Shown: piece after piece, positions 1 to 35,291 of the stretch | Position numbering within the stretch: the stretch's first letter is position 1 | Layout: each line of letters begins with the position of its first letter | Source: a virus | Direction: 5' to 3' (one strand) | IMG/VR virus record: IMGVR_UViG_3300042691_007137 | Location: 1-35,291 of that record | DNA length: 35,291 bases | The notes under the pieces: generated by a model | What the model saw: the letters and a program-made list of their open reading frames with translations, nothing else | Told to the model about the DNA's origin: nothing | Database searches by the model: none | Made by a program: the position numbers and the translations under genes

Positions 1-686
1 CTGATTTCAAAGATGACTTCATTAATAAAATTGGAAGGTACAATGTCTCTATTTTAAATGACATATCTGATTTGTACATTTATGACTTTGGTGTATTCAT
101 AGAAGTGGCTCCGGATGAAGAAGAAAGAGCTCAATTAGAGCAAAACATTCAAGTTGCATTATCCAAAGGAGATATTAATCTTGAGGATGCTATTGATATC
201 AGAGAGCTTAAAAACCTTAAATTAGCTAATCAATTATTGAAAGTTAAAAGGGTTAAAAAACAAGAGCGTCAAGAAAAAATGGAGATGCAAAAGCAAGCGA
301 TGATGTCTCAACAACAACTTCAATCTCAGCAGTTAGCCGGTGAGATGGCTATGCAGAAAATGCAGATGGAAGTAGACATGAAGATAAAATTAAAACAAGT
401 GGAGACTGAGTATAACATTAAGACTATGCAGGTTCAAGCGGAATTAAAATCTCACCTTATGGCTGAAGAGTTCCAATATAATCAACAAATACAAGGCTTT
501 GAGATTGAGACTTTAAGCAAAAGAGAGAAAGAGCGTGAGGATGCTAAGTCAAAGAGGATAAGTCAGCAGAATACAGAGCAGTCAAAGCTCATAGATCAAC
601 GCAAAAACAATTTACCTCCTCTGAGTTTTGAGTCAAACGAAGATAGCTTAGATGGCTTTGATTTAGCTGAATTTGAGCCACGTTAA
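1..686 (+). CDS. Portal protein, C-terminal part (5' truncated by window edge)
   Basis: The reading frame is open from base 3 back to the window edge, so this is the last 227 residues of a longer protein, not a gene starting at the TTG at 72. The visible part begins with a GRYNVSILNDISDLY stretch and continues through FGVFIEVAPDEEER and a conserved KLANQLLK segment. It then enters a long Gln/Met/Lys-rich coiled coil (about residues 85-200) and ends in an acidic tail. In crAss-like and related podoviruses, portal proteins end in the same way, with a structured clip/stem region followed by a charged helical tail. The position directly before a scaffold-like gene and the major capsid gene agrees. 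The portal is the dodecameric ring at the capsid vertex through which DNA is packaged and ejected. The family assignment rests on recalled similarity plus gene order. An internal structural protein is a less likely alternative. Confidence 0.72.
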   Translation, partial: DFKDDFINKIGRYNVSILNDISDLYIYDFGVFIEVAPDEEERAQLEQNIQVALSKGDINLEDAIDIRELKNLKLANQLLKVKRVKKQERQEKMEMQKQAMMSQQQLQSQQLAGEMAMQKMQMEVDMKIKLKQVETEYNIKTMQVQAELKSHLMAEEFQYNQQIQGFEIETLSKREKEREDAKSKRISQQNTEQSKLIDQRKNNLPPLSFESNEDSLDGFDLAEFEPR

Positions 687-706
687 AAAATATCAGAAAA
701 ATTATA

Positions 707-714
707 TAAATTTG
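707..714 (+). promoter_or_regulatory. Bacteroidota-type -7 promoter element (TAAATTTG)
   Basis: The 49-bp gap between the portal and scaffold genes holds TAAATTTG, an exact match to the Bacteroidota -7 consensus TAnnTTTG. It lies 21 bp before the scaffold ATG, which would give a leader of about 15 bases. No TTG lies at the expected 17-23 bp upstream, so the match is only half of the usual promoter. It could drive the scaffold-capsid pair. Confidence 0.4.
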
Positions 715-735
715 TAAAAAATTAAATCAAATCAA

Positions 736-1824
736 ATGGAATTAAAAGTTAGATTATTAGATGGTGTAGAAGAAAAAGGAGTTGCACAAGTTGAACAAGA
801 ATTACTTGAAAAGCATGAGCAACAATTTGAACCACAAGCAGAGGTTGCTGCAGAAGTTCCTGTTCAAGAGGAGCCACAAGCAGAGCCAGAAGATTTAACG
901 GAAGAGAAAGTTCTTTCATATATTGGTAAAAGATACAATAAGCAGATAAACTCATTTGATGAGTTAATGGCGGAAAGAGAGCAAAGCGAGCCTTTGCCGG
1001 AAGACGTTGCTGCTTATATGAAATACAAAAAGGAAACTGGAAGAGGGTTCGAAGATTTCTTAAGTCTTAAAAAAGACTATGATTCTATGGATCCGGAAAG
1101 TTTACTTAAAAATTATCTATCAGCTACTCAGTCTGATTTGGACTCGGAGGATATTGAGACCTTAATGGAATCATACAAATACGACGAGGATTTGGACGAT
1201 GAGTCTACAATCAAAAGAGTTAAGATAGAAACAAAAAAAGCTATTGCTGAAGCCAAGCGATTTTTTAATACTCAAAAAGAAAAATACAAAGTGCCACTTG
1301 AGTCAAGTACGCCACTTATTTCTGATGATGAAAAAGAAATCTACGAAAGCTACAAGCAATATACTAAGCAGGCTAAGACGATTGAGGAAGAAAACGAGAG
1401 AAAGAGAAGTTGGTTCGCACAAAAAACTGACGAAGTATTTAACGGAGAGTTCAAAGGTTTTGAGTTCGATGTTAATGACAGAAAAATCACTTTCAATCCG
1501 GGCGATGCGAATGAGCTTAAGAAAATCCAATCAACTCCAGCGAACTTTATCAATAAGTTCTTGGATGAGCAAGGATTGGTTAAGGATGCGCAAGGCTATC
1601 ACAAATCATTAGCAGTTGCTATGAATCCTGAGAAATTTGCCAAGTTCTTTTATGAGCAAGGTAAATCGGATGCTACCGAGGGAACTATGAAGAGTATTAA
1701 AAACATTAATATGTCTGAGAGAAAAGCTCCTGAAATAGCTAAATCAACGGATGGAATACAGGTAAAAGCGGTAAATCCTGATTCGGGTAGAAGCTTAAAA
1801 ATCCGCAGTATTAAAAAAATGTAA
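736..1824 (+). CDS. Probable capsid scaffolding protein
   Basis: This 362-residue protein is strongly charged. The first 60 residues are rich in Glu, Gln, Pro and Ala (repeated VQEEPQAEP-like runs), the middle is acidic and helical, and the last 40 residues are basic (ending SLKIRSIKKM). Such a composition, with an acidic helical body and a short basic C-terminal tail, is typical of phage scaffolding proteins, whose basic tail contacts the capsid protein during prohead assembly. The position between portal and major capsid genes, with only 19 bases to the latter, is the classical scaffold slot. No protease motif (Ser-His-Asp) was seen, so a scaffold-protease fusion is not supported. The start is set by the ATG 12 bases after the leader motif AAATCAAATCAA. 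Function is inferred from composition and position. Confidence 0.6.
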   Translation: MELKVRLLDGVEEKGVAQVEQELLEKHEQQFEPQAEVAAEVPVQEEPQAEPEDLTEEKVLSYIGKRYNKQINSFDELMAEREQSEPLPEDVAAYMKYKKETGRGFEDFLSLKKDYDSMDPESLLKNYLSATQSDLDSEDIETLMESYKYDEDLDDESTIKRVKIETKKAIAEAKRFFNTQKEKYKVPLESSTPLISDDEKEIYESYKQYTKQAKTIEEENERKRSWFAQKTDEVFNGEFKGFEFDVNDRKITFNPGDANELKKIQSTPANFINKFLDEQGLVKDAQGYHKSLAVAMNPEKFAKFFYEQGKSDATEGTMKSIKNINMSERKAPEIAKSTDGIQVKAVNPDSGRSLKIRSIKKM

Positions 1825-1843
1825 AACTTAAAATTAAAAGAAA

Positions 1844-3262
1844 ATGGCAAGTGCTTTATTAAATACGCCTACTTTTGCATTACAACCGGCAGCGGAGCAA
1901 GTAGCGTTACAGACAAACTATATTACCAACTTCAACTTCTTGAACCAGTATCTTCCAGATACTTACGAGAAAGAATTTGAGCGTTATGGTAATAGAACCA
2001 TCGCATCATTCTTGAGAATGGTAGGTGCTGAGATGCCTTCTAACTCTGACCAAATCAAATGGGCTGAGCAAGGTCGTCTTCACATTAAGTACACTAGCTG
2101 TACATCAGCCGCTGCTGCAGGTTCAAACACTGCAACATTTACGGTAGCTGACGCAGGTGTTACTTACATCGCAATCAGAGTTGGACAAACAGTTATGATT
2201 CAGAACAACACTTCAGGTGTTTTCAACAAAGGTATCGTTACTGCTGTTCCTACTGCAACTACATTTACTGTAGCTTACTACGAAGCAGCCGGTCAAGCAT
2301 TTGCTGTATCAACTGGATGTACTGTATTTATTTACGGTTCTGAGTTCAAAAAAGGAACACCTGGAATGATTGGTTCTTTAGAGGCTGAAGATGACATCTA
2401 CAGCAACAACCCTATTATCTTGAAAGATAAATATGCGGTGAACGGATCTGATATGGCTCAAATCGGATGGGTTGAAGTGACAACTGAAAATGGTGCTACA
2501 GGTTACTTGTGGTATTTGAAATCAGAGCACGAAACTCGTTTACGTTTTGAAGACTACATCGAGACTGCAATGATTGAAGCGGTTCCGGCTGCATCTGGTT
2601 CAGGTGCTGCTACTGCAGGATTTATTGGTTCTGAAGGTGTATTCTACGTTGTAAACGGAAGAGGAAACGTTTGGGGAGGTGGTACACCAACATCTTTAAC
2701 TGATTGGGATACAATCGTATCTCGTTTAGATAAGCAAGGTGCTATCGAAGAAAATGCTTTATTCGTAAATCGTGGTTTGTCTTTTGACATCGACAATATG
2801 TTGGCCACATTGAATGGTTACACAGGTAGTGGTGCTTCACAAAGTGCCTCATTCGGTTTATTCGACAATGATGTAGACATGGCCTTGAACTTAGGGTTCA
2901 CAGGATTCCGTAGAGGTTACGATTTCTACAAATCAGATTGGAAATATTTGAACGATCCAACAATGCGTGGAGGTTTAAATGGTACTGCTGCTACTGCTAC
3001 CGGTACAATCACTGGTTTATTGGTTCCTGCAGGTTCTACTTCAGTTTACGATCAAATCATGGGTAAAAACGCTAAGAGACCATTCTTACACGTTCGTTAC
3101 CGTGCTTCTGAGGCTGAAGACAGACGTTACAAAACTTGGATTACAGGTTCTGCCGGTGGTGCTGCTACTAGCGACTTGGATGCAATGGAGGTAAACTTCT
3201 TGTCTGAAAGATGTGTATGTACTTTAGGTGCAAACAACTTCGTATTATTCCGTTTCGGATAG
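1844..3262 (+). CDS. Major capsid protein
   Basis: This 472-residue protein has an N-terminal segment (TNYITNFNFLNQYLPDTYEKE, about residues 25-45, then FLRMVGAEMPSNSDQIKW) that resembles major capsid proteins of crAss-like and marine flavobacterial podoviruses with the HK97 fold. Residues about 85-165 form an Ala/Thr/Val-rich beta insertion (TATFTVADAGVTYIAI, TTFTVAYYEAAGQAF), as expected for a surface or E-loop insertion domain. The C-terminal half has the Gly-rich, aromatic pattern of the P and A domains. The codon choice (TTC, AAC, GGT, CGT) differs visibly from neighbours and suggests high expression. A strong intrinsic terminator follows 13 bases after the stop. The position after the scaffold gene agrees. 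The fold is inferred, but identity as the capsid protein is well supported by context. Confidence 0.85.
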   Translation: MASALLNTPTFALQPAAEQVALQTNYITNFNFLNQYLPDTYEKEFERYGNRTIASFLRMVGAEMPSNSDQIKWAEQGRLHIKYTSCTSAAAAGSNTATFTVADAGVTYIAIRVGQTVMIQNNTSGVFNKGIVTAVPTATTFTVAYYEAAGQAFAVSTGCTVFIYGSEFKKGTPGMIGSLEAEDDIYSNNPIILKDKYAVNGSDMAQIGWVEVTTENGATGYLWYLKSEHETRLRFEDYIETAMIEAVPAASGSGAATAGFIGSEGVFYVVNGRGNVWGGGTPTSLTDWDTIVSRLDKQGAIEENALFVNRGLSFDIDNMLATLNGYTGSGASQSASFGLFDNDVDMALNLGFTGFRRGYDFYKSDWKYLNDPTMRGGLNGTAATATGTITGLLVPAGSTSVYDQIMGKNAKRPFLHVRYRASEAEDRRYKTWITGSAGGAATSDLDAMEVNFLSERCVCTLGANNFVLFRFG

Positions 3263-3275
3263 TATATTATTTAAG

Positions 3276-3307
3276 AAGAGAGTGTCTTTAGTGGCACTCT
3301 CTTTTTT
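3276..3307 (+). terminator. Intrinsic terminator after the capsid gene
   Basis: A perfect 9-bp stem (AAGAGAGTG with CACTCTCTT) encloses a 10-base loop and runs into six T residues. It starts 14 bases after the capsid stop codon on the coding strand. It should end or reduce transcription before the following structural genes and stabilise the capsid mRNA 3' end. Confidence 0.9.
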
Positions 3308-3342
3308 ATATTGAAACTCAAATTAAATTAAATTATAACAAA

Positions 3343-4086
3343 ATGGCGTCAACAATTTCAGTAGACAAGGTCTACAAACTAAAGAACGGAAATCCGTTAT
3401 CTTACACATTAGCATCAAGAAATCATTCGAGATTCCCACTTATGTGGTTTGATGAAAAGAAAAATCAAAATAGACCATTAAGATATGCAATAAATCAGAA
3501 GTCTCCTTTCGAGGATGAGCAAGATGGAAATGCAATTATGGAGCCAATCGTTTTCGAGGATGGCTTTCTTAGTGTTCCAAGAACAAATCCGGTACTACAA
3601 GAGTTCCTTCATTATCACCCTTTGAATGGTGTAATCTTTGCAGAGATTGACGAAGAGAGAGAAGCTCATGAAGAAGTAGCTGATATGGATATAGAAATCG
3701 ATGCTTTGGTAGAGGCTAGAAAACTTACACTTGAACAACTTGAGACTCTTACAAGAGTTATGTTCGGTAAGGATCCTTCCACTATTTCTACTGCAGAATT
3801 AAAAAGAGACATCTTGATTTTTGCCAAGACCGATCCAAGAAATTTCCTTGCAACTTTGAATGATCCTGAGTTACAGTTTCAAGCTAGAGTTATAAGATTC
3901 TTTGAGGAGAAGCTATTGGCATTACGCAACAACGATAGAGAAGTGTGGTTTAATACCGCGAGTAATAAAAAGAAAATGCTATCTGTTCCTTTTGGAGAAG
4001 ATCCTTATGAAATGGCCGGGCACTTTTTATCAAGCGATGATGGCTTAGATGCATTGAAAATGCTAGAGGCCTATTTAGAGCACTAG
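3343..4086 (+). CDS. Conserved virion-module protein, function unknown
   Basis: This 247-residue protein has an N-terminal block of about 85 residues with a distinctive pattern (YKLKNGNPLSYTLASRNH, then RPLRYAINQKSPFEDEQDGN and FLSVPRTNPVLQEFL). I recall very similar blocks in unassigned structural-module proteins of marine podoviruses. The middle (residues about 105-175) is acidic and helical and contains EQLETLTRVMFG. The C-terminal third is helical too. No catalytic motif, signal peptide or membrane segment is seen. It stands alone between two strong intrinsic terminators, directly after the capsid gene, so its expression is probably coupled to capsid readthrough or to a separate promoter in the 80-base gap. 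A head accessory or completion role is plausible from position only. Confidence 0.7.
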   Translation: MASTISVDKVYKLKNGNPLSYTLASRNHSRFPLMWFDEKKNQNRPLRYAINQKSPFEDEQDGNAIMEPIVFEDGFLSVPRTNPVLQEFLHYHPLNGVIFAEIDEEREAHEEVADMDIEIDALVEARKLTLEQLETLTRVMFGKDPSTISTAELKRDILIFAKTDPRNFLATLNDPELQFQARVIRFFEEKLLALRNNDREVWFNTASNKKKMLSVPFGEDPYEMAGHFLSSDDGLDALKMLEAYLEH

Positions 4087-4128
4087 AAAAATAGGTTATG
4101 GGATTATAGGGGCCCCTGATCGAAAATT

Positions 4129-4157
4129 AGCACAGATTTACTTCTGTGCTTTTTTTT
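4129..4157 (+). terminator. Intrinsic terminator before the tail block
   Basis: A perfect 8-bp stem (AGCACAGA with TCTGTGCT), a 6-base loop and a run of eight T residues lie 43 bases after the previous stop. It closes the unit of the 247-residue protein. The next gene has its own TAnnTTTG element three bases further on, so terminator and promoter are packed back to back. Confidence 0.92.
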
Positions 4158-4159
4158 AT

Positions 4160-4167
4160 TATATTTG
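4160..4167 (+). promoter_or_regulatory. Bacteroidota-type -7 promoter element (TATATTTG)
   Basis: TATATTTG matches TAnnTTTG exactly. It sits immediately after the T-tract of the preceding terminator and 14 bp before the ATG at 4182. A TTG at the expected -33 distance is absent. The placement just after a terminator makes a genuine start site for the tail block more likely than chance, and the leader would be about 8 bases. Confidence 0.5.
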
Positions 4168-4181
4168 TAAAAAGATTTAAA

Positions 4182-5129
4182 ATGATAAACGAAGTTAGAA
4201 ATGCAGTACTATCCGTATTGAACAAAAACAATTATGGATACATTTCTCCATCAGACTTCAATTTGTATGCCGCCAACGCGCAAATGGAGTTGTATGAAGA
4301 GTATTATAGCAACTACAACAAAGCTATAAGCGCAGAAAATTCTCGTGTTTCCGGCACTGATTATGCTGATATAGAAAGTCCTCTTGCAGAAACATTAGAG
4401 TCTTTTTTAACAGAAAACTACTTAATCAATATTTCCGGAAATATATTCTCGGTTCCTACGCTAACAACTGTCGGGAACTACTCGTATTATATTTTAAAAA
4501 TACTATGTTACCCTAATTTTATAGCATCAGGAAGTAGCACTGCTGTTGCTGTTGGTACATTAACCGACTCTACAGCCACGTTTGTTACAGATGGAGTTTT
4601 ACCGGGATACATCGTATCAAATATTGACACCAATAAAGTAGCGACTGTTCTTAGTGTTACATCAGAGACTGTTTTGGTATTGAGTTCTGACATATTCCTT
4701 GCGACAGCAAATGACTACAGCATATATTCAGACGAGTCAAAAGAAGCGGACAAAGTTAGCGTTGGAAAGATAACGCTATTAAATTCATCAAACCTTACTC
4801 AGCCATCTGTTCTTTATCCTTCTTACACTTTAGAGGGGCAGAATATTAAAATCTACCCATCAACGATAGATACGTTAGGTCAAGTACAAGCGGTTTACTT
4901 TAGATTCCCTAAAACTCCAAAATGGACTTATGTTACTTTAACAAATGGCGAGCCTTCGTTTGACCAATCACAACCTGATTATCAAGACTTTGAGTTACCA
5001 AATGAAGATGAATACAAATTAGTAATGAAAATACTAAAATATTGTGGAGTTTCAATCAGAGAGATTGAGGTGACTCAGTTTGGTATGTCTCAAGAACAGG
5101 CTCAACAACAAACATTTTCTATTCAATAA
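4182..5129 (+). CDS. Head-tail connector / ring-type structural protein
   Basis: The start chosen is ATG 4182 (MINEVRNAVL), giving 315 residues. A longer frame from 4146 would begin inside the terminator hairpin and encode a low-complexity LFFIIFV leader, so it is rejected. The N-terminal 100 residues (helical, with FNLYAANAQMELYEEYY) and the C-terminal 110 residues (YFRFPKTPKWTYV, then DFELPNEDEYKLVMKILKY) look like the split halves of a phage adaptor or tail-completion fold. Between them, residues about 122-182 form a Ser/Thr/Val beta module (DSTATFVTDGV ... SVTSETVLVLSSDIF). This module recurs in the 1758-residue tail protein. The position, followed by a second connector-like gene, fits the ring proteins that join portal and tail in crAss-like phages. 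The specific ring position cannot be told. Confidence 0.6.
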   Translation: MINEVRNAVLSVLNKNNYGYISPSDFNLYAANAQMELYEEYYSNYNKAISAENSRVSGTDYADIESPLAETLESFLTENYLINISGNIFSVPTLTTVGNYSYYILKILCYPNFIASGSSTAVAVGTLTDSTATFVTDGVLPGYIVSNIDTNKVATVLSVTSETVLVLSSDIFLATANDYSIYSDESKEADKVSVGKITLLNSSNLTQPSVLYPSYTLEGQNIKIYPSTIDTLGQVQAVYFRFPKTPKWTYVTLTNGEPSFDQSQPDYQDFELPNEDEYKLVMKILKYCGVSIREIEVTQFGMSQEQAQQQTFSIQ

Positions 5130-5140
5130 AATAAAACAAT

Positions 5141-6064
5141 ATGGCATACATATCTCAATATCAGTATTACGAAAACAACGGCAATACACCTCAAGATGCT
5201 AATTGGGGTTCTTACCAGTATGTTAGTCTGCAAGATGTAGTAAATAACTTCTTGCTAATCCATACCGGCAACCACTCTTTGATAAATAACGAGGAGAGGT
5301 ATAAAGTATTGTTTCATGCAAAAAGAGCGATACAAGAGCTTAATTACGATGCGTTTAAGGAAGTAAAGGTATTGGAGCTTAGTGTTGCAGATTCGTTGCG
5401 ATATATATTGCCATCAGACTATGTGAATTGGGTTCGTATTTCTCTTTACAAAGATGGTGTTCTTCGTCCTCTTACAGAGAATATTCAGGCGCTTTCGTCT
5501 AATGCCTATCTTCAGGACCAACAAGGAAATATTCTATTTGACCAAAACGGAAATATCTTAAGACCTCAATACTCAGATATTGATTTTGATAGGATTACCA
5601 AGAAAAAGAAAAGCATATACCTAAACCAAGGTCATCAGTTTGATGGAGCCGAAGGATGGTGTGTGGGAGAGAATTGGTATTTTGACTATGCGATTGGCGC
5701 GAGATACGGATTGAATACGGAGACCGCGAACTACAATCCTACATTTAAGATAGACAATAAAAGTGGAGTCATAAACTTTGATTCCGGAATGGCTGGAGAG
5801 CTATGTATTCTTGAGTACATTTCAGATGGAATGGAGAATGGAGATAACTCATTAATTACTGTGAACAAGTTGTTTGAGCAGTACATCTACGCTTCTATAA
5901 AATACGAGATACTAAACTCTAAATTTGGAGTTCAAGAGTATATTGTAACTAGAGCAAGAAAAGAAAAAGCAGCATTACTAAGAAATGCTAAAATAAGAAT
6001 CAGTAATATTCATCCAGGGAGACTCTTAATGAACTTAAGAGGAATGGATAAGGTAATCAAGTAA
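5141..6064 (+). CDS. Tail adaptor/ring protein (gp11-like connector role)
   Basis: The protein has 307 residues. An N-terminal helical block (NNEERYKVLFHAKRAIQELN, residues about 49-68) is followed by EVKVLELSVADSLRYILPSDYVNWVRISL (in two beta-rich segments). The C-terminus is helical (NKLFEQYIYASIKYEIL, then REKAALLRNAKIRISN). This helix-beta-helix plan with a conserved LPSDYVNW-type strand is what I recall for ring/adaptor proteins of crAss-like phages, and for the T7 gp11 class that sits below the portal. The stop codon is separated from the ATG of the giant tail gene by one base, so the two are co-translated and probably assemble together. No enzymatic motif is visible. Confidence 0.62.
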   Translation: MAYISQYQYYENNGNTPQDANWGSYQYVSLQDVVNNFLLIHTGNHSLINNEERYKVLFHAKRAIQELNYDAFKEVKVLELSVADSLRYILPSDYVNWVRISLYKDGVLRPLTENIQALSSNAYLQDQQGNILFDQNGNILRPQYSDIDFDRITKKKKSIYLNQGHQFDGAEGWCVGENWYFDYAIGARYGLNTETANYNPTFKIDNKSGVINFDSGMAGELCILEYISDGMENGDNSLITVNKLFEQYIYASIKYEILNSKFGVQEYIVTRARKEKAALLRNAKIRISNIHPGRLLMNLRGMDKVIK

Positions 6065-6065
6065 T

Positions 6066-9000
6066 ATGGCAAATTTAACTAGGAATTTCATAGCAGGCAG
6101 AATGAACAAGGTTGTTGACCAACGTCTTCTACCTGAAGGGGAGTATGTTGATGCTATGAATATTAGAATGGGCTCAACAGAGAAATCTGAGGTTGGTGTA
6201 ATTACAAACACTAAAGGGAACACTTCTTTAACTAAACTAGCATATATAGATGGAACTCCTTTGAGTGTGAACGCAAGATGTATCGGTGCTATTGACGATA
6301 GCGCAAGAGAGACTATTTATTGGTTTGTTCACGATCCTTCTTTTACCACTACCGAATCAGGAGCTAATCCTACCGGCAAGCTTGACTTATTGGTGTCGTA
6401 CAATGTTCTTACTGAGATACTTACATATCATATCGTTAGCATGAACGATGGAGGTGATGTGAATACCACATTGAACTTCAATCCATCTTATTTAATAACC
6501 GGTATCAATTTAATTGAGGATTTGTTATTTTTTACTGATGATTATAATCAACCAAGATTTATAAACATAAAAAGAAATTACCCTAATCCTGTTCTAAATA
6601 TTGACGCATTAAATGCAGAGTCAATATTGGTTATAAAAAAACCACCTACTCAATCACCGTTAGTATATCCTATTGTGACAAGTGGCCAGGAAAATTATTT
6701 AGAGACAAGATTTGTTTGCTTTGCATACAGATACAGATACATTGATGGGGAGTATTCTGCTACATCTCAGTGGTCGGCTCCTGCTTTTATACCAAGACAG
6801 TTTAGTTTTTCAACAAGCAGTGTTTTAAATGAAGGAATGACTAACTTATGCAACGCTGCAATAGTTAAGTACAATTCAGGAGGACCTCTTGTTGTTGGTA
6901 TAGATTTGCTTTTCAAGCAGTCTGAGAACAATATAATCAAGGTAATTCAGAAAATAGACAAGGCAGAGGACGGATTAGCCGACAATACAGAGTATGAAAT
7001 TTCTTTCAATAATAGTAAGATATTTACCATATTGAATGAAGCTGAAATATTAAGATTGTATGATAATGTTCCTTTATTAGCAAAGGCTCAGACTATTATG
7101 GGCAATAGGTTGATGTATGGGAACTATGTTGAAGGTTATAACTTAATTGATAAGTATGGTCAACCAACAAGATTTGAATATTCTACAGAGTTAATTTTTG
7201 AAGAGATAGGAAGTATAGACGTTATTGATGATACTGAAACAGGTCTTTATAATATTGATCCATCAGAAACTCCTGATTTAAACATAGGAGAGTCTATTAT
7301 TACGTTTGATTTAACGGATAGACCATTGGTTGAAGGAGCTTCTATATTTTTAAACATAACAATTAACCACGCTTCTTTTTCAGGCACAGATCCATTTCCT
7401 AGCAATGAAACAGAAAATGTCGAGTATAGCTTTAGCTTTTTACTCACAAGAGACTATTCTTCTGTTTACGAATTAGCAACAAGTGCTGAGTTTTTAAACT
7501 CGGTAGGGACTCTGCTTAATATCCTTCCTGTATCTACAACTACGCCTGGGCAAGACACCTCTTGTGCCGGTATTACCTTTACGGATAGTTTTAACTGCTT
7601 GCTTCCTCAGAGTTTGGGTGATGGCGTTGATATTTATTTTAAATACGGAAGTGGTATTGATGGAATACTTGAGCCGATTAGGATAATTACGAGCCCTGGA
7701 AGCAATATTATAGGACTTCAGTTCCCGGCCATGGAGTATGTTGATGATATCACTACACCGACAAAAAGAATATATGAATATTACAAAGTTATATTCGCGT
7801 CTGTTGTATTTCAGGAGATTGCAAATCCAAGAAGCTTACATAGCAATAGAGGATATGAGATTGGAATAGTTTATATGGATGAATTCAATAGAGCTACAAC
7901 TGCCCTAGTGAGTCCTTATAATGCAGAATATATTCCATGTGGTTATTCCACAAGAAAGAACATGATTCATGTTACAATTCCGGTTACTCAGATAGCTCCT
8001 AAGTTTGCTAAGAGATATAAATTTGTAATTAAGCCTGATGAAGAAAGATACGAAACCATTTATAGTTTCTTGTATTTTACTAATCCGGAGACTAATGAAG
8101 TTTGGCTTTTGTTAGAAGGAGAGAACATGCAAAAAGTCGAGAATGGAGATAGATTGATTGTAAAAGCCGACAGTGATGGACCGGCATTCAGTTGTATTTA
8201 TACTACCGTTTTAGATAAGCAAGCTCAGCCTTCAGGATTTTTAGAGATACCAACTGAGGAAGATCCTGATGTAAATATCAATGTGCCTGCAGGATTGTAC
8301 ATAAAATTAAGACCAAATAACTTTAATCTTTTTCAAGAAGAAAACGCGATTATTGCACCTGGAAGAATTCGTAGATGGGCGAGTGGAGGAGATCATCTTC
8401 AGATGCCTTACCCTATGAATATTGAGGGCACTGATCCAGACAATCCAACTTGGACTTTCTTAGACTATAGCGTTCCGGCAGGAAGTAAAATAGATTGGAA
8501 AGTTGATTGGAATAGAGCTGGAGTTGGAGGTAACTGTTTACCTAGAGGATATAACTTAGAGAAGGTATATACTTCTTCTGCTGACTATGAAAACATGTAT
8601 GAGTGGTTTCTTGGAGAAAACATCCAACTAACTATAAACTCAGGAACAGATAAAGGAGACGATGAGACTAATGTTTTTATTCCAGGGTTAAATAGGAGAT
8701 TAGATGAAGATCTTCTTGGGACAACAACCGGAACCGCTGCTTTTAGATTAATTGACTCTACAGCTACATTTATAACTGATGGTGTTGTGGCAGGCGTTAA
8801 AGTAAATGCAGGAGGAATATTTGGTTCTACTGAGGTCGAAAGCGTTGTAAGTGAAACTGAGTTAATACTTGAAAGAAATATATTTACATCAGGAATGCCA
8901 TATCGATTAATATGGGAGAATGGAGATATTAATTTCTGGAGATTTTATAGAGATACCGTTACCAATGAGTTGCAAATATGGTTTAGTAGTACATTCAGTT

Positions 9001-11342
9001 GTGATGGAAGAAACTATAAATATTCTCGTAGAATTTACATTACTGCAGAGATAACTGTATTTAGAGCTGAGGATGTTATTATATTTGAGACAGAGCCTTC
9101 TGACTCTTTGCCGGATGTATTCTTTGAAAATGAGTTGTCATTTGAGATTGATGAAAATGGAAACCACATGGGTAATATCCAAAATCAAGATATTGCGGGT
9201 GGTATTCCGGCTATTATTGATACTCAGTTTTTTAACTGTTTTGCTTTTGGAAACGGAGCTGAGAGCTATAAGATAAGAGACTCTATAATTGGAAGACCTT
9301 TTAATTTTGGAGAAAGAGTAACTACTGTTGCCGAGCAAGACTATAAAGAGTCTGACCGTTTCTCTGACATTACTTATAGTGGAGTTTACAATGAAGAGAG
9401 CAACCTCAATAAGTTAAATGAATTTAACAAAGGGTTGTCTAATTACAAAAACTGCGAGGCATCTTTTGGTGAAATATTTTTATTGGATGCGAGAAGCACC
9501 GACGTACTTACTTTGCAAGAGGATAAAATATCTTACGTTTTAGCGGGTAAAAACTTGCTGTCTGATGCAAGTGCTGGAAATATAATTACAGCCACTCCAG
9601 AGGTCTTAGGAACGCAAATATCGAGAACTGAGAAGTATGGTATAAGTTTTAATCCTGAGAGTTATGTTCAATGGGGAGCAGACAGATATTTTACAGACGT
9701 AAAAAGAGGAGCTGTTATCCATTTGAAAGGAAGTGAAGCTCAGTCTGACCAATTGTTTGTTTCTTCTGAAGACAGCATGAGAACTTGGTTTAGAGATGAG
9801 TTTAATGCATCTTTCAATACTCAGAAATTAGGAGGGTTTGATCCTTACATGAATGAATATGTTTTGGCTTTAAATGACAGACCTCTGCCGGTAAATCAAC
9901 AATGTTTGAATTGCGGTATCTCACAAACATTTACATTGTCTGTAAATGAAGAGGTTTCTAAGGAAATGGTTTATTGCGTTGACTTAGGGGCCGTAGTTGG
10001 ATTTACTGAAATCAGTTGGTTGTTTACCAGCGTGGAAGAAGGAGCTACGTTACAAGTTAGCGTTGATTATAACGGAGTTATTGAAGACTCGTTAGCTACA
10101 GATGAGAATGGAAGTATATCCTTCAATAAAAACTCAGTTAGCGTAGAGACCGCAGAGATAACACTTACCTACACAGGAGACATGGTTGTTTCGGTATTGG
10201 TAAATTGTCCTAATACTGAGGAAATGACTATTGTAGAAGTAGTCCTTACTAATGATTCAGAAGGAGGCCAAACAATTCATACTCAGTATCGATATACTGA
10301 TGGTGCTTTTATTGGACCTTTATTCTCTAACTTAGTTCTATTCTCAACAGGAGCTGAAACACCACTTGTGTCGAGATACAATTTATTAAGCGGCATAGTT
10401 GGAACAGGAGGCTTCCCTCAAGAGGATAGTATCATGAGACTCTATACCAATAAAATATCTCCTGATGATTATGTTTTTGACATAGCACAAGATAAGTTTA
10501 GGTATTTGAGAACTTCCGTATTGTATGAAAACAATAGCGTTGATATTGAAAGTTTGATAACTGCATCTTCTTTGGCCACTCCTATATCTGGTGCAACGCC
10601 TGTATACTATGCAGATTTTACTGTTCCGGAAAGTGTAAATGGACAATATCTCTACTTGATATGGGACTTAAGAGACGCAATATCTACAGAGCTTTGTTTT
10701 GGAGAAGCATTAATAAATGCTTGTTGTGGGTGTATTCCAGATTTTTATTACTTGAACGCATCGTTTGCAGATTCTACATCTATATTTACAGATGCTAATA
10801 TGACTACTTATGCTGATAATGGTTTCTATACTTTTGAAGGAACGGTTAGAGAATTAGTAGATGGAGTCTTATTGCCTGCGCAAACTTGTGGAAACTGTGA
10901 GCCTTCTGTTTATTGTTTTGAGATTCCTTTAGATGTATCTTACACAATATCTTATATTGATGAATTTGGTGAAACAACGGAGATAACCGGTCTTGGTGAT
11001 GACTCACTAATTTCTGTAATAGCTATAGTTATACTTAGCTATGAAGGAGCTATATTAGTTGACTGTAACACAGAGCCGGCATTGAGAAGTGATATTGGAA
11101 TAGTAGATCCAGAGGTTGTAGATGGTTGCTCAGAAGCTCTTGAAATCCCTATTTTTATAGTAACTAGCGTTACAGGAGAAATTAATAGTGGTGATGTTGC
11201 TTGCAATTCAGAAGATCCTTTAGATACATTTGATGGAGGAGGATTATACTATAGACTATCTTTAGATTCTGATCCTTCAAATTCAAAAGTATGTTTGGTA
11301 GGAGTTGATGGTGTTATAAGTGTTTATTCAATCTGTTTTTAA
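6066..11342 (+). CDS. Large tail structural protein (muzzle/stabilisation-type), 1758 residues
   Basis: The N-terminus (LTRNFIAGRMNKVVDQRLLP, then GEYVDAMNIRMGSTEKSEVG) is the signature I recall for the big tail-barrel proteins of marine podoviruses and the muzzle-type protein of crAss-like phages. The equivalent protein in T7 would be the nozzle, gp12. The sequence is almost entirely beta-rich. Residues about 884-950 hold a beta module shared with the 315-residue protein. The C-terminal third carries cysteine pairs in a repeat-like setting: CLNCG near 1279, ACCGC near 1552 and CGNCE near 1607. Each of the first and last begins a beta segment that ends in a (V/I)LVNC- or ILVDC-type strand. 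This suggests appended small beta domains, perhaps exposed and host-facing. No signal peptide is present. The role as a virion component is well supported, the exact place in the tail less so. Confidence 0.72.
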   Translation: MANLTRNFIAGRMNKVVDQRLLPEGEYVDAMNIRMGSTEKSEVGVITNTKGNTSLTKLAYIDGTPLSVNARCIGAIDDSARETIYWFVHDPSFTTTESGANPTGKLDLLVSYNVLTEILTYHIVSMNDGGDVNTTLNFNPSYLITGINLIEDLLFFTDDYNQPRFINIKRNYPNPVLNIDALNAESILVIKKPPTQSPLVYPIVTSGQENYLETRFVCFAYRYRYIDGEYSATSQWSAPAFIPRQFSFSTSSVLNEGMTNLCNAAIVKYNSGGPLVVGIDLLFKQSENNIIKVIQKIDKAEDGLADNTEYEISFNNSKIFTILNEAEILRLYDNVPLLAKAQTIMGNRLMYGNYVEGYNLIDKYGQPTRFEYSTELIFEEIGSIDVIDDTETGLYNIDPSETPDLNIGESIITFDLTDRPLVEGASIFLNITINHASFSGTDPFPSNETENVEYSFSFLLTRDYSSVYELATSAEFLNSVGTLLNILPVSTTTPGQDTSCAGITFTDSFNCLLPQSLGDGVDIYFKYGSGIDGILEPIRIITSPGSNIIGLQFPAMEYVDDITTPTKRIYEYYKVIFASVVFQEIANPRSLHSNRGYEIGIVYMDEFNRATTALVSPYNAEYIPCGYSTRKNMIHVTIPVTQIAPKFAKRYKFVIKPDEERYETIYSFLYFTNPETNEVWLLLEGENMQKVENGDRLIVKADSDGPAFSCIYTTVLDKQAQPSGFLEIPTEEDPDVNINVPAGLYIKLRPNNFNLFQEENAIIAPGRIRRWASGGDHLQMPYPMNIEGTDPDNPTWTFLDYSVPAGSKIDWKVDWNRAGVGGNCLPRGYNLEKVYTSSADYENMYEWFLGENIQLTINSGTDKGDDETNVFIPGLNRRLDEDLLGTTTGTAAFRLIDSTATFITDGVVAGVKVNAGGIFGSTEVESVVSETELILERNIFTSGMPYRLIWENGDINFWRFYRDTVTNELQIWFSSTFSCDGRNYKYSRRIYITAEITVFRAEDVIIFETEPSDSLPDVFFENELSFEIDENGNHMGNIQNQDIAGGIPAIIDTQFFNCFAFGNGAESYKIRDSIIGRPFNFGERVTTVAEQDYKESDRFSDITYSGVYNEESNLNKLNEFNKGLSNYKNCEASFGEIFLLDARSTDVLTLQEDKISYVLAGKNLLSDASAGNIITATPEVLGTQISRTEKYGISFNPESYVQWGADRYFTDVKRGAVIHLKGSEAQSDQLFVSSEDSMRTWFRDEFNASFNTQKLGGFDPYMNEYVLALNDRPLPVNQQCLNCGISQTFTLSVNEEVSKEMVYCVDLGAVVGFTEISWLFTSVEEGATLQVSVDYNGVIEDSLATDENGSISFNKNSVSVETAEITLTYTGDMVVSVLVNCPNTEEMTIVEVVLTNDSEGGQTIHTQYRYTDGAFIGPLFSNLVLFSTGAETPLVSRYNLLSGIVGTGGFPQEDSIMRLYTNKISPDDYVFDIAQDKFRYLRTSVLYENNSVDIESLITASSLATPISGATPVYYADFTVPESVNGQYLYLIWDLRDAISTELCFGEALINACCGCIPDFYYLNASFADSTSIFTDANMTTYADNGFYTFEGTVRELVDGVLLPAQTCGNCEPSVYCFEIPLDVSYTISYIDEFGETTEITGLGDDSLISVIAIVILSYEGAILVDCNTEPALRSDIGIVDPEVVDGCSEALEIPIFIVTSVTGEINSGDVACNSEDPLDTFDGGGLYYRLSLDSDPSNSKVCLVGVDGVISVYSICF

Positions 11343-11354
11343 TAAAAGTAAATT

Positions 11355-12170
11355 ATGAATTATACATTATCATACAACGAAGATGTAAAGGGTTGGCCTT
11401 CTTTTTATTCCTATGAACCGGATTGGATGATAGGAATGAACAATTATTTCTATACCTTCAAAGGAGGAGACCTTTATCGCCACAACGTAAACAATAGTAG
11501 AAACACATTCTATCAAGATTGGTGGACAAAGATGATGCAGCCAAATAACGCATTTAAACCATCTACAATAACGAGTGTGTTTAATAATGCTGTACTGGAG
11601 AACAAGCTATTCAAAACTCTAAATTTAGAGGGCGACTCTAAGTGGGGAGCCACGCTTGAGACTGACCTTCAGTTCTCAGGATTTATATTGGACTCTTGGT
11701 TTGAGAAGAAAGAAGCTTCTTTCTATGCGTTTGTTCGAAATAACTCCAATGGTGAGTTTGCTCTTAGAAGTTTAAATGGAATAGGGAACAGCCTTACGGT
11801 TGTTGGAGCCGGAACTAACACTGCTCAAGTAAATTTCAGCATATCACCATTGGTGTCAATTGGGAATATAATTAGCATTGGAGACTACGTTTACTTTGGA
11901 CATCCTAACCCGGTGTTTGCCGGCATGGTGGTTGACATTATCGTTGACTATCCGGCAGGGGTAAACCGAATTATTGTAAATAACAATATGCTTACTCCAC
12001 TGACTACTCCTATACCTGGGAATGTGAATTATTTCTTGTATGTGAAAAACTCTGTAGCGGAGTCACATGGAGTATTGGGCCACTATTGTACCTTTAAACT
12101 TGAGAACACATCAAGTGGAGAAGTAGAGTTATTTGCAGTAGAGTCCAATGTGATGAAAAGTTTCCCTTAA
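11355..12170 (+). CDS. Virion-associated structural protein, 271 residues
   Basis: The N-terminal 60 residues (YTLSYNEDVKGWPSFYSYEP, then DWMIGMNNYFYTFKGGDLYRHN) form a pattern that I recall from structural modules of several marine podoviruses, always next to the large tail protein. The remainder is beta-rich and includes a Val/Ile-rich segment at about residues 150-215. The gene begins 12 bases after the large tail gene and ends 21 bases before the next ATG. No enzymatic motif is visible. A tail accessory or receptor-proximal role is possible, but only the virion association can be inferred. Confidence 0.62.
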   Translation: MNYTLSYNEDVKGWPSFYSYEPDWMIGMNNYFYTFKGGDLYRHNVNNSRNTFYQDWWTKMMQPNNAFKPSTITSVFNNAVLENKLFKTLNLEGDSKWGATLETDLQFSGFILDSWFEKKEASFYAFVRNNSNGEFALRSLNGIGNSLTVVGAGTNTAQVNFSISPLVSIGNIISIGDYVYFGHPNPVFAGMVVDIIVDYPAGVNRIIVNNNMLTPLTTPIPGNVNYFLYVKNSVAESHGVLGHYCTFKLENTSSGEVELFAVESNVMKSFP

Positions 12171-12176
12171 TTTTAA

Positions 12177-12184
12177 TATCTTTG
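12177..12184 (+). promoter_or_regulatory. Bacteroidota-type -7 promoter element (TATCTTTG)
   Basis: TATCTTTG matches TAnnTTTG and is identical to the -7 element of the stronger promoter at 32176-32206. It lies only 7 bp before the ATG at 12192, so a transcript from it would be leaderless or nearly so. No TTG occurs at the -33 distance. Confidence 0.4.
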
Positions 12185-12191
12185 TATCACT

Positions 12192-12596
12192 ATGGGATTA
12201 AACATTAGACCTCTTAACGCGAACGACTACCAAGATATTCTTGTAGATTGGTGGGCTCAATGGGAGTGGGTTGCTCCTGAAAGGGATTTTTTACCGGACA
12301 ACGGCACAGGAGGTATGATAGTTTTCGATGATGAAATTCCTGTTTGTGCAGGATTCATTTACATGACCAACTCAAAAGTTGCATGGGTAGATTGGGTTAT
12401 ATCCAACAAAGAATATAAAGGCGAGAGAAAAGAAGCGATAACAATGTTGGTTGAGTCTTTGACAAATATCAGCAAGAACTGCGGAAGTAAGTATGCTTAC
12501 GCCTTGATTAAAAACAAAAGTTTAGTAAAAACGTATGAGGAGCTTGGGTATATCCAGGCTGAATCATACACAAGTGAAATGATAAAATTACTATAA
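12192..12596 (+). CDS. Small GNAT-like acetyltransferase in the virion module
   Basis: This 134-residue protein starts with the NIRPLNANDYQDIL strand-helix typical of GNAT N-termini. It continues with a GGMIVFDDEIPVCAGFIYMTN beta hairpin, a central strand (KVAWVDWVISNKEYKG) and a helix (REKAITMLVESL-like, residues about 78-90). It ends in KNKSLVKTYEELGYIQAES, the usual GNAT C-terminal helix and strand. Family length is usual (about 130-150). The acetyl-CoA loop (Q/RxxGxG/A) is degenerate (KGERKEA), so activity is uncertain. Comparable short GNAT-like genes are common beside tail genes of marine phages, where the substrate is unknown. The next gene's ATG follows one base after the stop. Confidence 0.68.
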   Translation: MGLNIRPLNANDYQDILVDWWAQWEWVAPERDFLPDNGTGGMIVFDDEIPVCAGFIYMTNSKVAWVDWVISNKEYKGERKEAITMLVESLTNISKNCGSKYAYALIKNKSLVKTYEELGYIQAESYTSEMIKLL

Positions 12597-12597
12597 T

Positions 12598-13305
12598 ATG
12601 GGATTAGCAACAGGAATGGCGGTAGCAAGCTTAGGCTCGACAGTGCTAAGTACAGCAAATTCTTTTATTCAAGCAGACCAGCAAAGCAAGCTACAGAGAC
12701 GTGCGGAAGCTGAGGCGGCAAAAGCCATGGCAGAAGCTCGTAAAAGACTTGAGATAAACTTTGCTAAAATGAGGGCAATACAAAAAGAACCTTACGAACT
12801 ACAGAGAGAAGCTTTTCTATCTGCTGGAGCTCAAGCCATAGAGGCTGGAGTTGAGAGCGATAGAGGTCCTGAAACAACTGTGGGTAAAGTATTAATGGCT
12901 CAGAACGAAGCTCAGGCAGGCGTAAGAACCAATATGATTCAAGACATGGATGCTATTCAGAGAGAAATCATAGCGGAAGAAGCTAGGCTTAGAGACTTAA
13001 ATGTTCAGTTAGACTTGGGGGTAGTAGAGGGCGCAAATCTTGCAGCTAAAGACGCGGAAGAGGCTGCTGCTGCTGCTACACAACAAGGTTTTGAAGGGAT
13101 AACATCTGCAACTCAACAAGGATTGGCAATGGTTCCATTATTCGCTAAAAGAGATGATCCGGCAGTAATAGAGGGATTGTCCTCTGCTCCATTAGTTAAT
13201 AATAAAACTCAAAATTTACCTTCGGCTAAATTTCCAACATCTGCTCAATTAAACCCTATAACCAATCCACTGTATGGAATGAACTTTAGCGGAGTTGGAT
13301 TCTAA
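12598..13305 (+). CDS. Internal virion protein, small ejectosome component (T7 gp14-like)
   Basis: The protein has 235 residues. Residues 1-25 are a hydrophobic, Gly/Ala/Ser-rich stretch (MGLATGMAVASLGSTVLST) that could insert into a membrane. A long Ala/Arg/Glu coiled coil follows (about 30-160), then a flexible Ala/Gln-rich part (EEAAAAATQQGFEGI) and a Pro/Asn-rich tail. T7 gp14 and its many analogues have this plan: a hydrophobic N-terminus, an amphipathic helical body and a position directly before two larger internal proteins. In T7 this protein forms the outer-membrane pore for DNA entry. The family link is based on architecture and gene order, not on a recognised sequence motif. Confidence 0.62.
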   Translation: MGLATGMAVASLGSTVLSTANSFIQADQQSKLQRRAEAEAAKAMAEARKRLEINFAKMRAIQKEPYELQREAFLSAGAQAIEAGVESDRGPETTVGKVLMAQNEAQAGVRTNMIQDMDAIQREIIAEEARLRDLNVQLDLGVVEGANLAAKDAEEAAAAATQQGFEGITSATQQGLAMVPLFAKRDDPAVIEGLSSAPLVNNKTQNLPSAKFPTSAQLNPITNPLYGMNFSGVGF

Positions 13306-13320
13306 TAATCAATAAAAACT

Positions 13321-14928
13321 ATGGCAAAGACTTTTTATAAGTACGCAGAGAGAGAAGCGGATGCATACGTAAACTGGGCAGAGATAGGTCAGAATATGGC
13401 CGACATGTTCCAGGAGGAAAATCGTGTTCGAGAAGAGAAGAAGGCTGCTCTAGACCAAGCATCAAGAACATTGATGCAAGAGATTGCCAACAAGCCAATG
13501 GGAGAACACGAGAGCGCCAATATGGCCTCTATGGACTTAGCAGAAACTACTTCTAAAAACAACCTTATTCAAAAGGGATTGATGGAGAGAGGGCAGATAA
13601 CGCCTAATGATTATATGAAGTTCACCCAAAATACGAATGACAATATCAAAATAGCTTACAATAGTTTGAACGCCTATCAAGAGAACTTTAAGGAAGCAAT
13701 GGCTGGATATCAGGATGGTAAATACTCAGGACTACAACTTGAGGCCGGAGCGCATGCTGAGAAGTTTGGAGAGTGGAAGAATGTCGGATGGGTATATGAC
13801 TCAAAAGGCAATCTAATGATGGGAGTAAAAAAGACTGAAGTAATAGATGGAAAAACTGTAACCACATTGGACCAATCTCCGGGTAACTTAACTTCTGTTC
13901 AGGCTTTAAACGAAGGATTAAAAGCTAGGATTCCTATGGCTAAAATCGAAGAAGAGTCTGCTAAATTTGTAGCTTCATTAGGAAAAGATATAAGAAGTAG
14001 AATAATAGAAAGTGGATTTAATAAAACCGGAGCTATAATTACTACAGAAGATATTCTTGCTAAAAAATATGGAGAGGAAGAAACCGGTGCTTTATTTGAG
14101 TTTTTTACTGCAGAAAATCAATACATAAAAACATTAGCCGGACCACCTGAAAACCAAGCATCTATTCTTTTTGACAAGAAAAGGGTAGCTTCTAATGGAT
14201 TGCCTTATACCACTACGTATAGTGAGGAAGAGGCTAAGAAAAATCCTAACCTTATATTGAAAGTTTACAATCCTACTAACGGTAGAGATCAGTTCAAGAT
14301 ATCAGATGCTCAACAAAAAGAGATTGATGACTTCTTAAGAAACACTCTAAGAAGACAATATGGCTATGAAGAAAAGAAAACGGTAACAGCTCAGCTTGAA
14401 GAAAGTGCCGATGCAAAAGCAAAGGCCGAAGCTAAATATAGAGAGCAGGAACCTGCAGCTCCTAAACCGATTCAAAGCGGTATAGGATTTGTAACAGACG
14501 TTGATCCAGCAAATAATAAAACATATAATAAAGGAACAGCGCAAAACATAAGAGGTCTTGTTATTCCTATTAGCGAAGGGATTAGTGAGGTACCAGAGAG
14601 TTTAGGTTATAATGCACAGATAGGAGATCTTGAGCTAGTTGGATTTATTCAGGAAGGAGAAAAAACTACAGGAACTGAAGAGGATGTAGTGGTAGATAAA
14701 AAAGATGGCAAAACTAAAGAAGGAACAAAAACTCCTAAGAAGAAATACTTTACATTGACTTCCAAGAAACAAGGTCCTCGTATGGAGATTATAGTTAAGC
14801 AGATGGTTAATCCGGAAAGTCCAACAGGCGCGTTTTACACAAGCTTACAAGAAGCTGAAGAGGTTCACAAGAGAAAGCTTTACGGAGGGACAGCATCAGG
14901 TGGAGGTGTTAATTATCAAACAAAATAA
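13321..14928 (+). CDS. Internal virion protein, mid-size ejectosome component (gp15-like)
   Basis: This 535-residue protein is predominantly helical and charged, without signal peptide or membrane segment. The N-terminal 130 residues (YAEREADAYVNWAEIGQNMA, then FQEENRVREEKKAALDQASR) are helical. A central part holds a small beta region (NVGWVYDSKGNLMMGVKK) and a helix-rich region follows. Residues about 380-470 are Lys/Glu/Pro linkers, and the last 50 form a compact end (RMEIIVKQMVNPESPTGAFY). It lies between a gp14-like gene and a giant gene, the slot of T7 gp15, which builds the periplasmic conduit. Helical content and order support this. Direct sequence evidence is lacking. Confidence 0.5.
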   Translation: MAKTFYKYAEREADAYVNWAEIGQNMADMFQEENRVREEKKAALDQASRTLMQEIANKPMGEHESANMASMDLAETTSKNNLIQKGLMERGQITPNDYMKFTQNTNDNIKIAYNSLNAYQENFKEAMAGYQDGKYSGLQLEAGAHAEKFGEWKNVGWVYDSKGNLMMGVKKTEVIDGKTVTTLDQSPGNLTSVQALNEGLKARIPMAKIEEESAKFVASLGKDIRSRIIESGFNKTGAIITTEDILAKKYGEEETGALFEFFTAENQYIKTLAGPPENQASILFDKKRVASNGLPYTTTYSEEEAKKNPNLILKVYNPTNGRDQFKISDAQQKEIDDFLRNTLRRQYGYEEKKTVTAQLEESADAKAKAEAKYREQEPAAPKPIQSGIGFVTDVDPANNKTYNKGTAQNIRGLVIPISEGISEVPESLGYNAQIGDLELVGFIQEGEKTTGTEEDVVVDKKDGKTKEGTKTPKKKYFTLTSKKQGPRMEIIVKQMVNPESPTGAFYTSLQEAEEVHKRKLYGGTASGGGVNYQTK

Positions 14929-14933
14929 AAAAA

Positions 14934-17900
14934 ATGGACGAAGAAGTAATCAATGACTTATACAATAGAGCTAAATCTAAAGGATATACAAAAAGTAGAG
15001 ATGAGTTTGTAGGTCTATTGCATAAAGACAATGAAGTTTTTAATGATATGTATTCCTACGTAAAAAGTAAGGGATACAAAAAAGACGCAAATTCATTTTC
15101 TAATCTTGTAGGTAAAAAACAAGAAGAACCTTTAAAAAAAAAATCTTCTTTGGAGTCACCCGAACTTCAAGAGCGTCAAACAGCTACTACGGAATTACCT
15201 TCGGTCGATGGTTCTTTGGATACGCCTGTTATCGACAAGAAAAAGTTTAGCCTAACTGCGGAAGACTTAAAACAAATTGGTAAAAAACAACCAACCGACA
15301 TGTCGGGCAAACCTTTATTGCCATCACCTGATAAAGCAAAAGGATTTCTTGAAAAAGTAAAAAAAGAAAAAGAGGTAAGAACAGCTGAAGAAAAAAAATA
15401 CGGAGATATTTTTGACAAGCAATTAAATATGCCTAAACCATCTGAAAGTAGTTATCTTAAAGAAAGATTGAAATCTATTGACGATGACTTAATTAGCTAT
15501 GAGCAAGAATATGTTGTTCCTCAATTAAAATATCAGTTTGGAGATTTAGGATTCGAGTTTGAAGAGTCCGGTGTAATTGGCGACTATGTAAAGGTAACTG
15601 CTCCAAACAAAAAAACCATAGAAATATCTACTGATAATCTTTTCAATAGTAAATCAAAAGAGCAATCTGAAATCCTTAAGAAGTTTATAACAGAGAATAC
15701 TCCTGCCAAGGGGCTTTTTGTGTTGGAAAAAACTATGAAAGAACAGGATATTAAATTCAATTCAGAGAAGCAAGTTGATCAGTCTATAAAATCTATCACT
15801 AAAGAGGTATCTCTTTTGAATCAAAAGCAAAAAGAATTATTAACAAGAAAGGCACAGTTAGAGAAAGACATTGAGAATGTTAAATTAAACCCTACGCCTG
15901 AAGGAATACAAGCTATTCAGGATGTTATAGCTAAATTTGATGCCGACGTAAAATCTGTTCTTGAAGAGGAGAGTTCTGTAAAATCAAAAGGACTAAAACT
16001 AAATCAAGCTGTTGCTAAGTATGGTATACAAAAAGCAAAGCAAGGAAGTTGGTCAGGAGGGATTTGGGACTCAATCAACAGAGGTATAGGAAAAATAGCG
16101 TCAGGTACTACTAGCTTAGTAACCGATATAGCTACAGAAATAGCGCCAACTGGTTTTGGTATGAGTCAAAAAGACTTGAAAAATGTATCTACTGAAATAT
16201 CTAAACAAATAGGTGTTAAGCCACCATCAAGTCAACAGACAGTAGATGATTGGAAAAAAACATTAACTGAAGACCAACTTAACGAGTGGGAAGATAAGGT
16301 TGATGATTATATTAAAAAAGATATAAAATCAAAAACTCTTCCATACATACGTATAGGGGCCGAAGAAATATTTGGAGATCCAGCTACTACAACTCAATGG
16401 TCCAATTTGAAAAAAGAAGGCTTTTGGGGAGGAGCAATATTGGGAGTTGCAGAGTCTTTGCCAGCTATGATTGGCGGAGGGAATATTGCAGGTTGGGCAC
16501 AAAGGACAGCTCAGATGTATGCTCAAATCTCAGATGGTATCTCTGAAGAGATGGAGAACAATCCTGAGTTTGCCAACATTACAGAGAACGAGAAACTAGC
16601 AATCACTTTGCCAATTGGTATTACAAGTGCAGTGTTGGAGGCTTATGGACTAAGAAACGTATTAGCCAGCAAGGGTGTTATAAATAGCATTGCCATGTCG
16701 GTCTTAGGTAAAGTCGGGAAAGGTACAAGCGCAAAAACATTTAGAGAGTTGGTTCAAAATGAAGTTGAGTCTAAATTAGCTAGAGGATTAATTACCATTT
16801 CAGCGGCAGGAGTTGCCGAGTTTGAAACAGGTGCTGCTCAAGAATTATCTGAGACAGGATTCAAAGTACTGTACGACGAAATAAAGGGCAAGGATATGTT
16901 CAATACTCCTGACTCTAAACTTGATTTGGTAGAGAATGTTTTAGTGGCCGGAGCCCAGGAGGCTGTTGGAGGATTCTTATTAGGGATACCTTCCGGGGTG
17001 AGCGTGGCTTATTCTAAAAAGGGATTCTTAAATATGGACGACAGTACGTTTGAGACTTTCGCGTCAATGGCGAATGATACTAATATCCAAAGTGCATACA
17101 TAGCGAGTCTTAAGCAACAAATAACACAGGGCATTATAACTGAAAAAGAAGCCAAGGAGCAACTTAATGACTATAGAAACTCAGTTGGTCTTTATAGACA
17201 GTTACCGGAAGGGCTTACTACTCAGCAGAAGAAAGAGGCTATGAATCTTTTAAAAGAAAAAAGAGATTTAGAGAACTATGTTGAAGGTAAAGATCCATCG
17301 TTAGTTGTAAAAGCAAAAAATAGAATTGAGGAGATAAAAGAGTCACTAAATAAATTAAGCGAACAACCTTCGGCTGAATATATTATTAATGACAAGCAAT
17401 ACACAAAAGAAGAATTCCTAAATGAGTTGAAAGACAAGACTCAAGAGGAATTAAAAGCCATGAGTATTGTGGTTAACAATGACGAACAAACAGCAAAAGA
17501 TATTAACGAAAAATTCAAAACAGATGCCGTTCAAGAGCAAAAAACAGATGAAGGCGTGCTACAGCCAGAACAACCCGAAGTGGGATTGCAAGAAATGGAG
17601 CAAGGAGACCAAGTCAATCAAGTCGTTACCGAACAAGGTGTCCAAGAAGAAGTAGTAGGCATACCTGATGAGGTGTCCCAACCAATTGAGCTATCAGTAT
17701 CTCCTGAAGTAACTACTGAAGGACCGCCACCTGTTCCTGAAGGATTTGATATTGTGACAGAGCAAGCTCCTGCGGTAGAGGCTCCTGTCGTTGAGACAAT
17801 AAATCTAGAGCAAATAACTAAGAATTCATACGTAGATAGAATAAGTAGGAATATTATAGAAAAGGTTGGTAATAATTGGGTTGTTAAGACAGAAGTTGAA

Positions 17901-20900
17901 GGCAAAGAATTATTCAAATCAAAAACATTAAAAGGAGCTAAAGAGTTTGTTTCAAATGATAATCAAGAGGCTTTAAGAATTCAACCTACTGAAACTACTA
18001 TAGAGACAGCTCCTGTTGAAGAGAAGTTCATTATAGATGGTAAAGAGTACACTAAAGAAGAAGCTATAGAGAAAAGTCAAAACAATAGTCGCCTTCCTAT
18101 CTATGGAAGTAAAATGGAATATAGTGGAAACGATCCGGAAGCTAAAAGATTTGTAGAAGAATATAATAGAGACTCAAATCCATATAATAATAATGGAGAC
18201 TTAAAAGGTAGTTATATTCAAGAACAAATACTAAAAGCTTTAAATGAAATGAACTTTAGAAAATTTGGTAATTTATATAGAAAACATATAGATTCAAATT
18301 TTAGTAGAGCAAATAATGAAAAATCTGTTGGAGGACTTCTTGATAAAAATTATTCATTTAAAGAGCTTGCAGGTTATATTATAGGAGATGCAGCTTCTAG
18401 TAGTTTTAAGGAAGCAGACTTCAGAGCATTTGCTAAAGAAGCAGGTATTTCAATACCTGAAAATCAAAAAGTGAAGTCTAAAGCCAAGCCTGCTCCAGTA
18501 GTAGAAGAATCTATTTTAGAGGAAGCGCCTACTGTAAAGCCTAAGCCGGCTCTTAAAGTAGAGCAGAAAATAGCGCAGATAGATGCGGCTATACAGTCTT
18601 TATTTGACAGAAATGGAACAGATACTACTAAGTGGGTTAATCAATCTGATAATCGTGATTTGATTGCATTAAAAAGAGCTAAGAAAGCCCTTTCTGAAGA
18701 TACTAAATCTCTTAAGACTTTCTTGGCCACTCCTATGGGTAAAAGATACTCAGAGATGGAGGCTAAGTTTGAGGCTCCTATAGCTGAAGCTAAAGCTGAG
18801 GTAGCTCCGGTGGCAGAGACTCCTAAAGTTGAGGCTCCTAAGAAACCATCTAACTTAGACAAGAAGATAGCTGAAGCTGAAAAGGATGTTGAGTTTTATG
18901 AATTTAAAATTTCAGACCTTGAGGTAGAGATAAAAGACGAGACTCAAAATACCAAGGATGAAGTAGCCGATTTAAATAAAAAAATTGAAGAGGTAAAAAA
19001 AGACACGTCTTTGAGTAGAGCCGAAAAGAAAGAGGCTATTGAAGATTTAAAGTATGAGATAGAGAATTTTAAAGAGAATCAACAGGATACTATAAACGAC
19101 CTTAAAGATGATTTGAAAGAAGCTAAATCTGAATTAAAAAAATCTGAAAAGAAACTAGAGAAGCTTAATAGCCAAAGAGGCCCTGTTGTTGAGGAAGTAG
19201 TAGAAGAAGAAGTTAAAGGTAAGTTGGATGAATTACTTGAATTAGATCCTAATGATAAAACTACTCTTGGCAAGATATCGTCAGAGCTTGGTGATATGAT
19301 TAACGAATTCAAGAGAATTGAGAAAGACTTAGGCTCTAACATCCTTCTTGTGCCTATGAGATACGTTCTCCAAGCTATCAAAGGATTTGTTGATGCCGGT
19401 ATGAGCTTGCAAGAAGCCATTAAGCAAGTGGCGTCTGATGAGAACTTAAAAGTAAGGGATATTATAAAAGGCATAAACTCTGTTAATGAGATTGTGAAGA
19501 TAGCCCCGGCTTACAATGCGCTTATGGAAAAAGCCGATAAGTTAATAGCTCGTCAAAAATCTAAGGGTGTAGACGATAAAAAGATTATAGCTAACCTGGA
19601 CAAAATGGTTAGAGAGTCTGATATCTACAAAGATCCAAATACCAATGATGCGCAAAGAAAAATCATGGAGCGTGAGGCTCGTGCAAAGATGGGCGTTGCT
19701 CCTAAAAGAGCTGTATCAATCGGCAGGGTTATAGGCGCTCTTAACGACATAAGAAACGTATCACGCGCAGAAAAATTAAAAATCATATCAAGGATAAGAG
19801 AGTTGTCAAAAGACGCTACAAAAGACTTGGTTGAAGAAATTAGAGAGTTAGCTAAGAAAGGTAACATAACACCAACTCAAGCGGTAAATCTTATATCTAA
19901 ATTCGGTAAGGTGAACTTATTGAATGAGTCATCAGTGGCTACTTTTGTCGACTATATGACTAAGGTGTTTGCTGATGCTGAATACGACAACAAGATAAGC
20001 GTAGCAAAAGGAAAATTAAAAGCGGCCAAGAAAAGCATCGCTACTAAGATTGGTATAGCTAATGGTCTAGCATTTCCTTTACAGACATTATTCTCAATAA
20101 ATCCAAGTCTTATACCTGTTAAAAATCTTGAAAGGTATATGGAGCTTGTAAAAATGTTTTCCGATAGAAAATCTGTATTGCAACTTGATGAGATATCACA
20201 AGTAATAAATGATGTTAATGATATTCTTAATGAAATAGATAATGAGCAATCATTAGTACCTGAGTTGACTTTTAGGCTTAATAACTCTAAAAATCAAGTT
20301 TTAAAGGATGGTGAATTAGACTATGCTGCTACCATTAAAAAAATGATTAAGGAGAATGAGATAACTCAAGAAGAGGCGGACCTAATGGTTAAGTACAAGA
20401 AAGAAATTGTACCACAAGAAGGAAAGGCAAAGAAAACAGATGCAGAGATTGAAGCAGAAAGAAAAGAGTTAGAAGCTGAAGTTAAAAAAGCTAAGGTAAA
20501 TTTTGGTGATTTACCAACTAGAGATGAAAGAGCTGTTGCTAAAAGAATAGCTGACCATCTTAAAAAACCTTTTATAAGTCAATTAAGCAATATAGAGTTA
20601 AATAACTTAATCAAAGCTATTGACAACATTAACAATGGGTATTTACCTCATCAAGCGGAATTAATACTAGAGAAGATAGATGGATTTTCCGATGCTAAAG
20701 CTGAGGTTAAAGTTATTGAAAATGGTAGCTTAGCCACAATAGGTAAAATTTACAATTCAATCAAATCAAAATTCACAGATAACGATGCTGTTTTTGAGAT
20801 GATAAGAAGAGCTCCATTGTTCAATATAGACCAAGTTTTAGGAAACTTTAAAACAAAAGAGTTGTTTGATGCATTATTAGGTAGGTCTGCCACAGCAGAG

Positions 20901-23174
20901 GCTAGGTTTTCTTTTGCTTTAAAAACAATTGATGAGAAATTAAAAAAAGCTCAAGATAAAGTTGCTAAATCTGAAGGATACTTTAAAAGTATGAATCCTC
21001 TAAAGGCCAAGATTTCTAGCTATAAAATAAAGACATATTTAATACAACTAGAACACAATACTAACCCTGGTGATCCACGTGTAAATCAAGCTTCAGAATA
21101 TATAAAAGAAACGGTAAAGCACATAAATAGATTGAAGTCTCAATATAATGAGAACGATGTGGAGATATTACAGGATATATTGGATAAATATGGAAAAGTT
21201 GTAGGTAAAGATAAAGATGGAAAAGATATAATTCAAATTGATATAGACAAATTATACAATTCATTTAGTAAGGCAGAAAAAGAAGCAATAAAAACTCTTC
21301 AAGAAATAAAGAAAGAAGAGACAGAGAAGGCTGAATTTACTGCAGCTGTAATTAGAGGGAAAAGAATTAACCCGCTAAACAACCACACGCATATAAGTGT
21401 GTTAAGTGAAGATAGTAAAGAAGATTTAGACTCAGGAGCTTCATTTGCCGATGAGTACAATAAGTCATTAAATCCATCAACAAAGGCTAAGAATTTAATG
21501 GAAAGAAGCCCTGGTGCAAAAGCTATTAATTTTGATGCCTATGCTACCGCTCACAAGTCCGCTAAATATGTTTTAATGGATTATTATTTAACAGCGCCAA
21601 TTAGAACTGCTAGGAAGTCTTTAAATGCGGCCGAAGCTGAATTAGAGAAAGATGGTCAAATGTCAAAAGAAAAGAGAAGGATTTTTAATGCTGTAAAAGA
21701 TTCTTTTGAAACAGCCGTTAAAGACTTAGTAACAAATAGTTATGTACAAACATCAACTTCTCAAGACATATCTAATTACATAAGCAAGCAAGGATATAGG
21801 GCTGTATTAGCGGGACTAGGAAGGTCAGGAGTAGAATTACTATCTAACCTTGGATATATTTCGTACGATCCTTTTACGTTTGCTAAAGGGTTAGAGTATA
21901 TGGGCATTTTATTATCTGAAGATGGACCAGCTATAATGAATGTTTCTGGTAGTGTGCAAACGCCTAGGGTTTATGCATCAGGGCTTTCAGGAAAAATGAT
22001 AGACACTGGTATTTTAGACCAATCTATTGGAACTAAATCTAGCAAGACTAGAGGTAAAGTTGTGAATAAAGCTCTACAAGTATGGAATTTAACCGGTAAG
22101 AAGGGATTAAATGCTGTTGAATTAACTGCCGATGCTTTAATAACATCTCCTGATAAACTTGTTATGAGACCATATTGGATGGGAAGTTTTGCTACAGAAC
22201 TTGAAAAACAATATGGAAGAAAAGTATCAAGAGAAGAATTAAAAAAAATAGCACAGAATGATGAGGCTTATGTAAATGAAAATCAAGAAGCTATTGATAA
22301 TGCTAGAAAAGTTGCAGACAAAAAATCTGTACTTATGGGAGCAACCAAAAATGGGTTTACAGGTCTTTTAAGAGGTAAAATAAGACCTGAAGACAAAGGG
22401 TATGAGGTTTTCCTAAAAAACTTTAATGGGTTTATGACCAACTTTATGATTTTTGAATATAATGCGGCAAGAGCCGGAGTTATGTCTGCCATAGGAAAAG
22501 GAGACATGACTAAGGCAGAAGGAGCTTCTATATTAGCTGGAGTTATAACTCGTATGACTGTTTATAATTTACTTATAAAAGCAGCAACTTCAGGAATTGC
22601 AGGTCTTTTAGGTATGGCCTTAGGGTTTGAAGACGATGATGAAGAAGAAGAGAAAACAATAAATCAAATGCTAGGTCAATCATTGAGTTCTACATTTGCC
22701 AGTTTAATTCTTGGTAGAGATTTTGGAAACATTACTAAAACAGTTGTGAATTACGGATTTGAAGAATTAGTAACAAAAGAATATCTTGAAGGATTGAGAA
22801 CAGGAGAGTATGATCCATATAAGGATGCAGTTTTATTCAACTCTTTACAAACTGATCCGAGAACAGGAGAAATTAAGTCTTGGGAAAATATTCCTAACTT
22901 TATGGGGGCTTATGGGCCTATGGCAAAAACAGCGGCTTTAGGAATAAAGGTAATTACTGCTGATGAGAAAAAAGAAGCTGATGCCATAGAGAGACAAGAG
23001 AAAGAGAGAAATATAAGACTTCCTCTTGAGATATTAGGTAATGCAGGATATATCCCTCTTTACAAGGAGATTAGAAAATCTGTTATGGATGATATATACA
23101 AGGACTTAAAAAATAATAGCAAAAAAGGAGTGAAAGTAATGAGTAGAGAAGAGTTTGACAAGCTTACTGAGTAA
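14934..23174 (+). CDS. Giant internal virion / ejection protein, 2746 residues
   Basis: The longest gene in the window. Residues 1-60 contain two copies of a short motif (NDLYNRAKSKGYTKSRDEF and NDMYSYVKSKGYKKDANSF) that I recall at the N-terminus of large virion proteins of Bacteroidota phages. Long coiled coils occur near residues 280-350 and 1310-1430. Pro/Val/Glu-rich linkers separate modules (near 870-960 and 1180-1210). Two copies of a (N/D)(D/G)K(Q/E)YTKEE motif appear near 820 and 1035. Hydrophobic segments lie near 490-520 and 2540-2570 (ILAGVITRMTVYNLLIKAAT, then GIAGLLGMALGF), and an acidic run DDDEEEE follows. The C-terminal 750 residues resemble the large polyvalent-protein regions of podoviral ejected proteins (T7 gp16 role). 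No lysozyme or transglycosylase catalytic motif and no DxDGD polymerase motif was seen. A run of ten A at about 15124-15133 is a possible slippage site. Confidence 0.62.
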   Translation: MDEEVINDLYNRAKSKGYTKSRDEFVGLLHKDNEVFNDMYSYVKSKGYKKDANSFSNLVGKKQEEPLKKKSSLESPELQERQTATTELPSVDGSLDTPVIDKKKFSLTAEDLKQIGKKQPTDMSGKPLLPSPDKAKGFLEKVKKEKEVRTAEEKKYGDIFDKQLNMPKPSESSYLKERLKSIDDDLISYEQEYVVPQLKYQFGDLGFEFEESGVIGDYVKVTAPNKKTIEISTDNLFNSKSKEQSEILKKFITENTPAKGLFVLEKTMKEQDIKFNSEKQVDQSIKSITKEVSLLNQKQKELLTRKAQLEKDIENVKLNPTPEGIQAIQDVIAKFDADVKSVLEEESSVKSKGLKLNQAVAKYGIQKAKQGSWSGGIWDSINRGIGKIASGTTSLVTDIATEIAPTGFGMSQKDLKNVSTEISKQIGVKPPSSQQTVDDWKKTLTEDQLNEWEDKVDDYIKKDIKSKTLPYIRIGAEEIFGDPATTTQWSNLKKEGFWGGAILGVAESLPAMIGGGNIAGWAQRTAQMYAQISDGISEEMENNPEFANITENEKLAITLPIGITSAVLEAYGLRNVLASKGVINSIAMSVLGKVGKGTSAKTFRELVQNEVESKLARGLITISAAGVAEFETGAAQELSETGFKVLYDEIKGKDMFNTPDSKLDLVENVLVAGAQEAVGGFLLGIPSGVSVAYSKKGFLNMDDSTFETFASMANDTNIQSAYIASLKQQITQGIITEKEAKEQLNDYRNSVGLYRQLPEGLTTQQKKEAMNLLKEKRDLENYVEGKDPSLVVKAKNRIEEIKESLNKLSEQPSAEYIINDKQYTKEEFLNELKDKTQEELKAMSIVVNNDEQTAKDINEKFKTDAVQEQKTDEGVLQPEQPEVGLQEMEQGDQVNQVVTEQGVQEEVVGIPDEVSQPIELSVSPEVTTEGPPPVPEGFDIVTEQAPAVEAPVVETINLEQITKNSYVDRISRNIIEKVGNNWVVKTEVEGKELFKSKTLKGAKEFVSNDNQEALRIQPTETTIETAPVEEKFIIDGKEYTKEEAIEKSQNNSRLPIYGSKMEYSGNDPEAKRFVEEYNRDSNPYNNNGDLKGSYIQEQILKALNEMNFRKFGNLYRKHIDSNFSRANNEKSVGGLLDKNYSFKELAGYIIGDAASSSFKEADFRAFAKEAGISIPENQKVKSKAKPAPVVEESILEEAPTVKPKPALKVEQKIAQIDAAIQSLFDRNGTDTTKWVNQSDNRDLIALKRAKKALSEDTKSLKTFLATPMGKRYSEMEAKFEAPIAEAKAEVAPVAETPKVEAPKKPSNLDKKIAEAEKDVEFYEFKISDLEVEIKDETQNTKDEVADLNKKIEEVKKDTSLSRAEKKEAIEDLKYEIENFKENQQDTINDLKDDLKEAKSELKKSEKKLEKLNSQRGPVVEEVVEEEVKGKLDELLELDPNDKTTLGKISSELGDMINEFKRIEKDLGSNILLVPMRYVLQAIKGFVDAGMSLQEAIKQVASDENLKVRDIIKGINSVNEIVKIAPAYNALMEKADKLIARQKSKGVDDKKIIANLDKMVRESDIYKDPNTNDAQRKIMEREARAKMGVAPKRAVSIGRVIGALNDIRNVSRAEKLKIISRIRELSKDATKDLVEEIRELAKKGNITPTQAVNLISKFGKVNLLNESSVATFVDYMTKVFADAEYDNKISVAKGKLKAAKKSIATKIGIANGLAFPLQTLFSINPSLIPVKNLERYMELVKMFSDRKSVLQLDEISQVINDVNDILNEIDNEQSLVPELTFRLNNSKNQVLKDGELDYAATIKKMIKENEITQEEADLMVKYKKEIVPQEGKAKKTDAEIEAERKELEAEVKKAKVNFGDLPTRDERAVAKRIADHLKKPFISQLSNIELNNLIKAIDNINNGYLPHQAELILEKIDGFSDAKAEVKVIENGSLATIGKIYNSIKSKFTDNDAVFEMIRRAPLFNIDQVLGNFKTKELFDALLGRSATAEARFSFALKTIDEKLKKAQDKVAKSEGYFKSMNPLKAKISSYKIKTYLIQLEHNTNPGDPRVNQASEYIKETVKHINRLKSQYNENDVEILQDILDKYGKVVGKDKDGKDIIQIDIDKLYNSFSKAEKEAIKTLQEIKKEETEKAEFTAAVIRGKRINPLNNHTHISVLSEDSKEDLDSGASFADEYNKSLNPSTKAKNLMERSPGAKAINFDAYATAHKSAKYVLMDYYLTAPIRTARKSLNAAEAELEKDGQMSKEKRRIFNAVKDSFETAVKDLVTNSYVQTSTSQDISNYISKQGYRAVLAGLGRSGVELLSNLGYISYDPFTFAKGLEYMGILLSEDGPAIMNVSGSVQTPRVYASGLSGKMIDTGILDQSIGTKSSKTRGKVVNKALQVWNLTGKKGLNAVELTADALITSPDKLVMRPYWMGSFATELEKQYGRKVSREELKKIAQNDEAYVNENQEAIDNARKVADKKSVLMGATKNGFTGLLRGKIRPEDKGYEVFLKNFNGFMTNFMIFEYNAARAGVMSAIGKGDMTKAEGASILAGVITRMTVYNLLIKAATSGIAGLLGMALGFEDDDEEEEKTINQMLGQSLSSTFASLILGRDFGNITKTVVNYGFEELVTKEYLEGLRTGEYDPYKDAVLFNSLQTDPRTGEIKSWENIPNFMGAYGPMAKTAALGIKVITADEKKEADAIERQEKERNIRLPLEILGNAGYIPLYKEIRKSVMDDIYKDLKNNSKKGVKVMSREEFDKLTE

Positions 23175-23550
23175 ATCTTATGTACTTCAAGTCTTTTTGC
23201 TTATCGTAATAGATTATTAATTCAAGGTTGTTATTTGGGGCGATAGAGCCCCATTTAACTTCCCCTCTTATCTTGTTGGCTTTGCCATAAATTATTCCAT
23301 CATCGCAAGTCCATATTATAACCGGGACAATTCTCTTGTCTATCAGCTTTACAACTTTCTTTGCCTCTACCGGTAATGGATATGAGTACCGCATTATAGT
23401 GGGGACCGGTCTTACCTCAGCATAGGCGATGAGGTTTCCTAACTTGTCCATTATTCGATAGTCAACATCAAGAGGATCTAATTTTTTAAATGAACCACCA
23501 AAAGTATTAACGAAAGCTGTAATTGCTTTTTCTTTTAGATTAGAAATCAT
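23164..23550 (-). CDS. Small protein, possible PD-(D/E)XK-like fold
   Basis: This 128-residue protein is the last gene of the leftward arm. Its stop overlaps the end of the giant virion gene by 11 bases on the opposite strand. The central part (DPLDVDYRIMDKLGNLIAYA, then EVRPVP) has the spacing of a restriction-like nuclease core: an Asp at the start of one strand, a tight turn, then a hydrophobic strand ending in E-x-R rather than E-x-K. Later strands (VPVIIWTCDDGIIYGKANKI) fit an alpha/beta fold. The lysine-to-arginine change would weaken catalysis, so an inactive nuclease-fold protein is possible. It overlaps the upstream gene by 11 bases, so translation is probably coupled. The fold call is tentative. 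Confidence 0.45.
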   Translation of the reverse strand: MISNLKEKAITAFVNTFGGSFKKLDPLDVDYRIMDKLGNLIAYAEVRPVPTIMRYSYPLPVEAKKVVKLIDKRIVPVIIWTCDDGIIYGKANKIRGEVKWGSIAPNNNLELIIYYDKQKDLKYIRFTQ

Positions 23551-23734
23551 CTTCTTCTATTGATTTTAAAATACACCTTAGCTCCATTATCAAGAACTGA
23601 GCGTCTCTTCTAATTAGTTTAATATCCCTATCGACCATGTTGTCATACATGTCTGATAGCAACGAATGGTATTCGTTTATCCGGTTAGCGATTCGACTTG
23701 CTCTTTCGTTCTCGCTCTCTAACAATGGGTTCAT
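23540..23734 (-). CDS. Small helical protein, function unknown
   Basis: This 64-residue, charged, fully helical protein (ERASRIANRINEYHSLLSDM, then LIRRDAQFLIMELRCILKSI) has heptad-like spacing of Leu and Ile, suggesting a helical hairpin or dimer. It ends in the acidic EEDDF. The ATG at 23734 is the only start, and the frame overlaps the next gene by 11 bases, so the pair is likely made together. No family is recognised. Confidence 0.55.
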   Translation of the reverse strand: MNPLLESENERASRIANRINEYHSLLSDMYDNMVDRDIKLIRRDAQFLIMELRCILKSIEEDDF

Positions 23735-23767
23735 ATCTCTTATGTTTCATTAGTTCATATGATTTAA

Positions 23768-24010
23768 TTAGAGTGGTTTATAAATTTCTACTTTTAGTCC
23801 GTGTTTTTCAAGTTCTTCAATCCTAAACTCCTGCAATGGAGATACGCGGCCTTTTTCAGCCTTTACTTCTACGAAAAGAACGTCAGAGTTTTTGGGTATA
23901 GCTATTAAGTCTGGTATTCCTGTTTTATTAGTCATCACCAATTTTATTACGTAGTACCCCTGGGCTTCAAGTTCCTTAATTTTTTTTGACTGTATCCTAC
24001 TTTCTTTCAT
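23768..24010 (-). CDS. VRR-NUC domain nuclease
   Basis: This 80-residue protein is a complete stand-alone VRR-NUC domain. It has an N-terminal helix (ESRIQSKKIKELEAQGYYVI), the GIPDLIAI motif with Asp34, and the FVEVKAEKGR strand with Glu48 and Lys50. SPLQ near residues 57-60 and a final helix and strand (HGLKVEIYKP) complete it. These are the PD-(D/E)XK catalytic residues in the order found in phage VRR-NUC proteins, which are structure-specific nucleases thought to act on recombination or replication branches. Length is usual for the phage form. Its start overlaps the preceding gene's stop by four bases (ATGA), indicating translational coupling. Confidence 0.88.
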   Translation of the reverse strand: MKESRIQSKKIKELEAQGYYVIKLVMTNKTGIPDLIAIPKNSDVLFVEVKAEKGRVSPLQEFRIEELEKHGLKVEIYKPL

Positions 24011-24201
24011 AGTTTATGAACTTTAGTTTGGTCATACGGTTGTATTTCTGTATGATTAACCCAAGATTTTTGATTTACGTTGTGAGTTCCGCCACTCCAA
24101 TCGCCTTGTATTTCTATTGTTGTTTTTCTAATTCCAACCACTTCAAATGGTGCTGAATCTGCTTTGTGGTAAACTTTGTCCCCTAATTTAAAATTGTGCA
24201 T
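24007..24201 (-). CDS. Small beta-barrel-like protein (KOW/YodC-like), function unknown
   Basis: This 64-residue protein starts with FKLGDKVYHKADSAPFEVVG, the pattern of small SH3/KOW or YodC-like barrels: a K-G-D-x-V turn, then a strand with V-G. A second strand pair follows (TTIEIQGDWSGGTHNVNQKS). It ends in HTEIQPYDQTKVHKL. Similar short barrels are frequent in Bacteroidota accessory regions, where function is unknown. It lies directly downstream of an attC-like palindrome, unlike all other genes in this string, which overlap or nearly overlap each other. That gap of 93 bases suggests that this gene, or the one before it, was inserted as a unit. Confidence 0.6.
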   Translation of the reverse strand: MHNFKLGDKVYHKADSAPFEVVGIRKTTIEIQGDWSGGTHNVNQKSWVNHTEIQPYDQTKVHKL

Positions 24202-24225
24202 AATATTTAGTTTTAATAATTCGTA

Positions 24226-24300
24226 CTGTTGCTAACAATGTATATAACAGATACGCAAAATCATGCTTCTCCGCATCTCTTATATACGCAACCGTTATAC
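24226..24300 (-). repeat. Imperfect palindrome, attC-like (integron cassette-like) or flavobacterial intergenic hairpin
   Basis: The core arms are 24240-24255 and 24272-24287: 15 of 16 positions can pair on the transcribed strand (one G-G mismatch, one G-U), around a 16-base loop. An outer TAAC/GTTA pair (24233-24236 with 24294-24297) adds a second short stem separated by unpaired bases. On the minus strand it begins GTATAACGGTTGCG, ends TTGTTAGCAACAGT, and its TAA is the stop codon of the upstream 101-residue gene. The two-stem plan, a core close to the attC R' site (TTGTTAG), and the stop codon lying inside the palindrome are typical of integron cassettes. There is no U-tract, so a simple terminator is less likely. 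Core matches to RYYYAAC/GTTRRRY are imperfect. Confidence 0.45.
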
Positions 24301-24600
24301 ATCTACTTTTGTAACCCTCATCAATTCGTTTATAGAGAATGTAATCTTATTGCACTCTTGAATAAACTCAATTAGTGATGGCAAGTCTTCTTTTTTAAAC
24401 GCGAACCGATCAGCCAGGAACCACGTGTAGGGGGAACAACTATCATCAAGCTCAATCTCTTGAATTTGAAATGCTAATTTTTTCTGAGGGTGTACAGTCA
24501 TGGTGAATGACAATGTATATTCCTTATTTTTTTCTAGCCACTTATTCTCAGGAACTTTGCTAGGTCTGTTATCATTGTTTACGCAAACACACTTTATCAT
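24295..24600 (-). CDS. Conserved hypothetical protein of Bacteroidota accessory regions
   Basis: This 101-residue protein opens with MIKCVCVNNDNRPSKVPENK and continues with an aromatic/hydrophobic beta region (EYTLSFTMTVHPQKKLAFQI). An acidic strand (EIELDDSCSPYTWFLADRFA) and a C-terminal helix follow. I recall near-identical openings (MIKCxCxxxxxRPxxxPxxKW) in uncharacterised proteins of Bacteroidota genomes and phages. Its function is not known to me. Two cysteines at positions 4 and 6 and one near 53 are noted, but they do not form a zinc motif. It overlaps the upstream gene by four bases (ATGA). Its TAA stop lies inside the attC-like palindrome. Confidence 0.62.
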   Translation of the reverse strand: MIKCVCVNNDNRPSKVPENKWLEKNKEYTLSFTMTVHPQKKLAFQIQEIELDDSCSPYTWFLADRFAFKKEDLPSLIEFIQECNKITFSINELMRVTKVDV

Positions 24601-24875
24601 TTCTTAGTTGACTTTTTATTTTGGCCATTACGTGCTCGGTTAGACTTCATATTTTCTTTCACTACTGTTCCGGCTTTGGTATGACTCATGTCTTTACCAT
24701 CTCCATTGCCGTAGGTCCCCGCTTCTCTATTGGCTTTGTTGAGTTCTACTCTGTAGTTCTTTCTCTTCTCAGTAGCTTGGTACTTCTTATCGTAAGCTAA
24801 CTTTTTTTTCTTTCTTTCTTCTGACATTCCTAACTTGTCATACGATGGGTGCTTCCCGGCTAATTTGTTTTTCAT
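24597..24875 (-). CDS. Basic HNH-like protein, probably degenerate
   Basis: This 92-residue protein is strongly basic. It contains ERKKKKLAYDKKYQATEKRK, a linker, then NREAGTYGNGDGKDMSHTKA, then KENMKSNRARNGQNKK. The order DGKDxSH, a spacer of about 14 residues, then N-R-x-R-N-G resembles the compact HNH-type proteins common in phages (DGKDVDH ... NxxxxSxxxNRSFxR). However, the second metal-binding His of a full HNH core is not present, so nuclease activity is doubtful. The basic composition would still allow nucleic-acid binding. It overlaps both neighbours by four bases, consistent with a tightly coupled operon. Confidence 0.6.
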   Translation of the reverse strand: MKNKLAGKHPSYDKLGMSEERKKKKLAYDKKYQATEKRKNYRVELNKANREAGTYGNGDGKDMSHTKAGTVVKENMKSNRARNGQNKKSTKK

Positions 24876-25081
24876 AATCCTTTTTCTTTTTTAAATTCGT
24901 TCAACATATCTTTGTCTGTAAAGTGAAAGTACTTCTCAGCATTTTCTATGGTATCATTCATTCTCATCCATCGATGAAACTCAATAGCGAACTCGTCAAA
25001 CAAATCTTCGGTGAATAAAATTTTTTGAAGATTGCCAGAGTCGTCTATTATTATTGTTTGTATTTTTTCTTTGAGTGTCAT
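24872..25081 (-). CDS. Small acidic protein, function unknown
   Basis: This 69-residue protein has a short beta segment (IQTIIIDDSGNLQKILFTED) and an acidic helical remainder (LFDEFAIEFHRWMRMNDTIE). No family is recognised. The ATG at 25081 is preceded by the palindrome AATAATTATT (25082-25091), the same 10-mer that forms the ends of the hairpin at 25105-25158. It overlaps the next gene by four bases (ATGA). Confidence 0.5.
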   Translation of the reverse strand: MTLKEKIQTIIIDDSGNLQKILFTEDLFDEFAIEFHRWMRMNDTIENAEKYFHFTDKDMLNEFKKEKGL

Positions 25082-25104
25082 AATAATTATTTTTATAGAT
25101 TTCT

Positions 25105-25158
25105 AATAATTATTAATATGTTCACCGCATCAATGAGGTAAACATATTAATAATTATT
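25105..25158 (-). repeat. Long near-perfect hairpin flanked by AATAATTATT palindromes
   Basis: Arms of 22 bases (25105-25126 and 25137-25158) pair at 21 positions with a single C/A mismatch on the plus strand. That mismatch becomes a G-U wobble on the transcribed minus strand, so the RNA stem is complete. The loop is 10 bases. The distal arm covers the stop codon of the 65-residue gene. The self-complementary 10-mer AATAATTATT is present at both ends of the hairpin and again at 25082-25091. There is no GC-rich stem and no clean U-tract, so it is not a standard terminator. An RNA-processing or stability element, or a DNA cruciform / protein-binding site, is possible. Confidence 0.7.
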
Positions 25159-25351
25159 GTTTAACTATATACAATCTACTTTTTTTGTCATACACTACAT
25201 TTTCTTTTGGTATAATTTTAACCTCTGAAATTAGAATTTTACAAGGCTCGCTGTAATACCAAATGTAATCAGGGTCTGTTTCTGAAATCATACCTGCTTC
25301 GCAATATTGTGGTCTGATACCGGGTGGTTGGAAATAAACTGTATCGCTCAT
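25154..25351 (-). CDS. Small protein, function unknown
   Basis: This 65-residue protein is rich in aromatic residues (TVYFQPPGIRPQYCEAGMIS, then DPDYIWYYSEPCKILISEVK) and probably all beta. Two cysteines (near 18 and 39) are isolated. No family is recognised. The start overlaps the stop of the SNF2-type helicase by four bases (ATGA), and the stop lies in the distal arm of the hairpin, so it probably belongs to the helicase transcript. Confidence 0.5.
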   Translation of the reverse strand: MSDTVYFQPPGIRPQYCEAGMISETDPDYIWYYSEPCKILISEVKIIPKENVVYDKKSRLYIVKQ

Positions 25352-26865
25352 AATAATTTTTTATTGGAACTTGTTTCATTTTTTATTATATTAGAGAAGT
25401 GTTTTAATGTAAAGTCCTTCTTTTTAGTTACTGCCTTGTATATCTCATGCTCGATGCCGCCTTTAGCGAATATCCAAAACACTTGGTTCTCTAACCTTTC
25501 CTTTGTGGTCATTCTATCTTTGCTTTGCCAATAACTTGTGGCGCTGAAGTCAATGTTGTAATACACAAGATACTCAGCCTTCTTCAAAGATATACCTTCT
25601 CTTCCGGATACAATCTGCAGTGCTATGTTCTTGTACGTGCTATTGAACTCATCAAGGTCAGTCGTTAGTTCGTCACCAAAGACTTGCTTTAATGCTTGAA
25701 GCTCTTCTTTGAACTTGTAGAAGATACCTATTTGACATCCTAAGAACTGTTCTTTTATGTAATCGGCTTTAGTGGTATCAAGAATCATTGAGTTGCCACT
25801 CTCAAATTTTATTGTTCCGGAACATAGCTGATGTATTTTCGTCATCAACTTTACCGGTGTATCTCCCAATATTACTTCTTCTTTTCCTTGCACAACCAAA
25901 TCTCTTTTCAGCTTCTTTATCAGCTTATAGGTTGATTCTTTTAGCTCTACCTCCAAAACCTCCTCGGTTGTCTTAGCGACAAAGCCGGCTTCTTCTTGGG
26001 TGTAGTTTATTGTGAAAGGCTCCATAGCTTCTAATATTGTTGGCAGACCATCGGAGTAATCGTTCATCATTAATCCGTTTATCTTTTTGGTTTTTACATT
26101 TACAAATTTATCACAAAATCTGTAGAAATTTTTAAACTCTTTAAAAGGATTATTTGGTATGCCATAAACCTGGTGATACATCTGAGAATACGACTCAGGA
26201 GTTGGCGTTCCTGATAGCAATATAACCTTGGCTTTTGTCTTGGTGATTAAGTCTTTCACCTGGGTTGCTCTTTTGTTTGGCTTTGCGAAAGCACCGCATG
26301 AGTGCGCTTCGTCCATTACTATCAAATCCCATTTTGTATTTGGCAGCTTATGTAAACTCTCGTAGTTGATGATTGTTAAATCATAGAGAGGGCTCAGCAT
26401 CTCGTAGTCCTTTTGAATACTGGAGATAGCTTTCTTTTTTGTTAAAAACAATACGTTGTGACTTGAAATGTTTGATGCAATGCCCAGGCTTGTAAGCGTC
26501 TTTCCTGTTCTAACTTCCATCGCAAGATACAAGAAGCCATGCTCTTTAATTATCTTGGTCCCTTCGTATATTATTCTTGTTTGGTAGTCTCTAAATTGAA
26601 CAGTTGGTTTTAGCTTATCCATTTCATATAATTTTTTATAGTACTCAACACTGTTTTTTATCCTTTCGCGTATTTCAGTCGGGACATCGTGCTTATACTT
26701 TTGGACTAATGCAGATGATCTGCCTCTGCCTTCTTTGACTTCTATCTTGGCAAAGACAACGCTCTCCAATAACATTGACTGCTTCCACATCTCTTCGTTG
26801 TTAAAGCCTATGTTTCTTTCGAGAACGTCTAATGTCTTCTCAGTCTGTTGTTGCATATTGAGCAT
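25348..26865 (-). CDS. SNF2-family (SF2) DNA helicase/ATPase
   Basis: This 505-residue protein has the full motor motif set. A Q-type FRDYQ lies at residues 91-95, Walker A EVRTGKT at 117-123, Walker B DEAH at 185-188, and motif III LLSGTPTP at 216-223. Motifs V and VI lie in the C-terminal lobe (IVSGREGISLKKAEYLVYYN, then WQSKDRMT). The Walker A has R-T in place of the usual G-x, which is common in phage SNF2-like helicases. Its Arg finger lies in the QSKDR segment. Length fits compact phage members without accessory domains. It should remodel DNA or protein-DNA complexes during replication or recombination. The start chosen (MLNMQQQ) overlaps the zinc-ribbon gene by 37 bases; a second ATG nine bases later is possible. 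Confidence 0.88.
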   Translation of the reverse strand: MLNMQQQTEKTLDVLERNIGFNNEEMWKQSMLLESVVFAKIEVKEGRGRSSALVQKYKHDVPTEIRERIKNSVEYYKKLYEMDKLKPTVQFRDYQTRIIYEGTKIIKEHGFLYLAMEVRTGKTLTSLGIASNISSHNVLFLTKKKAISSIQKDYEMLSPLYDLTIINYESLHKLPNTKWDLIVMDEAHSCGAFAKPNKRATQVKDLITKTKAKVILLSGTPTPESYSQMYHQVYGIPNNPFKEFKNFYRFCDKFVNVKTKKINGLMMNDYSDGLPTILEAMEPFTINYTQEEAGFVAKTTEEVLEVELKESTYKLIKKLKRDLVVQGKEEVILGDTPVKLMTKIHQLCSGTIKFESGNSMILDTTKADYIKEQFLGCQIGIFYKFKEELQALKQVFGDELTTDLDEFNSTYKNIALQIVSGREGISLKKAEYLVYYNIDFSATSYWQSKDRMTTKERLENQVFWIFAKGGIEHEIYKAVTKKKDFTLKHFSNIIKNETSSNKKLL

Positions 26866-27167
26866 TTTGTTTTTTGAGCATAGACTTCTATCTCCGGGTT
26901 CTCACAATCGCAGTATTGGATTTTTGTAGTTCCATCTTCATTGAAGTTTTCTTCTATGTATTTCCTAAGCTCTGAGCATCGCTCGTACATCTCCAACTCT
27001 TTGAAGTAGAATATCATAAACTCTATGCTTTCTAATTCGTCTTTGTGTCCGGGATAATGTGCGAATATGCCCAGGCCTGAGCTCACCACTTGTTCCATGG
27101 TGGCTCTACCTGTTATCACATTAAATGAATTTATCATGCCTAAGTGCACTCTTTGTTCGCTTTTCAT
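26829..27167 (-). CDS. Small zinc-ribbon-like protein
   Basis: This 112-residue protein has a helical N-terminal body (HLGMINSFNVITGRATMEQV; ESIEFMIFYFKELEMYERCS) and a C-terminal metal-binding-like part. Cysteines C86 and C88 (YCDC) and C102 and C105 (CSIC) are separated by a short linker, followed by a basic tail (NNRLRRH). CxC plus CxxC spacing fits a zinc ribbon. It lies directly before, and overlaps by 37 bases, the SNF2-type helicase, so a helper role in DNA handling is possible but unproven. An A/T-rich gap of 57 bases lies upstream. No consensus TAnnTTTG is found there. Confidence 0.55.
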   Translation of the reverse strand: MKSEQRVHLGMINSFNVITGRATMEQVVSSGLGIFAHYPGHKDELESIEFMIFYFKELEMYERCSELRKYIEENFNEDGTTKIQYCDCENPEIEVYAQKTKCSICNNRLRRH

Positions 27168-27224
27168 TGGGTTGAATTTAAGATTAAAAATATAATAAAA
27201 AAATAAGTCAACACTACGAGTATT

Positions 27225-27422
27225 TTAATTAATTTTCTCCCCACGGTCTTCTTTGAATATTTTCAACATGTCGTCCAGTCTCAATGCGTATGTTTGACCG
27301 GCATGTAGCCAATTAATAAAATCTGATAGATACTCATCTGCTATTACTTCGCATCTATTAGCCATGTCTTCTGCAGACTTGCTCTCTCTGTCTGCTTTTA
27401 TAAATTTGTTTCTTAGTTTCAT
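27225..27422 (-). CDS. Small helical protein, function unknown
   Basis: This 65-residue, wholly helical protein (FIKADRESKSAEDMANRCEV, then YLSDFINWLHAGQTYALRLD) has a basic N-terminus. No family is recognised. Its ATG shares one base with the stop codon of the primase-helicase gene (TAATG), which indicates termination-reinitiation and tight stoichiometric coupling to that enzyme. It could be a partner of the primase-helicase. Confidence 0.52.
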   Translation of the reverse strand: MKLRNKFIKADRESKSAEDMANRCEVIADEYLSDFINWLHAGQTYALRLDDMLKIFKEDRGEKIN

Positions 27423-29848
27423 TATTGATTTAATTTAATTTGTGTATCGTTATCTGCTCTCTTCTTAATTATTATCCATCTACCGATGTGGTCTCTGTCT
27501 TCCTCCGGCATAATGCCTTCCTTGTAAATAGCGTAAGCTATAAGCCATTTGTAGAACTTAGTCCTACTGATTGTCATCTTTCCTCTTGATCCGTAGTCCG
27601 GATACTCATCAACGAAGTTGTTATACAGCTCGTTCTTGTAAAGCCTAACGTTTACCGGTATCATCGAGCTCTTATCGTTGTTGTCTACTAATCCACACCA
27701 TTCGATAAACTCATGGCACGTCTCTGCAGATAGCTGTCTGATTTTTAAGTTGACAAATTTTGTCTTGACAAGACCTGATGAAAGATAATAGCTCAAGCAT
27801 CCAATCATGTAGTTGTCAAACTCGCACCAATCATCATCGTTCCAATCCCCGAACATCATTCTTCCGAACTCATCCTTTGGAGTGAAGCTCATGTTGTAGT
27901 ACTGATGAAGCTCAAGCTCCCACTTCCTCCTAGCGAATGAGTTACCGGCTCCCTTGATTGCATAGTTTGTGGTGATTGCAACCTTAGGTGATTTGCTAAA
28001 TGGTATCTTGATAGCGTCTTTGTTTTTCTTCTCAAGGGTAAGTCCCTCTGTGATAACAGAGAACAGTCTCTCGAAGTCAAAGTGTTTTTTAACGTCATCA
28101 AAACAAAGGATCTGTGTATCTGCTGATACTAACTGATAAGGGAAAGACTTCTCGAAGTTGAACGACTTACCATCGATAACCACTAATTTTTTCATATTGC
28201 TAAGCGCATTCATGATTAGCCCTTTACCTGTCCCTCCTTCAGGATTGTCGCTTATCACCTCATCGTTTAGTATGACTGCCGGACAGAAGGATAAGTTTTT
28301 GTACGCGTGCATCAAGAAACCTATGGTACTCTCCATGGTTCTTATTCTGCTCTCGTCATTACCATTGATATTGCTGATGAACTGTTTGAAGTCGCAATTA
28401 CCGGTAACGTTGCAGATGTTAAAATTCCTATCAATAACGTGGTCTTTCCATACGTAGCCACCAAGGTCAAGGTAGTCAATTGTCTTTATGCCTTCCTTGG
28501 TAATTTTCACAGCGCAATTTTTGTAATACAGATAAGCTGCATCTTTAGTATCCGCTATGAAATAAATCTCTATGGTTGATAGCAATGTAAGGAACTCATC
28601 TCTAAAGAACCTGGTGTTGTCGGCAAAGTAATTGTAAACGCTATAGTCATCAAGCTCAAGTAGGTGATTAAGAACGAAGTCTTTTATTTCCTTCTCAGAG
28701 GTGTGGTCTATAAGATTGTTGGTTACTTTTACAAACACATAGTTTCTGCTACCTTCCGGGCAGAACTTATAAAACCCTGAGTCTTCAAGGAACTGCTTGA
28801 AAAGTATGTGTTCTATTTTTATAACCCCTTTGTCGTTCTTTGTCCAAAATGTCATCTTAGAATTCTCATCCTCGACTTTGTTTAGAACTGCATCGATAGT
28901 ATCGCCATCAAGATTGGAGTCTTGCATCTGATAGCGTATCTCTTTTTTTGATACACCACGTCTAAGCTTGGCTCTTATCTGATTGATACGCTCTTCGTCT
29001 TCGTAGTACTTGGTCCCGAAGTTTGCGGTGTGCTTGTATGCTGAGTCTATAGTTGTGGCTATCTCCCTTAAGGTGAAGTCATCGGTAGCGTATTGATTCA
29101 GCACGTATCCGGCTAAGCTTTTGTTGATACCGAAATCATTAAAGGCCATGGCGAGTATGTACGCGTTGTGATTTCTCTGCCCTTCGTTCATTGGGTATCT
29201 CTTGTGCCACCACTTGATTAGTATTTCTACAATCTTATTCTCGTCGGTGATTGGAATAGTAGCCTGGTCTCTAAGCTTACTTACTTCGGTGTATTCCGGC
29301 TCCTCTATCAAATCCCAAACGGAGGAATTCAAATTAACGTGAATTAAGGGGTCGTAAGACTCATAACATACTCTAGATAGGTTTTTACTTGTTTTATCGA
29401 AATAAGGGCTGTTAAAATGCTTTTCTAGGCTATTGAAGTAATTAGTGTGATTCTCAGGATCGGCAGGAATCTTTACCAAAACTTTTAGTCCGTTACCCGA
29501 TGGTGATATAAACACAGCGAATGCGTATTTATTTTTAGAGATAGTCTCTTTGTCTTGCAACAGCTCTTTTTGTTTTGTGTAGCCATCGAAGTCCAAACAG
29601 ATAAGTCCGGAGTGTTGTTCCAATCCGGTGTCTAATCTTTTCTTGAAAGTACCACTGAAGCAAATAGCCGGCAATAGCTTTTTAATTTCATTACGTTCAG
29701 ACTTGTTTTTCTCTTGTCTTATACGCTTGACGATATCCTTTGTCAAATTTGTGCCGTCTTTTATTCTATCAAGAATAAGCTCTACATCCCTATAGAATGG
29801 GGTGTCAGTGTCCTTTATGGTTTTGAAAATTGTTACATTGTGCGTCAT
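27422..29848 (-). CDS. Primase-helicase (VirE_N/BT4734-type primase, SF3 helicase)
   Basis: This 808-residue protein is a fusion. Residues about 1-180 match the VirE_N/BT4734 primase-type domain: the acidic pair in LICLDFDGY (Asp86, Asp88), then FISPSGNGLKVLVKI (113-127) and NLSRVCYESYDP. Residues about 205-320 look like a primase C-terminal helical domain (WWHKRYPMNEGQRNHNAYIL). The last half is an SF3 (DUF5906/D5-like) ATPase. It has Walker A NPEGGTGKGLI near 534, Walker B ILCFDDVKK near 583 and motif C KVAITTNYAI near 622, plus an Arg-finger-like RRKWE near 637. This is a usual replicative initiator-helicase of Bacteroidota phages and elements. Direct repeats of TGTCGATTTT lie just upstream of the start, which could be an operator. 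Confidence 0.88.
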   Translation of the reverse strand: MTHNVTIFKTIKDTDTPFYRDVELILDRIKDGTNLTKDIVKRIRQEKNKSERNEIKKLLPAICFSGTFKKRLDTGLEQHSGLICLDFDGYTKQKELLQDKETISKNKYAFAVFISPSGNGLKVLVKIPADPENHTNYFNSLEKHFNSPYFDKTSKNLSRVCYESYDPLIHVNLNSSVWDLIEEPEYTEVSKLRDQATIPITDENKIVEILIKWWHKRYPMNEGQRNHNAYILAMAFNDFGINKSLAGYVLNQYATDDFTLREIATTIDSAYKHTANFGTKYYEDEERINQIRAKLRRGVSKKEIRYQMQDSNLDGDTIDAVLNKVEDENSKMTFWTKNDKGVIKIEHILFKQFLEDSGFYKFCPEGSRNYVFVKVTNNLIDHTSEKEIKDFVLNHLLELDDYSVYNYFADNTRFFRDEFLTLLSTIEIYFIADTKDAAYLYYKNCAVKITKEGIKTIDYLDLGGYVWKDHVIDRNFNICNVTGNCDFKQFISNINGNDESRIRTMESTIGFLMHAYKNLSFCPAVILNDEVISDNPEGGTGKGLIMNALSNMKKLVVIDGKSFNFEKSFPYQLVSADTQILCFDDVKKHFDFERLFSVITEGLTLEKKNKDAIKIPFSKSPKVAITTNYAIKGAGNSFARRKWELELHQYYNMSFTPKDEFGRMMFGDWNDDDWCEFDNYMIGCLSYYLSSGLVKTKFVNLKIRQLSAETCHEFIEWCGLVDNNDKSSMIPVNVRLYKNELYNNFVDEYPDYGSRGKMTISRTKFYKWLIAYAIYKEGIMPEEDRDHIGRWIIIKKRADNDTQIKLNQ

Positions 29849-29852
29849 CTCG

Positions 29853-29873
29853 TGTCGATTTTATGTCGATTTT
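29853..29873 (-). repeat. Tandem 10-bp direct repeats before the primase start
   Basis: TGTCGATTTT occurs twice, at 29853-29862 and 29864-29873, with an 11-bp period (one helical turn). It lies 4 bp upstream of the primase-helicase ATG. Two sites on one face of the helix fit a small repressor or an initiator-binding iteron, but two copies are few for a replication origin. Confidence 0.55.
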
Positions 29874-30020
29874 TGTTTTGTAATTGTTTGATAATCAGTA
29901 CTACTGTCAATTATGTTAATTATTTTCTCTTATTTTCAAATTAAAAAAAAATATATTATATAAATTCCTATAGAAGTAATAGGGGGGATAAAAAGTGCAT
30001 TTCCGACATGGTTGAAAGGT

Positions 30021-30048
30021 AAAAAAAGGGAGACTTAATCTCCCTTTT
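30021..30048 (-). terminator. Intrinsic terminator after the SSB-like gene
   Basis: On the minus strand a perfect 10-bp stem (AAAAGGGAGA with TCTCCCTTTT), a 5-base loop and a continuing run of T lie 10 bases after the stop of the SSB-like gene. It separates the recombination genes from the primase-helicase, which must be reached by readthrough or by a promoter in the 172 A/T-rich bases between 29849 and 30020. Only a near-match (TTAATTTG at 29934-29941) was found there. Confidence 0.9.
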
Positions 30049-30058
30049 CTCCTGAGTA

Positions 30059-30355
30059 TCAGAATAGTGAATCATCTTCCTCTTCAGCTGGTTGTTGTTT
30101 AGGTTGTTGTTTAGCTTGGTATTTATCGACAGCGCTTTCTTTTGTGCCGGCTTCAAATGTATCTAACTCTACGTAGTAGTTGCCACTTCGCGCTTGTTTA
30201 ACGCCAAGGTTTATCCAACCATTCTTTTGGTGTTTGTTGATAAAGGCTACTGCCTCATCGACTTTCATGGAGATTCTTCCTACTACGAAGTCTGGAGCTT
30301 TCTCGTTTCTTTTAAAAATAAAACCATCTGCGAAAATTTTTTCTGCTTGATCCAT
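30059..30355 (-). CDS. Single-stranded DNA-binding-like protein with acidic C-tail
   Basis: This 98-residue protein has a beta-rich body of about 70 residues (ADGFIFKRNEKAPDFVVGRI, then GWINLGVKQARSGNYYVELD) that is consistent with a small OB fold. A Gln/Lys/Pro linker (QAKQQPKQQPAEEE) and the acidic tip DDSLF follow. SSB proteins end in an acidic tip with a terminal Phe (DDxxPF), used to recruit other DNA enzymes. Body, linker and tip here follow the same plan, although the core has no recognised SSB signature. The position after a Sak3-type annealing protein and a nuclease, and before the primase-helicase, is the usual slot. I recall similar proteins (KAPDFVIG... GWVNLxVK) in flavobacterial phages. 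A strong terminator follows. Confidence 0.6.
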   Translation of the reverse strand: MDQAEKIFADGFIFKRNEKAPDFVVGRISMKVDEAVAFINKHQKNGWINLGVKQARSGNYYVELDTFEAGTKESAVDKYQAKQQPKQQPAEEEDDSLF

Positions 30356-30391
30356 TGTAAATAATGTTTTAGTTTACCTCAGTCTGTTTTA

Positions 30392-30429
30392 ACCAACCAC
30401 AAACCTCTGAGGTTAAGTTTGTGATTGGT
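30392..30429 (-). promoter_or_regulatory. 13-bp hairpin in the leader of the SSB-like gene, possible attenuator
   Basis: In the 81-base gap between the nuclease and SSB-like genes, 30392-30404 and 30417-30429 form a 13-bp stem on the minus strand (one G-U) around a 12-base loop. Within it, the overlapping palindrome AACCTCTGAGGTT (30402-30414) can form a different small hairpin. A CCTCAG copy at 30377-30382 could pair with its CTGAGG half. Mutually exclusive foldings of this type are seen in attenuators or protein-binding leaders. No T-tract follows directly, so it is not a plain terminator. Function is inferred from structure alone. Confidence 0.5.
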
Positions 30430-30436
30430 GTATAAA

Positions 30437-31198
30437 TTAGTATAAGAATTCGTCAATGTAATAGTTCTCGATGTTGTCTGATGGACTCTCAGAAAAGTAT
30501 CTCTGATACATGTCAATAGCTCTTGCTACTTTCAACTCTCCTCCGTTTACAAACTCATCTGTAGGTTTGAATATCGCAAGCACACCGGTGGTCTTATCGA
30601 TAACGAAGAACACCAACGGCTTCTTGAATAGCTTTTGGTAGATGTAGCACTGAGAGTCATAGTTGTAGTTCTTAGCGTTCCACTTGAACTTATGGATATC
30701 ACTCGTGGTCTTTAGGTCAATCACACATTCGTCTGTGATTATATCAGCCTTACCTTTCCACATCATACCAAGTATCTCTCCAACGGCCGGAACCTCATAC
30801 TGATTGCCTTTCTTGTATATCTCCTCGAAGAAGGAGATGTTACTGTTAATTATAGAGACAAGGTTTTTTACTTCGTCAATCTCTTTTTTAAGCAAGCAGA
30901 AAGGAATATTGTTCGCGATACAAAACTCTTTGTACTCTTTGGTAGTTCTCGTGCTTACATCTACAAACTTTACATCTTTTACTTTCTCCGGCTCAAGGAT
31001 AGATTGGTGAAAATATCTACCTTCGGCAAACACCTTGTTGTCCTCGCGTGGTTTCCCGAACTCTTTTGGGTTCTTCAGAAGAGTATCGATGTCAGAGTTT
31101 GATAAGTAGTTCTTACCAATTCCTGAGTAGTACTCGTTGTCGTTTTTTAATAACTCAAGTATTTGAGTATTATTATGGCTTTCATTTACTGTCCCCAT
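30437..31198 (-). CDS. PD-(D/E)XK exonuclease (RecB/RecE-like)
   Basis: This 253-residue protein has the PDDEXK_1/Cas4-RecE pattern. An N-terminal helix with a conserved SNSDIDTLLKNP motif (residues 33-44) is followed by FAEGRYFHQSILEP, where EG-x-x-x-H is the usual first motif. The core GKADIITDECVIDLKTT (149-165) gives Asp152 and the D161-L-K163 pair, and a YDSQCYIYQ helix (180-188) provides the QxxxY motif. Such nucleases resect double-stranded ends to give 3' tails for an annealing protein. Its start shares one base with the stop of the Sak3-like gene (TAATG), so the two are made as a pair. It could also serve as a RecB-type 5'-3' exonuclease in DNA repair. Confidence 0.87.
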   Translation of the reverse strand: MGTVNESHNNTQILELLKNDNEYYSGIGKNYLSNSDIDTLLKNPKEFGKPREDNKVFAEGRYFHQSILEPEKVKDVKFVDVSTRTTKEYKEFCIANNIPFCLLKKEIDEVKNLVSIINSNISFFEEIYKKGNQYEVPAVGEILGMMWKGKADIITDECVIDLKTTSDIHKFKWNAKNYNYDSQCYIYQKLFKKPLVFFVIDKTTGVLAIFKPTDEFVNGGELKVARAIDMYQRYFSESPSDNIENYYIDEFLY

Positions 31199-31839
31199 TA
31201 TGTTGTTATTAAGTTAGCGATTTCTTTTTTAGAAGTCGGAGTTATAGAGTACTTTGTGCCCAACTGCTGAAAAATCTTTTCCTCTCCTAATGATTTGTTT
31301 GCGGTAACGTAGTTAACTACCTTGTCCCAATTCTCTGAGCCTTTCTTAAGAACCTCTAATTCTTTTGGCTTTGGTGGCTCTGCCGGTGCGCTTGCCGTAA
31401 CTTCAGGCAAATCCTCACCCGCATAAATGTAAAGTCCCAATCCGAACATAGCTAAGTTCTTTGTCAAGCATCTCATCAATGTCTTATTGATATCGAACAT
31501 TGTTGCAGCCTCAACTGTTTTCTCTCCATACTTTGTTTGGTAAGTATACGATTCCTTCGTCATGGCCTTATTGGCGCCATCCATTACCGGTAGCCACATT
31601 TCTAAGGTTTCTCCTTTGATAGTCACTTCGGTCATAATCATGTAGCCAAGAGATTCGTCGTAGAAGTAAGGCTTCTGTGTGATTGGATCACCTTTGACTT
31701 GATAGGTTGCATCCGGGCAGGCTTTCTTAACTTCGGCCCAGGCCCATGCCCATGATAGGTAAGTTAGGTTACTCTTTTTTTCTACTTTGTCGTTTACGTT
31801 TATAGCTGACAAGGCCTCGAAAGTTGTTGCTTCTCTCAT
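31198..31839 (-). CDS. DUF1071/Sak3-type single-strand annealing protein
   Basis: This 213-residue protein carries the DUF1071 signature: NLTYLSWAWAWAEVKKACPD (residues 24-43), MWLPVMDGANKAM (81-93) and INKTLMRCLTKNLAMFGLGL (117-136) followed by YIYAGEDLPE. DUF1071 proteins include the Sak3 group of phage single-strand annealing proteins, which sit in the RAD52-like superfamily. The C-terminal 60 residues are a Pro/Lys linker and a helical tail. Together with the adjacent nuclease and SSB-like protein it would form a phage recombination set. The upstream leader carries a doubled TTTAATCAA motif just before ATG. Confidence 0.85.
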   Translation of the reverse strand: MREATTFEALSAINVNDKVEKKSNLTYLSWAWAWAEVKKACPDATYQVKGDPITQKPYFYDESLGYMIMTEVTIKGETLEMWLPVMDGANKAMTKESYTYQTKYGEKTVEAATMFDINKTLMRCLTKNLAMFGLGLYIYAGEDLPEVTASAPAEPPKPKELEVLKKGSENWDKVVNYVTANKSLGEEKIFQQLGTKYSITPTSKKEIANLITT

Positions 31840-31853
31840 TTGATTAAATTTGA

Positions 31854-32156
31854 TTAAATAAATACTGATTCTTCGATTTTCTTGATGATAGTTCTGTAAT
31901 CCCTATCTTCTTCTACTTTTTGGCTTACAATTTTTAAGCCATGGCTAACGCTGTGGTGGTTAATAGCGTGGTTGTTGTTTTCCATTAAAGCTTGTATTGT
32001 AACAATCTTCATCTGCCTTTTGTGGCATAGGTAATACAGCAATTGTCTTGCATCTGCAATCTCTCTTTTTCTTGACCTTGAGAACAACATTTCTTTGTCT
32101 ATACCGAATATGTCTATGACTCTTTCGACGTATTGGTTAAAAATATTTTCTTTCAT
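31854..32156 (-). CDS. Orphan DnaA domain IV-like DNA-binding protein
   Basis: This 100-residue protein matches only the C-terminal DNA-binding domain of DnaA: FGIDKEMLFSRSRKREIADA (17-36), RQLLYYLCHKRQMKI, then the signature turn INHHSVSHGLKIV (65-77), the counterpart of DHTTVxHA in DnaA. The AAA+ domain is absent, and the size fits a bare domain IV with a short N-terminal helix. Such orphan proteins occur in phages and Bacteroidota elements, where they may bind DnaA boxes and compete with or recruit host DnaA. A promoter with -33 and -7 elements lies just upstream (32176-32206), so it begins a transcription unit. The binding targets are not known. Confidence 0.83.
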   Translation of the reverse strand: MKENIFNQYVERVIDIFGIDKEMLFSRSRKREIADARQLLYYLCHKRQMKIVTIQALMENNNHAINHHSVSHGLKIVSQKVEEDRDYRTIIKKIEESVFI

Positions 32157-32175
32157 TTGATTAAATTTTATAATA

Positions 32176-32206
32176 CAAAGATAATGTATTTAGTTAATAA
32201 AAACAA
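32176..32206 (-). promoter_or_regulatory. Bacteroidota-type promoter (TTG, 20 bp, TATCTTTG)
   Basis: On the minus strand TTG (32206-32204) is followed after 20 bp by TATCTTTG (32183-32176), matching the TTG/TAnnTTTG consensus in both elements and spacing. Another TTTG at 32210-32207 gives a 23-bp alternative. The expected start is near 32170, with a 14-base leader before the ATG of the DnaA-like gene. It would drive the DnaA-like, annealing, nuclease and SSB-like genes up to the terminator at 30021-30048. The gap (32157-32265) is otherwise A/T-rich. Confidence 0.72.
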
Positions 32207-32265
32207 CAAACAATGATAAAAAAATCAACACAAATGATACTATCCAAAATATCATGCTTATTATT

Positions 32266-32520
32266 TTATACTTCATTTTGTTTGAATGTTTCGTTGTAGT
32301 ATTCTTCTCCGGTTAAAATATAAGTGTGATTAGAAACTCCGCCTGACTTTTTGGTTTTGTTTCCGTGAGCATCAATGATTTGTCGTTTCTCCATTTCTTT
32401 GGCTTCTCTTACAGCTTTACACACTAATTGCCAAGTTAAATAATCTGTATCAGATAACGCATCATCTAATTTTTTTTCTAAATACTCTACTGCTGTTGGT
32501 AATACATCTATGTTTCTCAT
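32266..32520 (-). CDS. Small charged protein, function unknown
   Basis: This 84-residue protein is helical in the first half (PTAVEYLEKKLDDALSDTDY, then LTWQLVCKAVREAKEMEKRQ) and polar after that. I recall short proteins with the same EYLEKKL ... AKEMEKxQI pattern in many Bacteroidota phages, always without assigned function. It lies four bases after the stop of the preceding small gene, and a promoter follows downstream, so it ends the proximal transcript. Confidence 0.55.
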   Translation of the reverse strand: MRNIDVLPTAVEYLEKKLDDALSDTDYLTWQLVCKAVREAKEMEKRQIIDAHGNKTKKSGGVSNHTYILTGEEYYNETFKQNEV

Positions 32521-32523
32521 GGT

Positions 32524-32745
32524 CTAAAGGTTAGTAATCACTTCCAAAATCTCTTTCTCACTGTACCGGTCATCAAGATCATCGCAAATATTTACAACAA
32601 CTGTGTCCAGGTCGTCGTAAATAGCGCAACGCAATGTAGCTGTTGAATCATAACGTGCAACGATGGCCGCAAAGATGATGGTTTTCTTGTTAATCTCTTG
32701 AGGGTTATGCACCTCAATGTCTAATAAATTTTTACTGTTTTCCAT
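32524..32745 (-). CDS. Small protein, function unknown
   Basis: This 73-residue protein is probably alpha/beta: a hydrophobic strand (KTIIFAAIVARYDSTATLRC), then AIYDDLDTVVVNICDDLDDR and a short helix. The repeated DDLD motif is acidic. No family is recognised. It overlaps the HTH-protein gene by 14 bases, suggesting translational coupling. Confidence 0.5.
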   Translation of the reverse strand: MENSKNLLDIEVHNPQEINKKTIIFAAIVARYDSTATLRCAIYDDLDTVVVNICDDLDDRYSEKEILEVITNL

Positions 32746-33064
32746 TGTTCAAAAGGTTTTTGTTATACAATTCTTTTTTGTACTCTCTGTGGTCTTTAGT
32801 GTACTTGTTATTCTTCTCTCTGTCATAGTACGCCTTGTGACCACCACGCTTGGCTCGGTCCTCTAAGTTCTTTTGCTTAGCCTCCGGTTTACAGATGAAT
32901 ATGATAAGGCGCTTCGAGACGTTGAACCTATTCGCTAATTTCTGATAGCTTATCTGTTCTTCCTCCCGAAGCCACTTAACAAGTTCTTTGTCCTCCAAAG
33001 TCAGCTTAACCCTCCTATCTAACTTCTCATTGTTGATAGGTATAGTGTCTGATTTTCTTGGCAT
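32732..33064 (-). CDS. Helix-turn-helix DNA-binding protein
   Basis: The protein has 110 residues. RVKLTLEDKELVKWLREEEQ is followed by ISYQKLANRFNVSKRLIIFI (residues about 38-57), a resolvase-like helix-turn-helix (I-S-x-x-K-L-A-x-R-F-x-V-S-K-R). The second half is highly basic (EDRAKRGGHKAYYDREKNNK, then HREYKKELYNK). I recall the same arrangement of HTH, then GG-x-K-x-YYD, then basic tail in many phages. It probably binds DNA, either as a regulator of the early region or as an accessory of replication. Its targets cannot be told. The tandem repeats at 29853-29873 are one candidate site. It is preceded by 3 bases after the secreted-protein gene. Confidence 0.75.
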   Translation of the reverse strand: MPRKSDTIPINNEKLDRRVKLTLEDKELVKWLREEEQISYQKLANRFNVSKRLIIFICKPEAKQKNLEDRAKRGGHKAYYDREKNNKYTKDHREYKKELYNKNLLNNGKQ

Positions 33065-33067
33065 TGG

Positions 33068-33517
33068 TTATTTAGTAATGAAGTCGTATGCTGCAGATGA
33101 GTTTGTCATCTTAAACTCATAGTAGTCTGAGGTGCAGTAGCTTTGGTTAACCCTGATTAAGCATCTCGATGCTGATTTAAAGTCTGCCGTGAACTCCTCT
33201 GTCCATGCCTCTTCGCTGAAGTAATACAGAGTGCCATCTTTTGATTTGCTTGCACTAATCTCGTACTTCTTATTGACTCCGTTGCATACAAATATCAAGT
33301 CAACATAAGTGGTGTCATCGCAGAAGTAAGTACCTCTCAACGCAAAGAAAGGAGCTGACTCACCTTTCTCCAATATCAAATACCCACTGTTGTTCGTCTG
33401 TGTGTAGGCTTTTTTAAATGTACCATCAAAGTCACTCTTGATGCTTTTGTAGGTCCACTGCCCAAAGGACATGAATGTTGTTGCAAACATTGCTAATGTA
33501 ATAATTCTTGTTTTCAT
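33068..33517 (-). CDS. Predicted secreted protein with flavobacterial-type signal peptide
   Basis: This 149-residue protein starts with a short basic n-region, a hydrophobic core and a cleavage-like end (MKTRIITLAMFATTFMSFGQ). The SFGQ-W site is typical of flavobacterial signal peptidase I substrates. The mature part is beta-rich with three cysteines near residues 67, 79 and 120 plus C127, and a YYF/EYYEF-rich surface. No lipobox (LxxC) is present. Being made early, next to a tRNA, and exported to the periplasm or outer membrane surface, it could act in superinfection exclusion or in cell-envelope change. No family is recognised, so that role is only an inference. Confidence 0.68.
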   Translation of the reverse strand: MKTRIITLAMFATTFMSFGQWTYKSIKSDFDGTFKKAYTQTNNSGYLILEKGESAPFFALRGTYFCDDTTYVDLIFVCNGVNKKYEISASKSKDGTLYYFSEEAWTEEFTADFKSASRCLIRVNQSYCTSDYYEFKMTNSSAAYDFITK

Positions 33518-33537
33518 TTTGATTTAATTAAAGTTAG

Positions 33538-33617
33538 TGGGCAAGGCAGGGATTGAACCTGCAAGGATTTCTCCACGCGGAATCACCACGCTTGTTTACC
33601 ATTTCCAACACTCGCCC
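33538..33617 (-). tRNA. Class II tRNA-like gene, Leu-like body with unusual anticodon loop
   Basis: The 80-base cloverleaf has these parts. The acceptor stem is GGGCGAG with CTTGCCC (one G-U), with an A discriminator and no encoded CCA. The D arm is TTG/CAA with a GG in the loop. A long variable arm has a GGA/TCC stem with a GAAA loop. The T arm is GCAGG-TTCAATC-CCTGC. A Leu-type layout (D loop AAATGGTAA, A73, long variable arm) is seen. The anticodon stem fits best as GCGTG/CGCGT, with loop GTGATTC, giving anticodon GAU (Ile-type) and an unusual U at position 37. In this fold the usual spacer base 26 is missing. Identity cannot be settled from the sequence. Confidence 0.72.
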
Positions 33618-33647
33618 CTGTGCTCGTCTTTCCGAGCTGTCAGTCTT

Positions 33648-33721
33648 GTTGTAATTTCAGTACATGATAAAAGAGTGTGACCTCCCAAGAGCGAAACTGA
33701 ATTGACCTTTAGCATTACAAC
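33648..33721 (-). other. Structured non-coding region upstream of the tRNA
   Basis: Between the tRNA and the next gene (33618-33764) no ORF fits. The span has an outer inverted repeat (GTTGTAAT 33648-33655 with ATTACAAC 33714-33721), a nested one (TTCAGT 33656-33661 with ACTGAA 33696-33701), a small CTC/GAG hairpin inside, and a GCTCG/CGAGC hairpin at 33622-33637. The outer repeat encloses 74 bases, the size of a tRNA, but no T arm or anticodon arm is recognisable. A small RNA, a processed leader or a decayed tRNA are possible. Confidence 0.35.
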
Positions 33722-33764
33722 GGCCTACATTACCGACAAGTAAGGAATGAATATTCGCCCTTTA

Positions 33765-33989
33765 TTAAATTATAATAGTGTCAAACTCCTCGATGTGTTT
33801 TATAAACTTACGTGGATATCTCTTCTCTAAGGCATTTAAAATTGTTTCGTGGTCGTATTCCTCATACCCATCACGTTCTGCGTTTACAATTGGCGTGATG
33901 ACTTCTACGATGTCTTCCTCGCTTAATTCTGTCATAAGGAATAAGTCTTCCTCTCTGTATCCGGTGGTTTCTATTCTAAATATGTTCAT
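33765..33989 (-). CDS. Small acidic protein, function unknown
   Basis: This 74-residue acidic protein begins with an NIFRIETTGYREEDLFLMTE strand-helix pattern and ends in KHIEEFDTIII. It could form an alpha/beta fold. No family is recognised. It overlaps the preceding gene by four bases (ATGA). The tRNA-containing gap lies downstream, so it ends the most proximal visible transcript segment. Confidence 0.52.
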   Translation of the reverse strand: MNIFRIETTGYREEDLFLMTELSEEDIVEVITPIVNAERDGYEEYDHETILNALEKRYPRKFIKHIEEFDTIII

Positions 33990-34345
33990 ATCTCTGCTTG
34001 GAATTCACAATGACCTTTCTCTTTTATACAATCTCGTATCTTTATACCTAACTTTAAGTCTGCATACTCACTCATGTCGTTTTCGTGTATGCCAATTGCC
34101 TCTAAGTCTGAGTCTTTATAGCTCGCTCTGTCTTTAAAAAAGTTATCAATGATTTCTTTTTTATCCCCTAAATTAGCAATAATTTCATTAATCTCTTTGC
34201 TTACATCCTCTAAATCATCTTCGCTGAAATAGTAGTCAATGTGCTGTGGAAAAGACTCTTCTCCTCCAAACCTATTGGCCGCATCACTTGGTTGCAGTCC
34301 AAACCAAAACTTTCCTTCGATGTCTCCTGAATAATATCTTCCCAT
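33986..34345 (-). CDS. Conserved phage hypothetical protein
   Basis: This 119-residue protein starts with GRYYSGDIEGKFWFGLQPSD, then AANRFGG and a helical acidic part (FSEDDLEDVSKEINEIIANL). I recall the RYYSGDIEGKFWFxxQ opening in uncharacterised proteins of diverse phages and prophages. Its function is unknown. It overlaps the next gene by four bases. The leader upstream carries an ATTAATAATTATG run similar to the AATAATTATT palindromes seen near 25.1 kb. Confidence 0.62.
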   Translation of the reverse strand: MGRYYSGDIEGKFWFGLQPSDAANRFGGEESFPQHIDYYFSEDDLEDVSKEINEIIANLGDKKEIIDNFFKDRASYKDSDLEAIGIHENDMSEYADLKLGIKIRDCIKEKGHCEFQAEI

Positions 34346-34355
34346 AATTATTAAT

Positions 34356-34862
34356 TTAAGTTAGTGATTGCTCGTAAAGTCTTTGTATTTCTTGCTTAAA
34401 GATATTGCTTTTTATCATATCCTCAAAAGTTTCAAAGGTCTGATCTCTGTAGCTGTCTATTTTAAGTTTCAATTTGAACTTCGAATCGACACTTTCTCGT
34501 AATGAATTAAAGTCATACATCGTATACTCAGAAGTGAAGTATCTCACATAGAATCCTCCATGTCTACCCGCTACATGAAAATCTATACTACATGCACCAT
34601 TATTGGTCATCTCGATGTTGAGTTGTTTTAACTCATCTTGTATTAGCTTGATGTCTTCCTCTACTTTTTCTTTAACCATTTTTGTATGCGCAAGCCTGGC
34701 TGCTATGATGTTTTCTTTCCATCTTTTTTCCTCCGTTGATTTATTAATGATTTCTTGAACATTAAAGAGGCCTGACGAAGGCGCCTCGCATTGGTTTGAT
34801 TTTAAGAACTCTTGTTTTAAGCTCTGAATAATTGCTGATTGTGTTTCTGTAAGTTTGCTCAT
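34356..34862 (-). CDS. Small coiled-coil protein, function unknown
   Basis: The start is placed at ATG 34862 (MSKLTETQSA), giving 168 residues. A longer frame from 34952 would add a low-information Arg-rich leader that overlaps the upstream gene in another frame, so it is rejected. The protein has a helical N-terminal half with a coiled coil (KMVKEKVEEDIKLIQDELKQ, residues about 72-91), then a beta region (IDFHVAGRHGGFYVRYF). It ends in helices. No family is recognised. Its start lies 2 bases after the upstream stop codon. Confidence 0.6.
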   Translation of the reverse strand: MSKLTETQSAIIQSLKQEFLKSNQCEAPSSGLFNVQEIINKSTEEKRWKENIIAARLAHTKMVKEKVEEDIKLIQDELKQLNIEMTNNGACSIDFHVAGRHGGFYVRYFTSEYTMYDFNSLRESVDSKFKLKLKIDSYRDQTFETFEDMIKSNIFKQEIQRLYEQSLT

Positions 34863-34864
34863 CT

Positions 34865-35119
34865 CTATTGATTTATTTCTATTAGTACTCCGTTTACTTC
34901 TTCGTATTGGTAATCGTCTTCGTCGTCCCATTGGGTCCAATACACAACCCAATCGTCGTTGTCGTCATCTGACCACATGTTCTGTAAATCTACTCCGTAT
35001 TCTCTCAAGGCAATCACCTTTGCAGACTCCTCGTCTTTAGCGTAGAACTCACCATCTGAGAATACATATCCCTCGTTCATACCTTCACCGGTAACTGAAC
35101 AACTTCTTGCGTATCTCAT
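34865..35119 (-). CDS. Small acidic conserved phage protein
   Basis: This 84-residue protein opens with ARSCSVTGEGMNEGYVFSDG and contains an aromatic, Asp/Glu-rich tail (DDDNDDWVVYWTQWDDEDDY). I recall short proteins of the form C-x-V-T-x-x-G-M-N-E-G-Y-x-x-x-D-G in flavobacterial phages and hosts. The cysteine and glycine pattern suggests a small folded domain, but function is unknown. The strong acidity could mimic DNA, which would fit an inhibitor of a DNA-binding defence protein. That remains an untested possibility. Confidence 0.6.
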   Translation of the reverse strand: MRYARSCSVTGEGMNEGYVFSDGEFYAKDEESAKVIALREYGVDLQNMWSDDDNDDWVVYWTQWDDEDDYQYEEVNGVLIEINQ

Positions 35120-35125
35120 AATTGT

Positions 35126-35291
35126 CTAAGGTAAAAAGTTAACGTCAATCAATTCGCTAATGCTCGTAATCCTCTTGTATCTGTACTTCATCTCAAACTC
35201 GGACAAAGCACTTCTAAGACTCACCGCCTCTATAATCTTCTCAAGGTCTGTGCAGACGTCGTTTCTTTCTACATAGTAACACACTAAGTAT
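35126..35291 (-). CDS. C-terminal part of an unknown protein (5' truncated by window edge)
   Basis: Reading leftward from the right edge, one frame is open for 54 codons until TAG at 35128-35126: residues YLVCYYVERNDVCTDLEKII, then EAVSLRSALSEFEMKYRYKR and a short end (ELIDVNFLP). It is helical and charged, and too little is visible to name it. It precedes the acidic 84-residue gene by six bases and therefore belongs to the same leftward transcript. Confidence 0.55.
   Translation of the reverse strand, partial: YLVCYYVERNDVCTDLEKIIEAVSLRSALSEFEMKYRYKRITSISELIDVNFLP

Follow-up and report, generated by a model that had tools for sequence, protein, structure and literature searches.

The stretch of DNA analysed here (the window) covers positions 1 to 35,291 of the IMG/VR virus record IMGVR_UViG_3300042691_007137. 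On its minus strand, a 101-aa gene ends within an imperfect palindrome, which is followed by a 64-aa gene and an 80-aa nuclease-like gene (Table 1). The earlier note on this DNA had described the palindrome at 24226-24300 from the letters alone, and its basic observations hold: all but one of the 16 positions in the inner arms pair, one of them as G.T; the TAA at 24297-24295 in the outer box is the stop codon of the 101-aa gene; and 93 bases separate this gene from the next. That all other small genes here overlap is mostly true and not universal, with gaps of 33, 72 and 57 bases at 23735-23767, 25082-25153 and 27168-27224. The cultured relatives of the 808-aa primase-like protein of this virus, all distant, are mostly phages of Flavobacterium, Polaribacter, Maribacter, Nonlabens and Cellulophaga, and judging from these protein matches the window virus probably infects flavobacteria. 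Elsewhere in the window, a 1758-aa protein (6066-11342) is recognised by PF25731, the model for the muzzle protein of crAss-like phages (E 1e-10).

Table 1. Features at the junction between the 101-aa and nuclease-like genes (window coordinates)
Feature	Position	Strand	Remarks
Resident 80-aa nuclease-like gene	23768..24010	-	PHROGs match to endonuclease / Holliday junction resolvase families; as a rule immediately downstream of the 101-aa gene
64-aa gene	24007..24201	-	Corresponds to codons 1-61 of a 77-aa cassette gene, followed by HKL and a stop codon that overlaps the ATG of the next gene
Insert relative to related phages, ~290-292 bp	24008..24299	-	Ends ambiguous, ATG at both junctions
Putative mobile unit, exchange at G|TT	24013..24294	+	CATAG|TTT at 24012/24013; CCG|TTATAC at 24294/24295; read from sequence
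attC-type site	24222..24306	-	Match to leave-one-out covariance model R2; layout common to 29 other sites
Site outer box GTATAAC	24300-24294	-	Then spacer GGTTGC
Site arm GTATATAAGAGATGCG	24287-24272	-	
Site loop, 16 nt	24271-24256	-	
Site arm CGTATCTGTTATATAC	24255-24240	-	Then ATT
Site outer box GTTAGCAA	24236-24229	-	Conserved flank CAGTACG down to 24222
GTTAGCAACAGTACG (far outer box and flank)	24236-24222	-	After ATT
Resident 101-aa gene	24295..24600	-	Stop inside site outer box; conserved in site-free related phages

A family of attC-type sites in viral contigs

The palindrome alone is unremarkable and within chance expectation, since each dinucleotide shuffle of the AT-rich window holds about 9 comparable 16-nt arm pairs and the fold z-scores of the hairpin are -1.3 (DNA) and -2.3 (RNA); what exceeds chance is its match to a family of sites. 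A search of viral contigs that started from a 16-base exact match returned chance matches mixed with a clear hairpin family, whose layout is TAACG, a few bases, GTATA.., a loop of variable length, ..TATAC, 3 bases and GTTA. Among 30 aligned sites, AAC, GTATA, TATAC and GTT are invariant, and five stem base pairs retain pairing through changes on both sides. The check by covariance model, which the earlier note had proposed, was carried out with a model of the family itself: R2, trained with the window left out, assigns the site 43.9 bits (E 4.8e-7) and matches nowhere else in the window. The outer boxes GTATAAC/GTTAGCA and the 16-nt inner arms correspond to the attC pattern of RYYYAAC/GTTRRRY with inner L boxes, GTATAAC deviating from RYYYAAC at one position. 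An Rfam search with the hairpin gave no match, and the 95-base site found weak matches in cultured phages, where the family consensus performed better. As a palindrome the hairpin is surpassed by another at 25103-25160, long and near-perfect (ATAATTATTAATATGTT..AACATATTAATAATTAT), which lies between two minus-strand genes and is possibly a regulatory site.

Many viral contigs carry multi-site arrays matched by covariance model R1 (about 5-6 sites each in L020, L002, L050 and L039). R1 sites are present in the cultured Polaribacter phage P12002L, and family sites also in the Cellulophaga phage phi13:2, where a 72-bit site between gp035 and a DNA methylase gene (L253 3992-4060; NC_021803 15543-15611) offers a handy laboratory case in a cultured phage.

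Within arrays, the two ends of an interval between consecutive sites are complementary. Over 64 intervals, viral and chromosomal pooled, reverse-complement matching beyond GTT/AAC extends to 7.42 of 12 positions when both ends come from the same interval. Pairing ends from different intervals gives 4.39, and comparing both sides of a single site gives 4.48; 0 of 10,000 permutations of these 64 cassettes reached the observed value. Such complementarity is the signature of integron cassettes, with pairing here over about 13 nt rather than seven. It is a property of the family; the window retains a 5' cassette end only, and this end fits its 3' counterpart in the copy of the cassette carried by another viral contig, L184.

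A truncated cassette between two resident genes

Comparison with 80 related phages, fetched by the primase-like protein, places an insertion at this junction. The 101-aa and nuclease-like genes were both detected in 30 of them, and in 20 of these the two genes are site-free and at most 35 bp apart, often overlapping. Relatives read GTAGATGAAAG and the window GTAGATG-insert-ATGAAAG; in L113, for example, the junction is ACAGTAGATGAAAGAAAG, and the window has instead GTAGATG-[site + 64-aa gene]-ATGAAAGAAAG. The idea that the gene pair around the site had entered as a mobile cassette is supported, with one correction: a cassette is there, composed of the site and the 64-aa gene, but the 101-aa gene is resident and kept in relatives. 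The palindrome is not fixed among these phages, with family-model matches in only 3 of the 80, and the presence-or-absence comparison that had been suggested finds no homologue of the adjoining 64-aa gene in any of them. A Pfam search with the 64-aa protein returned nothing; the 101-aa protein has a weak CBM_4_9 match, below the cut-off, on which we do not rely.

The same junction has received other cassettes. Read by eye, L108 holds hairpin-ORF-hairpin-ORF-hairpin and L169 one cassette gene; the last hairpin is nearly identical in the two, and its GTT lies directly 5' of the nuclease ATG. In L162, a site detected by the model is fused to the stop codon of the nuclease gene and followed by a methyltransferase-like gene (read by eye); arrays of sites were found in L108 and L162. 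In two relatives a homing-endonuclease-like gene seems to split the nuclease-like gene itself; it is HNH-like in L107 (17343-18103) and GIY-YIG-like in L169 (16100-16945), both read by eye with approximate coordinates.

Both junctions of the window can be read as a G|TT exchange on the plus strand, which implies the empty site CATAG|TTATACATC. As exactly this empty site was seen in no relative, we only infer this reading of the junctions; the empty sequence of the relatives fits plain insertion at G|TT inexactly, and such an insertion is not claimed.

The 64-aa gene is a truncated copy of a shared cassette. Residues 1-61 of its product are 85-97% identical to that of the 77-aa cassette gene in contigs L184-L190, where an upstream and a second, downstream site flank the gene (the L189 contig ends before the latter). 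This gene moves between genomes as a unit with its boundaries at the boxes: it occurs in five unrelated phage contexts, and blastn between the cassette contigs yields one alignment of ~270-300 bp per pair, except for the near-identical L187-L189. The L184/L186 alignment spans 4965-5247, with cassette boxes at 4966 and 5247, and the remaining alignments stop within ~10 nt of the boxes. The window copy, 94.5% identical to L184 over 256 bp covering site and gene, lacks the last 16 codons and a second site of its own. A search of 400 host genomes, run without a positive control, found no copy of the cassette gene. L188 and L189 are 99.8% identical over 5241 bases and diverge just before the outer box at the cassette 3' end; the L189 contig stops 20 bases past this split, which may reflect an assembly end rather than cassette variation.

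Chromosomal arrays, their recombinase and cassette polarity

The first chromosomal loci of the family came from a Maribacter MAG and from Robiginitalea aestuariiviva, and R1 matches occur in 116 of 151 Flavobacteriaceae genomes (about three quarters). The Robiginitalea array is adjoined by a gene, at C2:552347-553513, for a 389-aa tyrosine recombinase whose best PDB match is IntI4 (E 1e-40), aligned in two pieces between which IntI4 residues 209-240 are unmatched. We take these residues to be the location of the IntI-specific insert, and by its alignment the Robiginitalea enzyme is a putative IntI-like recombinase without this insert. Against the integron-integrase model it scores 227 bits, below the cut-off of 265. 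Homologues (E <= 1e-30) are found in 127 of the 151 genomes, the weaker of which may be other tyrosine recombinases. Thirteen of 15 recombinase regions (11-20 kb) hold sites, all of them 3' of the recombinase gene and in one sense, barring two much weaker reverse-strand echoes of strong matches. Within 1.5 kb of 20 recombinases we count 12 sites, compared with ~0.1 estimated from the genome-wide density. In one chromosomal array (L254), near-identical sites are repeated at 3995-4142, 6107-6254 and 6664-6811, which suggests recent cassette duplication. No matching phage-encoded recombinase was found in the window or in the viral loci fetched, and the tyrosine recombinase of phi13:2, considered as the family's enzyme, is unrelated.

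Sites have asymmetric spacers (3 vs 5-6 nt), directly visible in the sequences, and phages and chromosomes differ in how genes lie relative to the hairpin. In chromosomes, a gene ends exclusively at the GTTAG side (41 sites, against 0 at the other side), and a second chromosomal set, chosen independently of the recombinase, gives 18 to 1 for the same side. In phages, by contrast, genes end at the TAACG side, 61 to 8 (Fisher p ~1e-22 for 61:8 vs 0:41, with sites counted as independent and some related), a difference noticed post hoc and based on strand calls from one model. The longest ORF between sites follows the same division, 35 to 2 in phages and 0 to 16 in chromosomes, and the window site has the phage polarity. 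These counts could be accommodated by one integron-like system shared by phages and hosts, with an insert-less IntI-like recombinase and two separate cassette pools of opposite polarity, in which the host enzyme would insert phage cassettes in the phage reading direction. We advance this scheme tentatively and hold it to fall slightly short of an even chance. If it is true, the window holds one phage-polarity cassette, and a cassette crossing between the phage and host pools would lie antisense.

Origin of the insert and relation to known integrons

Based on these comparisons, we consider it very probable that the window site belongs to a flavobacterial attC family and forms, with the 64-aa gene, a cassette whose insertion separated two resident genes and whose 3' end and second site have since been lost, the enzyme being most likely that of the host. 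Family membership, insertion, cassette boundaries, sharing between phages, truncation and the link between recombinase and arrays are established as far as sequence can establish them. For the course of events we infer that a folded single strand would undergo exchange at G|TT, that an IntI-like tyrosine recombinase of the flavobacterial host would act in trans on the phage DNA to place site and gene between the 101-aa and nuclease-like genes, and that a deletion would then have removed the cassette 3' end together with the second site. On this reading, such cassettes pass between flavobacterial phages. The host is the most likely source of the enzyme because the fetched phage loci hold no matching recombinase, whereas Flavobacteriaceae carry an IntI-like one at the ends of arrays. 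The cassette reading has its limits in the window itself, which holds a single site and, on its other side, no intact cassette end.

The window has not only the gene but also the site in common with L184, which would also be expected if both had arrived by homologous or microhomology recombination with an array-bearing phage. The insert would then keep its identity as a cassette, and no integrase need have acted in the window phage. The ATG at both junctions, the missing other end of the cassette, as after an illegitimate junction, and the lack of a recombinase in the fetched phage loci agree with such a transfer. The outer box of the site nevertheless marks the start of the insert, and cassettes with intact ends entered the same junction in relatives, which leaves this route with a substantial but minority share of our belief. 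Far less probable is a REP-like dispersed flavobacterial repeat lying next to a gene by chance, a form of the dispersed hairpin repeat that the earlier note had offered as its second option. The family is indeed common in flavobacterial chromosomes, but its sites there form cassette arrays and are not scattered: they alternate with genes whose two ends are complementary, and the arrays keep to one side of a single recombinase and run in one sense, so that end complementarity and one-sided geometry both contradict a REP-like element. A palindrome arisen by accident, or serving the 101-aa gene as an intrinsic terminator, would suit the abundance of similar arm pairs in this AT-rich DNA, and we regard it as the least credible reading of all. 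Chance is ruled out by the leave-one-out match to R2, no T-run follows the hairpin on either strand, and in relatives the 101-aa gene ends without it. Insertion of a cassette, most likely by a host enzyme, is the reading we retain.

Cassettes in phages have precedents. The cited part of Qi et al. 2023 (PMC9892861) reports attC clusters (CALINs) in virulent phages, P12002L included, and recombination by IntI1, on one folded strand, of P12002L_attC2, which may or may not be one of the sites found by R1. As in those CALINs, the window combines an attC-type site and a cassette in a phage of lytic type that has no integrase of its own, and P12002L holds sites of the window's family; unlike them, the window has no cluster, only one site and one truncated cassette, and a CALIN requires at least two clustered attC sites without an integrase. 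Phage-to-phage cassette exchange, a hot spot within a phage genus and inverted gene polarity do not appear in that part of the paper. Like chromosomal (sedentary) integron arrays, the family has hairpins bounded by GTT/AAC outer boxes and cassettes that each hold one gene and have complementary ends, arrayed on one side of a tyrosine recombinase gene; it differs in the longer end complementarity (~13 nt instead of 7), in a recombinase without the IntI-specific insert and below the integron-integrase cut-off, and in phage genes that are inverted relative to the hairpin. A complete integron, made up of an insert-bearing IntI gene, an attI site and a cassette array, is present neither in the window nor in the phage loci, which hold no such recombinase, and the Robiginitalea enzyme falls short of the definition by its missing insert and its score. 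Integron cassettes are also reported to insert at attG sites outside integrons (Loot et al. 2024, as cited in PMC12901181), which likewise places a single cassette in non-integron DNA; in the window, by contrast, a junction between phage genes is the target, and the recombinase is putative.

For Bacteroidetes, IntegronFinder 2.0 (PMC9024848) names a single complete integron, in Salinibacter, the taxon-specific attC models of PMC8352920 include none for this phylum, and a review (PMC8618304) lists Bacteroidota among integron-bearing phyla. No paper on a Flavobacteriaceae-wide cassette system was found in the literature covered, mostly open-access and without preprints. Phage attC clusters are already published; that literature yielded no account of cassette traffic, of the chromosomal system or of inverted polarity. 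Standard criteria reject the flavobacterial recombinase, which could explain the near-absence of integrons in Bacteroidetes surveys.

Integron sites in phages were previously known from a handful of isolates. Flavobacterial viruses share a large, common and exchanging cassette pool, hardly described so far, and one group of phages has a hot spot; the inverted polarity of this pool's genes makes the separation of virus and host cassette pools a testable question.
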